From contig CAJFLE010000001.1 of assembly GCA_904387375.1 (NCBI GenBank), forward strand, positions 248,001 to 312,000: a DNA stretch of 64,000 nt, read 5' to 3'. This document shows, piece by piece, positions 1 through 64,000 of this stretch. The first letter of the stretch is position 1; every line of letters starts with the position of its first letter. The notes beneath the pieces were generated by a model that had not been told where the DNA came from, ran no database searches, and worked only from the letters and a program-made list of their open reading frames with translations. The translations under genes and the position numbers were made by a program. The DNA is from Candidatus Protoclostridium gallicola. GTDB lineage: Bacteria; Bacillota; Clostridia; Christensenellales; Pumilibacteraceae.

Positions 1-75
1 GGACGCCGATCTCGTGTCCGGACGGCTGTCCGTAACGAGCATAAGCCCGCTGTCGAATTTCGTTGATTTGATCAT
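1..75 (-). CDS. M16 family zinc peptidase, N-terminal fragment (truncated by window edge)
   Basis: Reverse-strand translation from CAT at 73-75 gives MIKSTKFDSGLMLVTDSRPDTRSAS, resembling M16 peptidase N-termini (xLxNGLxVVTExxPxxRSxS). It lies downstream of pnp and a deacetylase, as is common in Firmicutes. Not in the ORF track. Confidence 0.7.
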   Translation of the reverse strand, partial: MIKSTKFDSGLMLVTDSRPDTRSAS

Positions 76-114
76 TTGTCTCTCCGTTTAGTAGTATGTC
101 CGTTTTGCCGCGCG

Positions 115-819
115 TTATAGCGCGTCGCTTACGGTGCCGGGATTCAGTCCCGCCGCGCGTATTCCGTCGATTATCGCAGGCAGCGCTTCCGCCGTATTTT
201 CGGTCGGGTGCATCAGTATGAAGTCCCCGCCTTCCGCGTTCTCCGTAGCCCGCGACGTTATGAGCGCGGTGTCGTGATCTCTCCAATCGATCGTATCTTT
301 CGACCACAAAATTGTTTTGTAGCCCATGCTTTCCGCGGCGTCGAGCGTCGCGGCAGAATAAGCCCCGGAGGGCGGAGCGAACAGCGTAACGTCGCTGCCG
401 CATATTCCCTTTATCATTTTATGCGCTACCTTCATTTCCTCGAGATTTGCCTCGACGTCCATCTGCGAATGATCGCGGTGAAGATATCCGTGACTGCCGA
501 TTTCATGTCCGGATTCCGCAATCAGGCGCAATACGGATTCGTTTTTCGCAGCCCAGCAGCCGCCGATAAAAAATGTCGCTTTTACATCGTAATCCGCCAG
601 TGTTTCGAGCATTCCGGGAATGTATTCCTCTCCGGAATATACGTTGAACATGAGTGCGACGTCCGTTTCCGAGGTTCCGCCGTACAGGGCGCGCGGATCT
701 GCGGATACGGCAGTACCGCCGTCGCTGCCCAGCCACACGAACAGTACGCCGCCCACCATAAGCACGGCGGCGAGGCCTGTCATAAGAAATCCGAAAGTTT
801 TAGCGCGTTTAATAATCAT
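115..819 (-). CDS. Polysaccharide deacetylase family protein (PdaB-like)
   Basis: N-terminal TM segment, then NodB-like motifs: ATFFIGG, ESGHEIGSHGYLHRDHS, FAPPSGAYS. Confidence 0.85.
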   Translation of the reverse strand: MIIKRAKTFGFLMTGLAAVLMVGGVLFVWLGSDGGTAVSADPRALYGGTSETDVALMFNVYSGEEYIPGMLETLADYDVKATFFIGGCWAAKNESVLRLIAESGHEIGSHGYLHRDHSQMDVEANLEEMKVAHKMIKGICGSDVTLFAPPSGAYSAATLDAAESMGYKTILWSKDTIDWRDHDTALITSRATENAEGGDFILMHPTENTAEALPAIIDGIRAAGLNPGTVSDAL

Positions 820-820
820 A

Positions 821-854
821 CAACACCCCGTGTTATACTATTCACGAGGTGTTG
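821..854 (-). promoter_or_regulatory. Dyad overlapping the Shine-Dalgarno region of the deacetylase gene
   Basis: caacaccccgtg (821-832) / cacgaggtgttg (843-854): 12-bp stem with one G-U pair, directly upstream of the ATG (817-819 complement) and containing the GGGGTG SD-like sequence. Confidence 0.6.
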
Positions 855-878
855 CGATTATCTCTTAATATCCGGATT

Positions 879-3086
879 TTATTCCGAAGCCTTGGAAACG
901 ACTTCAAGCAGTTTGAGATCGATTCTGCCCTTCTCGTCCACCTTGATGACTTCGACTTTGACGACGTCTCCGAGATTGATGACGTCGGTCACCTTTGCGA
1001 CGCGGCGGGACGAAAGCTTGGAAATATGAATCATGCCGTCCTTGCCGGGTGCGATATTGACGAATGCGCCGAGTTCCTGCGGCTGCTCCTCTTTTCTGTC
1101 GCCTTTATCGCCCTTGGAGTCCTTTCCATCGCGGCGTCCGCGGCCTCTGTCTCTGCCGCCCGCTCTGTCAGGATTGCTCATAAGGATCTTGACGACCGGT
1201 CCCTCGTATACGTTGCCTACGACGACGTCTTCGACGATGGAAAGAATAATCTTCTTCGCCTTCTCGCCCATTTCCGCGTCGGTATATGCGATGTACACGC
1301 TGCCGTCCTCTTCGATATCGATCTTGACGCCCGTGTCATCGACGATCTTGTTGATCGTTTCGCCGCCCTTGCCGATAACCTTGCCGATCTTGTCCTGATC
1401 GATCTTTATAACCGTGATCTTGGGCGCCCACTTGGACAGCTCGGCGCGCGGTCCGGGTATGACTTCGAGCATTTTGCCGAGTATGAACAGCCGGCCCTTG
1501 CGCGCCTGTTCGAGCGCGGTGGTCAGTATCTGCTTGTCGATACCCTTGATTTTGATATCCATCTGAATGGCGGTGATACCGTGGCTGGTGCCCGCGACCT
1601 TGAAGTCCATATCGCCGAGGAAGTCCTCGAGACCCTGTATGTCGGACAGCACTGCGACGCGGTTATGTTCGGGATCCTTGATAAGGCCCATGGCTATACC
1701 TGCGACGGGCGCTTTGATGGGCACGCCCGCGTCCATAAGCGCCATGCACGAACCGCACACGCTGGCCTGCGACGTGGAGCCGTTGGAGCTTACGATTTCG
1801 CTGACCGTTCTGATTGCGTAAGGGAACTCTTCCTCGGACGGAATGACGGGTTCGAGCGCACGCTCCGCAAGTGCGCCGTGGCCTATTTCGCGGCGGCCGG
1901 GCGCGCGGAGCGGCTTGGCTTCGCCGGTGGAATAGCCGGGCATGTTGTACTGATGCATATATCTCTTCCTGACGTCGTCCTCGTCGAGATTCTCCAGCTT
2001 CTGGGAATCGCCGATCGTGCCGAGCGTACAGGTGGACATTGCCTGCGACTGACCTCTTGTGAATACCGCGGAACCGTGCACGCGGGGCAGTATGCCTACT
2101 TCGCACCAGATGTCGCGGATGTCTTCGAGTCCTCTTCCGTCGGGACGCTCTCCCTTGTCGAGTATCTTTGCGCGCACCTTTTCCTTGGTCATGTAATAGA
2201 GCGCGTCCTTGATCTCTCTTTCTTTTTCGGGGAATATCTCGGCGAAATGCTCGAGCGTGACTCTCTCCACCTCGTCCTGATTGTTCTGACGTTCGGTGCG
2301 ATCGTGCGTTTCGAGCGCTTTATCGAGCAGCTTGTCCGCAAATTTGCGCACTTCGGCATCGATATCCTCGGGAACGTGGTAGTATTCCATTTCCCTTTTG
2401 GGCTTGCCGACTTCCGCCGCGATTTCGTTGATGAACTTGACGATCTTCTTGATCTCTTCGTGAGCGTAGAGAATACCGTCGAGCATAATCTCTTCGCTGA
2501 CCTCTTTCGCGCCCGCTTCCACCATCATGATGGCGTCCGCCGTGCCCGCGACGTAAACGTGCATCAGGCTGGCTTCGCGCTGAGCGCAGTCGGGGTTGAT
2601 TACGTACTTGCCGTCCACATAGCCCACGACCACGGCGCCGGTAGGACCGGCGAACGGTATATCGGATATCGAGAGAGCTATGGACGAACCGACCATGCCC
2701 CACACCTCGGGCGGAACGTCGGGCTCGACGGACAGCGCCGTGCAGACCACGGTAACGTCATTGAAAAGTCCCTTGGGAAAAAGCGGTCTTATCGGTCTGT
2801 CGATAAGTCTGGAAGTAAGTATCGCTTTATCGCTTCCTCTTCCTTCCCTTCTCTTGAAGCTGCCGGGAATCTTTCCGATAGCGTAGAGTTTTTCTTCGAA
2901 ATCGACGCTCAGCGGGAAGAAATCCATTCCCGGTCTGGGCGAGTCGGACATACAGGTGTTGGTCATGACCACCGTGTCGCCGCATCTAACGATGCAGTGG
3001 CCGTTGGCCTGCTCCCCGTATTTGCCCGTTTCGACCGTCACTTCGCGGCCGCCGATTTCGGTTTTGAAAATGCGTCCTTCTTTCAT
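879..3086 (-). CDS. pnp: Polyribonucleotide nucleotidyltransferase (PNPase)
   Basis: 735 aa; two RNase PH-like domains, KH (VIGKGGETINKIVDDTGVKIDI) and S1 domain (GAFVNIAPGKDGMIHISKLS). Confidence 0.98.
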   Translation of the reverse strand: MKEGRIFKTEIGGREVTVETGKYGEQANGHCIVRCGDTVVMTNTCMSDSPRPGMDFFPLSVDFEEKLYAIGKIPGSFKRREGRGSDKAILTSRLIDRPIRPLFPKGLFNDVTVVCTALSVEPDVPPEVWGMVGSSIALSISDIPFAGPTGAVVVGYVDGKYVINPDCAQREASLMHVYVAGTADAIMMVEAGAKEVSEEIMLDGILYAHEEIKKIVKFINEIAAEVGKPKREMEYYHVPEDIDAEVRKFADKLLDKALETHDRTERQNNQDEVERVTLEHFAEIFPEKEREIKDALYYMTKEKVRAKILDKGERPDGRGLEDIRDIWCEVGILPRVHGSAVFTRGQSQAMSTCTLGTIGDSQKLENLDEDDVRKRYMHQYNMPGYSTGEAKPLRAPGRREIGHGALAERALEPVIPSEEEFPYAIRTVSEIVSSNGSTSQASVCGSCMALMDAGVPIKAPVAGIAMGLIKDPEHNRVAVLSDIQGLEDFLGDMDFKVAGTSHGITAIQMDIKIKGIDKQILTTALEQARKGRLFILGKMLEVIPGPRAELSKWAPKITVIKIDQDKIGKVIGKGGETINKIVDDTGVKIDIEEDGSVYIAYTDAEMGEKAKKIILSIVEDVVVGNVYEGPVVKILMSNPDRAGGRDRGRGRRDGKDSKGDKGDRKEEQPQELGAFVNIAPGKDGMIHISKLSSRRVAKVTDVINLGDVVKVEVIKVDEKGRIDLKLLEVVSKASE

Positions 3087-3135
3087 TTTCTGACCTGTCT
3101 CCTATATTCTTCTTTGTATATAATTGCGATAGTTC

Positions 3136-3170
3136 AAACAAAAAGGCGAACAGTACGTCCGCCTTGTTTG
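3136..3170 (-). terminator. Terminator-like hairpin between rpsO and pnp
   Basis: Minus strand reads AAGGCG-GACGTACTGTT-CGCCTT followed by TTTGTTT. Confidence 0.6.
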
Positions 3171-3182
3171 TGTCTGTAATTT

Positions 3183-3446
3183 TTATTTTCTCAAATCCAA
3201 ATCGGCGACAATTTTTCTGTATCTTTCGATGTCGAGTTCTTTCAGATAGTTGAGCAAACTGCGTCTCGAACCGACCATCTGCAACAGACCTCTGCGCGAA
3301 TGATGATCCTTCTTATGCACTTTAAGGTGCTCGGTGAGATGATTGATTCTCTCCGTAAGAAGCGCGATCTGCACTTCGGGGCTACCGGTGTCTCCGGGAT
3401 GGGTGGCAAACTTTTCGATAATAGCCGCCTTCTGTTCCTTGTCCAT
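3183..3446 (-). CDS. rpsO: 30S ribosomal protein S15
   Basis: 87 aa; [50 protein letters not shown]. Confidence 0.98.
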
Positions 3447-3534
3447 TTGTTTATCCTCCTATGGAATGAATTCGCCTCAGTCCTAAGTATCTGCGTGGAG
3501 AGCGCAAAACTTCCGATCCTAAGGTACTGGTGAC

Positions 3535-3563
3535 AGTATATCACATAATCAAGCAAATGTAAA
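3535..3563 (-). promoter_or_regulatory. SigA-type promoter for rpsO
   Basis: Minus strand TTTACA - 17 nt - TATACT about 90 nt upstream of rpsO. Confidence 0.75.
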
Positions 3564-3589
3564 CAGATTTTGCGCCGCAAACGCAAAAT

Positions 3590-4978
3590 TTATGCGCCGG
3601 CGAAGAACGCTTTTTTTGCTTCCAGCCGGCTGCCGAACTCCGAAACGTACAACCGCGGATCTTTGGGCGACGCATGACGACTTATGACTCCGCCGACAAT
3701 CTTCTTGGATATGCTGCCCGCTCCGCATGCATATACGGGAACCAGTTCTTCCATTACCGTAATGTTGTTCACGCATTCTTTCCCGGGCAGCGAATATCCG
3801 ATATTTTCCAGGTTTCCAAGCATGTTTTTCTGCCGGTACAGATAATAAGGCCGGTAGGAATCGGAAAAAACAGTGTATGCATAGTCTGTCATTGCAGATA
3901 TGTTTCCGGCATGAAGTTCTCTATCCGCAAGCTCAGAACCGCGTTTGCGGCTCAGCGTATGAACGGTTACGTTGTCGGGCGACATCTCGCGTATTTTATC
4001 CGCAGTGACTGTAAAATCGGCAAAAGTTTCCCCCTCCAGCCCCGCGATAATATCGGTATTGACGGAAAAACCGTATCTGCGCGCGGCCTCGAATGCATCG
4101 AAAAACTGCGCCGACGTATGCCGCCGGCCTATGCGCGCCAGCGTATCGTCGTTCAGAGTCTGCGGATTGAGGCACAGCCTGTCCGCGCCTCCGTCCGCAA
4201 TCGCCGCGAGTTTACCGTCCGTTATACTGTCCGGTCTTCCCGCCTCGAACGTGAATTCCGCGCCGCGCACGTCTATCGCTTCCATAAGTTCCGCAATCTG
4301 TTTCTCGGTGAGCACCGAGGGCGTACCTCCGCCGACGTACACGGAAAGTATGTCCAGATTGTCCGACGCTATAAGCGTTTTGACTTCCCGGATTTCTTCG
4401 TTCAGCTTTTCCAGATATGCGCCGAGCAGCCCCGCGTGTCTGTTCATGTCCGCGGACGGAAACGAGCAGTACGCGCACCTTCCGTCACAGAACGGGATAT
4501 GAACGTACAGATTGACTTTGCGGCCGAGATTTCCGATATATCCGCTCTGCGCCGCTATTATATCGGCAACGACGGCGGCTTTGCCGGGCGAAACGCGGAA
4601 CGTATCCGTCAGATATCCGGCCACCGAATCCGCCGACCCTCCGCGGCGCAGATACTCGTAGGCGAGCTTGGTCGGACGAACGCCGGTCAGGCTGCCCCAC
4701 GGCAGACTCACTCCGTAATGCGCTGACAGCGTATCGTAAAGCGCCAGCTTTATAAAACGTTTGGTAAGCCGCTTGATTTCGAGCGCGTCGCCGGCCGGCA
4801 ACGGCGCGTCGAAAGAACGGCGGTCGCCGCCAACATAAACGTCGGCGCGCAGGCGTCCGTCTTCGTACAGCTCCGCGCGTATGGCCGCGCCGTCGTAGCA
4901 GTCGGAAAACAGGCGGACCTCTTCGAGAAGATCCGCCCCGTATTTTTCGGCATTTGTCTTGAAATCGATTTCGTTCAT
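3590..4978 (-). CDS. hemZ: HemZ-like coproporphyrinogen III dehydrogenase family radical SAM protein
   Basis: Radical-SAM CxxxCxxC (HIPFCDGRCAYCSF), YVGGGTPSVL, DIIAGL. Start placed at MNEIDFKTNAEKYG; the track ORF extends spuriously into the upstream MBL gene. Confidence 0.85.
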   Translation of the reverse strand: MNEIDFKTNAEKYGADLLEEVRLFSDCYDGAAIRAELYEDGRLRADVYVGGDRRSFDAPLPAGDALEIKRLTKRFIKLALYDTLSAHYGVSLPWGSLTGVRPTKLAYEYLRRGGSADSVAGYLTDTFRVSPGKAAVVADIIAAQSGYIGNLGRKVNLYVHIPFCDGRCAYCSFPSADMNRHAGLLGAYLEKLNEEIREVKTLIASDNLDILSVYVGGGTPSVLTEKQIAELMEAIDVRGAEFTFEAGRPDSITDGKLAAIADGGADRLCLNPQTLNDDTLARIGRRHTSAQFFDAFEAARRYGFSVNTDIIAGLEGETFADFTVTADKIREMSPDNVTVHTLSRKRGSELADRELHAGNISAMTDYAYTVFSDSYRPYYLYRQKNMLGNLENIGYSLPGKECVNNITVMEELVPVYACGAGSISKKIVGGVISRHASPKDPRLYVSEFGSRLEAKKAFFAGA

Positions 4979-5583
4979 GCGTAAGGATTGTTTTCGCGCT
5001 CGAACGCCAGCGTCGTCGCCTCTCCGTGCCCTGGATATACGGTGTAATCGCCTTCCGTCGCAAACAGACGGCGCAACGATTCTGCAAGCTGTCTGCCGCT
5101 CCCGGTCGGCATGTCGCACCGCCCGACACTCATATAAAACAGAGTGTCGCCGGAGAATATTATATCTTCCGAAAAGTAGCATACGCTGCCCGCGGTATGC
5201 CCCGGCGTATGCATTACTCCGAAAGTCAGACCGCATTCGGTTATCGTATCGCCGTCGCGTACGAGCACGTCGGGAACGAACGCGTTAAATCGCAGACCGA
5301 CCGAATATGCCATATTCATATCCGTGCGCAGCATCTGCTCTTCCGTTTCGTGTATATACACGCGACAGCCCGCCGATCTGAACTGCGCCGCCGCGTTACA
5401 ATGATCGAAATGGCCGTGAGTTAGCAGCACCGCACCCGCCGTAAGCCCGTGCCTGCGCAGCTCGCAGCAGATTCTGTCGTAGTCCGCGCCCGGGTCTATC
5501 ACCACGGCGTCGCCGCGGCCTTCCGCCGCCGCTATATAGCAGTTTTCGGCCAGCAGACCGACAGTAATTTTATATACTTTCAT
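4975..5583 (-). CDS. MBL-fold metallo-hydrolase (glyoxalase II-like)
   Basis: 202 aa; THGHFDHCNA, HTPGHTAGSVCYF, YPGHGEATTLAFERENNPY. Confidence 0.92.
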   Translation of the reverse strand: MKVYKITVGLLAENCYIAAAEGRGDAVVIDPGADYDRICCELRRHGLTAGAVLLTHGHFDHCNAAAQFRSAGCRVYIHETEEQMLRTDMNMAYSVGLRFNAFVPDVLVRDGDTITECGLTFGVMHTPGHTAGSVCYFSEDIIFSGDTLFYMSVGRCDMPTGSGRQLAESLRRLFATEGDYTVYPGHGEATTLAFERENNPYA

Positions 5584-7721
5584 ACCGAAGTGCTCCTGTA
5601 TACGTTACGAACCGGGGGCAGCTGCTGAAGTTTTTTCATCAGCGTGTCGATCTGGCTTATATCGCCCACGTTTACGCCGATGGTAAGCGTGAGCATATCG
5701 TTCTTGTCGACGCGGCCGTTTATGGAACTGAGAGACAGTTTAAGCTCGCTTATTACGACGGACACGTCGGCTATGAGCGTAGGCTTATTGTTTGCAAGTA
5801 TCTGCAACGTGACTGTAAACGTACTTTCGGTATTGCCGCTCCACGAAGCGTCTATTAACTTCTTGCGGTCGACGTTTCTGAGGTTGGGGCATTCCCGGCG
5901 GTGTATTGTCACGCCGCGGCCGTTGGAAATGTAGCCCACGATGTCATCGCCCGGAACGGGGTTGCAGCACTTGCCTATATGGCAGAGCAGATCGGGCTCC
6001 CCGTTTATGAGTATGCTGCCCGCATCACGGCGCCGAACGACGCCGCCCGTCTTTTCGGGCAGGTGTGCTTTCTGCTCCCTGCGGTAGAAATCTATCAGCT
6101 TGGGCAGTATCTGATGAACGGAATATCCGCCGTAGCCTATGGACGCGTAAAGATCGTCGAGCGAGGAGATGGAATAGCGGTGCATTACCACGTCCAGCCA
6201 TTCGGGCTTCATGAGCGACGGCAGCGCGTAGCCCAGACGCTTGGCCTCGAGGTCCAGCATCTCCTTGCCCTTGCGGATATTATCCTCCTTCATTTCCTTT
6301 TTGAACCAGGCGCGTATCTTCGTGCGGGCCTGAGTCGTTTTCACGAAACGCAGCCAGTCGCGGCTGGGTCCTTTGGAGTTATTGGAGGTTATTATTTCCA
6401 CATAGTCGCCCGTTTCCAGCTTGGTTTCCAGCGGAACTATGCGGTTGTTGATTTTCGCGCCCACGCAGTGATTGCCTATTTCGCTGTGGACGCTGTATGC
6501 GAAGTCGACGGGCGTGGAGCCTTCGGGCAGTATCACGACGTCGCCCTTGGGCGTAAAAATGAAAACCTGACCTTCGTAAAGATCCACTTTGAGCGACTCG
6601 TACAGCTCCTGCGGATCGGCGGCGTCGCCCTGGGCGTCCATAACGCCGCGCAGCCATTTGAGCCTGTCCTCGGGATCGTCGGTCACCGAATTGTTTTTAT
6701 GCTCTTTGTATTTCCAGTGCGCCGCTATGCCGTATTCGGCTATACGGTGCATTTCGTAGGTCCTGATCTGTATCTCGAACGGCATACCGTAGTTGGTCAT
6801 GACCGTCGTATGCAGGGACTGATAGTTGTTTGGCTTGGGAACGGCGATATAGTCCTTGAACCGTCCGGGGATGGGCTTCCAGTGCGAGTGAATGAGCCCG
6901 AGCACTTCGTAGCACGCTTCCACGCTCTCGACGATGATGCGCACGGCGGTCAGATCGTATATCTGCTCGAACGTTTTGTGCTTTTCCACCATCTTTTTGT
7001 AGATGCTGTAAAAGTGCTTGGGGCGTCCGCTCACTTCGCCGACGATGTTGTGCTTCTTCATCATGACGCGCAGCGTTTCGCACAATTTGTCCACTATCTC
7101 CTGACGCTCCTGACGCTTGAGCGACACTTCCTTGACTAGCGCGTCGTAAGCTTCCGGGTGAAGGACTTTGAGGCATATATCCTCCATTTCGCACTTGATG
7201 TAGCTGAGACCGAGGCGGCTGGCAAGGCGCGCGTAAATTTCCAGCGTTTCGTTTGCAAGCGCTTCCTGCCGGTTCCGCGGCAGTGCGTCCACGGTACGCA
7301 TGTTGTGCAGTCTGTCCGCGAGCTTTATGATAAGCACGCGTATATCCTTCGCCATGGCGAAAAACATGCGCCTGAAATTCTCCGCCTGCTCCTGTTCCTT
7401 GGATGTGAAGGTTATCTTTTTGAGTTTCGTGACACCGAGCACGAGCTCGGTTATCGTGTCGCCGAAAAGCTTACGGAGCTCCTCTTCCGTGGCGTCGGTA
7501 TCTTCGAGTACGTCGTGGAGCAGCGCCGCGCAGATAGAGCTGTAATCCATACCGAGATCGAGCAGAATATTCGCGACGGCTATCGGGTGAGTTATATACG
7601 GTTCGCCCGAAACGCGCTTCTGTCCCTTGTGCTTAAGCATGGCATAATCGAGCACCTTGGCGATGATTTCCCGGTGCTCTTTGGTATAAATCAATTGACA
7701 TCTTGCCAACAGTCTCTGCAA
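5580..7721 (-). CDS. relA: Bifunctional (p)ppGpp synthetase/hydrolase RelA/SpoT
   Basis: 713 aa; HD domain (ALLHDVLEDTDAT), synthetase domain (KPNNYQSLHTTV), TGS and C-terminal ACT regions. Confidence 0.97.
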   Translation of the reverse strand: MQRLLARCQLIYTKEHREIIAKVLDYAMLKHKGQKRVSGEPYITHPIAVANILLDLGMDYSSICAALLHDVLEDTDATEEELRKLFGDTITELVLGVTKLKKITFTSKEQEQAENFRRMFFAMAKDIRVLIIKLADRLHNMRTVDALPRNRQEALANETLEIYARLASRLGLSYIKCEMEDICLKVLHPEAYDALVKEVSLKRQERQEIVDKLCETLRVMMKKHNIVGEVSGRPKHFYSIYKKMVEKHKTFEQIYDLTAVRIIVESVEACYEVLGLIHSHWKPIPGRFKDYIAVPKPNNYQSLHTTVMTNYGMPFEIQIRTYEMHRIAEYGIAAHWKYKEHKNNSVTDDPEDRLKWLRGVMDAQGDAADPQELYESLKVDLYEGQVFIFTPKGDVVILPEGSTPVDFAYSVHSEIGNHCVGAKINNRIVPLETKLETGDYVEIITSNNSKGPSRDWLRFVKTTQARTKIRAWFKKEMKEDNIRKGKEMLDLEAKRLGYALPSLMKPEWLDVVMHRYSISSLDDLYASIGYGGYSVHQILPKLIDFYRREQKAHLPEKTGGVVRRRDAGSILINGEPDLLCHIGKCCNPVPGDDIVGYISNGRGVTIHRRECPNLRNVDRKKLIDASWSGNTESTFTVTLQILANNKPTLIADVSVVISELKLSLSSINGRVDKNDMLTLTIGVNVGDISQIDTLMKKLQQLPPVRNVYRSTSV

Positions 7722-7744
7722 TGCTCTTGCCTCTCCTGAACGAA

Positions 7745-10072
7745 TTACAGTTTAATATATATTACGGAATCGGTTAACGGGCGTTTTACGTTTTTGTTCA
7801 CGGTAAGTCTGCCGCCGTCGAAGGAAAGAAATCCGAGTTCGGCGAAGACTGACAGACATACGACGAACTGTTTGGCGTCCAGCCCGCCGACCAGCGACGA
7901 CAGCCGCTTGAAATATACTATCGCGTTTGCGTTGGCGGCTTCGGCGTGGCATATTATGGCCGAATAATACTTCGCAAATACTCCGCGGTCGGACGTGACT
8001 CCTTCGAATATCCTGCCCGTTCGGGTCTTCGGGACGAATATTTCGGCTTTCGTCACGCCGTTGATGTATGCCGCGACATTGTCCGACGGCAGATCGTCCA
8101 TAAAAATTATGCGCGTATAATTGCCCAGACACAAATTCGTGTCGAATGTCGGCGATACTATTATGCCCGAATAATTGTTTTTTTCCGATTTGAAGTTATA
8201 GTCGCGGGTGACGCAGGCGGATCCGAACAGTTTTTCGGCACGCTCGTATGACGTTCTGTCGGCGCATACGTACAGCGTTCCGTAAACGGAATCGGGCGCC
8301 AGTCCGGGCAGCTCGTCTTCGTCGTATTCGGTATATACCGCTTTTCCCGGCGGCAGCATGAGCGCCGCGAGATAATTGGCGCCGGCATACGCGTCGCTGA
8401 TGTACAGTTCTTCCGGACTGACCGCCTTTATATATCCGGATACGCCGCCGTTAATGCCCTCTGCAAGCTCAAGCACAATATCCTTCGCGCCGCTGCCCAT
8501 GAGAAACTGATTGCGCGCGTAAAAATTGAATGCGTACGCGTGAAGGTTGCCGATCTGCACTGCGGAATGCTGAGGATTCTTGCACGGAGCCAGCCCCACT
8601 CCGTTTGCCCGTATGCGCAGCAGCGGTCTGGTATTTCCGTTGCCTGTAGGCTCTGTCAGCGACAGTGCGTCGAGCAGTTTTTTATCGCATTCCTCCGCGT
8701 CGACGTCGAGATCGTATTCGGCGGTCGGCAGAAAACATTCGCGCGGAAGCGCGTCCAGATATTCGTTGATTCTGCGCTTGAACGCGGGAATATTTTCCTC
8801 GTGTATGGAAAATCCCGCGGCGCCCGTGTGCCCGCCGTATTCGGTGAGAAGATCGGCGCAATACGTCAGCGCGTCGTAAATATTCACGCCTGCTATGCCG
8901 CGCGCCGTGCCTTTGTATATTCCCTCCTCCGTCCTGTCCACGAGTATAAACGTCGGGCGGTTGTATTCTCCCGCAAACCGCGCTGCGGCTATACCAGTCA
9001 CGCCCTTCGCCCACGACGGATTGCTGAGCACGATGGCGCGCGAATGCGACATATCTTCATACGTCAGGTCGATTTCCGCTTCGGCATATATTTCGTCGCA
9101 CACGGATTTGCGCCTTTCGTTATCCGCGTCTATTTCGGCTATTATTTCTTTGATTCGTCCCTCGTCGCGAGTCGTCAGCATTTCGAACGCGCGGTAAGCG
9201 TCGCCCATTCTGCCCGCGGCGTTTATGCGCGGCGCGATTTTGAAAGCGATGTCCGACGAGGACGGGGCACCGGCCAGCCCGTTTGCGCGCAACAGATTTT
9301 TCAGGCCCACATTCCCGCGGCCATCGGCCATCATTGCGAGCCCGAGCTGGACTATCAACCTGTTCTCGCCGAGCAGCGGCACCAGATCCGCAATTGTGGC
9401 AACGGCGGCAAGGTCGAGATATTCGAGATACGAATCGTCGCCGCACAGCGCCTGCACGAGTTTGAGCGCCACTCCCGCGCCGCAGAGATATTTGTCCGGA
9501 TATTCGTCGCCGGGCTGCTTCGGATTGACTACAGTGCAATCGGGAATCGTGTTGCCCGGTTCGTGGTGATCGGTGACTATTACGTCAACCCCGAGATCTT
9601 TGCAGTGCTCCACCTCGTCTATTCCCGAAATACCGCAGTCGCAGGTCAGTATGAGATCGGGGCAGAACTCCTCTATGATCTTTTCTATCGAGGCGACGTT
9701 GAGCCCGTAGCCTTCACCGACGCGGCTGGGAATATGCACTACGACGTCGGCGCCGTGCGAGGAAAAATAAAGCGCGAGTATGGACGAGGAACAGACGCCG
9801 TCTGCGTCGTAATCCCCGTATACCACTATCCTTTCCCCCGCGTTCATCGCCTCTTTTATGCGGCCGACCGCCTCGCGCATACCAAGCATGAGAAACGGAT
9901 CGTTCAGGTCGGATACGTCAGGATGCAGATAACGGGATATTTCCGCACCATCCGTGATTCCGCGCGAAAACAGCAGCTCCACGAGCCGCGGATGAAGACG
10001 ATATTCGTCGGATATGCGCCGCACTGCCTGCATATCGACGTCGGCGCTCTTTTTTTTCAGTATCGTATTCAT
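7745..10072 (-). CDS. recJ: Single-stranded-DNA-specific exonuclease RecJ
   Basis: 775 aa; YGDYDADGVCSSSIL, VTDHHEPGNTIPDCTVVNPKQPGDEYP, APRINAAGRMGDA, GGHTGAAGFSI. Confidence 0.95.
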   Translation of the reverse strand: MNTILKKKSADVDMQAVRRISDEYRLHPRLVELLFSRGITDGAEISRYLHPDVSDLNDPFLMLGMREAVGRIKEAMNAGERIVVYGDYDADGVCSSSILALYFSSHGADVVVHIPSRVGEGYGLNVASIEKIIEEFCPDLILTCDCGISGIDEVEHCKDLGVDVIVTDHHEPGNTIPDCTVVNPKQPGDEYPDKYLCGAGVALKLVQALCGDDSYLEYLDLAAVATIADLVPLLGENRLIVQLGLAMMADGRGNVGLKNLLRANGLAGAPSSSDIAFKIAPRINAAGRMGDAYRAFEMLTTRDEGRIKEIIAEIDADNERRKSVCDEIYAEAEIDLTYEDMSHSRAIVLSNPSWAKGVTGIAAARFAGEYNRPTFILVDRTEEGIYKGTARGIAGVNIYDALTYCADLLTEYGGHTGAAGFSIHEENIPAFKRRINEYLDALPRECFLPTAEYDLDVDAEECDKKLLDALSLTEPTGNGNTRPLLRIRANGVGLAPCKNPQHSAVQIGNLHAYAFNFYARNQFLMGSGAKDIVLELAEGINGGVSGYIKAVSPEELYISDAYAGANYLAALMLPPGKAVYTEYDEDELPGLAPDSVYGTLYVCADRTSYERAEKLFGSACVTRDYNFKSEKNNYSGIIVSPTFDTNLCLGNYTRIIFMDDLPSDNVAAYINGVTKAEIFVPKTRTGRIFEGVTSDRGVFAKYYSAIICHAEAANANAIVYFKRLSSLVGGLDAKQFVVCLSVFAELGFLSFDGGRLTVNKNVKRPLTDSVIYIKL

Positions 10073-10094
10073 TGATCCGTTATCCGTTTGTCAA

Positions 10095-10125
10095 AAGCCT
10101 TCCGCCGGGTTACGGCAGAAGGCTT
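10095..10125 (-). terminator. Rho-independent terminator downstream of secF
   Basis: Minus strand AAGCCTTCTGCCG-TAACC-CGGCGGAAGGCTT followed by TTG; 13-bp arms, one mismatch. Confidence 0.75.
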
Positions 10126-10133
10126 CGATCGTT

Positions 10134-11468
10134 TCAGTTACCGTTTCCGGTGTCCGGAGATTCTTCGTCGGTCTCCGTCTGTTCGTTTATTTCCGCAGGA
10201 GCGCCGCCGGTCTCTTCCTTCGGCTCTTCGTTCCCGCCGTCAGCTTCTCCGGCTTCGGGTTCCGCGGCGGACGGTTCGTTTTCGGTCGCTTCGTCCTGAA
10301 CCGTAACTTCATCGGTTCCGTCAGCTTCCGGACTCTCCGCATCGGACGTACGGACGTCGTCTGCAGCGCCCGTCGGCTCCATCCCCGCGAAGAAGTCATC
10401 GCCGGCCGGCGGAAGCGTTTCCGTCTGCGGTGCGGCGGCCGCCTTTCTGAGGTGCTTCGTCTTCCAGGTCGCCCACAGCGAAGGCGCGATAAGCACCGAA
10501 GAGAAGGTACCTGCCACAAGTCCGGCGATAAGCGGCAGACAGAAGTTGATCAGATCGGTCACTCCGAATATCGCCGCCATGATGGCAACCATGACTACGG
10601 TTATCATCGTAGTACCGGTAGTATTTGCGGAACGTACGATGGTATCTCTTACCGCGTCGTTGGCTATCTTGGATGGCGTAGCTTCGGGAGGATAAACTTT
10701 CAGATTGTCTCTGATTTTATCGAATATGATTATCGTATTGTTTATCGAATATCCGAGTATGGTAATCAACGCCGCGACGAAAGTACTCGTAATCTCTATG
10801 TGGAACACCATCATAAAGAGGAACATCATGATGACGTCGTGAACAAGACAGAGTATCGCGACAGCGCCCGAAAGCAGTTCGAATCTGAACGCCACATATA
10901 TCAGCATAAGAGCAAGCGACATGAGTATACCGCATATGCAAGTAACGAGCAGTTCGCTGCTCACCGTAGCGCTGACGGAGTCGCCGGCAGTAACGCTGCC
11001 GGAATAATAGTCCTCGCTGAACAGTTCGTCCTGAATCACGTCGGACAGAATGTCGATTAAACCGTCTTCCTGATCGGTACCCGTCATGGTCTGATAATTA
11101 TACCGATCCGTAGTGAATCTGACATAAAGCGAAGTATCCTGACCGTTGCCCTGCTTGGTAATATTTCGGACTTCCAGGCCTACGATTTCTCTTTCGGTAT
11201 AATATTCGTTGGGATTCTCGATTATATCGATAATTTTCGCCTCGGCGTCGGCGCGATAATCGTCGTCGTCAAGCGTAGTACCCATTTTGACGGTCAGCGA
11301 ATATCCTCCGGTGAAGTCCATGCCCAGATTGAGCACATCGCCGCCGGTGGCCACGCCCCATATCACTCCCGCGATTATTGCGATAACCAATACTATCGCG
11401 GGAATTCCGAACCAGAATTTCTTTTTCTCGACGAGTTTAATGTCTCTGGAATGCAGATCAAGTTTCAT
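10134..11468 (-). CDS. secF: Protein translocase subunit SecF with long acidic C-terminal tail
   Basis: LGMDFTGGYSLTVK, GYSINNTIIIFDKIRDNLK, then about 100 aa rich in E/D/A/P. Start placed at MKLDLHSRD. Confidence 0.93.
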   Translation of the reverse strand: MKLDLHSRDIKLVEKKKFWFGIPAIVLVIAIIAGVIWGVATGGDVLNLGMDFTGGYSLTVKMGTTLDDDDYRADAEAKIIDIIENPNEYYTEREIVGLEVRNITKQGNGQDTSLYVRFTTDRYNYQTMTGTDQEDGLIDILSDVIQDELFSEDYYSGSVTAGDSVSATVSSELLVTCICGILMSLALMLIYVAFRFELLSGAVAILCLVHDVIMMFLFMMVFHIEITSTFVAALITILGYSINNTIIIFDKIRDNLKVYPPEATPSKIANDAVRDTIVRSANTTGTTMITVVMVAIMAAIFGVTDLINFCLPLIAGLVAGTFSSVLIAPSLWATWKTKHLRKAAAAPQTETLPPAGDDFFAGMEPTGAADDVRTSDAESPEADGTDEVTVQDEATENEPSAAEPEAGEADGGNEEPKEETGGAPAEINEQTETDEESPDTGNGN

Positions 11469-12951
11469 CGTTGTTGCCTCCCTCGCCATTATGATCGTCG
11501 TCTATGCTTCCGAACAATTTGTCGAAATCATCCTCGTCCGCAGGCGCCGGCGTTTCGGTGCTTTCCGAAACGACTTCGGTCGGACCTTCCGCCGTAGCCG
11601 CGGCTTTCATTCTTCGTATCTTTCTGGGTTTCTCCTGAGGAACCCACTGCTCTTCGTCGGCTTCGTTGAAGCCCGCTCTGCGGTGCAGTCTGTACAGCTT
11701 GGGATCGGTGCCCCATATGGCAATCGTCCACTTGAGCAGCCATCTCGTCAGCACGAGCGACGAGAAAACCGACAGAACAAGACCGATAAGCAGCGTAAGT
11801 CCGAATCCGGAAACGGTACCGGTACCGAATATGAGCAGCATGACAGCCGCGAAGATCGTCGTTACGTTACCGTCTATAATCGCATTCGCGGCTTTTCTGA
11901 AACCTGCATGGTATGCCGCCACCACCGACTTGCCGTTGGAATACTCTTCCTTTATGCGCTCGTATATGATAACGTTACCGTCTATCATCATGCCGAGCGA
12001 AAGTATAATACCCGCGATGCCCGGCAGCGAGAGCTGCACGAGCGGGATCGTCGCCAGCAGGAAGAACATCAGAGCCATATATGCGAGCATACATATGCAG
12101 GCAACCATTCCCATCATGCGGTAGAACAGGCACATGAATATCATTATAAGCACGAACGCTATGGCGCCGCCGATCAGTCCCGCGGCGAGCGCGTTTTCGC
12201 CAAGCGTGGGATCGACGACCGAACTTTCTATAAGGCTGAGTGTAACGGAGAACGTGCCGCTCATGATCTGATCGGCAAGAGCCTGCGCTTCTTCGTAGGT
12301 AAAGTCGCCGGATATGGTGGCTTGTCCGCCCGTTATCGCCTCGTTTATCTGCGCCGTGGAAATAGCCTGATCTTCACGTACGCCGTCCCTGACGCGATAA
12401 ATCTTTATATACTCGTTCGTATGCGCCGACGTTATATCCGCAAATATCTGCGCGCCTTCGGAATTGAGCGAAAGCGAAACAACATACTGTCCGTTGAGTA
12501 TACCGGCCTGCGCGTTGGTAACGACGTCGCCCGTGAAGATCGTTTCTCCGTCGGTTGTGCCGTCGCTCGACAACACGAATTCGAGATCGACGGGTTCGCC
12601 GATTATCGTGAATATCTCGTCCGGATTATCGACGTCCGGAACTTCGACGCGAATACGGTTGGAACCCTCTCTGACTACCGTAGCTTCGGTGTATCCTCTG
12701 GCCGTGAGCAGATCTGTAAGCTGCGTTACGGTACCGTTCATACGCGTGTCTCCGGGGTTTGCTTCGTCAGCTTCGTAAACGGCGTAAACGCCGCCCTCGA
12801 GATCGAGACCGAGCTTGATGGACGAAACGACACCGTACTCGTGCACTTCGCCGCCCGGAGCGACATCGAACTGCACGAAACACGCGACGAGCGCAATAAC
12901 CGTCACTGCCGTCAGTATTATAAACTTGACTAACGATGATTTTCTTTTCAT
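11458..12951 (-). CDS. secD: Protein translocase subunit SecD
   Basis: 497 aa; LGLDLEGGVYAVYEAD, GMMIDGNVIIYERIKEEYSNGKS, FGTGTVSGFGLTLLIGLVLSVFSSLVLTRWLL. Confidence 0.95.
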   Translation of the reverse strand: MKRKSSLVKFIILTAVTVIALVACFVQFDVAPGGEVHEYGVVSSIKLGLDLEGGVYAVYEADEANPGDTRMNGTVTQLTDLLTARGYTEATVVREGSNRIRVEVPDVDNPDEIFTIIGEPVDLEFVLSSDGTTDGETIFTGDVVTNAQAGILNGQYVVSLSLNSEGAQIFADITSAHTNEYIKIYRVRDGVREDQAISTAQINEAITGGQATISGDFTYEEAQALADQIMSGTFSVTLSLIESSVVDPTLGENALAAGLIGGAIAFVLIMIFMCLFYRMMGMVACICMLAYMALMFFLLATIPLVQLSLPGIAGIILSLGMMIDGNVIIYERIKEEYSNGKSVVAAYHAGFRKAANAIIDGNVTTIFAAVMLLIFGTGTVSGFGLTLLIGLVLSVFSSLVLTRWLLKWTIAIWGTDPKLYRLHRRAGFNEADEEQWVPQEKPRKIRRMKAAATAEGPTEVVSESTETPAPADEDDFDKLFGSIDDDHNGEGGNNDET

Positions 12952-12998
12952 TTCGTAATATTCATGCCTTTACTTATCGCACGCTAACGTACTATGAG

Positions 12999-13028
12999 AT
13001 TATATATCAAGAAGGCAATCCAAGTCAA
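12999..13028 (-). promoter_or_regulatory. SigA-type promoter for secD-secF
   Basis: Minus strand TTGACT - 18 nt - TATAAT in the secD upstream region. Confidence 0.7.
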
Positions 13029-13069
13029 ACAAATATTTGCGATTGTTTGCGATTTTTTATTTTATTTCC

Positions 13070-14413
13070 TTAATTTTCCGCTTTTCCGCTTTCGATTGCC
13101 GCTATCGCAAGCGCGCATTCCACTCTTTTTTTCATCAGCTCGCACCCGATAGTATACGGTTTGGTTATTCCGCCGGCGAACTGAATGGAATTTGCGGCAC
13201 AGCCGCCGCTGCAATAGTATTTGGCCCAGCAGTCATTGCATTCTTCTTTCTTGGTGAGATTCGTGGTTGCGAACATCTGCGGCAGCCGCGTATCGAAGCT
13301 TCCGTCCACGACATTACCTATGCGATATTCTTTCATTCCGTCAAATCTGTGGCAGGGATATATGTCCCCGTTGGGCGCAACGGCAAGGTATTCGTCGCCC
13401 GCGTTGCATCCGACCAGACGTTTTGCGGCGCAAGGTCCGTTATATATGTCGATATTGAAGTGGAAAAAGCCGAACTCCTTCCCCGCTGCGCGGCGTTTCA
13501 GATACTCCTCCGCCAATATCTCGTACTGTTCTTTCAGCGCCGGAATATCGCTTTCTTTCAGCGCGAGCGGATCGTCGTCAGCCAGCACGACGGGCTCGAG
13601 CGATATCTGCCCGAAACCGTAATCGTTGAGCGCGATGGCATCCTTCGCGAAATCGGTATTCTCCGCGGTGAACGTTCCGCGCACGTAATAGCTTTTGTCC
13701 CCGCGCGATCTGATAAGTTTCAGAGAATTTTCGAGCGCGCGGTCGAACGAGCCGTGTCCGGCAGCGTCCTTACGCACGGCGTCATGCACCGATTTGCGTC
13801 CGTCGATGCTGAGCACGACGTTGTACATTTCGCGGTTGATATAATCTATAAGCTCGTCTGTCAGCGCGACGGCGTTCGTCGTTATGGTAAAACGGAATTC
13901 CTTGCCCGCGGCTTTCTCTACGGCGCGCGCGTGCGCGATTGCCGCGCGTACCGCATCCATATTGAGCAGCGGTTCGCCGCCGAAAAAGTCCACTTCGAGC
14001 CGTCGGCGTCCGCCGCTTTTTTCTATAAGAAAATCGATGGCCCTGCACGCCGTTTCCGGACTCATAAAGTCAAGATTGCCGTGATATTGTCCGTCGCCGG
14101 CAAAACAGTAACGGCAGCGCAGATTGCAGCCGTGCGCGATATTAAGGCACAGCGCCTTAACTATTCCTTTGTATACCGGTTCGGGGTGATCGGGCTCCGG
14201 CGAAAAAAGTATTCCGCGGCGGATAAGCTCGTCGATTTCCGCCTCCGCTTCCGCGACTTCCGCGCCGTCGTAACCGGAAAAATCTCCTTTTGCCTCGGCA
14301 GAAGGAGATTTTGCTTTTATCAGTTCAGATGTCAGTTCATCGACAACATAAACGGAGCCGCTTTCGACGTCAAGCGCGAAATGCCGCCCCAGACATTCGT
14401 AAGTATGTACCAT
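13070..14413 (-). CDS. scfB: Thioether cross-link-forming SCIFF peptide maturase (radical SAM/SPASM)
   Basis: 447 aa; radical-SAM motif CNLRCRYCFAGDGQYHG, FFGGEPLLN, C-terminal SPASM-type cysteines (CNAGDEYLAVAPNGDIYPCHRF, CNDCWAKYYCSGGCAANS). Adjacent to the SCIFF peptide gene. Confidence 0.93.
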   Translation of the reverse strand: MVHTYECLGRHFALDVESGSVYVVDELTSELIKAKSPSAEAKGDFSGYDGAEVAEAEAEIDELIRRGILFSPEPDHPEPVYKGIVKALCLNIAHGCNLRCRYCFAGDGQYHGNLDFMSPETACRAIDFLIEKSGGRRRLEVDFFGGEPLLNMDAVRAAIAHARAVEKAAGKEFRFTITTNAVALTDELIDYINREMYNVVLSIDGRKSVHDAVRKDAAGHGSFDRALENSLKLIRSRGDKSYYVRGTFTAENTDFAKDAIALNDYGFGQISLEPVVLADDDPLALKESDIPALKEQYEILAEEYLKRRAAGKEFGFFHFNIDIYNGPCAAKRLVGCNAGDEYLAVAPNGDIYPCHRFDGMKEYRIGNVVDGSFDTRLPQMFATTNLTKKEECNDCWAKYYCSGGCAANSIQFAGGITKPYTIGCELMKKRVECALAIAAIESGKAEN

Positions 14414-14422
14414 GCGGCGGAA

Positions 14423-14590
14423 TCAGTCCCTTTCTTTCGATTCTCTGTGCGTCTTCTTCTGTTCGCAGGACTGATTGCCCACGGTGCAGCTGGTCTTGCA
14501 TGCAGACTGGCAGCCCGTCTGGCACTCGCCGCAGCCGGTGCCCTTGTCTTTGCAGATCGTATCTGTAGCAATAATCGTGATATGCTTCAT
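14423..14590 (-). CDS. scfA: SCIFF (six-cysteines-in-forty-five) ribosomal peptide precursor
   Basis: Reverse-strand translation MKHITIIATDTICKDKGTGCGECQTGCQSACKTSCTVGNQSCEQKKTHRESKERD*; SD GGAGGTG. Contains the diagnostic CxxCxxxCQSACKTSCTVGNQxC core. Below the track's length cutoff. Confidence 0.96.
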   Translation of the reverse strand: MKHITIIATDTICKDKGTGCGECQTGCQSACKTSCTVGNQSCEQKKTHRESKERD

Positions 14591-14613
14591 AATTCACCTC
14601 CGGATTTTGTAAT

Positions 14614-14642
14614 ATTATACATTATGAACCGGAAAAATGCAA
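14614..14642 (-). promoter_or_regulatory. SigA-type promoter for the SCIFF precursor
   Basis: Minus strand TTGCAT - 17 nt - TATAAT, 24 nt upstream of the start codon. Confidence 0.8.
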
Positions 14643-14660
14643 GTGAATAGCCGCGCTTTT

Positions 14661-15062
14661 TCAGTTTCTTCTGACAAGCATTGAGATAATTCCGCTGATC
14701 AGTCCGGCAACCATGCCGATTACAGTATTATTAAGCAGAGTGATATCGAATTCGAACCCACCTGCGAGCAGCGAGAATATTATGAACGCGAAAAAACTGT
14801 ACACAAGCCCGGTAATCACGCCGCGCAGCCAGCCGCTGCCCGGACGCCTGAGCGACAGCAGGCACGCGACCAGTATGCTGACCGAACGTATGATCTGATT
14901 GATGACGGTGACGGCGGACGTATCGAGATTGAACGTCTTTATGATAAACGCCGCGCCGAGTACGAGCAGCAGCGACAGAACAAGAGCTATAATGACAGCT
15001 TTGACGATCTCCATTGCGTAATATTTGGGTTCGAGGGACAGATCCGACTTTTTTTGTGACAT
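14661..15062 (-). CDS. TIGR04086-like membrane protein
   Basis: About 133 aa with four predicted TM segments; lies between yajC and SCIFF as in other Clostridia. Start placed at MSQKKSDLS after GCGGAGGT; the upstream MNYRGGFI is translated SD sequence. Confidence 0.8.
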   Translation of the reverse strand: MSQKKSDLSLEPKYYAMEIVKAVIIALVLSLLLVLGAAFIIKTFNLDTSAVTVINQIIRSVSILVACLLSLRRPGSGWLRGVITGLVYSFFAFIIFSLLAGGFEFDITLLNNTVIGMVAGLISGIISMLVRRN

Positions 15063-15067
15063 AATAA

Positions 15068-15105
15068 AACCTCCGCGATAATTCATTATAAACTATGCGG
15101 AGGTT
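15068..15105 (-). promoter_or_regulatory. Dyad occluding the SD of the TIGR04086-like gene
   Basis: aacctccgc (15068-15076) / gcggaggtt (15097-15105), perfect 9 bp; one arm contains the GGAGG SD. Confidence 0.6.
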
Positions 15106-15167
15106 ATCTGCGATATTACGCCGGGCTTAATGCCGGCATGTCTTGTTTTGCCGATAAACGGCGATTA

Positions 15168-15821
15168 TTATTTGCCGTTCTTTCTGCGTCTGCCGTTGCC
15201 GCTTTTTTTAGGAGCGGAAACTGCCGGCGCACTTTCACCCTTCTGCTCCGACGCGGGTGCGGCTTCTTCGGCCGCGGACGCGCTTTCTTCCGCCACTGCC
15301 GCGGCGGTTTCATTGTCCGTACCTGCCGCTTCTGCGGGAGCGGAGACATCGCCGTTCTCCGGCGCGGAAGTGACCGCCTGATCGGGAACGGTTTCTTCGA
15401 ACGGTTCTGCCGGTGCGGGCTGAGTTATTTTAACAGCTTCCTGAGAAGGCGCCGGAACGGATGCGGCGGAGCTTCCAACTGTGCGGTTGAGCACGAGATA
15501 AAGCGCCTGAATATCCACGGTAATGGTAGTAGTGCTTCCGGGAGCGCCCGTTTCGATGACGAGTTCCTTTCTGCCGGGAGCCGGTTCCCTGATCTCTCTG
15601 ACGATGCCTATGATGCCGCCCACGGTTTCGATCGTGTCGCCGACGGACAGAGCGTTGCGCTGCTCTTCTACGTTTTTTTTCTGGCGTCTGTTGTTGATCA
15701 TGGGAAGAACGAACAGTGCGACGACGAACAGCACGGCGACCACGATGAGAATGGGAGTCATTATCTCCGAATTCTGGCAGGAGCCGCCGCCCTCGCTTGT
15801 AAGCAAAAAATTATAAAACAT
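15168..15821 (-). CDS. yajC: Preprotein translocase subunit YajC with extended low-complexity C-terminus
   Basis: MTPILIVVAVLFVVALFVLPMINNRRQKKNVEEQRNALSVGDTIETVGGIIGIVREI, then about 110 aa of A/E/P-rich tail ending in a basic patch. Confidence 0.9.
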   Translation of the reverse strand: MFYNFLLTSEGGGSCQNSEIMTPILIVVAVLFVVALFVLPMINNRRQKKNVEEQRNALSVGDTIETVGGIIGIVREIREPAPGRKELVIETGAPGSTTTITVDIQALYLVLNRTVGSSAASVPAPSQEAVKITQPAPAEPFEETVPDQAVTSAPENGDVSAPAEAAGTDNETAAAVAEESASAAEEAAPASEQKGESAPAVSAPKKSGNGRRRKNGK

Positions 15822-15893
15822 TGTGTTCTCCGTAAAATATGATAGCACAAGTATAAACCAAAACGGGAACTTTTGCAAGCAAAATATTGTCGA

Positions 15894-16628
15894 CTATCGT
15901 AAATTATTGCACTTTACGTCAAAAATGGAATGCAACCTGCGAAACTTATCGTCGTATTCGAATCCGCTTACTACCGTTTCGCAGGGCGCGATGTCGATCA
16001 GATGACAGAGCATGTCGTCGAAAGTTTCGAAAATCTTTTCCCCGCTTTCGCCGTCGCGTCGGTGTTCGACTATTCTGTACTTGCCGCCCAGCTTGAATAT
16101 TTCGGCGCGGCTGCCATCCGACCGCCCGGCGTCTATAAGAAAACGAAGCAATTCGTTCATGGTTTCTTCGTCGCAGAGATACGCGCTGTGTTCGGTGGCA
16201 AGACGGCATATTTCCATCCAGCGCGATACGAGTTCGCTCATCCTGAAATTGCGGTATCCTTCGAGATCGAATATTTTGCCTGACGGCAGCGTTTCGGCTA
16301 CCATTTCCTCTTCGGTTTCTCGATCGAATCCCGTAAGCGCATGGCAAAGCAGTTTTATGGATGCGTCCGGGCAGCGCAATGAACGGATGCGTTCGGAAAT
16401 GAAATCGTATTTCATTCTGCCGAGTATCAGAGAAATCAGCGACGAAGTGACTCCCGCCGCCACCTGCCCCGTACGCCGTCCGTCGGCGCCTATGCTGATA
16501 TACGAACAGCGGCCGCCTATTTTGCATGCCGTCACTGCCGAGTCCCCGAGCTTTTCGTTAATGAGCGACGCGAGTTCGTCCAGCCACCGCAGATGTTTAT
16601 TATCGACGATTATAACGGTTTCGTACAT
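15894..16628 (-). CDS. Putative YtxC-like sporulation protein
   Basis: 244 aa, complete ORF with coding-like composition. Family assigned on overall resemblance only; no hallmark motif. Confidence 0.45.
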   Translation of the reverse strand: MYETVIIVDNKHLRWLDELASLINEKLGDSAVTACKIGGRCSYISIGADGRRTGQVAAGVTSSLISLILGRMKYDFISERIRSLRCPDASIKLLCHALTGFDRETEEEMVAETLPSGKIFDLEGYRNFRMSELVSRWMEICRLATEHSAYLCDEETMNELLRFLIDAGRSDGSRAEIFKLGGKYRIVEHRRDGESGEKIFETFDDMLCHLIDIAPCETVVSGFEYDDKFRRLHSIFDVKCNNLR

Positions 16629-16735
16629 AAATCCTCTCTATTATTGTATGCACGCGAAAATATTTTACACACGCCGTCGGAATCGAAAAATAGCATTTTT
16701 CATGCGATTTGCATAAAAATTATATGTAAAAACGT

Positions 16736-16764
16736 TTGCGTTTTTGTTCCGGTTCTGCTATATT
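16736..16764 (+). promoter_or_regulatory. SigA-type promoter for the tRNA-Cys/tRNA-Leu pair
   Basis: TTGCGT - 17 nt - TATATT upstream of tRNA-Cys. Confidence 0.7.
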
Positions 16765-16791
16765 ATATAGGCGCGGCGGCAAAACGGTTAC

Positions 16792-16865
16792 GGTACCATA
16801 GCCAAGTGGTAAGGCACGGGCCTGCAAAGCCTTGACCCCCGGTTCAAATCCGGGTGGTACCTCCA
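16792..16865 (+). tRNA. tRNA-Cys (GCA), CCA encoded
   Basis: Cloverleaf with acceptor GGTACCA/TGGTACC, anticodon loop CTGCAAA, T-arm GGTTCAAATCC, 3' TCCA. Confidence 0.97.
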
Positions 16866-16867
16866 AT

Positions 16868-16894
16868 ACGCGACGGATTTTAAGTCCGTCGCGT
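16868..16894 (+). repeat. Inter-tRNA hairpin containing an inverted copy of the tRNA-Leu anticodon arm
   Basis: acgcgacgga-ttttaag-tccgtcgcgt, 10-bp stem. cggattttaagtccg (16874-16888) is the exact reverse complement of 16962-16976. Confidence 0.8.
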
Positions 16895-16934
16895 TCTTGC
16901 TTGAAAAGCGTCGCCGCGCGAGCGAATTTATTTT

Positions 16935-17020
16935 GCCGCTGTGATGGAATGGCAGACATCGCGGACTTAAAATCCGCTGGAGGAAACTCCGTATCGGTTC
17001 GACCCCGATCAGCGGCACCA
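16935..17020 (+). tRNA. tRNA-Leu (TAA), CCA encoded
   Basis: Acceptor GCCGCTG/CAGCGGC, anticodon loop CTTAAAA, long variable arm (tggaggaaactcc), T-arm ggttcgacccc, CCA end. Confidence 0.97.
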
Positions 17021-17025
17021 GCATC

Positions 17026-17063
17026 GACAAAGTTTGAGCCCAAAGAATGGGTCGGACTTTGTC
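17026..17063 (+). terminator. Imperfect hairpin downstream of tRNA-Leu
   Basis: gacaaagt...ccca-aagaa-tggg...actttgtc. Confidence 0.45.
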
Positions 17064-17075
17064 ACAATCTAATAA

Positions 17076-17108
17076 GGAAAAGCAACGAGTTTTACTCGTT
17101 GCTTTTCC
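17076..17108 (+). terminator. Terminator-like hairpin downstream of tRNA-Leu
   Basis: ggaaaagcaacgag-tttta-ctcgttgcttttcc, perfect 14-bp stem. Confidence 0.7.
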
Positions 17109-17498
17109 CGTTTATGCGTTAATGCCTGATAATCATTCGATTCATTTATCTTCGCATATAATTCCAATAAAAACCGATTATACCAAAGGTGCGGACGCAG
17201 ACGCCTTTATTATTTGCGCCATTTCCGCATTGCCGATAGATAATGCAAAAGCCAAAGCGACTTTTTGCGGTAAAATGAACCATGTGGCTCTGCCCCGCGA
17301 TTGCGGATAACCCAAATTGTTACCGCTGCCGTTCCAGCGTATGGCAATGCGCCTGTCTTCCTTCCAGAGAACCGATGCGATAAAAAAAATTATCAGTTTC
17401 GTCAGTAAATGCCAGTAGTTTCCGCTTTCAGTAGGCGCTGTTTCCGTTAACAAATCAACAAGCTTTTCTAAAAAATGCTCTATAGCCGTCAAAAATTC

Positions 17499-17527
17499 TT
17501 GACGCGAGCATAGTTTTCGGCTATAAT
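17499..17527 (+). promoter_or_regulatory. SigA-type promoter for the DUF4143 ATPase
   Basis: TTGACG - 17 nt - TATAAT; SD AAGGAG just before the ATG at 17565. Confidence 0.8.
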
Positions 17528-17551
17528 AATATTTAATATTAAATTAGCCGA
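17517..17551 (+). promoter_or_regulatory. Dyad overlapping the -10 region of the ATPase promoter
   Basis: tcggcta...tagccga flanking an AT-rich near-palindromic centre (aatatttaatatt). Confidence 0.5.
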
Positions 17552-17564
17552 TAAGGAGTCTCTT

Positions 17565-18788
17565 ATGTATATCAGAAGACATGCGGAAAAAACCGTTGCA
17601 AAGCTTTCGAAAATGTTCGGCGCCGTACTTGTCGCGGGACCGAGGCAGGTTGGAAAAACAACGATGCTGAACCAGATAGCCAACGGGCTCAACCGCGCCA
17701 CGCTGGACGATCCTATTATGCGCGCCGCTGCCGAAGAACAAAGCGGTACCTTCTTTTTGGACAATCCTCCTCCCGTATTCGTTGACGAGATACAAAAAGC
17801 CCCTGCCCTATTTGAACAGATAAAGCTGTATCTTGACAGAGACAGGAAAAAAGGTCAGTTCTATCTGTGCGGTTCACAGCAATTCAGAATGATGAAAGGT
17901 GTAAGCGAATCGCTTGCCGGCCGCATAGGTCTTGTAACACTGCTTGGCTTTTCAATGAGAGAAAGACAAGGATTAGCCTTCGATTTGCCGTTTATCCCGA
18001 CGGAAGAATACTTTACAGCGCGCAAAGCCGAAAAGGTCGAAATCGGATATTTCGATGCGTGGAACATGATCCACCGCGGCAGTATGCCCGAACTTGCCGA
18101 CAACCCCGATTATGATTGGCGGCTGTTCTACAGCTCCTATGTAAATACCTATATAGAAAGAGACGTCAAAGAACTGTCGGAAATCGGCGATACTGTAAAG
18201 TTTACTAATTTTATGATTGCTACAGCCGCCTCTGTCGGACAGCTTCTCAATCTGGCGTCGCTCGCGAGAGATGTCGGGATCAGCGTCCCTACTGCGGAAA
18301 GGTGGCTTTCCATACTCGCCGCATCGAATATCGTCTATCTTCTGCAACCCTACTCCAACAACATTTTGAAACGCGTTGTCAAAACTCCAAAGCTCTATTT
18401 CCTTGATACGGGACTTGCCGCCTATCTCACCAAGTGGACTACTCCTGAAGTGCTGAAAAACGGCGCAATGGCGGGAGCGTTCTTTGAAAACTTCGTACTT
18501 TCAGAGATCATCAAGAGCTACTATAACCAAGGGATTACCGAACCGCCGCTCTACTTTTACAGAGATAAGGATATGAACGAAATCGACCTGCTGATAGAAG
18601 ACGGCGGAACACTGTATCCCATTGAGATAAAGAAACACGCCGATCCGCACAAAAAGGACATCTCGGCTTTCCAAAAACTTGACAATATTCCCAATATGAA
18701 GCGCGGCACGGGCGGAGTTGTCTGCCTTTACGATAAAATGATATCTGTGTCGGAAACGGATAAGGTTATCCCGATAAGTTACCTCTGA
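17565..18788 (+). CDS. AAA_14/DUF4143-family ATPase
   Basis: 407 aa; Walker A GPRQVGKTT, Walker B VFVDEIQKAP, C-terminal DUF4143-type segment (KTPKLYFLDTGLAAYL, YRDKDMNEIDLLIEDGGTLYPIEIKK). Confidence 0.92.
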   Translation: MYIRRHAEKTVAKLSKMFGAVLVAGPRQVGKTTMLNQIANGLNRATLDDPIMRAAAEEQSGTFFLDNPPPVFVDEIQKAPALFEQIKLYLDRDRKKGQFYLCGSQQFRMMKGVSESLAGRIGLVTLLGFSMRERQGLAFDLPFIPTEEYFTARKAEKVEIGYFDAWNMIHRGSMPELADNPDYDWRLFYSSYVNTYIERDVKELSEIGDTVKFTNFMIATAASVGQLLNLASLARDVGISVPTAERWLSILAASNIVYLLQPYSNNILKRVVKTPKLYFLDTGLAAYLTKWTTPEVLKNGAMAGAFFENFVLSEIIKSYYNQGITEPPLYFYRDKDMNEIDLLIEDGGTLYPIEIKKHADPHKKDISAFQKLDNIPNMKRGTGGVVCLYDKMISVSETDKVIPISYL

Positions 18789-18848
18789 AAACCCTGTTTT
18801 GCAGCCGTCCTATGTAGCAGCCTTCGTCCCGGCACGAGAAATCATCGT

Positions 18849-19294
18849 AAAGTAACTGTCAGATTATAGAGGAATGGAACAGAATAACAAATATAATCGG
18901 CGCAGACATACTCGTGTTGGATATGCCGCTGCTCGACACCCGCACGAAAGCGGATACTTTGGTCGGCAAGTTCATTTCGGATATTGTGTTGCAGGTATTG
19001 TCTTTCGTAGCCGAGAATGAGCGGGAAAACAACAAAGCGCGACAAGCCGAGGGAATAAAAATAGCGAGAGAAAAGGGCGTCCGTTTCGGTCGCCCTTCGT
19101 TCGTCTATTCTGAAGAAATTTTATCCGTCGCAAACGACTATCTTTGCAAGAGTATCAAACTGAAAACCGCTTTGCAACTACTGAATATAAAGCAGGACAA
19201 TTTTTTCTATCATTTAAGAAAGATAAAGAAAACAAAAGCTAAAACCGTTAATTCTGTCGCGGAAACGATCAAAGACAACTCGGCAAATAATTGA
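18849..19294 (+). pseudogene. 5'-truncated serine recombinase (resolvase/invertase family)
   Basis: Frame opens after TAA at 18848: SNCQIIEEWNRITNIIGADILVLDMPLLDTRTKADTLVGKFISDIVLQVLSFVAENERENNKARQAEGIKIAREKGVRFGRP. This is the mid/C-terminal resolvase region; the catalytic-Ser N-terminal half is absent. Confidence 0.88.
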
Positions 19295-19305
19295 CTTATA
19301 AAACA

Positions 19306-20733
19306 TCATGTGTTTGTTTTTTCTTTGTCAGCAGCGTTCATTTTGGACATAAATCTTCTGAACTGAAAGAAAAACAAAATTGCCGTAAAAAGCACTGCGA
19401 TTGTGTCGGCTACCGGCTCAGCCATAAATACCGCAGTCGCCTTATCTGCGGTAAAGATCAAAGGCATAATGTAAATCAGCGGTAAAAGAAGCACGAATTT
19501 TCTGACGACGGCGACGATGACGGAAGCCAAGGCGTTCCCCATGGACGTGAACGTCATCTGACATGCCACCTGAATACCGAACAGTAAAAGCGCTCCGAGA
19601 TACATGCGCAGCGCGGGAATCGTATAACTCACCAACGCTTCGTTCGTATTGAACATCATAACGAAAGCCTGAGGAACGGCCATAACCAAAGCCCACAATG
19701 TGACGGAATAACACAGGCTGGCAGTAAGCAGCAGTCTGAATGCTTTTTTTACCCTCTCGGCATTTTTCGCGCCGTAATTGTAACTGATAATCGGCTGCGC
19801 ACCCTGCCCCAATCCCTGCAACGGAAGCATGGCGAACTGCATCACGCTTGATAATACGGTCATCGCGCCCACGGCAATATCGCCGCCGTAGTTTTGCAAT
19901 GAAGAGTTAAAACAGATAAGAATGATGCTTTCGCTCGCCTGCATTACGAATGTGGAAAAGCCGAGGGCAAGGCCGGGCAGAATAATGCCGGCTTTCAGCC
20001 TGAAGTATTCCGGACGGATTTTCAAAACCGTTTTCTTTCCGAACAGAAAAAACAGTACCCACGCGCATGACGCGGCCTGCGATATAATCGTCGCAAGAGC
20101 GGCGCCCCTTACACCCATGCCGAAGGCGTAAATAAACAACGGATCGAGACCTATATTCGCGACTGCGCCGATCAGCACCGATAACATTCCCGTCGTAGCG
20201 AAGCCCTGCGCCGTAATGAATGCGTTCATTCCGAGAGTAAGCTGTACGAATATAGTGCCTATTGCGTATATGTTCATATAATCCACGGCATAGCCGATGG
20301 TGTTTTCGCTGGCGCCGAACAGCCAGAGAAACTGTTCGTCAAAAATGAGCAGTACGGCCGTAAGCACTACGGAAATTATTATCTGAGTAACGAAACAGTT
20401 ACCGAGCGTCCTTTCGGCCGATTCGGTGTCGCCTTTTCCCATAAAGATCGAGGCGCGCGGCGCGCCGCCGTTCGCTATGAGCGCGGCAAAAGCGGATACA
20501 AGCAGAATGAGAGGCAGACATACGCCCAGACCGGTCAGCGCCAGCTGTCCGTCTTCCGGCATATGACCGATATAAATACGGTCGACAATATTGTACAGCA
20601 TGTTGATAAACTGAGCTACGACTGTCGGAATTGCCAGTCTGAGCAGAAGTTTTCCGATCGGTTCGCGTCCGAGAAAACTTTTATCGTCGTCTGCCATCCC
20701 CGCCGTCCGAGTACTTTGCTCACTCATTGTCAT
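19306..20733 (-). CDS. MATE family efflux transporter
   Basis: 475 aa, 12 TM-like segments; PIGKLLLRLAIPTVVAQFINMLYNIVDRIYIGH. Confidence 0.95.
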   Translation of the reverse strand: MTMSEQSTRTAGMADDDKSFLGREPIGKLLLRLAIPTVVAQFINMLYNIVDRIYIGHMPEDGQLALTGLGVCLPLILLVSAFAALIANGGAPRASIFMGKGDTESAERTLGNCFVTQIIISVVLTAVLLIFDEQFLWLFGASENTIGYAVDYMNIYAIGTIFVQLTLGMNAFITAQGFATTGMLSVLIGAVANIGLDPLFIYAFGMGVRGAALATIISQAASCAWVLFFLFGKKTVLKIRPEYFRLKAGIILPGLALGFSTFVMQASESIILICFNSSLQNYGGDIAVGAMTVLSSVMQFAMLPLQGLGQGAQPIISYNYGAKNAERVKKAFRLLLTASLCYSVTLWALVMAVPQAFVMMFNTNEALVSYTIPALRMYLGALLLFGIQVACQMTFTSMGNALASVIVAVVRKFVLLLPLIYIMPLIFTADKATAVFMAEPVADTIAVLFTAILFFFQFRRFMSKMNAADKEKTNT

Positions 20734-21181
20734 CGTCCTCCGCAGTGCACGTCGTCATTATATTTCGGGCATTTATCATAAGTTTTTGTCTGAGGCTGTC
20801 ATACAGCTCGGCTTCCGATTCGGTAAAGCCCGAAAACAATCGAGCGCCGAATTTTTGCCATTCCGCATCCAGCATATCTGTAACGGGCTGAGCCGCGGGA
20901 AGAAGACTCAGTCGTATCCTTCGACGATCCGATCGATCCTGCATACGCGCCAGATATCCGTAATTGATCAGACTGTCCACCGCCTGCGAAACGTTGCCTT
21001 TCGATAACATGCGATATTCCGCTATGTCGCCCGCCGTGTTCATTTTCGGATTATTATGCAGAAAGCCGATAACTTTTACTTCAAGCGGATTAAGTCCGAA
21101 TTTTGTGCTGATTTTTTTCAGCATTGCCCCGTATGCTTTTGCTACGTAATGTATACTCATCAACAGATCTATACTGTGCAT
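20720..21181 (-). CDS. MarR family transcriptional regulator
   Basis: wHTH: VIGFLHNNPKMNTAGDIAEYRMLSKGNVSQAVDSLINYGYLARMQDRSDRRRIRLSLLPA. Start placed at MHSIDLLMS. Confidence 0.9.
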   Translation of the reverse strand: MHSIDLLMSIHYVAKAYGAMLKKISTKFGLNPLEVKVIGFLHNNPKMNTAGDIAEYRMLSKGNVSQAVDSLINYGYLARMQDRSDRRRIRLSLLPAAQPVTDMLDAEWQKFGARLFSGFTESEAELYDSLRQKLMINARNIMTTCTAEDDDNE

Positions 21182-21218
21182 GGTTCGCTCCGTGACCGTA
21201 AAGGTTTTATTTAATATA

Positions 21219-21267
21219 GTTCTTTTTAGAACATTTTTATTATATACGTCCCGTCGTGATAAGTCAA
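21219..21267 (-). promoter_or_regulatory. Promoter plus palindrome upstream of marR-MATE
   Basis: Minus strand TTGACT - 17 nt - TATAAT (21239-21267), followed by GTTCTAAAAAGAAC (21219-21232), a possible MarR operator. Confidence 0.65.
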
Positions 21268-21302
21268 GCATTTCATGAGATACTGCGACGATATCTGCTC
21301 AA

Positions 21303-21349
21303 AGCAAAACTGAGAGACGCTCGCCGATGGAGCGTCTCTCAGTTTTGCT
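21303..21349 (-). terminator. Strong terminator downstream of the P-type ATPase
   Basis: agcaaaactgagagacgctc-gccgatg-gagcgtctctcagttttgct, perfect 20-bp stem. Confidence 0.9.
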
Positions 21350-21370
21350 AAATGCACCGTAGGTCGGCCG

Positions 21371-24070
21371 TTATGCGGCTTTGCGGCGCATACGTATAAA
21401 TATTTTCGAGATTTCTACGGCGATGAGCGGGAAAAGCGCGAGGCCGAGCACGATGAGATACTGATACCATTCGAGATATACGAGGTCGAAGAATCCCATG
21501 ACTCCGGGCACGAATGATACGAATACTACGATGGCCAGCGACGCGATAATCGCGTACGTCAGGAATTTGTTCCTGCCGCCGCCGTGCGCGAATATACTGT
21601 CGATATTCGAACGCTGGTTGACCGAATGCACGAGCTGCGAGAGCGCCATTACAAGGAATGTCATTGTCATGGCTACCGCATGCTTTTCCGCGGGCGTGGC
21701 GCCGAAGCAGGCTTCCGCAATCCAGTAAGCGGACAATGCAGCCGCTGTGATAAACAGTCCGTGCAGAGCAATTCGCACGATCACTCCCCTTTCGAACAGC
21801 GTTCCGCTTTTTACGGGCGGCACTTTCATGACGTTGCGGTCCGCCGGATCCACGCCGAGCGCGATCGCGGGCAGCGAGTCGGTGGCGAGGTTGATAAGCA
21901 GAATGTGTATAGCAAGAATGGGATCCTCCCAACCCAGACAGAACGCCAGGAACAGCGTCAGGATTTCGGCTATATTGCCGGCAACCAGAAACTGTATGAC
22001 CTTCTGTATATTGCGGTATACTCGCCGGCCTTCTCGCACGGCATACTCGATCGTCGTAAAGTTATCGTCGAGCAGTATCATGTCCGCGGCGTCCTTCGCA
22101 ACGTCTGTGCCCGTAATGCCCATCGCGACGCCGATGTCAGCCTCTTTGAGCGCCGGACTGTCGTTGACGCCGTCGCCCGTCATGGCCGCGACCTCGCCGC
22201 AGCGTTTGAGCGATTTGATAATGCGCAGTTTGTCAGCCGGCGATACTCTTGCGAACACGGCGGCTTTTCTGACCGCCTCGTCCAGCTGCTCGTCCGTCAT
22301 CTCGTCGAGTTCCTGTCCGGATACGACGATATTGCCGTCTCCGAATATGTGCAGCTGACGGGCTATGGCAAGCGCCGTTACTTTGTGATCTCCCGTTATC
22401 ATGATAACGCGTATGCCTGCCTGCCGGCACGACTCGACGGCGCCGATTACCTCTTCCCGCGGCGGATCTATCATTCCCACCGCGCCGACGAACGTCATTC
22501 CGTATTCCATGTCGGCCGAATCGTCTTCAGGCACTTCGACGCCGCGGCGTACGGCAAAGCCGAGCACGCGAAGCGCGTTTCCGCTCATCCCGTTGCAGGT
22601 GGCGAGAATACGGCGTCTGTCCTCTTCCGTCATGTCGCGCTCGCCGTCTGCGGCAAAAAAGCGCGTGCAGAGCGGAAGCATTTCATCTACAGCACCCTTT
22701 GTAAATGCTACAGGACCGCCCGGCATATCGTTTATTGTCGTCATACGCTTTCTGTCCGAATCGAATGGCTGTTCGAACAGTTTCGGATGCTTTTCCTCGT
22801 AATCGTCCGAATCTATGCCGTACTTCGCGGCAAAAAGTATGAGCGCGCCCTCGGTCGGATCCCCCAGCGTTTCGCCGGGACGGTCGGGATCCATGTGCGC
22901 GTTTACGCACAGCGAGCAGCCGTCCAGCAGCAGCCCTATCTGCTCGTCGGAATATCTGTCGCGCAGCCCGTCGGCCGTTCCGGGTCTGCCGGTGTCGAAA
23001 TCTCCGCCCATTGCGACATGCGTAACCGTCATCTTATTGAGCGTGAGCGTACCCGTTTTGTCGCAGCATATAACCGTGGCGCCGCCCAGCGTTTCCACCG
23101 CAGGCAGACTCTTTACCAGCGCGTTCTTCTTCGCCATACGCTGAACGCCGAACGCCATTATAATCGTAGCCGTAGCCGGCAGACCTTCGGGAATTATGGA
23201 TATCGCCAGCGATATGCCGAGCAGGACGAGCGACTGCCACGTTCTGCCGCCGCGTGCGAAACCTATAATCATAATGGTCACGCAGACCAGCAAACCTATA
23301 ACGGTCAGAATCTTGCCGACAGAGTTGAGCTTCTTTTTGATGGGCGTGCGGAAATCGTCCTGCGTTTTCAGCATATCCGCGATCTTTCCCACCTCGGTAT
23401 TCATTCCCGTGCCCACGACTATACCGGTAGCGTTGCCGTACATGACAACGGACGACGCGTATGCCATATTGACCCGGTCTCCCAGGGGCGTATCCGCGGC
23501 AAGCACCGCCTTGTCGTCTTTTTCCGCAGGCATGCTTTCCCCTGTCAGCGACGCCTCGCGTACACTCATATTGTTATCGTCGGTTATACGAATGTCGGCG
23601 GGAACTATCGTTCCGTCTTCCAGATATACGACATCGCCGGGCACAAGTTCGCACGCCGGTACGACGCTTTCCTCTCCGTTTCTGAGTACACGGGCAGTAG
23701 GCGCGGTCATCTGCTTGAGCGACGCGAGAGCATCGGCGGCTTTCTTTTCCTGAATCACGCCTATCGCGGCGTTAAGCACGATTACGGCGAAAATAACGAT
23801 TGCCTCGGGAAGTCCTTCGCCGTCGATGAAAAACATCACAAGCGAAAATATCATGGCCACAAAAAGTATGATCACCATGATGTCCGAGATCTGTTCGAGT
23901 ATCATTTTACCGATACTCTTCGGTTTTGTCTCGCGCAAGACGTTTTTCCCGTATCTGGCAAGACGTGCGGCAGCCTCCTCATCGGTCAGTCCGTCCGGAC
24001 CGGTATTAAGTTCTTCCTCAGTTTCGCGGCATGTCATCGCATGCCAGGGCCGTTGTAGGTTGTCGTCCAT
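21371..24070 (-). CDS. Cation-translocating P-type ATPase (calcium-transporting type)
   Basis: 899 aa; DKTGTLTLNKM phosphorylation motif, TGES, MTGDGVNDSPALKEADIGVAMG, PEGLPATATI. Confidence 0.95.
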   Translation of the reverse strand: MDDNLQRPWHAMTCRETEEELNTGPDGLTDEEAAARLARYGKNVLRETKPKSIGKMILEQISDIMVIILFVAMIFSLVMFFIDGEGLPEAIVIFAVIVLNAAIGVIQEKKAADALASLKQMTAPTARVLRNGEESVVPACELVPGDVVYLEDGTIVPADIRITDDNNMSVREASLTGESMPAEKDDKAVLAADTPLGDRVNMAYASSVVMYGNATGIVVGTGMNTEVGKIADMLKTQDDFRTPIKKKLNSVGKILTVIGLLVCVTIMIIGFARGGRTWQSLVLLGISLAISIIPEGLPATATIIMAFGVQRMAKKNALVKSLPAVETLGGATVICCDKTGTLTLNKMTVTHVAMGGDFDTGRPGTADGLRDRYSDEQIGLLLDGCSLCVNAHMDPDRPGETLGDPTEGALILFAAKYGIDSDDYEEKHPKLFEQPFDSDRKRMTTINDMPGGPVAFTKGAVDEMLPLCTRFFAADGERDMTEEDRRRILATCNGMSGNALRVLGFAVRRGVEVPEDDSADMEYGMTFVGAVGMIDPPREEVIGAVESCRQAGIRVIMITGDHKVTALAIARQLHIFGDGNIVVSGQELDEMTDEQLDEAVRKAAVFARVSPADKLRIIKSLKRCGEVAAMTGDGVNDSPALKEADIGVAMGITGTDVAKDAADMILLDDNFTTIEYAVREGRRVYRNIQKVIQFLVAGNIAEILTLFLAFCLGWEDPILAIHILLINLATDSLPAIALGVDPADRNVMKVPPVKSGTLFERGVIVRIALHGLFITAAALSAYWIAEACFGATPAEKHAVAMTMTFLVMALSQLVHSVNQRSNIDSIFAHGGGRNKFLTYAIIASLAIVVFVSFVPGVMGFFDLVYLEWYQYLIVLGLALFPLIAVEISKIFIRMRRKAA

Positions 24071-24114
24071 AGCGTTTTCTTTTTATTCCTCCGATATTAT
24101 TATATTTAAAACGC

Positions 24115-24157
24115 AAAAAGACATAACCATTAAGGCAAACCTTATGGCTATGTCTTT
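24115..24157 (-). terminator. Intrinsic terminator within the 5' leader of the P-type ATPase gene
   Basis: Minus strand AAAGACATAGCCATAAGG-TTTG-CCTTAATGGTTATGTCTTTTTG: long near-perfect stem plus U tract, about 45 nt upstream of the start codon. Confidence 0.85.
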
Positions 24158-24253
24158 GAATTTCATATTCGGTAAATAGTTTATACTTGGGTTGGCGTCG
24201 CTATTTCCGCCGTCACCGTCTTCCATTACGGAATAATTCTCCTTGCGTTTTAT
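24158..24253 (-). promoter_or_regulatory. Candidate structured leader / riboswitch aptamer region (class unassigned)
   Basis: About 95 nt between the strong promoter and the terminator, with small hairpins (TTCC-GTAAT-GGAA; GGCG-GAAATAGCGA-CGCC). Confidence 0.5.
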
Positions 24254-24259
24254 GAAAAT

Positions 24260-24289
24260 ATTATACTATATTGTCCGTACGCCTGTCAA
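24260..24289 (-). promoter_or_regulatory. SigA-type promoter for the P-type ATPase leader
   Basis: Minus strand TTGACA - 18 nt - TATAAT. Confidence 0.85.
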
Positions 24290-24302
24290 CGGAAAACATA
24301 TA

Positions 24303-25220
24303 TTATTTCAAAAAGCCGTTAATTATCATATCTTCGGCCTGCTTTTCATCCAATCCGAGCGTCATCAGCTTGTCGAGCTGTTCGCCCGCGATCTTGCCTA
24401 TCGCCGCTTCGTGTATCAGTCTTGCGTCCACGTTGTTGGCGTTGATCTTGGGCACGGCGGAGACATGGCCGTTGTCGAGTATGATGGCGTCGCATTCGGT
24501 ATGCCCGTTGCAGCGCGCGTTGCCGTCCATGCACGAAATAAACGTCTGGCGGGAATCGTCCCTCGCTACCGAACGGGATATGAGATGCGCCGCGCTGTCC
24601 TCGCCGTCCAGTCTGACGTCGAAGTCTGTGGTCGCCTCCTGGGTGCCGTGCGTCATGATCTTTTCCTTGACGGTCAGCACCGCGCGGTCGGCAAGCACCG
24701 CCGATGTCTTGCGGTAAGTCGAGTCGACGCCTTTGATCTGAACGGTATCCATTTCCATATAGCCGCCTTCGTCGATTTCTATGATCGTCGTCGGGTTCAT
24801 GATGCGGCCGCCCGTCCCCGAGCCTTCGCCGTAATGCTTTTCGACGTATCTGACTTTCGCATTTTTGCCGACGTGGAAAACGTGCACGCCGTCGTGACCC
24901 GACATAGCGCCGCCGTCGTTGTGTATGCCGCAGCCTGCGACTATAAGCACGTCCGCGTCGTCGCCGATATAAAAGTCGTTGTACACGAGATCTTTCAGCC
25001 CGGTTTCCGTAACGATAACCGGAATATCCACGCGCTCGTTCTTTGTCCCGGGCTTTATTATGATGTCTATTCCCGGTTTATCCTGCTTTGTAACAATATC
25101 TATGTTTTCTGTAGTATGTCTGCTGTCCAGCTTGCCGTCCGCACGGATATTGTACGCGCCGGCGGGTACGCACTCGAGGCCGGCTATGGTTTTCAGCAGG
25201 TCTTTCTTCATCTGATCCAT
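24303..25220 (-). CDS. SufB/SufD-family Fe-S scaffold (minimal SufBD/SmsB-like)
   Basis: 305 aa, beta-helix SufBD core (VGKNAKVRYVEKHYGEGSGTGGRIMNPTTIIEI, DARLIHEAAIGKI). Adjacent to a SufC-like ATPase. Confidence 0.88.
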   Translation of the reverse strand: MDQMKKDLLKTIAGLECVPAGAYNIRADGKLDSRHTTENIDIVTKQDKPGIDIIIKPGTKNERVDIPVIVTETGLKDLVYNDFYIGDDADVLIVAGCGIHNDGGAMSGHDGVHVFHVGKNAKVRYVEKHYGEGSGTGGRIMNPTTIIEIDEGGYMEMDTVQIKGVDSTYRKTSAVLADRAVLTVKEKIMTHGTQEATTDFDVRLDGEDSAAHLISRSVARDDSRQTFISCMDGNARCNGHTECDAIILDNGHVSAVPKINANNVDARLIHEAAIGKIAGEQLDKLMTLGLDEKQAEDMIINGFLK

Positions 25221-25224
25221 TGTG

Positions 25225-25950
25225 TTACTCCTTAATCTTGTCTGTAAGAGCGGTGCAGGCCGACGCCGTAAGTATTCCGGAGAGCACTTCGTCGCGGCTG
25301 CCGTCTCGTGCCACCTTGCCGCCCGATACCATTATTATCCTGTCTGCGATATTGAGTATGCGTTCCTGATGCGATATAATAAGTATGGTGCCCTGCGTCT
25401 TTTTATACATATTCTCGAACACAGAGATGAGATTATTGAAACTCCACAGGTCGATCCCTGCTTCCGGCTCGTCAAAAACCGTAACTTCCGCGCCGCGCGC
25501 CATTACCGAAGCTATTTCTATGCGCTTGAGTTCGCCGCCCGACAGGCTGGAGTCGATGTCGCGGTTCACGTATTCGCGCGCGCAAAGTCCCACCTCGGAC
25601 AGATACTCGCATATCTGCGATACGCCGAGTTTACGGCCTCCGGCAACCGATATGAGATCGCCTACCGTCACACCCTTGAACCGCACCGGCTGCTGGAAAG
25701 CGTAGCAGATTCCCTTCTGAGCGCGTTCGGAAACTCCGGCGTCGGTAATGTCTTCTCCGTTAAGGTATATGCGGCCGGACGTCGGTTTGTACAGTCCCAT
25801 TATTATTTTTGCGAGCGTGGATTTCCCGCCGCCGTTGGGCCCGGTGAACGCAACGAACCGCTCGTCAATTTTCAGACTTATGTCGTTGATTATATTCTTC
25901 TTTCCTTCTTCCGTATCAACAGCGAAGGAAATGTTTTTCAATTCGAGCAC
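25225..25950 (-). CDS. sufC: SufC-like Fe-S assembly ATPase
   Basis: 241 aa; GPNGGGKSTLAKIIMGL, CYAFQQP, LSGGELKRIEIASVMARGAEVTVFDEPEAGIDLWS. Confidence 0.9.
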   Translation of the reverse strand: MLELKNISFAVDTEEGKKNIINDISLKIDERFVAFTGPNGGGKSTLAKIIMGLYKPTSGRIYLNGEDITDAGVSERAQKGICYAFQQPVRFKGVTVGDLISVAGGRKLGVSQICEYLSEVGLCAREYVNRDIDSSLSGGELKRIEIASVMARGAEVTVFDEPEAGIDLWSFNNLISVFENMYKKTQGTILIISHQERILNIADRIIMVSGGKVARDGSRDEVLSGILTASACTALTDKIKE

Positions 25951-25981
25951 TTTGCAGCTCCTCCTCCGAAACAGTTTCTCA

Positions 25982-27643
25982 TCATTTTCCGCCGCTGCCG
26001 GAGCTTTCGTATCCGGCCGTACATATCATATCGAAAATCACATTGTTTCCGTCCGTCATACGGTATCGCACTTCTCCCGCGGGGCTCTCGTGCACGGTGC
26101 GCGTCATATCGCCGCCGCACGGCGCGGCAAGCGCCTTATCGTCCAGCCGTACGGCTTCTGCGGTAAGCTCGAGTCTGCCACGACCGACTTTTACCGACGC
26201 AGCGGTGCGCTCCTTTATTCTGCTGCCGTTGTATGTCGCGAAAATATATTCCTTGTCATTATGCACGACGGCGCATATGTGTCCGGTAAACGAGATCGCG
26301 GCATAAGGGATCGTGGCTACAGACATCATTACCGACGTTCTGCCGTCGCAGCCCTGCGTCCAGGTGTAACCGGACGGAAAAGAAGAACCTTTGTCTTTTT
26401 CCAGATAGCCGAAGCCGCCGTCGAAATCGAACCGCTTCCCGTCTATCTCGATCGCGCCGGAGATATCGTGCTTCATACTTATGACGCCGTGTTTGCATTG
26501 CATCAGCGGAAATGCCGCGAACAGTCCCATTATATCACGTCGGAGCGGGCGCAGTTTTCCGAACGACACTTCGCCTTTTACGATGTGTCCGTTCTGCTCC
26601 GCGTCGACGATCAGTCCGCAGGCGGAAAAACTGCTGCCGCCTATACGCACGTCGAGCCTGTCCGTGCGAGCGTCGAATTCCTCTTCACCGAAGCGGAATG
26701 TCAGCGGCTCGCCGTCCCATACCACCTGCAGCATGGCGTATTTACCGTCCGAAGCCGAATGAAAAGAAGGTATAAAAGCAACAACCGTATTGCCGCACAC
26801 AAGCTTATAGTACCATCCTTCGAAATAGTGCCGCTTGTGTTTGCCTGCAAAAGCGTAAAGCTGTATGTTTCCGTATGCCGCGCGGCCGATTATCCACATA
26901 ACGAGTGTAAGTCCGGCAAAAATCGCAAGAAACATATTTGCGAATTCAGCCCATCTGAGTATCACTATGGCCGTATCTGCCGCGACAGTGAAGATTATCA
27001 GCGGCAGTCCGAACACGGCTTGTCCGCCGCTCTTGTAAAAGCGGATAAGCAGCACCGTGAACGCCGCGACGAGCAGAAGCGACGTCGCAATTTCGAGCGG
27101 TACGAATACCGCGGCCGCGTCGATCGCCGTCGAATATACGACCGGTATGGCCATGGAAAAACACAGAATGTACAGAAACGAAATCCACAGTCTGCCGCGC
27201 CGGAAAGTACCGTCCGCGGTAAAATAACAATGCAGAGTGCGCATCAGCATGGACAGCAGCAGCGCGCCGTACGCGATAAACTGCAGCCACAGCAGCGTGA
27301 AGTTCGTATGGACCATTCCGCCGAGCAGAAGAAGTCCCGCCGCCACGCTCAGCACCGACCTGCTCTGCGCGTCGCCGTCGGGAGAACCCGCAAAAATCGA
27401 TATTACGTACTTTCGCGCCTGAACGAGAAATACAACCGACGCGCACAGCGATACCGTCGTCAGTATGTGCGCATACCACTGCACGAAATCGTCGGACCCG
27501 ATAAACGCATATTCGGGCAATGCAAATCCGCATATCACCGCGGCCAGCCGCTCGCCGAAAAGTATTATGAAATACAATACGAAAAACAGGTTTTCCAAAC
27601 CGCGCAGATATTTTTTTACCCCTGCGCTATTATAAACGTTCAT
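25982..27643 (-). CDS. Multi-pass membrane domain fused to a tocopherol cyclase-like domain
   Basis: 553 aa; about 8 N-terminal hydrophobic segments, then HYFEGWYYKLVCG...FIPSFHS...FDGGFGYLEKDKGSSFPSGYTWTQG, typical of tocopherol-cyclase-family proteins. Confidence 0.75.
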   Translation of the reverse strand: MNVYNSAGVKKYLRGLENLFFVLYFIILFGERLAAVICGFALPEYAFIGSDDFVQWYAHILTTVSLCASVVFLVQARKYVISIFAGSPDGDAQSRSVLSVAAGLLLLGGMVHTNFTLLWLQFIAYGALLLSMLMRTLHCYFTADGTFRRGRLWISFLYILCFSMAIPVVYSTAIDAAAVFVPLEIATSLLLVAAFTVLLIRFYKSGGQAVFGLPLIIFTVAADTAIVILRWAEFANMFLAIFAGLTLVMWIIGRAAYGNIQLYAFAGKHKRHYFEGWYYKLVCGNTVVAFIPSFHSASDGKYAMLQVVWDGEPLTFRFGEEEFDARTDRLDVRIGGSSFSACGLIVDAEQNGHIVKGEVSFGKLRPLRRDIMGLFAAFPLMQCKHGVISMKHDISGAIEIDGKRFDFDGGFGYLEKDKGSSFPSGYTWTQGCDGRTSVMMSVATIPYAAISFTGHICAVVHNDKEYIFATYNGSRIKERTAASVKVGRGRLELTAEAVRLDDKALAAPCGGDMTRTVHESPAGEVRYRMTDGNNVIFDMICTAGYESSGSGGK

Positions 27644-27714
27644 AATCTTCCTTCCATCCGAAATGTCCGGAAACCGAAGTCCCCGTCATGTTTTATTCCC
27701 TCAACCGGAACGTT

Positions 27715-29145
27715 TTACACCCTTATTTCCGTTTCTTCGACGGGCACGTCGCACGAAGCCAGTATCGGTCTGATTTGCTCCGCTATAAATTCTTCCGTCT
27801 GAGCCTCCGCTCTGCCGGTAAAATTGGCCGGATCCATTATGGAATCGATTCCGTCCTTTACGGCGGCAAACAGCGGATCGGCCTTTATGCGCTCTATCAG
27901 ATCGTTTTCTCCGCCCTCCTGTTTGACGACTTTGCCCGCATCCATGGAATGGCAGCGTATCGCCTCGTGCAGTTCCTGTCTGTTTCCGCCCGCCTTGACG
28001 CATTCCATGAGAATGGTTTCCGTCGCCATGAAGGGCAGTTCCGCCATTATATGCTTACGGATGACCTTGTCGTATACGACCATGCCGCCCGCCACGTTGG
28101 AATAAAGACTGAGCAGGCCGTCAACTGCAAGGAAAGCCTGCGGTATGGTAATACGCTTGTTTGCGCTGTCGTCCAGCGTGCGCTCGAACCACTGCGTCGA
28201 AGCGGTAACGGCCTCGTTCTCGGGCAGCGTTATGACGTAGCGCGCCAATGCGCAGATACGTTCGCTGCGCATGGGGTTGCGCTTGTACGCCATTGCCGAA
28301 GAACCGATCTGATGTTTTTCGAACGGTTCCTCGATTTCTTTCATGTTCTGCAGAATGCGCAGGTCGTTCGCAAACTTATACGCGCTCTGGGCGATGCGCG
28401 ACAGCACGGACAGCACGTTGTAATCGAGCTTTCTCGTATAAGTCTGGCCGGATACCGCGAACGCGGCTTCGAAGCCCATCTTCTTTACGACGGCCTTTTC
28501 AAGCGCCTTGACTTTTTCGCCGTCGCCGTCGAACAGCGTCATGAAGCTTGCCTGCGTACCCGTCGTGCCTTTCACACCGCGCAGTTTGAGTCCTTTTATG
28601 AGCGCGCAGAGATCCTCGTAGTCCATCTGCAGATCCTGCAGCCACAGACAGGCGCGCTTGCCCACCGTCGTAAGCTGCGCGGGCTGAAGGTGCGTGAACC
28701 CGAGAGTAGGCATTCCCTTGTATTTCATTGCGAAATCCGCGAGCTTGCGCATGACCAGCACGAGCTTGCCTTTGACGAGTTCGAGCGCTTCGCGCATTAT
28801 GATTATCTCGGCGTTATCGGTGACGTAGCAGCTCGTCGCGCCGAGGTGGATAATGGGCATTGCCGATTTCGCCTGGCTGCCGAACGCATACACGTGAGCC
28901 ATTACGTCGTGACGAACCTCTTTTTCGCGGGCCTCGGCGATGTCGTAGTTAATATCGTAAATATGCTCTTTCATTTCGGCTATCTGCTTGTCCGTAATGC
29001 CGAGTCCGAGCTCCTTCTCGCTCTCGGCAAGCGCGACCCACAGCTTGCGCCATGTCGAAAACTTATTGTCGTCGGAAAACACAGCCGCCATTTCGGACGA
29101 AGCGTATCGCGTTATGAGAGGATTTTCGTAAACGTTTCTATTCAT
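27715..29145 (-). CDS. purB: Adenylosuccinate lyase
   Basis: About 476 aa; GSSAMAYKRNPMRSERI signature, TSCYVTDNAE. Start placed at MNRNVYENPL. Confidence 0.95.
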   Translation of the reverse strand: MNRNVYENPLITRYASSEMAAVFSDDNKFSTWRKLWVALAESEKELGLGITDKQIAEMKEHIYDINYDIAEAREKEVRHDVMAHVYAFGSQAKSAMPIIHLGATSCYVTDNAEIIIMREALELVKGKLVLVMRKLADFAMKYKGMPTLGFTHLQPAQLTTVGKRACLWLQDLQMDYEDLCALIKGLKLRGVKGTTGTQASFMTLFDGDGEKVKALEKAVVKKMGFEAAFAVSGQTYTRKLDYNVLSVLSRIAQSAYKFANDLRILQNMKEIEEPFEKHQIGSSAMAYKRNPMRSERICALARYVITLPENEAVTASTQWFERTLDDSANKRITIPQAFLAVDGLLSLYSNVAGGMVVYDKVIRKHIMAELPFMATETILMECVKAGGNRQELHEAIRCHSMDAGKVVKQEGGENDLIERIKADPLFAAVKDGIDSIMDPANFTGRAEAQTEEFIAEQIRPILASCDVPVEETEIRV

Positions 29146-29968
29146 TTTCAGCTCCTTGGCGTATACGGAAGAATCTTTCCGCATTGCCGTAAAAAATATT
29201 TTCTATATCTTGTCTTCCGAATCCGGCCCTTTCCATATCCGAGGCAAGCGCCGGAAAATCGGAATAATCGGACATGCCTTCCGGGAAATATCCGGCGCCG
29301 AAAAAATCGGTGCCTATCGCCACATGTTCTGTGCCGACGACGTCGGACAGGTGCGCGATGTGCTTCAGATACGCCGCCCGCGTGCAGTTTTCGCCGTACG
29401 AGAGCGAAGCGTCCAGAAAATTCGGTACCGCGGCCACGCCTATTATGCCGCCGGCTTCGGCTACACGCATTGCCATCTCGTCGGTCAGGTTGCGCGGATG
29501 ATCCGCCAGCGCGCGGCTTGCCGTATGCGTGACAAGAAGTCTGCCCGTTCTGCCCAGGGCGTCGAAAAACGCGGTATCGGACAGATGCGCGAGATCGAGC
29601 GCAATTCCCTCTTCTTCCATTATACGCACCGCGCGCACCCCTTCATCCGAAAGCGGTTCCTCGCAGCCGCAACCGCCGGCCAGACGGTTTTTTCCGTTCC
29701 ACGTCAGCGATGCGTACAGCGGAGAGTATCTGCGTAAAAACCGCCGGTAATCGTCGGTAGCGACCGCGCCGAGATCCTCGACCGCCGTCGCGGTAAAGAA
29801 AGGGGCTTCGGCTGAAGCGTACCGCGCAAACCCGGCTTCCGTCGGGACAATCTCGCTCGTCCATACCGCGAGCAGTATTCCCCGCACTCCGGCGCATGAC
29901 GCGAGCGCTCTCGTACGTTTTTCCGCGGGCACGGCCGTCATAAGATCGTTATGAAGATCGAATACCAT
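29138..29968 (-). CDS. Membrane dipeptidase (peptidase M19 family)
   Basis: 276 aa; VFDLHNDLM, ALDLAHLSDTAFFDAL, LLVTHTASRAL, VAIGTDFFGAG. Track ORF start is an over-extension; CAT at 29966-29968. Confidence 0.88.
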   Translation of the reverse strand: MVFDLHNDLMTAVPAEKRTRALASCAGVRGILLAVWTSEIVPTEAGFARYASAEAPFFTATAVEDLGAVATDDYRRFLRRYSPLYASLTWNGKNRLAGGCGCEEPLSDEGVRAVRIMEEEGIALDLAHLSDTAFFDALGRTGRLLVTHTASRALADHPRNLTDEMAMRVAEAGGIIGVAAVPNFLDASLSYGENCTRAAYLKHIAHLSDVVGTEHVAIGTDFFGAGYFPEGMSDYSDFPALASDMERAGFGRQDIENIFYGNAERFFRIRQGAENE

Positions 29969-29976
29969 ATTGTTAT

Positions 29977-31503
29977 TTACGCAAAACGGCGGATATTTGT
30001 GTTTATATCGGCGTAGAGATCGGGCAGATCTGCGAATTTCGGATTCTTTTCCATTTCCACGGTGCGATAATCGAACAGATACAGAAGGTCGTCCGCAGCG
30101 GACTTGCATAGTCTGAGAAGTTTCAGTCTGTCTCCGCGGCGATGATCGGTAAACGGCACCGTTTCCGCAAACGCCGGCCGGGCGCATTTCGCCACGCCGT
30201 AAAGAAAATTTCTGTAATAGAAATATCTTTTGTTCTTTGCCGACTTCGCATACTCGAGTTCGGTGGATATCCGCGCTTTTTCGTCGCCGTAATGGCGTGC
30301 AACGAGCAGGTGTACATCGGCATAAAACTTTTCGAGTACGGAAGTAAGCGACGGCTTGCCGATAACCGCAAGTTCGGAGCATACGGTTCCGAGCGGTCTG
30401 ACCACCGCGTCCGCCTCGTCGGATACGTCGCCGAACGCCGGCCCGTCTTCGCCGGAAAATACCCGCGGAGTGAGCAGTTGCAACGCATACCGGACGGCGC
30501 AGCACAGATACTTCGCCGCTTCTTCTTCATCCGTTCTGCACCCGAAACTGCGGAAAACGGTAAAATAAATGTAATCGAATCCCACACGACAAAAATGCAA
30601 CATATGCGTGAGCTTATCACCCTGCACCGACAATCCTCGCGTCAGGCCGTCGCCGCAGATTCTGGAATAATCGGCGATGAATGCATCCGCTTTGGCCGTA
30701 AACGCGGCAAGTTCCGCATAACTTTCCCTGTAATGAGGAAACACATACCCGGGCACTGTTTTTGTCGCGAAATGCCGGTATACGCTGAACAGCGAACGGC
30801 ATTCATCGTACACCGCCTGCGGCGGAAGTTCCAGACGCATGTCGACCACAGATGCCGCCGACACGCGGCGCAGCGCGCACATGGCAAGATCGCATACGGA
30901 TACCGCATCGACGGCTATTTCGCCGTCGGTAAGCATGGCAGTCTGCGGGTCGAGCAGAGTCAGCCGCCTCGCCCCGCGCGCATACATCAGGTATTCTTTG
31001 TTTCGCTGTTCCCTTTCTACCGAACGCGGATACATACGCCCAATCGCCTCGAAAAGCTCTTTCATCAGTTCATACACCTGTTTGAAAGCGTGAACGAGAA
31101 ACATGCGCCTTATGCTCTGCGGAAGAGCCGATCTGACAAGTTTTTCTATCGGAGCGTCAAGCAGCAGAATTATCACCTCGGCTCCGCAAAGTCTGCCTTC
31201 CGAATTGGCAACTTTTATGTTGCATAATCTGTAATAATACTCGGCATAAATGTTATTGCGATCCATAGCGCGTACTTTATCAAACAGCAATTCGGCGTTT
31301 TTGTAATCGCGCTTTGAAAAAAAATGCTGCGCCCTGACGTATTCGTTCCGTGCTTCTTCGACATTGACAAGACTGCATGACGCACTGAGTTCGGCGTAGG
31401 AAAAAGACCGTCCGCAATACGGACAGGCGTAAACGTCTTCCCTTGTCCTTTCGAAATGCACGCTCATGCCGCAGCCGGTGCATATCGCGTGAAAAACGGA
31501 CAT
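29977..31503 (-). CDS. Hypothetical protein with N-terminal zinc ribbon and helical repeat-like body
   Basis: CTGCG...CPYCG paired CxxC motifs, then ARNEYVRAQHFFSKRDYKNAELLFDKVRAMDRNNIYAEYYYRLC (TPR-like). Start chosen downstream of the promoter. Confidence 0.75.
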   Translation of the reverse strand: MSVFHAICTGCGMSVHFERTREDVYACPYCGRSFSYAELSASCSLVNVEEARNEYVRAQHFFSKRDYKNAELLFDKVRAMDRNNIYAEYYYRLCNIKVANSEGRLCGAEVIILLLDAPIEKLVRSALPQSIRRMFLVHAFKQVYELMKELFEAIGRMYPRSVEREQRNKEYLMYARGARRLTLLDPQTAMLTDGEIAVDAVSVCDLAMCALRRVSAASVVDMRLELPPQAVYDECRSLFSVYRHFATKTVPGYVFPHYRESYAELAAFTAKADAFIADYSRICGDGLTRGLSVQGDKLTHMLHFCRVGFDYIYFTVFRSFGCRTDEEEAAKYLCCAVRYALQLLTPRVFSGEDGPAFGDVSDEADAVVRPLGTVCSELAVIGKPSLTSVLEKFYADVHLLVARHYGDEKARISTELEYAKSAKNKRYFYYRNFLYGVAKCARPAFAETVPFTDHRRGDRLKLLRLCKSAADDLLYLFDYRTVEMEKNPKFADLPDLYADINTNIRRFA

Positions 31504-31531
31504 CCGAACCTCCCCGGTATTATTCTGGCTC

Positions 31532-31560
31532 ATTATACAACAATATACGGAATTTGTAAA
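31532..31560 (-). promoter_or_regulatory. SigA-type promoter
   Basis: Minus strand TTTACA - 17 nt - TATAAT upstream of the zinc-ribbon protein gene. Confidence 0.8.
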
Positions 31561-31563
31561 GAA

Positions 31564-31592
31564 AAAAAGGCTTCGACATGCGAAGCCTTTTT
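31564..31592 (-). terminator. Rho-independent terminator after ispH-S1
   Basis: aaaaaggcttcg-acatg-cgaagccttttt, perfect 12-bp stem with T tract. Confidence 0.92.
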
Positions 31593-31606
31593 CCGACATA
31601 TTATTT

Positions 31607-33661
31607 TTACTTCTTCATATCAAGATCTTTGAGCAGATCGGCAAACGGATTGTTGCCGGCGTCTTCGCTCCATTCTGCGCCTTCCTCACGCTGCTGCTCT
31701 CTCTTTCTGGGAGCGCGGGGTTTGCTCTCGCGGCGCTCGCTTCTCGCGGCTTTCTCCTCTTCCGTAGGTTCGGGCATGCAAGCCTTTGCGCTGAGAGTGA
31801 TTTTCTTCTCCTCCGGATCGATTGCGAGAATTTTGACTTCCACTTCGTCGCCCACCTTATATACGTCGTTGATATTCTTGACGTAGGTGTTGGACGCTTC
31901 GGAAACATGCACAAGACCTTCCACGCCCGGCTCGATTTCCACGAACGCGCCGAAAGGCATAAGCGAGGTTACCTTGCCCTTTACGACGGAGCCGACGGGA
32001 TGATTCTCGATTGCGGCGTCGAAAGGATGTTTCTGAAGCTGCTTGTAACCGAGCGAAACTTTGCCCTTCTCGCGGTCGGCTTTAAGAACGACGAAGTCGT
32101 ATTTCTTGCCGACGTGAAGTATGTCGTCGATGGACTTGAACTTCGTCCACGCGATGTCGCTGATATGCACGAGGCAGTCGTATCCGTCCACGCTTACGAA
32201 CGCGCCGAACTTGGATATGCCTTTGACCTTGCCGTTGACGATAACTCCGGGAACGACGTTTGCCCAGAAGATTTCCTCTCTCTCCTTGCGCTCTTTTTCG
32301 AGAACGACTTTCTGGCTGGCCACTATTCTGCGCTTTGCGTCGTCTATTTCGAGCTGTGTGAGCCTGAGCGTCTTGCCGACGAACGGCTTGAGATCGTGAA
32401 CGTATTTTTCCTTGATCTGGGAAGCGGGAACGAACACGGTGTAAGTGCCCAATTTACCGAGCAGACCGCCTTTCGTTTCGCGGTCCACGACGAGTTCGAA
32501 CACTTCGCCGCCGCGGATGGTATCGACTATTTTGTCGCCTTCCTTGATCTTATCCACCTTCTTCTTCGAGAAGCGGTAGAGGCCGTCTTCCGCCTTGGAG
32601 CTGAGCAGTATGACGTCGAGCTCCGTGCCGGCGGGATAGTCGGCCGGATTATATGAATCGTCGAGCGAAACTTCGTCCGCCGCGATATGACCGTCTATTT
32701 TCATACCGAAGTCAACGGTGATGCCCTTGTCGTCGGCGCTGGTCACCTTGACCTTCATGCGTTTGCCATCTCTCAATTTGCCGTTTGTTCCAACGGCGTC
32801 GACCGCTTGCAGGAACTCTTCGTTCTGAGCTTCGGTGTAGTTGTTTTCCATGTACTGAATTACCTCCGTTATCGACTCTTCCGGAGCCGATGCGCCGGCC
32901 ACGATTCCGACCGTATCCCCGGCGTTAAATTTTATTCTTGCAAGTTCTTCCGCTTCGCTTATGAGATAAACGGTACAAAAACAACCGCATATTTCTTTCA
33001 GCTTAAGGGTATTCGAGCTTTGCGGGTCTCCGATGACGAGAACAACGTCGCAGATCTTCGACAATTGTTCCGCCTCTTTTTGCCGCTCTTGTGTAGTATA
33101 GCAAATTGTGTCAAATATTTCAACTGTTTTTGAACCGTGTTTGCGAATTTTATCGGCTATATTGCGAAATTTTTTTGCGGAAGCGGTTGTCTGCGCGACA
33201 AGACACAGTTTTTCGGCGGAAAAAAGCTCCTCCGGTATCCCGTCGCCGTCAAGTACGGTCGCGGAATAACCGCACAGCGAATTGATTCCGACGACCTCGG
33301 GATGTTCCCTTTTGCCGAATATCGCGATCGTATATCCGTCCGCGTACTTTTCAGCGACGATCTTCCGCGTGCGGTTGACGAACGGACATGTGGCGTCCAC
33401 TACGTTCAGTCCTTTTTCCGCGGCAAGCTCGAGCGCTTCCTTAGGCGCTCCGTGCGAACGTATTATGACGGTGCCTTCGTTTACTTCCCCGATACTGCCG
33501 ACGGCGTTTATACCTCTTTCGGCAAGAGCGCGGACGATCCGTGCGTTATGTATGAGTTCCCCGTATGTGTAAACCGGCGGCGGATATTTGATTCCAGCGA
33601 TGCGCAGCGAGCGCTGCACGCCGTAACAGAAACCGAGATGACGTGCTCGAATAATCTTCAA
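31607..33661 (-). CDS. ispH: IspH (HMBPP reductase) fused to ribosomal protein S1-like domains
   Basis: 684 aa; IspH (HLGFCYGVQRSL, DATCPFVN, QTTASAKKF) followed by S1 repeats (GAFVSVDGYDCLVHISDIAW, GAFVEIEPGVEGLVHVSEAS). Confidence 0.96.
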   Translation of the reverse strand: MKIIRARHLGFCYGVQRSLRIAGIKYPPPVYTYGELIHNARIVRALAERGINAVGSIGEVNEGTVIIRSHGAPKEALELAAEKGLNVVDATCPFVNRTRKIVAEKYADGYTIAIFGKREHPEVVGINSLCGYSATVLDGDGIPEELFSAEKLCLVAQTTASAKKFRNIADKIRKHGSKTVEIFDTICYTTQERQKEAEQLSKICDVVLVIGDPQSSNTLKLKEICGCFCTVYLISEAEELARIKFNAGDTVGIVAGASAPEESITEVIQYMENNYTEAQNEEFLQAVDAVGTNGKLRDGKRMKVKVTSADDKGITVDFGMKIDGHIAADEVSLDDSYNPADYPAGTELDVILLSSKAEDGLYRFSKKKVDKIKEGDKIVDTIRGGEVFELVVDRETKGGLLGKLGTYTVFVPASQIKEKYVHDLKPFVGKTLRLTQLEIDDAKRRIVASQKVVLEKERKEREEIFWANVVPGVIVNGKVKGISKFGAFVSVDGYDCLVHISDIAWTKFKSIDDILHVGKKYDFVVLKADREKGKVSLGYKQLQKHPFDAAIENHPVGSVVKGKVTSLMPFGAFVEIEPGVEGLVHVSEASNTYVKNINDVYKVGDEVEVKILAIDPEEKKITLSAKACMPEPTEEEKAARSERRESKPRAPRKREQQREEGAEWSEDAGNNPFADLLKDLDMKK

Positions 33662-34443
33662 TTTTTCTCCCTGGGCGCGTCTCCGCCCGACTTGCGCGCC
33701 CGTTTCTCTGCTTTCGCGGCAGCCTTGGCGGCGCGCTTCGCCGCTTTTATGCGTTTCTTTTCCAGCTTAAATTCCTTTCTGTATGTTCCGGCAGCCATAA
33801 TCCCGCCGAGATATGTCTTTGCGCTTTCGAGCGCGTCGCGCACCGCGCCGCCGAAAGAAGCGATGGTATCTGCCGAAATTCTGCCCTCCGGGGGATATAT
33901 CGGCGGCCCTACGTAGACATAATTTTTCCGGAAAAATTTCGGTTTGCGATATATGTATACCGGAACGACGGGCACCTTGGCCTGCAAGGCGAACAGTGCC
34001 GTGCCGTTTTTGAATTGCAGCATATCCGCATCTTCGTCGCGGTTACGCGTGCCTTCCGGGAAAAGTCCGACGACTTCGCCGCGGTTAAGTATCTTCACTA
34101 CTTTTCTTATCGTTGACAAGTCAGGCTTTTCTCTGTTTACCGCCACGACTCCGAGCTTCGGGAACAGCCAGCGGCAGAACGCGGAATTATAATGCTCTTC
34201 TTTCGCCACGAAATGGCGGTACTTCGGAACCGCGAGAAAAGAAAGCGGAACGTCCTTCGCGCTGCGGTGATTGAATGCGAGAATATAGCCTCCGCTTTGC
34301 GGAAGATGTTCGAGTCCGAGGGCTTTCCCGGGAAAGAATATTTTGAGCAGCACGTAAAAAGTGTGGTAAAAGAAATTGTACCACGCCATATAGTTGCACT
34401 CTTTATCGATATATTTTCTGTACTTGTCCCTGATTTCGGCCAT
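33658..34443 (-). CDS. plsC: 1-acyl-sn-glycerol-3-phosphate acyltransferase
   Basis: 261 aa; NHRSAKD (Hx4D), FPEGTRNRD. Confidence 0.92.
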   Translation of the reverse strand: MAEIRDKYRKYIDKECNYMAWYNFFYHTFYVLLKIFFPGKALGLEHLPQSGGYILAFNHRSAKDVPLSFLAVPKYRHFVAKEEHYNSAFCRWLFPKLGVVAVNREKPDLSTIRKVVKILNRGEVVGLFPEGTRNRDEDADMLQFKNGTALFALQAKVPVVPVYIYRKPKFFRKNYVYVGPPIYPPEGRISADTIASFGGAVRDALESAKTYLGGIMAAGTYRKEFKLEKKRIKAAKRAAKAAAKAEKRARKSGGDAPREKN

Positions 34444-34452
34444 TAGGCATTA

Positions 34453-35121
34453 TTACCCGTTCACAATCCGTATGATTTTTTCGGCGACCTCTTCGGGCGA
34501 AAGCTCGTCCGAATTTATTTCAACGGCGTCTTCCGCCTTGCGGAGCGGAGCCGTCTCTCTCGTAGAGTCGCGCCTGTCGCGCTCCTCTATATCCGCCCGC
34601 ACTTTTTCAAAAACCACGTTCTGTCCTTTTTGTACAAGTTCATTATAACGCCTTCTCGCGCGTATGTCAACGGAAGCGGTCAAAAAAATCTTATATTTTG
34701 CGTCAGGCAGCACATGCGTTCCTATATCCCTGCCGTCAAGTACCGAAGAATGTCCTGCGGCAATGCTGCGCTGCAAACCGAGCAAAGCCGCTCTGACCGA
34801 CGGCAGCGCCGAAAATCTGCTCCCGTAGCCGGACACGAAATCCTGCCTGATCTGCTCCGAAACGTCTTCTCCGTCAAGATACACGCGCTGCCTGCCCGTA
34901 GCGGGATCGCAATCGACGGTTACGGACACTCCGCGCAGCAGTTCGGCTACGGTTTTATCGTCTTCGGGCCAGCCGTCCCGGTACGCTTTGAGTCCAATCG
35001 CACGATAAAGCGCGCCGGTATCGAGATACATAATGCCGAGTTTTTCCGCCAACATTTTGGCTATCGTGCTCTTTCCCGCGCCGGACGGTCCGTCTATGGC
35101 GATGTTGTAATGTCCTTTCAT
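34453..35121 (-). CDS. cmk: Cytidylate kinase
   Basis: 222 aa; IAIDGPSGAGKSTIAKMLAEKLGIMYLDTGALYRA, LDGRDIGTHVLPDAKYKIFLTAS. Confidence 0.97.
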   Translation of the reverse strand: MKGHYNIAIDGPSGAGKSTIAKMLAEKLGIMYLDTGALYRAIGLKAYRDGWPEDDKTVAELLRGVSVTVDCDPATGRQRVYLDGEDVSEQIRQDFVSGYGSRFSALPSVRAALLGLQRSIAAGHSSVLDGRDIGTHVLPDAKYKIFLTASVDIRARRRYNELVQKGQNVVFEKVRADIEERDRRDSTRETAPLRKAEDAVEINSDELSPEEVAEKIIRIVNG

Positions 35122-35477
35122 TGCGCAAGATCCTTTCTGAGTTCCTTAGCCCCGCCGAGATAGACGTGTGAAGCGGTCGCGCCGTCGTCGTCGGACGTGA
35201 CGGTAACGAGTGCGCGTATGCACAGCTTCAACGCACCGTCGATTTCCGGTTCCTTGCACGAGAATATCGGGGCGGGCATTACGCCCGATTCACGCACGGC
35301 TCTCGCCGGATAAAACGAACGTATGTCTTCGGTCGTCGACATGACTATGCTGACGACGTCTTTTATCTCAGGGTTCTTTTCCTTTATCTTTCTTATGAGC
35401 TCCACCGACGCTTCGGTTATTTCCTCCTCGGTGTCCGCGTCGACCGTTATCGCTCCCCTTATTGCATATACCCTCAT
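35118..35477 (-). CDS. aroH: Chorismate mutase (AroH class)
   Basis: About 119 aa; MRVYAIRGAITVDADTEEEI, DVVSIVMSTTEDIRSFYPARAVR. Confidence 0.92.
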   Translation of the reverse strand: MRVYAIRGAITVDADTEEEITEASVELIRKIKEKNPEIKDVVSIVMSTTEDIRSFYPARAVRESGVMPAPIFSCKEPEIDGALKLCIRALVTVTSDDDGATASHVYLGGAKELRKDLAQ

Positions 35478-36691
35478 TGCCGTTCTCCCGCGGCGATTCC
35501 GGCCGCTCTTCCGCTCGCAAACGCACATTGCAGATTGTATCCGCCCGTGAGCGCGTCGACGTCGAGCACTTCCCCGGCAAAATACAACCCTTTCACGAGT
35601 TTGCTTTCCATAGTTTTCGGATTGATTTCCTTCAGCTCCACTCCTCCGGAGGTTACGATCGCTCCGTTAATGTCGGCCAGACCTTTTATCGTAAACGCCA
35701 GATTCTTGACGGAAAACCCGAGCGCAAAACGCTGCTCGCGCGTGACCGAATGACCTTTGAGCGAACCGCTCAGTCCGCATTGCGCCAGAACGTAAGGAAT
35801 CACTGCTTTGGGCAGCAGCCCGGGCAGTATGTTGGCCAGATCCTTGTTGGAAAATTCCGCGAAATCGCCGGCAAGTCTGGTATCCAGCGTTTCGGGCGAC
35901 AGCGCCGGCTTGAAATCGACGAGCAATGTTTCTCCGGCAATCCGACACCGGTTGATCCGGCTGCTGAGCGTAAGAATTATGGGGCCGCTGACGCCGCTGT
36001 CGGTAAAAAGCATTTCGCCGAATTCGGAGTACGTTTTGCCGTCCGTTTTAACCGAAGCACGCACGTTCCTCAGCGACAGTCCTTCAAGCGGGCTGACGTT
36101 TGTCGTAAGCTCCATTGCCGACAGTGCGGGAACGGTCGGAACTATCGTATGTCCAAACTGCCGCGCGATACGGTAACCGTCGCCCGTAGAACCCGTAGAC
36201 CGATAACTCAGCCCGCCGGTGGCGACGATTAGACGGTCGAACTCGAACTTTCCGCCCGAAGTCGCCACATAAAAAACTCCGCCGCGGTTTTCTATACTTT
36301 CGACTTCGGTATTCAACCTTACGTCGACTTTGTTCCGTTCCAGTGCCGAAGCAAACGCTTTTATGACATCGCTCGCCTTGTCCGATGCCGGAAACACACG
36401 ATTGCCGCGTTCGGTTTTGGTGCGTACGCCGTGTTCTGCAAGAAACTCCATAAGCGAAGGAGGCGGAAACGCGGTAAGCGAACTCATCATGAACTTGCTT
36501 CCGCGTATCACGGAGGGAAAAAATTCGTACAGCGCGCAGTTGTTGGTAACGTTGCAGCGCCCCTTGCCCGTTATGTATACTTTTTTACCGAGTTTTTCGT
36601 TCTTTTCCAGCAGCGTGACGGAATCGGCCGCGCAGAACGCAGCCGCCGACATACCGGCAGCGCCGCCGCCTATTATTCCCACGCGCATCAC
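35474..36691 (-). CDS. NAD(P)/FAD-dependent oxidoreductase (HI0933/YhiN family)
   Basis: 405 aa; GIIGGGAAGMSAA, GKGRCNVTNNC, ATGGLSYRSTGSTGDGYRIARQFGH. Confidence 0.94.
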   Translation of the reverse strand: MMRVGIIGGGAAGMSAAAFCAADSVTLLEKNEKLGKKVYITGKGRCNVTNNCALYEFFPSVIRGSKFMMSSLTAFPPPSLMEFLAEHGVRTKTERGNRVFPASDKASDVIKAFASALERNKVDVRLNTEVESIENRGGVFYVATSGGKFEFDRLIVATGGLSYRSTGSTGDGYRIARQFGHTIVPTVPALSAMELTTNVSPLEGLSLRNVRASVKTDGKTYSEFGEMLFTDSGVSGPIILTLSSRINRCRIAGETLLVDFKPALSPETLDTRLAGDFAEFSNKDLANILPGLLPKAVIPYVLAQCGLSGSLKGHSVTREQRFALGFSVKNLAFTIKGLADINGAIVTSGGVELKEINPKTMESKLVKGLYFAGEVLDVDALTGGYNLQCAFASGRAAGIAAGERQ

Positions 36692-37425
36692 AGTCCGATC
36701 CTTTTCATTTTATCGAGAAACGCATAGTCGTTTCTGTCCAGCGTTACGGGAGAAACGGTCACGTAGCCGTTTTCTATCTGAATAACATCCGTATCTTCGT
36801 CCATACCGTCGCGGACGGGATACCCGCCGATTTTCAGCGCGCGCTCGCCCGCCTCGGTATAAGAGTCGGAGTATCGGTTGATTCCGACGCCGACGATTTT
36901 TATGCCCTTATGTTTCATGCGCGGGTAATTTATGTTGAGCGCGGTATAAGGCGGAAGCCCGAAGGAAAGCAGCCTGTCCAGATTATCCGCCAGCATCTCG
37001 GCGGCGTAAGCATAGCCGTCCGTAAACGACGGATCGGTATTGCTTACCGCTATGGACTGAAAACCGAGATATGCGCCTTCGAGCGCCGCGCTGACCGTGC
37101 CGCTGTATATTACTTCGCTGCCTATGTTCGCGCCTTCGTTTATTCCAGAGATCACAAGATCGGGAGGGCTGTCTTTCAGAAAATACAGCGCTGCAAGCTT
37201 GACGCAGTCCGCAGGCGTACCGTCAGCTGCAATGCGCATTATGCATCCTTCCGGATCGAGCGACGAGTACGTAACCGGCGCGTGCAACGAAATGCCGTGC
37301 CCCGCGGCCGAACGCTGTGACGAAGGAGCAACGACCGCAACTTCATGACTGCGTCGCAGCACTGACGCAAGGGTGCGGATACCTACGGAATCCGCACCGT
37401 CGTCGTTGGTCAGAAGTATCCTCAT
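36688..37425 (-). CDS. surE: 5'/3'-nucleotidase SurE
   Basis: 245 aa; MRILLTNDDGADSVGIRTLA, VVAPSSQRSAAGHGIS, SGINEGANIGSEVIYSGTVSAALEG. Confidence 0.97.
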   Translation of the reverse strand: MRILLTNDDGADSVGIRTLASVLRRSHEVAVVAPSSQRSAAGHGISLHAPVTYSSLDPEGCIMRIAADGTPADCVKLAALYFLKDSPPDLVISGINEGANIGSEVIYSGTVSAALEGAYLGFQSIAVSNTDPSFTDGYAYAAEMLADNLDRLLSFGLPPYTALNINYPRMKHKGIKIVGVGINRYSDSYTEAGERALKIGGYPVRDGMDEDTDVIQIENGYVTVSPVTLDRNDYAFLDKMKRIGL

Positions 37426-38822
37426 ACGGGATGAACTTTATTCTTGTCGTCGTATACGGACATATCCACGCCGTGCTTTCTCGCATAACGCGCCTTGAAG
37501 AAAGGCATGGACACCTGCGGGAACAGCGCGTACGTAAGCACGTCCTCTTCCTGCTCGTAATATTTTCCGAGTTCGTCGCGCAGCTTGTCGAGTTCGGGAG
37601 GAAGATCGTGCGGGCTGTATTTGATCGGTTTTTCGTCGCCGAGTATCTTTTTGATCGCTTCGGGATTGGGCGCGACGGGAAGTTTTCCGTATTCGCCTCT
37701 CGCTACGCCCTTGGTTTCCTTGGTGACCATCTTGTAGCGCTCGCCGCAGATGACGTTGAGCACCGCCTGCGTGCCGACGATCTGGCTGGACGGCGTCACG
37801 AGGGGCGGATAACCGAGGTCGGCTCTGACTCTCGGAACTTCCTGCAGTACCTCCTCAAGCTTTTCGCTCTTTCCCTGTTCCTTGAGCTGGTTGATAAGGT
37901 TGGAAAGCATGCCGCCCGGCACCTGATATATAAGCGCGTTGACGTCCACTTTGAGCACCTTGTCGCTGAGGAATCCGTCCTTCTTCAATCTGTCTGCCAC
38001 TCCGCGGAAATATACCGTGATTTCATTGAGCTTTTTAAGATCTATGCCGGTATCGTAATCGGTGCCCTGCAGAGTCGCTACGAGCGATTCCGTAGCGGGC
38101 TGGCTGGTACCGTTGCCGAGAGGCGACAGCGCGGTATCCACAATGTCGCAGCCTGCCTCGATTGCTTTGAGGTTGGTCATGTCGCCGGTGCCGGCGGTAT
38201 TGTGCGTATGCAGATGAATGGGCATATCCACTTTTTCTTTGAGCGTACTCACCAGCCGATACGCATCGTAAGGCAGCAGCAGGTTGGCCATATCTTTAAT
38301 GCAAAGTATGTCCGCCCCCATTGCTTTGAGCTCTTTCGCAAGCTTGACGTAATATTCGTCGTTATATACCGGACCGGTGGTATACGACAGCGCCGCCTCG
38401 ACGGTACCTCCGGCCTCTTTTGTTGCGTCTATGGCCGTTTTAAGGTTGTTTATATCGTTGAGCGCGTCGAATATTCTGAGCACGTCGATACCGTTTCTGA
38501 CGGTAAGTTCGCAGAACTTGCGTACGACATCGTCGCTGTAATGGCGGTAGCCGAGCAGGTTCTGTCCGCGGAGCAGCATCTGCAGCTTGGTGTTCGGAAT
38601 GGCTTTTCTGAGCGAGCGCAGTCTGTCCCACGGATCCTCGCCGAGGAATCTTATGCAGGAATCGAAAGTAGCGCCGCCCCACGCCTCCAGCGCGTAATAG
38701 CCGACTTTGTCCAGTTTGTCCGCGATGGGCAGCATTTCGTCCAGCCGCATTCTCGTGGCGGCCTGCGACTGATGCGCGTCGCGGAGTATGGTTTCCATTA
38801 TCTTTACAGGTCTTTTAGCCAT
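37422..38822 (-). CDS. oadA: Oxaloacetate decarboxylase alpha subunit / pyruvate carboxylase B carboxyltransferase, lacking biotin domain
   Basis: 466 aa; METILRDAHQSQAATRMR, EAWGGATFDSCIRFL, LHTHNTAGTGDM. No C-terminal biotinyl domain. Confidence 0.92.
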   Translation of the reverse strand: MAKRPVKIMETILRDAHQSQAATRMRLDEMLPIADKLDKVGYYALEAWGGATFDSCIRFLGEDPWDRLRSLRKAIPNTKLQMLLRGQNLLGYRHYSDDVVRKFCELTVRNGIDVLRIFDALNDINNLKTAIDATKEAGGTVEAALSYTTGPVYNDEYYVKLAKELKAMGADILCIKDMANLLLPYDAYRLVSTLKEKVDMPIHLHTHNTAGTGDMTNLKAIEAGCDIVDTALSPLGNGTSQPATESLVATLQGTDYDTGIDLKKLNEITVYFRGVADRLKKDGFLSDKVLKVDVNALIYQVPGGMLSNLINQLKEQGKSEKLEEVLQEVPRVRADLGYPPLVTPSSQIVGTQAVLNVICGERYKMVTKETKGVARGEYGKLPVAPNPEAIKKILGDEKPIKYSPHDLPPELDKLRDELGKYYEQEEDVLTYALFPQVSMPFFKARYARKHGVDMSVYDDKNKVHPV

Positions 38823-38841
38823 AAATAATCACCTCCGGCTG

Positions 38842-40044
38842 TCAGCCGAACATTGCTATCAGTATACCCGCGGCGACGGCGGAGCCGATGACCCCCGCCA
38901 CATTGGGTCCCATTGCGTGCATGAGCAGATAGTTGTCCGGGACTTCCTTCTGCCCTTCTATCTGCGATACGCGCGCCGCCATCGGCACTGCGGACACGCC
39001 GGCGCTGCCGATGAGCGGATTGATCTTTTCTTTGAGGAAAAGGTTCATGAACTTTGCTATGAGCACGCCGCCCGCCGTACCGAAAGCGAATGCGGTCAGA
39101 CCAAGCAGTATTATAAACAGCGTGTTCGGGTTAAGGAATACCTCTCCGTACGCTTTGAAACCGACGCATGATCCGAGAAGTATGGTAATGACGTTGCACA
39201 GCCCGTTGCTTGCCGTCTGCGCCAGTCTGTCCGTCACGAGACACTCTTTCAGAAGGTTGCCGAGCATCAGCATTCCGAGAAGAGGTATAGCCGACGGCAA
39301 CAATAAACCGCACAGTACGATGACGACTATGGGGAAAACTATTTTTTCCGTACGCGATACGTTGCGAAGCTGCTTCATCTTTATGCGGCGCTCTTCCTTG
39401 GTCGTCAGCAGTTTCATGATCGGCGGCTGTATTGCCGGAATGAGCGCCATATACGAATATGCCGCTATGGCTATCGCACCCAGCGAATCGGTCTGTCCGA
39501 GCACCGTCGTGACATATATAGCGGTAGGTCCGTCCGCGCCGCCGATAATGGCGACCGAAGCGGCGAGCGCCGCGCTGTCGAACGCCAGGAAGCCGAGAGC
39601 CAGGGCGACGAAAATACCGAGCTGAGCTCCCGCGCCGAGAAGCAGACTCTTCGGGTTTGCGATAAGCGGACCGAAGTCCGTCATCGCGCCTATGCCGAGG
39701 AAGATGAGCGGCGGGAATATGACCCACTCGACGCCTTTGGACAGATAGTAAAACAGACCGCCGGTGCGCACGTAAGTCGCTTCATATCCCAAAAGCGCGC
39801 CGTTGTCGTCAAATTCTTCGGTATATGTCGTCAACGGCGACTCGTACAGTACGTCATGCGCTCCCGGAATATTGGCAAGCAGCATACCGAACGCTATAGG
39901 CACGAGCAGCAGCGGTTCGAATTTCCGAGCGATCGCAAGGTAGAACAGCACAAAAGATATCAGCAGCATGACGTAGTTCTGCCACGTCGATGACGCAAAT
40001 CCCGTGCTTTCCCACAGCGAAAGCATCATTTCTCCGAGATCCAT
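38842..40044 (-). CDS. oadB: Sodium ion-translocating decarboxylase subunit beta
   Basis: 400 aa; IGAMTDFGPLIANPKSLLLGAGAQLGIF, AIIGGADGPTAIYV. Confidence 0.95.
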   Translation of the reverse strand: MDLGEMMLSLWESTGFASSTWQNYVMLLISFVLFYLAIARKFEPLLLVPIAFGMLLANIPGAHDVLYESPLTTYTEEFDDNGALLGYEATYVRTGGLFYYLSKGVEWVIFPPLIFLGIGAMTDFGPLIANPKSLLLGAGAQLGIFVALALGFLAFDSAALAASVAIIGGADGPTAIYVTTVLGQTDSLGAIAIAAYSYMALIPAIQPPIMKLLTTKEERRIKMKQLRNVSRTEKIVFPIVVIVLCGLLLPSAIPLLGMLMLGNLLKECLVTDRLAQTASNGLCNVITILLGSCVGFKAYGEVFLNPNTLFIILLGLTAFAFGTAGGVLIAKFMNLFLKEKINPLIGSAGVSAVPMAARVSQIEGQKEVPDNYLLMHAMGPNVAGVIGSAVAAGILIAMFG

Positions 40045-40062
40045 TTTAAGGTACCTCCGGAA

Positions 40063-40434
40063 TTACTTTACGTAGGCAAGAACCGTGTCGGTTTCCACGC
40101 TGTCGCCCACTGCGACGGCATAAGATACCACGCCGTCGGCGGAAGCGACAATATCGTTTTCCATTTTCATCGCTTCGAGCACGACTATGGGTTGACCCGC
40201 CTTGACTGCGGTTCCCTCCGCGACGACAAGCTTTCTGACCACGCCGGGCATGGGAGACTTTACGGGAGTTCCGCCTGCGGGAGCGGACGCTGCGGCGGCT
40301 TTGTTCGCCGCAGGCGCGGGAGCCGCTTCCTTTACTGCGGGAGCAGGCGCAGCGACAGGCGTTATAGCGCCGCCTACCTCTTCCACTTCTACCGAATAAG
40401 ATTTTCCGTTTACGGAAACGTTGAACTTACGCAT
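40063..40434 (-). CDS. Biotin/lipoyl carrier protein
   Basis: 123 aa; A/P-rich linker, then PMPGVVRKLVVAEGTAVKAGQPIVVLEAMKMENDIVA. Confidence 0.95.
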   Translation of the reverse strand: MRKFNVSVNGKSYSVEVEEVGGAITPVAAPAPAVKEAAPAPAANKAAAASAPAGGTPVKSPMPGVVRKLVVAEGTAVKAGQPIVVLEAMKMENDIVASADGVVSYAVAVGDSVETDTVLAYVK

Positions 40435-40452
40435 TGTATCTGATTTCCTCCG

Positions 40453-40797
40453 TTATATTTTTTTGATGGATCTTATGACGAACGGCACAGGTTCGTCGCA
40501 CTCGTCCTCGTGTGACGCGGCTTTTTCGGACTCGTATATCGCGGCGATTGCCGCCGTTATAGCCGCAACGATTTCTCCGTCGCTTTCGGGCTGTCCTTCC
40601 GTCTGCGCGGCAGGATCAGCCGTTTCGGGCCTACGCCGTTTCATTCCGGCCGCGGCCTTTTCCGCGGCGCCGAATCCTTTGGAAAACAGCATCAGGATGA
40701 GCACCAGCACTATAAGCACGGCGATGACGATGACAAAGCCGAGCACGCACAGCAACGCCACTTCGCCTGCGTTGTAACCTTCCACTATCGAAAGCAT
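40453..40797 (-). CDS. OadG-family decarboxylase subunit gamma
   Basis: 114 aa; single N-terminal TM, hydrophilic tail ending in short basic segment; genomic context. Confidence 0.75.
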   Translation of the reverse strand: MLSIVEGYNAGEVALLCVLGFVIVIAVLIVLVLILMLFSKGFGAAEKAAAGMKRRRPETADPAAQTEGQPESDGEIVAAITAAIAAIYESEKAASHEDECDEPVPFVIRSIKKI

Positions 40798-40800
40798 GGC

Positions 40801-42156
40801 TCACCCCTTCGCCGCGACGCGAAGCGCGGCAATAAGATACTGTCTTGTATGCGCGGGCAGCAGCACGGTATCGAAATGTCCTTTTTCGGCGGCCTTGACC
40901 GCGGAATTATCTTCCGCATATACCTCGGCGAACTTTGCTTCGATTTTTTCCTGATCCTTTGCCTTCGCGATATCGTCGCCGTACAGCATACGCGCCGCCG
41001 CAGCGGATTCGAGAGGAGTCACGGACGCGCAGTCCCATGCCATCGTATAATCATACGACGATTTCGATGCGAATATCGAATAAGCCGCTCCCACGGCTTC
41101 TCCGCAGACAAGCGCTATTTTCGGTACCTGCACGTTGCCGTAAGCGTATATCATATCGCTCACGTTGCGCATGAGGCAGCACTGCTCCTGATGAGAGTCC
41201 ACTACAATGCCCGTACTCGATACGAGGTTAACGACGGGTATGCCGAAACTGCTTGCGGTATTGAGAAAATCGGTTATTTTGGACGCGCCTTTCGCCGTCA
41301 GCTTACCGTCCACTCCGATAACCGCTGTCGTCACGCCGCAAAGCCTTGCGAACGCCGTGACAACATTGTCGGCTATGCCGCCGCGAATTTCCACAACCGA
41401 ACCGGCGTCGAACGCTTCTGCCAGTACGTCGCGTACAGAAGACGACGCGGTAAGTTTTTTGCATACTCTGTTGGGATCGTCCGCGGTGTCCTGCACGGGC
41501 GAAGAAAGATCGCCCAGCACTTTGATAAGCAATTCCCTGAGCTCGCCGTCGCCGCCCACTATATTCGTGACGGCGCCGCTCTTCTCGTAATGCGTTTTCG
41601 CGGACGAACAGTCTCCGCCGGCAGCCGACAGCAGAAGCGGACTTGCCGTCGCAATCTGAGCCTTGTCGTAGGCAATAAACAGATCTGAAAGGCCGGAAAG
41701 GTAAGAAAGCATGCCGTAATTGCGGCCTTTCACTACCGTGATTACCGGCACGCTTCCGTATGCCTCGGCATAGCCGTCCAGGATCAGACCGTAGCCGTAC
41801 AGCGCGCCCACGCCTTCGAGCACTCTCGCGCCGGCTGTGTCAATCAATGAGACCAACGGCAGACCGGATTCTACGGCGCGGTCAATAAGACGCCGTATTT
41901 TTTCGGCGCCTCTGAGGGAGATCCCTCCGTCGAAAACGTCTGGATTGTCGGCGAATACTGCGACATCCACGCCGCCTATCGACGCGAGTCCGCACATCAC
42001 GCCTTCTCCCCTTATCTCGCCGAGTTCGTCTGATCCGCCCATGAACGCGTCAAGTTCGACGAAAGAAGCCTCGTCCACGATCGCATTCACGGTCGCGCGA
42101 ACCTTTTTCGTCGCCTTGTCATACGAATTCAGCATGTTCTTGTATTCGGAACCCAT
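40801..42156 (-). CDS. Divergent acyl-CoA carboxyltransferase (MmdA/12S-like)
   Basis: 451 aa; ADNPDVFDGGISLRGAEKIRRLIDRA, SLIDTAGARVLEGVGALYGYG, VVNLVSSTGIVVDSHQEQCCLMR, GEAVGAAYSIFASK. Confidence 0.85.
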   Translation of the reverse strand: MGSEYKNMLNSYDKATKKVRATVNAIVDEASFVELDAFMGGSDELGEIRGEGVMCGLASIGGVDVAVFADNPDVFDGGISLRGAEKIRRLIDRAVESGLPLVSLIDTAGARVLEGVGALYGYGLILDGYAEAYGSVPVITVVKGRNYGMLSYLSGLSDLFIAYDKAQIATASPLLLSAAGGDCSSAKTHYEKSGAVTNIVGGDGELRELLIKVLGDLSSPVQDTADDPNRVCKKLTASSSVRDVLAEAFDAGSVVEIRGGIADNVVTAFARLCGVTTAVIGVDGKLTAKGASKITDFLNTASSFGIPVVNLVSSTGIVVDSHQEQCCLMRNVSDMIYAYGNVQVPKIALVCGEAVGAAYSIFASKSSYDYTMAWDCASVTPLESAAAARMLYGDDIAKAKDQEKIEAKFAEVYAEDNSAVKAAEKGHFDTVLLPAHTRQYLIAALRVAAKG

Positions 42157-42210
42157 CTTGTCTGATTACCTCCGGGTTTATGATTTCTGGAAAATAATGT
42201 ATTTACACAA

Positions 42211-42239
42211 ATTATACACCAAAAGAAAATGAAAAACAA
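42211..42239 (-). promoter_or_regulatory. SigA-type promoter for the decarboxylase cluster
   Basis: Minus strand TTGTTT - 17 nt - TATAAT. Confidence 0.7.
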
Positions 42240-42269
42240 GCAATAATCTGCCGTTTTTCAATTTTGCGT

Positions 42270-42986
42270 TCAGACGTTTTTCAGATAATCTATCTCTTCC
42301 GCCGTCATTTTCCGGTATGACCCGCGGTCGACGCCGCGCAGACGAAGATCGCCTATGGCAACCCTTTTAAGAAACGTCACATGACGCCCCACCGCCTCGA
42401 ACATTTTACGGACTTCCCTGTTCATTCCCTCCGTAATCGCGACTTCAACCGAGCTGTGATTCGTTTTCCTGTCGTATCCGACCAGAACCGCGCGGCATTT
42501 CTTCGTTTTCTTTCCGTCTATCTCCACGCCGCGCCGTATGGCGGCGAGTTCGCTTTCGCTCACCTCGCCCTCCACTTTTGCGGAATAAACTTTTTCTATC
42601 TCGCTGCTCGGATGCGTAAGTCTGTTGCACAGATCGCCGTCGGTGGTGAGTATGAGCAGCCCCTCTGTATCGTAGTCCAGCCGCCCCACCGGAAACAGTC
42701 TGGTGTCGGGGTAATCTCCGCGCACGATATCGAGAACGGTTTTTCGTCCTCTGTCGTCGGACACGGTGGTCACGCAGCCTTTGGGTTTGTTCATAATGAG
42801 ATAGACATGTTTCGCGACGGGAGTGACTTTCTTCCCGTCCACAGCGACGCTGTCGCGCGGGCTTATCTGCGCGGCGAGATCGGTAACCGTTCTGCCGTTT
42901 ACGGTCACGCGTCCGTCGATAACATATCTTTCGCATTTTCTGCGGCTGTCAACGCCGCATTCCGCCAGGTACCTGTTTATTCTCAT
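42270..42986 (-). CDS. RsuA/RluB-family pseudouridine synthase
   Basis: S4 domain MRINRYLAECGVDSRRKCERYV, then FPVGRLDYDTEGLLILTTDGDLCNRLTHP. Confidence 0.93.
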   Translation of the reverse strand: MRINRYLAECGVDSRRKCERYVIDGRVTVNGRTVTDLAAQISPRDSVAVDGKKVTPVAKHVYLIMNKPKGCVTTVSDDRGRKTVLDIVRGDYPDTRLFPVGRLDYDTEGLLILTTDGDLCNRLTHPSSEIEKVYSAKVEGEVSESELAAIRRGVEIDGKKTKKCRAVLVGYDRKTNHSSVEVAITEGMNREVRKMFEAVGRHVTFLKRVAIGDLRLRGVDRGSYRKMTAEEIDYLKNV

Positions 42987-43038
42987 AACGGAATAATGAT
43001 ACCGCATTCTGCCGCAAAAATCAACCGAATGGACGCCG

Positions 43039-43887
43039 TTATCCGTTTTCAAGTTCCGAAAAAGCATCTTCGATAAGCCCGCAGCTCTCTTCGAACATCG
43101 GTCCGCACGAAAGCACCACGCATATAACTTCTTTCCCGTCCCTCTCCGCGGAAGATACGAGACAGCGTCCGGCGGCTTTCGTGTAGCCCGTCTTGATACC
43201 GTTGCCGCCTTCGAGCATTGTCAGCATTTTGTTTTTATTTGTTATAACTCGGTTGTAGTCGCGTCCGGCATAAGGACAGTCCTTATATACTTTTGTGGAA
43301 ACTATGGCGCGGAACGTTTCGTTCGCCATCGCGAAAGAAGAAATTGCGGCCATATCGCGCGCCGTCGAAAAATGTTCGTCGTCCGGCAGTCCGTGCGGAT
43401 TAGCGAAGTGCGAATCGGAAGCGCCGGCCTTGCGGGCGACGTGATTCATCAGCATGGCGAAATTTTCCACGCTGCCCGAAGTCAGGCACGCAAGCGCGAC
43501 GGCGCAGTCGTTTCCCGATTGCAGCATCAGTCCGTACAGCAGATCGATGACGCGCAGACGCTCGTCTTTTTGAAGATAAATCGAACTGCCTTCCACGCCG
43601 ACGGCACAGTCCGGCACAGTGACTTCGCGTTCCAGATCTCCGCCGTATCTTATCACCGTGATTGCCGTAAGTATTTTCGTGGTACTGGCTATCGGCAGCC
43701 GCTCATCCGCATTCTTTTCGTACAGAACCTTTCCCGTTCCGCGCTCCACGACGATGGCGCTGCGCGCGGAAGTGGAATATGCCTCGGCAGACGAATACGA
43801 ATAGGAGTTCATGCAGACAGCCGCGGCGAGCAGACAGACGGCTGCGAGCGCGGCGGAGGTGAGCTTACTTATTTTTTGCAATCGCAT
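43039..43887 (-). CDS. D-alanyl-D-alanine carboxypeptidase (S11)
   Basis: 282 aa; ASTTKILTA (SxxK), LQSGNDCAVALA (SxN), IKTGYTKAAG (KTG). Confidence 0.94.
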   Translation of the reverse strand: MRLQKISKLTSAALAAVCLLAAAVCMNSYSYSSAEAYSTSARSAIVVERGTGKVLYEKNADERLPIASTTKILTAITVIRYGGDLEREVTVPDCAVGVEGSSIYLQKDERLRVIDLLYGLMLQSGNDCAVALACLTSGSVENFAMLMNHVARKAGASDSHFANPHGLPDDEHFSTARDMAAISSFAMANETFRAIVSTKVYKDCPYAGRDYNRVITNKNKMLTMLEGGNGIKTGYTKAAGRCLVSSAERDGKEVICVVLSCGPMFEESCGLIEDAFSELENG

Positions 43888-44251
43888 CGGCGAGCGCCTC
43901 CAGAGCTTCGGGAACGAGATCGAGAATTTTTTCGTATAAAGTCTTGTCGCCTATATGGATAAGTTTGCAGTCGCCGTCCTTTTTCACGAGAAAACCGACC
44001 GGGACCACGGACGCGCCCACTCCGCTGCCGCCGGCAAAAGGAAATTCCGACGCTTTTCCGGTCGTATCGCTGTATTCGCCTCCGCCCGTCAGAAATCCCA
44101 TCGTTACCCGGCTGATCGGTATGATTCCCGTGCCGTCATCCAGAAACATCGGTTTGCCTATGACCGTATCGGCGTCGACTACGGTACGCATTCTTGCGAA
44201 CGCGCTGTCCATTACCCGCTCGACCGGCCTCTGTTCGTTATTGACTATCAA
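43865..44251 (-). CDS. ytfJ: GerW family sporulation protein YtfJ
   Basis: 128 aa; TVIGKPMFLDDGTGIIPISRVTMGFLTGGGEY, FAGGSGVGASVVPVGFLV. Confidence 0.93.
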   Translation of the reverse strand: MIVNNEQRPVERVMDSAFARMRTVVDADTVIGKPMFLDDGTGIIPISRVTMGFLTGGGEYSDTTGKASEFPFAGGSGVGASVVPVGFLVKKDGDCKLIHIGDKTLYEKILDLVPEALEALADAIAKNK

Positions 44252-44819
44252 CTTTGACCTCCTTGCTCCGGGCGGCTTTTGTTCCCGCCGCGGTCAGCAG
44301 ACTAAATATAATATTTGCAGGAGTAAGGCTGATTATGCCGTGAAAGCGCAGTTTAAGGGATTTTTCGCCTTCCATGACGAATTCCTCCCGTACCGCCAGG
44401 TGCTGCCTGGAACGGATATATGCGACGATTACCGCGAAGGCGGTTCTTATCGACTGCAAAGCCATCGCGGCGACAAACGCGTTTTCTGCGGAGCCCACGG
44501 ATACCCGAAGATCGAACTGTCTGAAATCCACCGCGCCGAGCACCGGACTGCTCATATAATTGAGTATGGAGTCCGCATTGCTTCTGTCTGCGGTCAGCGC
44601 AAGTCCGACGGCGCGGCCGTTTATGCCGAGCCACAGATACCGATGTATAATATCGAACTCGATAAACGATATTATGACACGCATTATACTAAGTCCGAAT
44701 ACATAAATTTTTGCAAAATATTCGTTTTTTACCGCGTCAACATCGGCAGAAACGGTTATGCGCAGATCGGCGCCGAATACCGCAAGCGAGATTATGGAAA
44801 TACATAAAAATACCGACAC
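44238..44819 (-). CDS. DUF2953-like protein
   Basis: 193 aa upstream of ytfJ; context matches DUF2953/YtfI. Start uncertain (GTG inside the terminator hairpin). Confidence 0.6.
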   Translation of the reverse strand: MSVFLCISIISLAVFGADLRITVSADVDAVKNEYFAKIYVFGLSIMRVIISFIEFDIIHRYLWLGINGRAVGLALTADRSNADSILNYMSSPVLGAVDFRQFDLRVSVGSAENAFVAAMALQSIRTAFAVIVAYIRSRQHLAVREEFVMEGEKSLKLRFHGIISLTPANIIFSLLTAAGTKAARSKEVKVDSQ

Positions 44820-44840
44820 GTTCTAAGTATCGGTATTTTT
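44806..44840 (-). terminator. Terminator-like hairpin downstream of scpB
   Basis: aaaaataccga...tcggtattttt, 11-bp stem. Confidence 0.75.
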
Positions 44841-44859
44841 CCATGGTATTATTCCAATA

Positions 44860-45552
44860 TTATGTATCCGAATTTTCCGGCGACGCTTCGGTCGCGGCCA
44901 CATCGGCCGGAGCGGGTTCGGAGCTGACGAGCTCCCCTTCGCCCTCTGCCAGGAATTCGGGTTTCTCCTCTGCGGGAATCTCGAACTGATTATAAAGGCT
45001 GTCGCTCTCAATCTGCCGGTGTTCGAGTTCTTCTATGCTTTGCAGCAGGCTTTCGTAATCGGGAAGCTGATTGATGTTTTCCAGTCTGAAACGGCGAAGA
45101 AATTCGTCCGTTGTTCCGTAAAGTTTCGGATGGCCTATCGCGTCTTTTAGTCCCACAACCTCGATCATTCCGAGATTCAGCAGCGTCTGCATGGTGTAGT
45201 CGCAATTTACGCCGCGCACCGTTTCGACTTCGAGCTTGGTTACGGGCTGCTTGTACGCAATGATTGCGATGGTTTCGAGCGTTGCTTTGGAAAGCTCTCT
45301 TTCCTTTATGGGGTTAAGCACGCTTTCGACTTCTTCCTTATAATCGGGATTGGTGCCGAATTGCAGCTTGCCGTTGAATTCGAGAAGCTGAATGCCGCAC
45401 TTTCCGCCGTACTTATCCTTAAGCCGCCTTACGGATTTCTTTATTTCGCTTTTCTGCAGCTCGAGGCTGGTCGCGATGTCGTCCGTTTTCAGCGCGTCGC
45501 CCGAAAGAAACAGCAGAGATTCGAGTACGTTATCGAGTTTTTCTATATCCAT
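44860..45552 (-). CDS. scpB: Segregation and condensation protein B
   Basis: 230 aa; LESLLFLSGDALK, ETIAIIAYKQPVTKLEVETVRGVNCD. Confidence 0.95.
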   Translation of the reverse strand: MDIEKLDNVLESLLFLSGDALKTDDIATSLELQKSEIKKSVRRLKDKYGGKCGIQLLEFNGKLQFGTNPDYKEEVESVLNPIKERELSKATLETIAIIAYKQPVTKLEVETVRGVNCDYTMQTLLNLGMIEVVGLKDAIGHPKLYGTTDEFLRRFRLENINQLPDYESLLQSIEELEHRQIESDSLYNQFEIPAEEKPEFLAEGEGELVSSEPAPADVAATEASPENSDT

Positions 45553-45561
45553 GTTCTTTCC

Positions 45562-46341
45562 TTATTCTCCGGTGTCGAGTTTCGTCAAATCTATTTCGCC
45601 GAAAGTTTCTGACTGCTCTGCGGTGAGATACTGCAATTTCATAAGCTCAAGCAATGCCTGGAACGTGGTTATGACCTCGTTCACTGTCGGATAATCGCCG
45701 AAAAGCTCCGTAAACTTCATTTTATGTTTATCGTCAAGCGTCGCGCGTATATGATCGATTTTCTCGCTGACCGTAAAAGGATCGCGCACGATTTCTTTCG
45801 GAGTAATCTCGAGCGAACGTTTTTCAGCGCGTTCGTATATCTTGCGCAACGCCTCGAAAAGTCCTTCGAGCGTCATATCTTTCAGAACGGTGCGCTCATC
45901 GCCCACGGTCTTATCGGGCTCGCGGAAATGCGTACCGACCGCTTCGAGTTCCTTCAGTTTCTCGGTTTCCTTTTTATACAGTTCGTACTCTTCCAGCCGC
46001 CTGATCAGCTCGCTGCCGTCGTCCTCCTCTTCGTTATGAGGAGTCTCCGGCTTGGGAAGCAGCGACTTCGCTTTGATTTCGAGCAGATACGCCGCCATTC
46101 CGAGAAATTCGGACGCTTTATCCAGGTCAACCTTGTCGATATCCTCTATGTATTCAAGGAACTGCCGCGTTATATCGGACACATATATATCGCATATACG
46201 TATTTTCGCCCTTTTTATAAGATGCAACAGCAGATCGAGAGGCCCCTCGAACGCGTCGAGTTTGACGCGGAGACCGCTGCCGCCGTCCAGAGAATCGTCA
46301 TCCAGTTCGTAATCTTTAACTTCTTCTTCATCCATACCCAT
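45562..46341 (-). CDS. scpA: Segregation and condensation protein A
   Basis: 259 aa; LDAFEGPLDLLLHLIKRAKIRICDIYVSDITRQFL, EFLGMAAYLLEIKAKSLLP. Confidence 0.96.
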   Translation of the reverse strand: MGMDEEEVKDYELDDDSLDGGSGLRVKLDAFEGPLDLLLHLIKRAKIRICDIYVSDITRQFLEYIEDIDKVDLDKASEFLGMAAYLLEIKAKSLLPKPETPHNEEEDDGSELIRRLEEYELYKKETEKLKELEAVGTHFREPDKTVGDERTVLKDMTLEGLFEALRKIYERAEKRSLEITPKEIVRDPFTVSEKIDHIRATLDDKHKMKFTELFGDYPTVNEVITTFQALLELMKLQYLTAEQSETFGEIDLTKLDTGE

Positions 46342-46342
46342 G

Positions 46343-47098
46343 TTAAAGCACCGGTCCCATTCCGAACATCATTGTAAAGAGCGACAGTATTCCGCCCCCT
46401 ATCCAGTACGAACAGGTATCGAGATAAAGTCCCAGGATATCGACGTATTGCAGCCACCCGACGTGCGCATAAGTACTAATATAGTAAACGCCGAAATGCA
46501 GAACAAAAAGCGCTATGAGAATATATGTGCCGTATCTGCGCAGAAATTCTATAAACCTGTTGCCGCGGTCGGCGTACGCCTCGATGATTTTGAATCCGTC
46601 GAGCGGTCCGAGCGGAATGATATTGAACAGAAAAAGCATGAGATTGACCGACGTAAACAGGCTCAGAAACGTAGCAATAAAGAAATACAGATATACGGAC
46701 GCAGCTGCGATCTGCGCCTCAAAAAACATCACGAGCGCATAGAAGAACGATCCCACAATCACCGCCGCGAGATTATACGTCACGCCGGCGATAGCCACGG
46801 TAAACAGTCCGCGGCGCGGCACTTTGAAATTATACGGATTAACGGGAACGGGCTTCGCGAATCCCACGCCCATGGTAATGAGCATAAGAAAACCGACGAG
46901 ATCGAAGTGCGCTATCGGATTCATGGTCAGTCTGCCGTTGACCTGAGCGGTAAGATCGCCGTTCCATTTCGCGACAAGACCGTGGGCTATCTCATGCGGA
47001 ATAATCGCCAGATAAATGGCAAGCACAAAAGCGATAAGCGCCAACAAAGTCAGCGCTATATCTTGGGTAATATAAAAGACATTAATGACATAACTCAT
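46343..47098 (-). CDS. Site-2 protease family (M50) membrane protein
   Basis: 251 aa; IPHEIAHGLVAKWNGD (HExxH), FNIIPLGPLDGFKI. Confidence 0.92.
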   Translation of the reverse strand: MSYVINVFYITQDIALTLLALIAFVLAIYLAIIPHEIAHGLVAKWNGDLTAQVNGRLTMNPIAHFDLVGFLMLITMGVGFAKPVPVNPYNFKVPRRGLFTVAIAGVTYNLAAVIVGSFFYALVMFFEAQIAAASVYLYFFIATFLSLFTSVNLMLFLFNIIPLGPLDGFKIIEAYADRGNRFIEFLRRYGTYILIALFVLHFGVYYISTYAHVGWLQYVDILGLYLDTCSYWIGGGILSLFTMMFGMGPVL

Positions 47099-47133
47099 TC
47101 CGCATTCCGCCTTTCCGCATCAACCTTGCGTGA

Positions 47134-47162
47134 ATTATAACATTTTGCGAAAGATTAGTCAA
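47134..47162 (-). promoter_or_regulatory. SigA-type promoter for the M50-scpA-scpB operon
   Basis: Minus strand TTGACT - 17 nt - TATAAT. Confidence 0.85.
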
Positions 47163-47177
47163 CGTTTTTAAGCGCAC

Positions 47178-48344
47178 TCACCACGAACGCAGCAATTCTC
47201 CGAGGATATCGAGATATCCCGGCACGGTAAGCTCGGTCGAAGTAACGAGGGGCGAAGAAGCGACGAGTTCCCCGTCGGCAAATACCGACAATTTCCCCAC
47301 CGTGCTGCCGGCAGCCACCGGCAGAGAGATATTTTCGTCGAAAGCGATTTCGTATGTCAGTTCGGCAGAGCTCCCACGCGCCGCGAGATAAAATCCGTTT
47401 TCAGCGGGAGCCACGGCACTCCGCTTTTCTTTTGACGCGGGAATCTCCAGCGCCGCATCCAGTTCCACGCCGCCGAAAATCACCTGCCGCGTTTCGTAGT
47501 TGGCAAACCCGTAATCGAACAGTTTGCAGATCTGCGCGTTGCGGCCTTTCGACGTCTGCGCGCCGGTCACGACGCTTATAAGCCGCGTGCCGTTTCTCTC
47601 CGCAGTCGCCGAAAGACAGTACATGGCCTCGTTGGTAAAACCCGTCTTTCCGCCGTCGCACCCCTCATACGAACGTATAAGCTTGTTAGTATTGGTCAGC
47701 ATGGTTTTTCTGCCCGAAGGATGCTCGAAATCAAACATCCAGATGCCGGAATACTCGAAATATTTGTCGTGTCCGATAAGTTCGCGGAACATGACGGCGG
47801 CATCGGCGGCGCAGGAATACTGATTGGGTGCGGGCAGTCCGGTGCAATTCACGAAGTTCGTATCGTTCATACCCAGTTCGGCAGCCCTATCGTTCATGTC
47901 GCCCACAAACGCGTCCACCGATCCGCCGAGGCGCTCGGCTATGGCGACGCACGCGTCGTTGGCGGACGCTACTATTATCGCCTTGATCAGATCGTCGGCC
48001 TTATATTCGGCATGCGCGTCCAGGAATGCCTGGCTGCCGCCCATCGACGAAGCGTTCTCGCTTACTGTGATCGACTCGCCGAGGCCGAGTTCGCCCGCAT
48101 CCACGGCGTCGAACGCAAGCACCAGAGTCATGATTTTTACCATGCTTGCCACGGGACGATGCTCCCGCGCATTCTGCTCGTAAAGCGTCGTGCCTGTTGC
48201 CGCGTCCATCAGAAACGCGGACGGTGCGTCTACCGAAAACGAACCGGTTTCCGCGGCTCCGGCGCCGAATACCACGGACGATGCGGCGACCATTATCGCA
48301 AGCGCGCACGCGGCGATCGCTAAAAATCTGGAATTTCTTTTCAT
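47178..48344 (-). CDS. D-alanyl-D-alanine carboxypeptidase (S11)
   Basis: Signal peptide; SMVKIMTLV (SxxK), ASANDACVAIAE, GGKTGFTNEA (KTG). Start placed at MKRNSRFLA. Confidence 0.93.
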   Translation of the reverse strand: MKRNSRFLAIAACALAIMVAASSVVFGAGAAETGSFSVDAPSAFLMDAATGTTLYEQNAREHRPVASMVKIMTLVLAFDAVDAGELGLGESITVSENASSMGGSQAFLDAHAEYKADDLIKAIIVASANDACVAIAERLGGSVDAFVGDMNDRAAELGMNDTNFVNCTGLPAPNQYSCAADAAVMFRELIGHDKYFEYSGIWMFDFEHPSGRKTMLTNTNKLIRSYEGCDGGKTGFTNEAMYCLSATAERNGTRLISVVTGAQTSKGRNAQICKLFDYGFANYETRQVIFGGVELDAALEIPASKEKRSAVAPAENGFYLAARGSSAELTYEIAFDENISLPVAAGSTVGKLSVFADGELVASSPLVTSTELTVPGYLDILGELLRSW

Positions 48345-48398
48345 ACGCCAATCCTCCACGAGAGAATTTTGCGTATATATCAAGAAAAATATGTAATT

Positions 48399-49013
48399 CT
48401 ACAGAAAAAAGGATAATAAAATTACAAGGACGTATTTTATCAGGAGCACCGCGGCGCCGAGAAGCAGCACATAGACAGAGCCAAGCAGCACTTTATTCAG
48501 CGGCGTTGAACATCCGTACTTCTTGATTTCTCCGGCAATGCGCGACAGCACGGCAAAATGAGCGAACAGAATCAGATCGTAAACCAGCGTCGAAATTGCA
48601 TAACACACCGCAAACGGAATGGCAAGCGCGCCGTATACCCGGATTACCAACACTACCGTGCCGCCCTGAAAATATCCGACAACCACGGTTAGTACGATAA
48701 GTATAATCGGAGCGAAGGTCAGCCTGCTCAGAAAAGACGTCGAAATTACGATTGCAATAAAAACAAATAGCGAACCGAAAATGAATTGCAGATAGGCCGC
48801 CTGCTCCGTTACCGCATATATCGAACCGTTGTGCGAGGCCAGCGCCGCAAGCGGATCCACGGGTTTGAGCGCGGACAGAATACCGAATACCAGTCCGCAC
48901 ACCAGCACGGCGGAATACACGATAAGCCGGAATTTATGCTCCGCGATAAAGCGGCAGAGGTCATCCGCCTTCGACATCATAAAATATCTGAAATTGTTTC
49001 CGTGCGCTTTCAC
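48399..49013 (-). CDS. Hypothetical multi-pass membrane protein
   Basis: 204 aa, about five hydrophobic segments; no recognised family. Confidence 0.6.
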   Translation of the reverse strand: MKAHGNNFRYFMMSKADDLCRFIAEHKFRLIVYSAVLVCGLVFGILSALKPVDPLAALASHNGSIYAVTEQAAYLQFIFGSLFVFIAIVISTSFLSRLTFAPIILIVLTVVVGYFQGGTVVLVIRVYGALAIPFAVCYAISTLVYDLILFAHFAVLSRIAGEIKKYGCSTPLNKVLLGSVYVLLLGAAVLLIKYVLVILLSFFL

Positions 49014-49085
49014 ACGAAATAATTATGTCGAAACTGCGCGAAATATGAGCGAAATTCATACTATGCCAGACATAAATATTAAAAA

Positions 49086-50066
49086 TTATGCACCGATTAG
49101 CCAATCGGTATAAACGCCGTATCCGCGAGTGGCGTCGTTGGTAAACACATGCGTAAGCGCGCCGGCGAGCTTTCCGTTCTGCAGTATCGGGCTGCCGCTC
49201 ATGCCCTGGAGAATCCCTCCGGTATTTTTCAGCAGCGTTTCGTCGGTCACTTTTATGACCATTCCCTTTTCCGACGGCGACGGCTGATACGACGCCTTGA
49301 CTATCTCTATATCGTAAAATACCGGCTCGCTGCGTATGGTGGTTACGATCTGAGCCTTGCCGGGCTTTACCTCACCCCTCGGCATCGTCTTGATTTTAGT
49401 CATTCCGTCCGTATTTGCGATACGTCCGCGCAGGCCGTAATCGGAATTTTCCTCGATCTCGCCCCATACTTTTCTGCCGACGGAACGGCCTATGATGCGT
49501 CCGGGTTTTCCGCCCGCAGGGCGCTGAATGCCGCTGACCTCGCACCGGTAAGTATATCCGGCGCGGCACACAAACCGCGACGTACTGTCGCTGTCGGATA
49601 TAGGATGACCGAGAGCATAGAATCTGCCGTCGGCCGTCGCGCACGTAACGGTCCCCAGTCCGGTCAGTCCGTCCTTGCATTGAAAACCCAGTTTGAGTTT
49701 GTCCGAACATACGTCTTTTTCTGGCATGAGTTCGACGGTAACCGCGTTGTCCGCACGCATTACGGATATCGAAAGAGGTACGGTGACGCCGTCGTTCATG
49801 ATGCGCGTAATGTCCGATCTCGACGATACAGCATGGCCGTTTATGCTCTTTATTACATCCCCCGCTTTAATTTCGCCGTTTACGGCATAATTTTCGGTAA
49901 CCGAACGCACTATGGGCCCGTCGCTCAGCATTTCAATGCTTACGGGATAACCCCCGAGGTAGACCTCGTCCGGAACCTTCGACGCAAAAACCGTCGTCGG
50001 TGCGACCGCAACCATACAGGCAAACGCGATCAGAAACACCGCGGCTATCGATCTGAATTTCGTCAT
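49086..50066 (-). CDS. spoIVB: SpoIVB-like peptidase (S55, PDZ)
   Basis: PDZ (IKAGDVIKSINGHAV), ALGHPISD (His), GMSGSPILQNGKLAGALTHVFTNDATRGYGVYTDWL (Ser). Located next to recN. Confidence 0.92.
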   Translation of the reverse strand: MTKFRSIAAVFLIAFACMVAVAPTTVFASKVPDEVYLGGYPVSIEMLSDGPIVRSVTENYAVNGEIKAGDVIKSINGHAVSSRSDITRIMNDGVTVPLSISVMRADNAVTVELMPEKDVCSDKLKLGFQCKDGLTGLGTVTCATADGRFYALGHPISDSDSTSRFVCRAGYTYRCEVSGIQRPAGGKPGRIIGRSVGRKVWGEIEENSDYGLRGRIANTDGMTKIKTMPRGEVKPGKAQIVTTIRSEPVFYDIEIVKASYQPSPSEKGMVIKVTDETLLKNTGGILQGMSGSPILQNGKLAGALTHVFTNDATRGYGVYTDWLIGA

Positions 50067-50155
50067 AACACATTTATCATGAGCCGAGCGGCAAACGGTT
50101 ATGCGCAAACGAAAAGCGGCGCAGATAATGCGCCGCAGGAAATTTCAGTAAGGTT

Positions 50156-51853
50156 TTATACGAGCCCGGCCTTGTATCCGTCGCTCCAGTCTTTAAGCTC
50201 TTCAGCCGAACGTTTAGCCGCCGAGCTGACTCCGCGCGCGCCGGACAAACGGGAAATCTCGTCTATCATGCCTGCGCGGTCGAGCAGCCGGACGCCGGTA
50301 CGCGTCGTAGTGCCGTCCGAACTCTTTTCGATGAAATACTGACGATCGGCCATGGACGCTATCTGCGGCAGGTGCGTTACGCAAAGCACCTGGCTGTGCC
50401 TGGAAATTTCCGCCAGTTTTTTTGCCACTTCGAGCCCTATCGCACCGCTGATACCCGTATCGATTTCGTCGAATATCATAGTACCGACGCCAGCATAACG
50501 GCTGGAAATCACTTTGAGCGCAAGCATGAAACGCGACATTTCGCCGCCCGAAATAATTTTCACGAGCGGAAGCAGCGGCTGTCCGGGATTGGGCGACAGC
50601 AGAAATTCGATATCGTCCGCACCGGCGGAAGTGACGTGCGAAGCGAAAGCGGAACGCGCGGGCATTTCGGCAAACGATACTTTGAATTCGGAATTCTTCA
50701 TACCGAGTGCGGCGAGCTCGTTCTTTACGTCGCGCTCCAGCCTTTCGGCTCCGCGTCTGCGCAGCTCGGAAGCGTCGCACGACAGCGAGTAAAGCTCGTC
50801 GAGCGTTCTTTCCGCCCTTTCGCACAGCAGATCGTATTCGTCGTCGCTGTCGGTCAGCGCGGCAAGCTCTTCGTTCATTTTCGCCAGCTTGTCCGGCAGT
50901 TCCGTCAGTTCGCCGTATTTCTTTTTCAGCGAGCGCAGCTGCTGCAGCCGCGATTCCACTTTTTCGAGATCGCTCTCGTCGAAATCCACGTCTTCGAGCA
51001 GACCGGAAACGGTGGACGCGATATCGTCGAGTTCTATCGAAAGCGCATTGAGGCGCTCTTCGAGTTCGCCGTATTCGGAGGAGAAAGACGCAATCGGAGA
51101 CAGCGCGCGCACGGCATCGTATATTTTATCCGTGCCGCCGTTTTCTCCGGACATGGCCTCCGCGGCGGCAGACAGCGCCGCCTTAATTTTTTCGCCGTGA
51201 ACGGCGCGGCTGCGGAAATCGATGAGCTCTTCCTCCTCGCCTTCGCGTACCGCCGCGCGCTCGATTTCGTTTATCTGATAAGTAAGAATATCTATGCGCT
51301 GCATGCGCTGCGCCGAATCGCCTACCGCGGCGATACGTCTTTTCAGATCCGTATATTCGCGGTACTTTACGGCCAGCATTTCCAGCACTTCGGCCAGCTT
51401 CACGCCGGCGTACGCGTCGAGTATGACGCCGTGCTCGCGTTTGTCCGCAAGCAGCTGGTATTCGTTCTGTCCGCAGATATCGACAAGATGCGACGTTATG
51501 GCGCGGAGCATTTTCACGGTTACGCTTTTACCGTTGACGCGTATGTCGTTTCTGCCGTCGGCGTTGAATTTGCGACTTATTATAAGCTCGCTGTCGCGTT
51601 CGATGCCGAATTCGTCCAGAAACGCAGCGTCGTTTTCGCCCGGCAAAACGAAAACGCCTTCGACTTCGCCTGCATCGGCGCCGTAACTGAGCATCGTTCT
51701 GTCGTACTTGCCGCCCATGAGCAGCATGAGCGCGTCCACTATAATGGATTTGCCGGCGCCGGTCTCGCCGCTCAGAATATTGAGCTTATCCGAGAATTCC
51801 AGCTCGGCGCCCGAAATAAGCGCCAGATTTTCGATTCTTATCCTCTGCAGCAT
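50156..51853 (-). CDS. recN: DNA repair protein RecN
   Basis: 565 aa; GETGAGKSIIVDALMLLMG, DICGQNEYQLLADKREHGVILDAY, ISGGEMSRFMLALK, FDEIDTGISG. Confidence 0.96.
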   Translation of the reverse strand: MLQRIRIENLALISGAELEFSDKLNILSGETGAGKSIIVDALMLLMGGKYDRTMLSYGADAGEVEGVFVLPGENDAAFLDEFGIERDSELIISRKFNADGRNDIRVNGKSVTVKMLRAITSHLVDICGQNEYQLLADKREHGVILDAYAGVKLAEVLEMLAVKYREYTDLKRRIAAVGDSAQRMQRIDILTYQINEIERAAVREGEEEELIDFRSRAVHGEKIKAALSAAAEAMSGENGGTDKIYDAVRALSPIASFSSEYGELEERLNALSIELDDIASTVSGLLEDVDFDESDLEKVESRLQQLRSLKKKYGELTELPDKLAKMNEELAALTDSDDEYDLLCERAERTLDELYSLSCDASELRRRGAERLERDVKNELAALGMKNSEFKVSFAEMPARSAFASHVTSAGADDIEFLLSPNPGQPLLPLVKIISGGEMSRFMLALKVISSRYAGVGTMIFDEIDTGISGAIGLEVAKKLAEISRHSQVLCVTHLPQIASMADRQYFIEKSSDGTTTRTGVRLLDRAGMIDEISRLSGARGVSSAAKRSAEELKDWSDGYKAGLV

Positions 51854-51856
51854 TTC

Positions 51857-52303
51857 TCAGAGCATCTCCCTGAGCAGATTGGCGATTTCTTCGGCCGATT
51901 CTGACGTACGCGCCACAACCAGCACCGTATCGTCGCCCGCGACGCAGCCGAGTACGTCGAGATTGTCAAGCCTGTCTATATTCATACCCACCGTGGAGGC
52001 GCCGCCCGGCACCGTTTTTATAACTACGAGGTTTTGAGCCGAGGTTATGGACAGCACGGCGTTGCGGTATATATTGGTTATGTTGGAGGAAAAACGCTTG
52101 GAATGCCCAGCTTCCTTGACATACCGCTGACGACCGCGGTCGCTTATTTTTATAAGCCCGAGTTCTTTGATGTCGCGGGAAACGGTGGCCTGCGTCACGT
52201 TGAAGCCTGCCGCGATGAGTTCGTTCGCAAGATCTTCCTGCGTTTCGATAACCTTGTCGGATATGATTTCGAGTATCTTGAAATGTCTGGCGTTCCTTGC
52301 CAT
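51857..52303 (-). CDS. argR: Arginine repressor ArgR
   Basis: 148 aa; ETQEDLANELIAAGFNVTQATVSRDIKELGLIKI, GCVAGDDTVLVVARTSESAEEIANLL. Confidence 0.95.
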   Translation of the reverse strand: MARNARHFKILEIISDKVIETQEDLANELIAAGFNVTQATVSRDIKELGLIKISDRGRQRYVKEAGHSKRFSSNITNIYRNAVLSITSAQNLVVIKTVPGGASTVGMNIDRLDNLDVLGCVAGDDTVLVVARTSESAEEIANLLREML

Positions 52304-52305
52304 TA

Positions 52306-53127
52306 TCAGACCTCCTCCACGCTGCCGTCCAGTTTTTCGCGCAGACGTGCGTAAAAGTTTTCGGCGCCCGTATCTACGAGCAGCGCTTCGACGTCGGATC
52401 TGCGAACGACCACAGAATGCGCGCCGTTCTCCACCCTGCCGTCCGCGATTATGCACGTCTCCTCGTCGGACGTTATTTCCACGGCCTGCGACGCGTCGAC
52501 GATGACTGGCTTGGACGAAAGATGGTGGCAGTTTATGGGCACTACGAGATTGCAGCGCACTCCGGGATCGACGATGGGGCCGCCCGCGGACAGCGCGTAT
52601 CCCGTAGAACCCGTGGGAGTGCTTACCATACAGCCGTCGCACTTCGCGCTGCTGAGCACCCCGCCGCCCACCTTTACGGTCAGCGTCACAGTTTTACCCA
52701 CGTTTTTCTTGTAGATGACGATTTCGTTCAGCGCAAGCAGCCGTTTGCCGGCGGCATACGTCTCCAGCATAGCCAGCCTGCGCACGGAATAATCTCCTTT
52801 GGCAAGGCGGACGACGCATTCGTCAAGCGCGTCCGTGCCGCATGCCGAAAGGAATCCTATGTGACCGAGATTGATCCCGAGCACCGGTATACCTTTTTCG
52901 GCGGCAAACGCGACCGCGGAAAGTATGGTTCCGTCGCCGCCCAGCGTCACGATAACGTCGGGGCGCGGCTCGCAGTCGTCGCCGAAATAGCTCACGCCGT
53001 TTATAAGTCCGCGCAGCGACGAATGTAGCACGAACGGAACGGAAGCGCGGCGAAGCAGACCGATGAGTTTTTCGGTCGTAGCCAGTTTTTCGTCACGTTC
53101 GGGGTTGGAATAAATTCCTGTCAGCAT
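52306..53127 (-). CDS. nadK: NAD kinase
   Basis: 273 aa; VTLGGDGTILSAV, GINLGHIGFLSA, STPTGSTGYALSAGGPIVDP. Confidence 0.95.
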   Translation of the reverse strand: MLTGIYSNPERDEKLATTEKLIGLLRRASVPFVLHSSLRGLINGVSYFGDDCEPRPDVIVTLGGDGTILSAVAFAAEKGIPVLGINLGHIGFLSACGTDALDECVVRLAKGDYSVRRLAMLETYAAGKRLLALNEIVIYKKNVGKTVTLTVKVGGGVLSSAKCDGCMVSTPTGSTGYALSAGGPIVDPGVRCNLVVPINCHHLSSKPVIVDASQAVEITSDEETCIIADGRVENGAHSVVVRRSDVEALLVDTGAENFYARLREKLDGSVEEV

Positions 53128-53154
53128 ACGTCAATTATACAATATTATCGATAT

Positions 53155-54975
53155 TTATTCAAGGATTTTCGAGTTCTTATCGTGCGCGGCGATTATTTTT
53201 TCGAGATTTTCGCTCGTCAGACCGTTTTCCGCAAGCGCGCCTTCCACGGACAGATTGCCGCAGAACTTGTCGGCGAACCCGAGACGGATCAGCTCGCACC
53301 TTTTGTTTTCGCCGTAATATGCGAGCACGCTCTCGCCGAAGCCGCCGCGCAGCATTCCGTCCTCGACGGTTATGACGAGATTGCCTTCCCTGTTGATTTC
53401 GTCCAGAAAGGCGGTGTCAAGCGGCTTGATAAAGCGCACGTTGACGACCGTAGCGCCGCTGCCGCACGAAAGATCGAGCATGCGGCTGCCGGGTGCAAGT
53501 ATGTACACGTCGCGCCGGCCTTCTTCGGCAACCGTCCATTTTCCGTACTCAACGGGCGGTACGGGTCTGTCGGTCACGTATTCCTTCGGGTATCTTATGG
53601 AAAGCGGGCCGTCGAAGGACAGCGACCACCGCATCATTGCGGCCAGCTCTTCCCCGCACGAAGGCGTCACCACGGTCATGTTCGGCAGCGACGACAGATA
53701 CGGTATGTCGAACAGCCCCTGATGCGTGGCTCCGTCGGCGCCCACCGCCCCCGCTCTGTCCACGAGAAAACGCACGGGCAGTTTGTTAAGGCATACGTCG
53801 TGAACGAGCTGGTCGTACGCCCGCTGCAGAAATGTGGAGTATACGGCAAAATACGGTTTTGCTCCGCCGGCGGCCATACCCGCGCACAGTGCGGCGGCAT
53901 GCTGTTCGGCGATACCCACATCGAAACATCTGTCGGGAAACGCTTCCTTCATTGCAGTCAGTCCGGTGCCCGGCAGCATCGCCGCCGAGACGGCTACTAC
54001 CTTTTTGTCGTTTCCGGCAAGCTCGGTCAGCGTGCAGCCCACGACGTCCGAATACTTATGCGCCGCGCGATGCGCGCCTTCCACTCCGTGATATTTTTCC
54101 GGATCCTTTTCCGCTTCGTACAGACCGCTGCCCTTGTTGGTAACGAGATGCAGGATCGCCGGGTGGTTTCTGGTTTTAAGCTGCATGAGCATGCGTACGA
54201 CTTCCCGGATATTGTGTCCGTCGAAGGCGCCGTAATACTTGATGCCGAACTGCTCGAACAGTTTATTCGTTATGGGCAGCTGTTTTTTCACGAAAGATTT
54301 TGCGCGCTCGACCACTTTCACTAGCGACGGACCGACGAGAGGTACTCCGTCGATTCCGGTTTTGAACGTGGTTTTCAGCGCTTTATACCGGCGGCTGAGC
54401 CGCAGCCTGCCGAGATATGCGGAAATCGCGCCGACGTTTTTGGAAATCGACATATTGTTGTCGTTGAGGATTATTATCATGCGCGTACCCGACGCGCCTA
54501 TATCGTTGAGCGCCTCGTATGCCATCCCGCCCGTCAGCGCTCCGTCGCCGATTACGGACACGACGTTGTAATGCCCGCCCGTCAGATCGCGGGCGCGCGC
54601 CAGCCCCAGTCCCACGGACAGCGAAGTACTGCTGTGGCCGGTGGAAAAAGCGTCGCACTCGCTCTCCCGCATGTTTTCAAACCCGGTCAGTCCGTCCGGC
54701 GTGCGCAGCGTTTCGAACGCGTCGCGGCGGCCGGTTATTATCTTATGCGCATACGACTGATGCCCGACGTCGAACACGATTTTGTCCTCGGGACAGTCGA
54801 AAACGTAGTGCAGCGCTATCGTAAAATCGACGGCGCCCAGATTGGAGGAAAGGTGCCCGCCGTTTTTGCTCACGACCTTGATTATATACTCCCTGACTTC
54901 GCCGGCGTACAGCTCCAGCTCGCGCATATCGAGCTTTTTGAGATCGGCGGGAGAATTTACTCGTTCAAGATACAT
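53155..54975 (-). CDS. dxs: 1-deoxy-D-xylulose-5-phosphate synthase
   Basis: 606 aa; GGHLSSNLGAVDFTIALHYVFD, DVGHQSYAHKIITGR, VIGDGALTGGMAYEALN, YSTFLQRAYDQLVHDV. Confidence 0.97.
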   Translation of the reverse strand: MYLERVNSPADLKKLDMRELELYAGEVREYIIKVVSKNGGHLSSNLGAVDFTIALHYVFDCPEDKIVFDVGHQSYAHKIITGRRDAFETLRTPDGLTGFENMRESECDAFSTGHSSTSLSVGLGLARARDLTGGHYNVVSVIGDGALTGGMAYEALNDIGASGTRMIIILNDNNMSISKNVGAISAYLGRLRLSRRYKALKTTFKTGIDGVPLVGPSLVKVVERAKSFVKKQLPITNKLFEQFGIKYYGAFDGHNIREVVRMLMQLKTRNHPAILHLVTNKGSGLYEAEKDPEKYHGVEGAHRAAHKYSDVVGCTLTELAGNDKKVVAVSAAMLPGTGLTAMKEAFPDRCFDVGIAEQHAAALCAGMAAGGAKPYFAVYSTFLQRAYDQLVHDVCLNKLPVRFLVDRAGAVGADGATHQGLFDIPYLSSLPNMTVVTPSCGEELAAMMRWSLSFDGPLSIRYPKEYVTDRPVPPVEYGKWTVAEEGRRDVYILAPGSRMLDLSCGSGATVVNVRFIKPLDTAFLDEINREGNLVITVEDGMLRGGFGESVLAYYGENKRCELIRLGFADKFCGNLSVEGALAENGLTSENLEKIIAAHDKNSKILE

Positions 54976-54978
54976 ATA

Positions 54979-55803
54979 TCAGATTCCGTCCGTATTTCTG
55001 AGCAGAAAGGCCTTTGTCAGCTCTTCGAGAAACGCGGTATCGCCGCCCGTTTTTTTCAGCAGCGCGGCGGCCTCGCCGACCAGCGAATCAAGCTCGCGCT
55101 TCGCAGCCTCCCTGCCCAGCGCTCCGACAAGCGATGTTTCTCCCGAATCGGAATCGAGCAGATCGTCGCACAGCTGGAATGCCGCGCCGAAAACGCCGGC
55201 ATATTCCTTCCACGGTCCGGTATCGGCGCCGGCGGATATCGCGCCGCCGACGACCGCCGCCTCGATGAGTTTACCCGTTTTGAGGGATGTAATGCGGCGC
55301 AGCCTGTCAGCGTCCGCCGCTTTGCCTTCGAATTCCATTGCCTGGCCGCCTACCATGCCGCAGGCGCCCGCGTTGTCCGCAAGCAGAGCGGAAATACGCG
55401 CGAATTTCGCATCGCGGCACGACGCCCCTGCGATCAGTCCGAAAGCGAGCGTAAGCAGCGCGTCGCCGGCGAGCACCGCCGTCGCCTCTCCGAATTTCCG
55501 GTGCACGGTCGGCCTGCCGCGGCGGTAATCGTCGTTATCCATGGCGGGAAGGTCGTCGTGCACGAGCGAATAGGCATGCACGCACTCGAGAGCGCATGCC
55601 GCTTTCATATCGTCCGCGGACGGCCGCGCGCCGCACGAAGCGAGCACTGCAAGATAAAGCACGGGGCGCAGGCGTTTGCCGCCCCCGAGCAGCGCATATT
55701 CCATGCCGTCGCGCAAGGCGACCGGCGCGTCTTTCGGCACAACCGATGCCAGCGCGTCGTCCACAGTACTCTTTATCCGTTCGTATTCGCTTCTGAAATC
55801 CAT
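54979..55803 (-). CDS. ispA: Polyprenyl synthetase (farnesyl diphosphate synthase type)
   Basis: GGGKRLRPVLYLA, YSLVHDDLPAMDNDDYRRGRPTVH (DDxxxxD), QLCDDLLDSD. Confidence 0.95.
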   Translation of the reverse strand: MDFRSEYERIKSTVDDALASVVPKDAPVALRDGMEYALLGGGKRLRPVLYLAVLASCGARPSADDMKAACALECVHAYSLVHDDLPAMDNDDYRRGRPTVHRKFGEATAVLAGDALLTLAFGLIAGASCRDAKFARISALLADNAGACGMVGGQAMEFEGKAADADRLRRITSLKTGKLIEAAVVGGAISAGADTGPWKEYAGVFGAAFQLCDDLLDSDSGETSLVGALGREAAKRELDSLVGEAAALLKKTGGDTAFLEELTKAFLLRNTDGI

Positions 55804-56018
55804 TATTCCTTTTCTATATCGAGAGGTTGCTCGATCAGTTCGTTCATCTGTTTTTTCAGTTCGGTTATTCTGCCTTTCGTGGCATTGAGGCTGTCGAGGC
55901 ACTCTTTGGTCACTGCGATGCCCTTTTCGAACAGCGCGATACCTTCCTCGAGCGTAACCCCGTCCGATTCGAGCGCAGCAAGCAGTTTTTCCAGTTCGTT
56001 TATCTTTTCGTCAAGCAT
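55803..56018 (-). CDS. xseB: Exodeoxyribonuclease VII small subunit
   Basis: 71 aa; LEKLLAALESDGVTLEEGIALFEKGIAVTKECLDSLN, adjacent to xseA. Confidence 0.93.
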   Translation of the reverse strand: MLDEKINELEKLLAALESDGVTLEEGIALFEKGIAVTKECLDSLNATKGRITELKKQMNELIEQPLDIEKE

Positions 56019-56026
56019 GTTTCACC

Positions 56027-57187
56027 TCACAGCACTTCCGCCTCTGCCTTTCCGTCGGCCATACGTACCGTTATGCGGTCGCCGGCTGCGAGAGCGGCGG
56101 CAGAAGTTATCTCTTCGCCGTTTCTGGCTATCTTCGCATAGCCCTGCGACAGTATTTTAAGCGGACTGGATTTGTCCAGCATGGCGGAAAGAAACGCGAG
56201 TCTGTTGCTTTTTGCCGCGAGCAGAGCGTCGAGCGCGTCTTTCATCTCTTCCGCGCTGCGCCGCACAGCCGATTCCCGCTTCGCGGCTGCCAGCTCGGCC
56301 TTTCCGACGAGGGACATCGCGCGGTATGCCACGCGGCTGGCGCAGGAAGAAACCTTGTCGTCCAGCGCATCCGAAAGCGCGGCGGCCAGAGAGCGCAGTC
56401 TTGCTATCTTGCCAGTAACGGGTTCGGATATTATATCCGCGGCAATACTCGGCGTGCCGGCGCGCACGGAAGCGCACAGATCGCACAGCGTATAGTCCGT
56501 TTCGTGTCCGACGGCGCTGACCACGGGCAAAGCGCTCGCGGCAACTGCACGCGCCACCGTCTCGGTATTGTATGCGGAAAGATCGTATGCCGATCCGCCG
56601 CCGCGCGCGATTACGATGACGTCTATGCCCAGACGGGAACGGTTTATGTCCCGCACGGCGTCGGCTATCGACTGTGCGCTCTCGCTGCCCTGCACTCTGA
56701 CGTCGCATACGCATATATCGAGATACGGGTTCTTGGAGCGGACGACGGACAGTATATCGTGAATGACCGCGCCGTACTCGCTCGTAATTACGGCCGCTTT
56801 TTTTATGTGTTCTGGCAGCGGTGGACGGTTTTCGAACAGTCCCTCGCTTTTCAGCTTTTCTTTGAGTGCGAGCAGTTCGAGCAGCAGCTTACCCTCTCCG
56901 GACGGCGTAACGTCCTCGATAACGAATGATACCCGCCCCGTTCTGGCATAAAAAGTAACCGTGCCGAGCGCTTCGACGTTCATGCCTTCCGCAATGCCGG
57001 CGGCCGTGCCGAATGTCACGCACTGAAGCGTGCAGTCGCCCTCGCGCAGCGTCATGAACGTACGCGCGCCGTAGCGCCGGAACTCGTACACTTCGCCGCA
57101 GACGGTGACGTCGTGCAGCACGAGTTCGTCGTCGAACACGCCGCTTATATACTTATTCAGTTGGGATACTGTCAGTTTCCTTTGCAT
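56027..57187 (-). CDS. xseA: Exodeoxyribonuclease VII large subunit
   Basis: OB-fold N-terminus, GAVIHDILSVVRSKNPYLDICV, VIARGGGSAYDLSAYNTETVARAVAASALPVVSAVGHETDYTLCDL. Confidence 0.96.
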   Translation of the reverse strand: MQRKLTVSQLNKYISGVFDDELVLHDVTVCGEVYEFRRYGARTFMTLREGDCTLQCVTFGTAAGIAEGMNVEALGTVTFYARTGRVSFVIEDVTPSGEGKLLLELLALKEKLKSEGLFENRPPLPEHIKKAAVITSEYGAVIHDILSVVRSKNPYLDICVCDVRVQGSESAQSIADAVRDINRSRLGIDVIVIARGGGSAYDLSAYNTETVARAVAASALPVVSAVGHETDYTLCDLCASVRAGTPSIAADIISEPVTGKIARLRSLAAALSDALDDKVSSCASRVAYRAMSLVGKAELAAAKRESAVRRSAEEMKDALDALLAAKSNRLAFLSAMLDKSSPLKILSQGYAKIARNGEEITSAAALAAGDRITVRMADGKAEAEVL

Positions 57188-58026
57188 CTGAACGCCGCGT
57201 CCACGGTATTGCACAGCAGCATGGTGACCGTCATGGGTCCTACGCCGCCCGGAACGGGAGTGATATAGGACGCCTTTTCGCTCGCGCCGGCAAACTCTAC
57301 GTCGCCGTACAGCTTGCCGTTGTCCCGGTTCATACCCACGTCGATGACGACCGCGCCCTGCTTTATCATATCCCCTCTAATAAACTCTTTTATACCTACC
57401 GCGACAACGAGAATATCCGCGTTTTTCGTATGAGCCGCGAGATCCGCTGTTCTGGAATGGCATATGGTCACGGTAGCGTTCTCGGCCAGCAGCATCATGG
57501 CCACCGGCTTGCCCACTATGTTGCTGCGCCCGACGACGACGGCGTTCTTGCCCGATATGGAAGTGCCCGTCGATTTTATAAGTTCGATTATGCCGGCAGG
57601 CGTGCACGGCTTGGTGCACGGCAGACCGAGCATAAGCCCGCCCGCGTTTACGACGTGAAAACCGTCGGCGTCCTTTTCGGGCGCGATTTCAGCAAGCACG
57701 CGCTTTTCGTTTATTCCGGCGGGCAGCGGAAGCTGTACGAGTATGCCGTCCACGCTCGCGTCGGCATTGAGCTGGCGGACGAGCGATATTATATCGCCTT
57801 CTTCCGTTTCCTCGGGCAGATCGTAGGAAAACGAACGTATGCCCGTATCCGCGCAGGCCTTTATCTTATTGCGCACATAGACTTCGCTGGCGGGATTGGC
57901 GCCCACTTTGATAACCGCCAGTCCGACTTTGCGGCCGTATGTTTTTTCGAACCGTTCCGCTCTTTCGGTAATTTTGCCGCGCAGCGACGCTGACAGCGCT
58001 TTTCCGTCGATGATTTCAGCTGACAT
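57172..58026 (-). CDS. folD: Methylenetetrahydrofolate dehydrogenase/cyclohydrolase
   Basis: 284 aa; VDGILVQLPLP, VVGRSNIVGKPVAMMLL, ASYITPVPGGVGPMTVTMLL. Confidence 0.97.
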   Translation of the reverse strand: MSAEIIDGKALSASLRGKITERAERFEKTYGRKVGLAVIKVGANPASEVYVRNKIKACADTGIRSFSYDLPEETEEGDIISLVRQLNADASVDGILVQLPLPAGINEKRVLAEIAPEKDADGFHVVNAGGLMLGLPCTKPCTPAGIIELIKSTGTSISGKNAVVVGRSNIVGKPVAMMLLAENATVTICHSRTADLAAHTKNADILVVAVGIKEFIRGDMIKQGAVVIDVGMNRDNGKLYGDVEFAGASEKASYITPVPGGVGPMTVTMLLCNTVDAAFRCKGN

Positions 58027-58423
58027 CTTTGTTTTTCTCCTTTATGACCGACGCGAGCAGTCCGTTCACGAACGACCAGCTCTTGTCCGTGGAATATTTT
58101 TTCGCAAGCCCGGTAGCCTCGTTGGCGCTTACCGCCTGCGGAATATCGTCGCGGTAATAAATTTCGTACACCGCCACCATGAGTATGGCGAGATCGACTT
58201 TATATATCCTGTCGCGGGCAAAACCGTTGCTGTGGCCGGCTATGACCGAAACGAGCTCGTCCGCATGTTCGAGAATTCCGTTGTACGACGACTCCAGATA
58301 CGCGGCGGCGTCGTCCGGAAGGCCGTGCAGAAAAAGCGAAAGAGTCAGGTCGTCTCTCTCCTTCCTGACGTTGTATTCGTAAATAAGTTTGAACAGCGAT
58401 TCTCTCGCCGCGCTTCTACCCAT
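58016..58423 (-). CDS. nusB: Transcription antitermination factor NusB
   Basis: MGRSAARESLFKLIYEYNVRK, ILMVAVYEIYYRDDIPQAVSANEATGLAKKYSTDKSWSFVNGLLASV. Confidence 0.95.
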   Translation of the reverse strand: MGRSAARESLFKLIYEYNVRKERDDLTLSLFLHGLPDDAAAYLESSYNGILEHADELVSVIAGHSNGFARDRIYKVDLAILMVAVYEIYYRDDIPQAVSANEATGLAKKYSTDKSWSFVNGLLASVIKEKNKDVS

Positions 58424-58440
58424 GCGGCAGTTTCCTCCGA

Positions 58441-58475
58441 TAAAAAAATTCCGCGCGTACAATGCCGCGCGGAAT
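58441..58475 (-). terminator. Strong intrinsic terminator immediately upstream of the nusB SD
   Basis: Minus strand ATTCCGCGCG-GCATTGTA-CGCGCGGAAT followed by TTTTTTA, then CGGAGG and nusB ATG. Confidence 0.93.
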
Positions 58476-58505
58476 CCGTGTCCCGGCTACGCACCGATCA
58501 TGACG

Positions 58506-58534
58506 ATTATATCATATCGATGCGGATTTTTCAA
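58506..58534 (-). promoter_or_regulatory. SigA-type promoter upstream of the nusB leader
   Basis: Minus strand TTGAAA - 17 nt - TATAAT, between spoIIIAH stop and the terminator. Confidence 0.85.
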
Positions 58535-58543
58535 TCTTTTTCG

Positions 58544-59026
58544 TCACTCTGTCGGAATTATTCTGACATTTGTGGCGTTCGTTTCCGTTTCGGTGACGAT
58601 TATCTCCAGAATCTGGGCCGCCTGCGTGCCCGTCATCTCGCCGCACTTGACGATGACGTTGATATTTTCCGTCGTGCTCGTGACGACGGCGTCCTCGAAT
58701 CCGAGCGCCTTTATCAGCCCTTCGAGCACGAGTTCGGTTTCCATGCTCTCGGTGAGCGCTATTTTGGCGGCTTCGGCTTCCGCTTTCGCTTCGTCGGAAT
58801 ACTCGCTCGACGCGATGATCTCGTCGTAATAGAGCATCGCCTCCTCGCGCGAAGCCGTGCGGTCGGTTCTGTACGCCGAGAAGAAGTCGGTGTACGTGGT
58901 ACCGGCGTTCGCGTCGTCGGACGGGTTCGTCGCCGTGAGGTTGAGCACGATGTTGAGCACGCCCGTAAGCACGAGAAGCGCTATCATGCCCGTCAAGATG
59001 AAGATCTTTTTCTTTTTGCCTAACAT
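58544..59026 (-). CDS. spoIIIAH: SpoIIIAH-like protein
   Basis: 160 aa; N-terminal TM, EAMLYYDEIIASSEYSDEAKAEAEAAKIALTESMETELVLEGLIKALGFEDAVV; operon position. Confidence 0.93.
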   Translation of the reverse strand: MLGKKKKIFILTGMIALLVLTGVLNIVLNLTATNPSDDANAGTTYTDFFSAYRTDRTASREEAMLYYDEIIASSEYSDEAKAEAEAAKIALTESMETELVLEGLIKALGFEDAVVTSTTENINVIVKCGEMTGTQAAQILEIIVTETETNATNVRIIPTE

Positions 59027-59046
59027 AATTGGTTACCCCCGAAAGA

Positions 59047-59487
59047 TTATTTTTGTATCGTTGCTTTCGCCAGTACATTAATTTTATTTTCGCTGATTCC
59101 GAAATATGACGCAACCGACGAAATCAGCTTTAATTTTACAGAAATATCGTTTCCTCCGTCGCAGATGATTATTACCCCTTCGGGCTTGGGAAACGAGCTT
59201 TCCGAACCGTCGGCGCTTACGGAGTCCGTCCAATTGACGAGCACGGATACCTCGCCCACTCCGTCGATCTCGCTCAGTTTGCGCTCGAGCTCGGCAACCA
59301 CACTCTCGCAATAATCATATTCGCCGCTGCCCGATTGTATTCCGGAATCGGACGAAGAAGAGCACGACGTGCCGAAGTAAATGAAGAGCATGATCGTCAC
59401 CGCGATTACCGCAATGATTATTTCGATATGTCTGACCGACCGCACCCGCTCGAACGCGGCCGCCAGTTTGTCTTTGATCTTACCCAA
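59047..59487 (-). CDS. spoIIIAG: Stage III sporulation protein AG
   Basis: 146 aa; VAELERKLSEIDGVGEVSVLVNW, operon position. Confidence 0.92.
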   Translation of the reverse strand: MGKIKDKLAAAFERVRSVRHIEIIIAVIAVTIMLFIYFGTSCSSSSDSGIQSGSGEYDYCESVVAELERKLSEIDGVGEVSVLVNWTDSVSADGSESSFPKPEGVIIICDGGNDISVKLKLISSVASYFGISENKINVLAKATIQK

Positions 59488-59950
59488 GAATCACCTGCAC
59501 TTTCGACTGCTCTATCCCGAGATAGTCAGCCGCCAGACTTTTTACCCTGAGCACGGCTGCGGAGCTGTCGGTAAATTCGCCCCTGAGCGTGATCGTCACT
59601 CCGTCCACTATGACGGTATCGCCGGAAGCGCTGCCGGTGACTTCGCAGTCGGCGTCATAGCCTTCCGCGGCAATTGCGCTGCCGAGCGCCGAAGCGACGA
59701 GCGAAAAATACGCGCCGTCCGTTACGTCCAGTATATCCTCATCATACGTGATTTCGCTGCCGGATATTCCGCACGATTCCATATCGACGCCGTTCTGCAC
59801 GAGCGAAGGCAGCGGAAATATCAGCACAAGCAGAAACACGTACGTGCACGCCGTCTTTATCACCTTATGGAGTCTGGTCCTCGACGTCAGCTGTTCCACC
59901 AGCACCCCTATGATTCCGGCCCCGACGACCGAAAGCAGCCATGCGGTCAT
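59480..59950 (-). CDS. spoIIIAF: Stage III sporulation protein AF
   Basis: MTAWLLSVVGAGIIGVLVEQLTSRTRLHKVIKTACTYVFLLVLIFPLP; operon position. Track ORF over-extended. Confidence 0.9.
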   Translation of the reverse strand: MTAWLLSVVGAGIIGVLVEQLTSRTRLHKVIKTACTYVFLLVLIFPLPSLVQNGVDMESCGISGSEITYDEDILDVTDGAYFSLVASALGSAIAAEGYDADCEVTGSASGDTVIVDGVTITLRGEFTDSSAAVLRVKSLAADYLGIEQSKVQVILG

Positions 59951-61161
59951 AATATCACGTTCCCCGACGAAATGACGATAAGCAGAAAGATAAAGTACAG
60001 AAAAGCCGCGCCAGCCATGATTCCGCCGGTAAGCGACACGGTTTTCGAGCACGACGACAGCATGTCGCTCATGAGTTTGTCGCCCAGCGGCTCGACCGCA
60101 GCTGCTGCAAGTTTGAGACACAGCGAATATACGGCTATCTGTACGATCACGGGCAGTATCGTTACGGCAAGCAGCACGAGCGTCGTATAGCCCAGCGCAT
60201 TCTTGACAAGCACGCTGCCCGACAGCACGAGATTGAATCCGTCGGACAGATATCCGCCGATCACGGGTACGAACTTGCCTATCGTGAACTTGGCGCTGCG
60301 CACGGAGATACCGTCGACGACGGAGGCGGTGATGCCCTGCACCGCAAGAAATGCCGACAGCAGAAAGAATCCCGTACCGAACAGCCACTTGACCGAGCCG
60401 GAAAAAAATTCCGACGTCTTCCCCAGTTTCACCTCGCTGGTCAGATTGCCCACTATGCCGAACACGAAAGCGGCTATGAGCATCGGAATAAGCACGACGC
60501 TCAGCAGGTTGAACAGGCCGCCCGACAGCACGGCGACGGCGGGCTGGAACACCGACGCACAGCTCGAAGCGCCCGACGCCGCCATCAGCGTCAGCACGAG
60601 CGGCAGCACCGTATTTATCTGCGCAGACATCGACCACAGCGTATCGGCGCACAGCGCAAACATACTCGCGGTCGCGCCGCCCACTACTGCGATCACCGCC
60701 GCCATTGCCGCAAAATGCACTACCTTGCTCACGCTCTCCGAAGATCTGCCGCCCTTAATCGCGCCGAGCACTGAATACACTATCGCTATTGCCACGACCG
60801 TGACAAGCAGAGACAGCAGCGCGGAAACGCTTGTCCCGAACAGGCTCAGAATGAAGGAAAGCAGATCGGAAAAATCCAGGGAAAATTCGCCGCTTACGAC
60901 GCTTTTTACCACGGAGACGAAGTCGGTGCCGCCGAAAATATCCGACTGCTCCTGACCCAGACCGGAAAGCAGTCCGTTCAGTTCGCCCGCGTCCAGAGCG
61001 CCGAGTATATCGTCGGCATAATCGTAAGAAGTTTCGTTTCCTTCCGCATGCGCGGCAGGAGGACAGGACAGCGCTATGCCGAGCGCAAGCGTCAGGAATA
61101 GGACGAGAGCAAGGATATAACGATATTCACGAGTTCGGTTACGACGGGTATTGTTAAGCAA
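59947..61161 (-). CDS. spoIIIAE: Stage III sporulation protein AE
   Basis: 404 aa; signal peptide, multi-TM; FTIGKFVPVIGGYLSDGFNLVLSGSVLVKNALG. Confidence 0.95.
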   Translation of the reverse strand: MLNNTRRNRTREYRYILALVLFLTLALGIALSCPPAAHAEGNETSYDYADDILGALDAGELNGLLSGLGQEQSDIFGGTDFVSVVKSVVSGEFSLDFSDLLSFILSLFGTSVSALLSLLVTVVAIAIVYSVLGAIKGGRSSESVSKVVHFAAMAAVIAVVGGATASMFALCADTLWSMSAQINTVLPLVLTLMAASGASSCASVFQPAVAVLSGGLFNLLSVVLIPMLIAAFVFGIVGNLTSEVKLGKTSEFFSGSVKWLFGTGFFLLSAFLAVQGITASVVDGISVRSAKFTIGKFVPVIGGYLSDGFNLVLSGSVLVKNALGYTTLVLLAVTILPVIVQIAVYSLCLKLAAAAVEPLGDKLMSDMLSSCSKTVSLTGGIMAGAAFLYFIFLLIVISSGNVIL

Positions 61162-61484
61162 AATATCACCACCTTGCCGCCCAGCGCTATTTTGTTTGCG
61201 AGCGTGGGCAGTTTCGCGTCCTCCGCCGTATCGCAGGCGAATTCGATTATGTATCCGGCGCCGACTATCTTGACGAGATAACCGACGAGCGTCGCGTTTA
61301 TGCCCGTTCTGTCGGTAAGGTCGGCCAGCAGCGCCACGATTTCCGTAAAGTAGTCAATGACGGACAGTATTATCGCAACGCCGCCCACGATACCTATGAG
61401 CGCCGCAATGTCAGACCGTTCGTTTCTTACGACCAGGACGCTCACGACCGTGACTATTCCTATCGCGGCAATACGCAGAATCAT
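61092..61484 (-). CDS. spoIIIAD: Stage III sporulation protein AD
   Basis: 130 aa from CAT at 61482-61484; LVGYLVKIVGAGYIIEFACDTAEDA. Confidence 0.93.
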   Translation of the reverse strand: MILRIAAIGIVTVVSVLVVRNERSDIAALIGIVGGVAIILSVIDYFTEIVALLADLTDRTGINATLVGYLVKIVGAGYIIEFACDTAEDAKLPTLANKIALGGKVVIFCLTIPVVTELVNIVISLLSSYS

Positions 61485-61681
61485 GTGTAAAGACCGAACA
61501 CGCTTTGCAGCGCCGAAAACAGATCGGTAAGCATATCGATGACAAGCAGCAGTCCGATAACCAGACCGACAAGCGTGACAATGGTCGCCATCTCGTCCTT
61601 GTCCGACTTTTTCAGAATCTGATTCACGATTGCCGTGAGCAGCCCGACGGCCGCTATTTTGAAAATTATGTCTATTTCCAT
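61481..61681 (-). CDS. spoIIIAC: Stage III sporulation protein AC
   Basis: 66 aa; IDIIFKIAAVGLLTAIVNQILKKSDKDEMATIVTLVG. Confidence 0.95.
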   Translation of the reverse strand: MEIDIIFKIAAVGLLTAIVNQILKKSDKDEMATIVTLVGLVIGLLLVIDMLTDLFSALQSVFGLYT

Positions 61682-62160
61682 TATAAACAGAGTATGGCGA
61701 GCAGCAGCCCGAATAGAAAGCCGAGTTTGGCGCTCGATTTGCCAAGCCCGTTGTAACGCGTCTGCGCGGCGGTTTTGAAATCGCCGAGCCGCAGTCTGCC
61801 CGCTTCGGCGGCTCCGCGCTCACCCACTGCGTTATATGTCCCGAGAGACGAAAGCAGGTCGGAGACGAACGCATATTCTGCGCGCGACAGGAATCCGGAC
61901 GGCAGCTTGTTGTCTTCACCCCTGATATTGCCCACGACGGCGGCTATCTGCCGCCCGAGCAGAGCCGATTTGCTTTTGTAATTTCCCAGCACCGTCGGCA
62001 CGGTTTCCATCGCGTAAACCAGATTGGACGAAAAACGAACGAGAAGATTGTCCAGTTCCTCGAAATACTCTTTGCGCTTTCTAAGAAGCAGCCCTGCGGC
62101 CATTCCGGCGATTGATCCGCCCGCGGTAAGCAAAACGCAAAGAAGCAGCCGGTCAGACAT
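61681..62160 (-). CDS. spoIIIAB: Stage III sporulation protein AB
   Basis: 159 aa; operon position, terminal TM segments. Confidence 0.92.
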   Translation of the reverse strand: MSDRLLLCVLLTAGGSIAGMAAGLLLRKRKEYFEELDNLLVRFSSNLVYAMETVPTVLGNYKSKSALLGRQIAAVVGNIRGEDNKLPSGFLSRAEYAFVSDLLSSLGTYNAVGERGAAEAGRLRLGDFKTAAQTRYNGLGKSSAKLGFLFGLLLAILCL

Positions 62161-63079
62161 CTGCGGGAGTCAATCCGGCGTCGCACACCGCGGCGATGTG
62201 TCCGTCGCCGAAGTCGCCGGACAGAAAATAATATCTTTCGAAAAGCCTTTCTTCGGCGGCTTCGCGGATAAATCGTCTTCGCATCAGCGTTTCCGGGCCG
62301 TCCGCATGCGCCGAGGCTATTACGGAAATACCGCAGCCGATAGCCTCCCTTATGATTTCGATATCGGCCTGTCCGAAAATCTCGTCCGTTATTATGACGT
62401 CGGGACGCATGCTGCGGACGGCGCACTCGAACGCATGCGCCTTCGTGCTGCCGGATATCACGTCGGTCCGCATGCCTACGTTCATTCCCGGGACGCCGCC
62501 GCTTACGCACGCGAGCTCGCACCTCTCGTCCGCGATGAGAACGTTAAAGTGCGGAGAATCGTCCGAAAGGCTCCGCGCTATGTCGCGCAGCATCGTGGTT
62601 TTGCCGGCGCCGGGCGGAGAAACTATGAGCGCTTTGCAATGATTTGCTACTATATCAGACATAATATTTGATGAACACCCGGTAATTTCGTGCGGTATGC
62701 GTATATTTACCGACGAATAGTTTTTAACGGTCACGAGGCTGCCGCGGTCATATACCGTTTCTCCGCACACGCCTATACGCACTCCGCCGCTCACGGTAAT
62801 AAACCCGCGGTTGATATCGTCGTTATACGCGTAAACCGAGTGTTCGGACGCCGCGACCACTATTCCCTTCACGTCTTCCGCGGTGGCGAAGAGCGCCAGC
62901 GACGGATCGTCGCTTACTCCGCCGCGCGTAAGGCAGTACTCTCTGCCGCGATAAGTCACGCATACGGGCATGCCCGCCCTGACCCGTATTTCCTGCAGCT
63001 GCGCTTCGTCCAGATTGCAGATTACGGACGTATAAACGGTCGGCGGCAATATGGTTTTAAGCGTCTCCGGTTCAAGCAT
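62153..63079 (-). CDS. spoIIIAA: Stage III sporulation protein AA (ATPase)
   Basis: 308 aa; QEIRVRAGMPV, ALIVSPPGAGKTTMLRDIARSLS, ADERCELA, VIITDEIFGQADIEII. Confidence 0.96.
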   Translation of the reverse strand: MLEPETLKTILPPTVYTSVICNLDEAQLQEIRVRAGMPVCVTYRGREYCLTRGGVSDDPSLALFATAEDVKGIVVAASEHSVYAYNDDINRGFITVSGGVRIGVCGETVYDRGSLVTVKNYSSVNIRIPHEITGCSSNIMSDIVANHCKALIVSPPGAGKTTMLRDIARSLSDDSPHFNVLIADERCELACVSGGVPGMNVGMRTDVISGSTKAHAFECAVRSMRPDVIITDEIFGQADIEIIREAIGCGISVIASAHADGPETLMRRRFIREAAEERLFERYYFLSGDFGDGHIAAVCDAGLTPADV

Positions 63080-63156
63080 ACCACATTATATTTTCCCTGT
63101 CCGCGCTGTATGAAGAAAAAGTAACAGTCCGACAATATAAGACATAAAATACTTAT

Positions 63157-64000
63157 ATGAGCGCATCGGACTATCTTTTAGGCGGCAACGACGAGCACGG
63201 TATCTCGCCGCCGACGGCGGGAAAACGTACGCCCGTAATGCCGTATCTGGGAAGAAGCATATACGAAAACGAATTCAACAGGCCCGCAAAAATTTACTAT
63301 TTCATAGCGGCACTGCGCAGCGGATTCAATGTCTACGACATTCATCCCGAAAGAAGCGATACGTCGATATCCGAGCGTGTGCGCAGGGCAAACCGCGCCG
63401 GCATATCGCTGCTGACTACGTTCGCGTACAATGCGTTCGGCAGCGGGGCGACGTTCAACACGGTTGCAGGAATGATCACGTTCTATTCGCTGTCGAACAT
63501 TTACGCGACACGCAGCCGGCTGCTGTCCGAGGATATATTCCTGAGCATACGCACCAACTCGCTGCAAACCAGAGGACTGGAAGTGTCTACGCTGAGCGTC
63601 GGCGTGCTCAATTCGGTCAACTGCCCCTCTTCTCTCGTGGAAGGCGGCTTCATGACGAATCTGCGCGAAGGACGGCTGATGTTAGACCCCGCATGGCAAA
63701 AATCGATAGGTTTCGCCGCGACGGAAGGCGTATGCAATTATCTCGGAGAGCAGTACGTAAGCGAAGGCAATTCCGCTACTTATCCCACAATCAGGTACGG
63801 AAGCCGCGGCAACTATGTCAAAATCGCGCAGTATTATCTTAACATATACGGCTACGACCTCGATGCAGACGGGATTTTCGGTTCAGGCACACAGGCGGCC
63901 GTGCGCAAATTTCAGACAGACAACGGGCTGACCGCCGACGGCATAGTCGGGCGGCAGACATGGACGAAGCTCGTACTGTCAAATCCGGCGGCCTATGTCC
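63157..64000 (+). CDS. N-acetylmuramoyl-L-alanine amidase-like protein with peptidoglycan-binding domain (truncated by window edge)
   Basis: Manual translation MSASDYLLGGNDEHGISPPTAGKRTPVMPYLGRSIYENEFNR...LVEGGFMTNLREG...RYGSRGNYVKIAQYYLNIYGYDLDADGIFGSGTQAAVRKFQTDNGLTADGIVGRQTWTKL. No stop before 64000, so not in the ORF track. Confidence 0.88.
   Translation, partial: MSASDYLLGGNDEHGISPPTAGKRTPVMPYLGRSIYENEFNRPAKIYYFIAALRSGFNVYDIHPERSDTSISERVRRANRAGISLLTTFAYNAFGSGATFNTVAGMITFYSLSNIYATRSRLLSEDIFLSIRTNSLQTRGLEVSTLSVGVLNSVNCPSSLVEGGFMTNLREGRLMLDPAWQKSIGFAATEGVCNYLGEQYVSEGNSATYPTIRYGSRGNYVKIAQYYLNIYGYDLDADGIFGSGTQAAVRKFQTDNGLTADGIVGRQTWTKLVLSNPAAYV

Follow-up and report, generated by a model that had tools for sequence, protein, structure and literature searches.

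A conserved Asp-rich leader ORF upstream of cation exporter genes in Clostridia: a putative ribosome-mediated attenuator

The ATPase locus, its terminator and its leader

The window analysed here is a stretch of 64,000 nucleotides from Candidatus Protoclostridium gallicola (contig CAJFLE010000001.1, positions 248,001 to 312,000 of the forward strand). On its minus strand a promoter, a leader and a hairpin followed by T5 precede the Shine-Dalgarno sequence (SD) and ATG of a cation ATPase gene (Table 1). An earlier, sequence-only reading had proposed a TTGACA-18-TATAAT promoter, an intrinsic terminator with U5 and, behind it, the SD and ATG of a Ca2+-type P-ATPase. All of these were confirmed, the ATPase as a P2A type.

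Table 1. Features of the leader and the ATPase gene, numbered from the first letter of the window.
Feature	Position	Strand	Basis or remark
Sigma-70 type promoter TTGACA-18-TATAAT	24260..24289	-	12/12 consensus positions
SD AAGGAG of leader ORF	24239..24244	-	Sequence; kept in homologs
Leader ORF, 47 aa + stop, MEDGDGGNSDANPSINYLPNMKFKDIAIRFALMVMSFCVLNIIISEE	24083..24226	-	Open frame, phase and acidic composition conserved
Conserved part of leader ORF, codons 2-13, acidic, ends AAC CCA	24188..24223	-	
Intrinsic terminator, hairpin about 24157..24117 and T5 24119..24115	24115..24157	-	Folding; covariation in 45 homologs
SD GGAGGA of ATPase	24087..24092	-	Sequence; leader ORF stop TAA (24085..24083) directly behind
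P2A-type (PMR1/SERCA/LMCA1-like) cation ATPase, 899 aa	21371..24070	-	ATG at 24070; profile models, structural relative

The best-scoring models for the ATPase were of PMR1 and SERCA type, both under their cut-offs, and its closest solved relative was Listeria LMCA1. Orthologs of the same genus (76-79% identity) have an identical layout with differing leader ORFs. The leaders of several paralogous P-type ATPases showed instead a yybP-ykoY-like layout (GGGAGTA, CAACA, GAGACT and a common P1 stem in the joint fold); these were L038 (own genome, G000:C4), L041-L045, L020, L025, L009, L014, L027 and L028. Such leaders did not reach the RF00080 cut-off, the sole scorer being L021 with 26 bits against 45, and they are probably a diverged Mn2+ riboswitch class missed by Rfam. 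Elsewhere in the window, the region 16792-19294 contained two tRNA genes (16792-16862 and 16935-17017), followed by an ORF of AAA type and by a truncated resolvase-like one (18914-19294); this region resembles the border of a mobile element.

The promoter was the top-scoring of 17 sites within 8 kb. Homologous leaders carried a promoter at the same place with at least 10 of 12 consensus positions in 52 of 59 cases, compared with 1.4% of shuffles. The terminator folded with a minimum free energy of -22 kcal/mol (z -7.4 against dinucleotide shuffles). Through the comparison of 45 leaders, standard pairs were found in 97.5% of the cells of the 11 modelled terminator pairs; nine of these pairs have changes in both partners, and the pairing is lost when one arm is slid against the other. 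The left arm (RGCATAACC) often holds an in-frame stop (TAA, TAG or TGA), and its A.C mismatch with the right arm is kept in 43 of 61 leaders. The arms are conserved beyond the needs of a plain terminator. In Oscillospirales (L118-L124 and L126), a second conserved hairpin, GCTGACCACCGCTGAAAGGCGGTCAG, lies between terminator and ATPase, and its 3' arm could alternatively pair with CTGACCG of the leader ORF.

The sequence-only reading had also described a structured leader of about 95 nt and taken the arrangement as riboswitch architecture of a diverged or undescribed class. The 95 nt before the terminator showed no excess folding (z -0.34), and 64 of 200 shuffles folded at least as well; the whole leader owes its z of -4.1 to the terminator that it includes. 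An Rfam search of the window at the gathering score returned nothing for the leader, and at E up to 10 only implausible weak matches. RF00080 (yybP-ykoY) had no match in the window at either threshold and none in the CNNM leader loci tested. The Rfam 15 riboswitch and leader families, searched in the window and its relatives, matched no leader except weakly and far below the curated cut-offs, which rules out a known riboswitch. Considering covariation, the terminator is well supported as an RNA structure, and no other structure was conserved across the family; in particular, when 64 leaders were folded up to the left arm, we found no consistent upstream partner of this arm that could serve as an antiterminator. 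An aptamer is thus unsupported; what is conserved in the leader behaves like a translated ORF.

The leader ORF and its distribution in Clostridia

The leader contains a short ORF that the sequence-only reading did not mention. It is led by an SD, begins with MEDGDGGNSDANP, crosses the terminator and ends inside the SD region of the ATPase. In each of 61 non-redundant leaders, the frame of the ORF (frame 0) stays open at least until 20 nt upstream of the terminator's left arm, and its stop falls between -20 and +5 of this arm in 45. By contrast, frame 1 closes earlier in 40 of the 61 and frame 2 in 44. In the alignment, the ATG and CCA columns are separated by a number of nucleotides divisible by three in 45 of 47 leaders, with seven different lengths; one of the two remaining leaders is visibly misaligned by a single base. 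The spacer from CCA to the terminator has no phase (16/18/13).

The start of the ORF is acidic. Asp makes up 25% of residues 2-13 compared with 5.2% in 261 control N-termini, and these residues are also rich in Ser, Gly and Ala and poor in Lys and hydrophobic residues. Of 75 leaders, 61 had an acidic pair ([DE] x0-1 [DE]) within residues 2-16, compared with 24% of controls, and the mean net charge was -2.7 against +0.7. These leader counts are descriptive and are given without p-values, because related genomes are not independent samples. The pN/pS of about 0.8 makes the substitution pattern alone indecisive on coding. Codon choice is strongly biased: CCA accounts for 95% of Pro codons (3% in the ATPases), CGA for 76% of Arg codons (5%) and AGT for 37% of Ser codons (6%). 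Nucleotides of these codons are conserved beyond the peptide, which together with the pN/pS indicates that something besides peptide composition is selected; one possibility is that pausing at rare codons keeps the ribosome synchronized with the polymerase. Two other candidate explanations were rejected. The 47-aa ORF of the window ends in a hydrophobic, transmembrane-like stretch, but its relatives stop earlier and vary after CCA, so a small membrane protein is not indicated; and CCNAAGTA is not a general genome motif, since it is not enriched within the window.

The layout was followed in 80 loci from GTDB genomes, including Coproplasma, Borkfalkia, Limadaptatus and others, with more distant Oscillospirales and Lachnospirales. 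The automatic scan found the promoter, SD, short Asp-rich ORF, terminator and ATPase in 63 of the 80 loci as well as in the window, and several more were recognized by eye. About 60 non-redundant orthologous loci keep this layout, more than expected by chance, and they span Borkfalkiales and reach Oscillospirales and Lachnospirales. Examples of the leader ORFs are MSGDDGDSTADNPNHFNIRL, MSEGVGDCSDANPRISHNLTP, MDDADSSDADRSNTYCKLNTFLYIGITCV and MTTDGDGDGDISDAHPHPSRTTTRT, and GACNGTAGCGACGC is common to leaders of different orders. The sequence upstream of the promoter, which in the window contains suf genes, differs among relatives, indicating that the leader belongs to the ATPase. Near-identical upstream DNA was observed in two genera, at L120 (Flavonifractor sp. 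An306) and L121 (Faecalibacterium gallinarum), suggesting a recent horizontal transfer of the ATPase with its leader.

As a family probe, a short DNA pattern hit only 1 of 392 class genomes, and covariance models were used instead. A model built from ATPase leaders only was applied to 392 genomes sampled across the class. At its strong matches outside ATPase loci, a different gene was preceded by this same set of promoter, SD, Asp-rich ORF and terminator. This gene encoded a CNNM protein (PF01595) in all nine tested cases, eight of them with CBS and CorC_HlyC domains and the ninth cut by a contig end. With the combined model at E up to 1e-5, the class sample yielded 21 hits besides that of the window, and the phylum sample added two. 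Eighteen of the 23 stand before CNNM genes of two distinct sequence types and three before a P2A ATPase; L213 precedes an unrelated gene, and L152, cut by a contig end, is probably an ATPase leader. Among the 22 hits whose downstream gene could be read, this gene is thus a CNNM or P2A ATPase gene in 21. Recognizable leaders also stand before another two CNNM genes of the order, L182 and L188. In several CNNM leaders the ORF crosses the entire terminator, as in the window; other CNNM leaders have the ORF stop at the left arm or ahead of it. Weak model hits in the window's family lay in the range L135-L147; four of them, L135-L138, were looked at individually and proved to be ordinary terminators following unrelated genes. 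CNNM/CorC proteins have been linked to Mg2+ transport and efflux (PMC8242095, PMC6711546, PMC12421838).

The CNNM genes of the window's own genus, its own genome included (L183, L185, L187, L189, L190, L192 and L194), look leaderless, with a -10 box few bases before the ATG. Several of them start with MDPLS, MPDLS or MDDP, and an in-frame CTA-AGT or CGA-AGT pair resembles the CCA/CGA-AGT of the leader ORFs; here the main ORF may itself carry the destabilizing start.

Proposed mechanism and alternatives

We propose, at a probability of about 55%, that the leader uses a short Asp-rich ORF for ribosome-mediated transcription attenuation, that it belongs to a family guarding divalent-cation exporters (P2A ATPases and CNNM/CorC) in Clostridia, and that the switch is on when Mg2+ or divalent cations are in ample supply. 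The parts of this proposal differ in strength: the element is very probably a leader-ORF attenuator, completed translation probably switches the exporter on, and Mg2+ acting through ribosome stability has an even chance of being the signal. We infer that the leader ORF is translated, that translation relieves termination and that a divalent cation is sensed. Of the metal-responsive attenuator in the sequence-only reading, an attenuator tied to metal-ion export is retained, on the terminator covariation, the linkage of leader and ATPase, and the same leader before CNNM/CorC genes.

In the proposed sequence of events, the strong promoter would fire and a ribosome would trail RNA polymerase into the leader ORF. 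A ribosome that passes the acidic first dozen codons would arrive at the ORF end near, at or beyond the left arm, where it would block the hairpin and let the exporter be transcribed; one that pauses or drops off on the acidic stretch would let the terminator form, leaving the exporter off. This polarity follows from geometry. The acidic stretch lies 22-45 nt upstream of the left arm in nearly all leaders, so a ribosome lost or held there should be too distant to interfere, and finishing the peptide would mean read-through, failing to do so termination. Acidic pairs within about the first 30 residues are reported to pause or dissociate ribosomes, and MgtL thereby sets mgtA transcription at low Mg2+ (PMC11282234); the acidic codons of MgtQ matter similarly (PMC8092293), the N-terminus of CorC is itself ribosome-destabilizing, and the YoaL leader promotes MgpA (PMC12421838). 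Since low Mg2+ favours ribosome loss on acidic pairs, as shown for MgtL in E. coli and Salmonella, the switch would be on when Mg2+ or divalent cations are plentiful, which fits exporters.

Several features of these leaders fit the proposal less well. Asp is enriched and Glu is not, though both destabilize E. coli ribosomes; Pro next to or within an acidic run is rare, though the strongest described destabilizing motifs have it; and some ORF stops lie 11-17 nt before the left arm, at the edge of ribosome reach. The codon bias, the preference for Asp over Glu, the early stops and the arm conservation leave room for a second layer, for example the sensing of a tRNA or a factor, or a nascent chain that binds metal.

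Considering other signals, any block of leader translation would expose the terminator and the geometry names no signal, so the same attenuator might monitor translation generally (initiation, elongation or antibiotic stress) rather than divalent cations. We regard this as unlikely, as the near-exclusive pairing with divalent-cation exporters and the acidic composition point to ion-dependent ribosome stability. A classical amino-acid attenuator, in which stalling at Asp or at rare Pro, Arg or Ser codons with scarce charged tRNA alters termination, would account for the clustered Asp codons and the strong over-use of CCA, CGA and AGT. It is nevertheless rather improbable, because there is no conserved antiterminator or alternative structure, the number and positions of Asp vary freely, and the downstream genes are cation exporters in nearly every readable case and never amino-acid genes.

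The chance is small that the leader is a metal-binding riboswitch with an unrecognized aptamer and that the ORF is incidental. Nucleotides conserved above amino acids in places (such as GACNGTAGCGACGC), a GGCG/CGCC hairpin predicted in the Coproplasma group and the unusually conserved terminator arms would agree with it, but the weak folding of the leader, the lack of Rfam matches and of family-wide structure other than the terminator argue against it, and an aptamer would not need a conserved SD, ATG, frame and stop placement. Unconditional termination serving only the upstream suf genes, an alternative that the sequence-only reading itself had named, is very improbable. No other strong terminator exists from sufD to the ATPase in the window; yet the promoter precedes the terminator, and the unit of promoter, leader and terminator accompanies the ATPase where the upstream sequence differs, and CNNM genes elsewhere. 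The ribosome-mediated attenuator is the reading we prefer, and its recurrence across gut Clostridia before two kinds of exporter suggests an undescribed switch that senses cation excess via the ribosome and is not a riboswitch.

Significance and comparison with known systems

No description of this leader was found in the literature covered, which included the main text of two broad surveys of bacterial noncoding RNA and a minority of the subscription papers. In the papers found, control by acidic nascent-chain destabilization of the ribosome concerns enterobacterial genes, mostly for Mg2+ import. We would tentatively hold, at slightly less than even odds, that the leaders form an undescribed and widespread Gram-positive attenuator family, which reads divalent-cation sufficiency via ribosome stability on a nascent chain rich in Asp, switches in the opposite sense to MgtL and controls both CNNM/CorC and P2A ATPase genes. 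If such a conserved Clostridial family is confirmed, ribosome destabilization would be seen to serve the opposite task, export, by way of an intrinsic terminator, and to do so in much of the gut microbiota; the family would also offer a simple reporter of cytosolic divalent-cation status. It also ties a bacterial P2A ATPase to the CNNM/CorC group, and shared control would make this ATPase a candidate exporter of the same ion. A caution also follows: such leaders resemble riboswitches by eye, yet the conserved element is a short ORF missed by annotation.

The yybP-ykoY Mn2+ riboswitch (RF00080) also precedes P2A ATPases, including paralogs in the same genomes, but differs in sequence and structure, and its features are absent from the window leader. 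The ilvB-II leader and other uORF attenuators of the Breaker surveys (PMC11109978, PMC10272879) likewise started out as riboswitch candidates before each was shown to consist of a uORF and an intrinsic terminator. Leaders of the ilvB-II type have branched-chain amino-acid codons and an antiterminator, whereas the window family has neither an antiterminator nor amino-acid genes.

As in MgtL-like leaders, an SD-led short ORF stands here before a divalent-cation transporter gene. MgtL of mgtA (E. coli and Salmonella; PMC11282234) shares with the window leader the short ORF, the acidic residues in the first dozen codons, the P-type cation ATPase downstream and, as far as can be inferred for the window leader, transcription attenuation dependent on translation. 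The terminator of MgtL is Rho-dependent, its target gene encodes an importer, and ribosome drop-off turns expression on; the window family has an intrinsic terminator and exporters, and its geometry predicts that it is on upon completed translation. The two are unrelated in sequence (an Asp-Gly-Ser rich motif here, EPDP in MgtL). MgtQ of mgtC-mgtB (Salmonella; PMC8092293) is also a translation-aborting short ORF with important acidic codons before a Mg2+ transporter gene, but that gene encodes an importer, and MgtQ acts on mgtB translation initiation via alternative stem-loops and not by way of a terminator. YoaL, upstream of mgpA (yoaE; PMC12421838), is a leader ORF before a gene for excess Mg2+ encoding a CorC-domain protein, and loss of its start lowers expression, the polarity proposed for the window leader. 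Unlike the window leader, YoaL is enterobacterial, overlaps the main gene, has no terminator described and is unrelated in sequence. The window family would work like an MgtL-type leader, yet is neither MgtL nor any Rfam riboswitch class.
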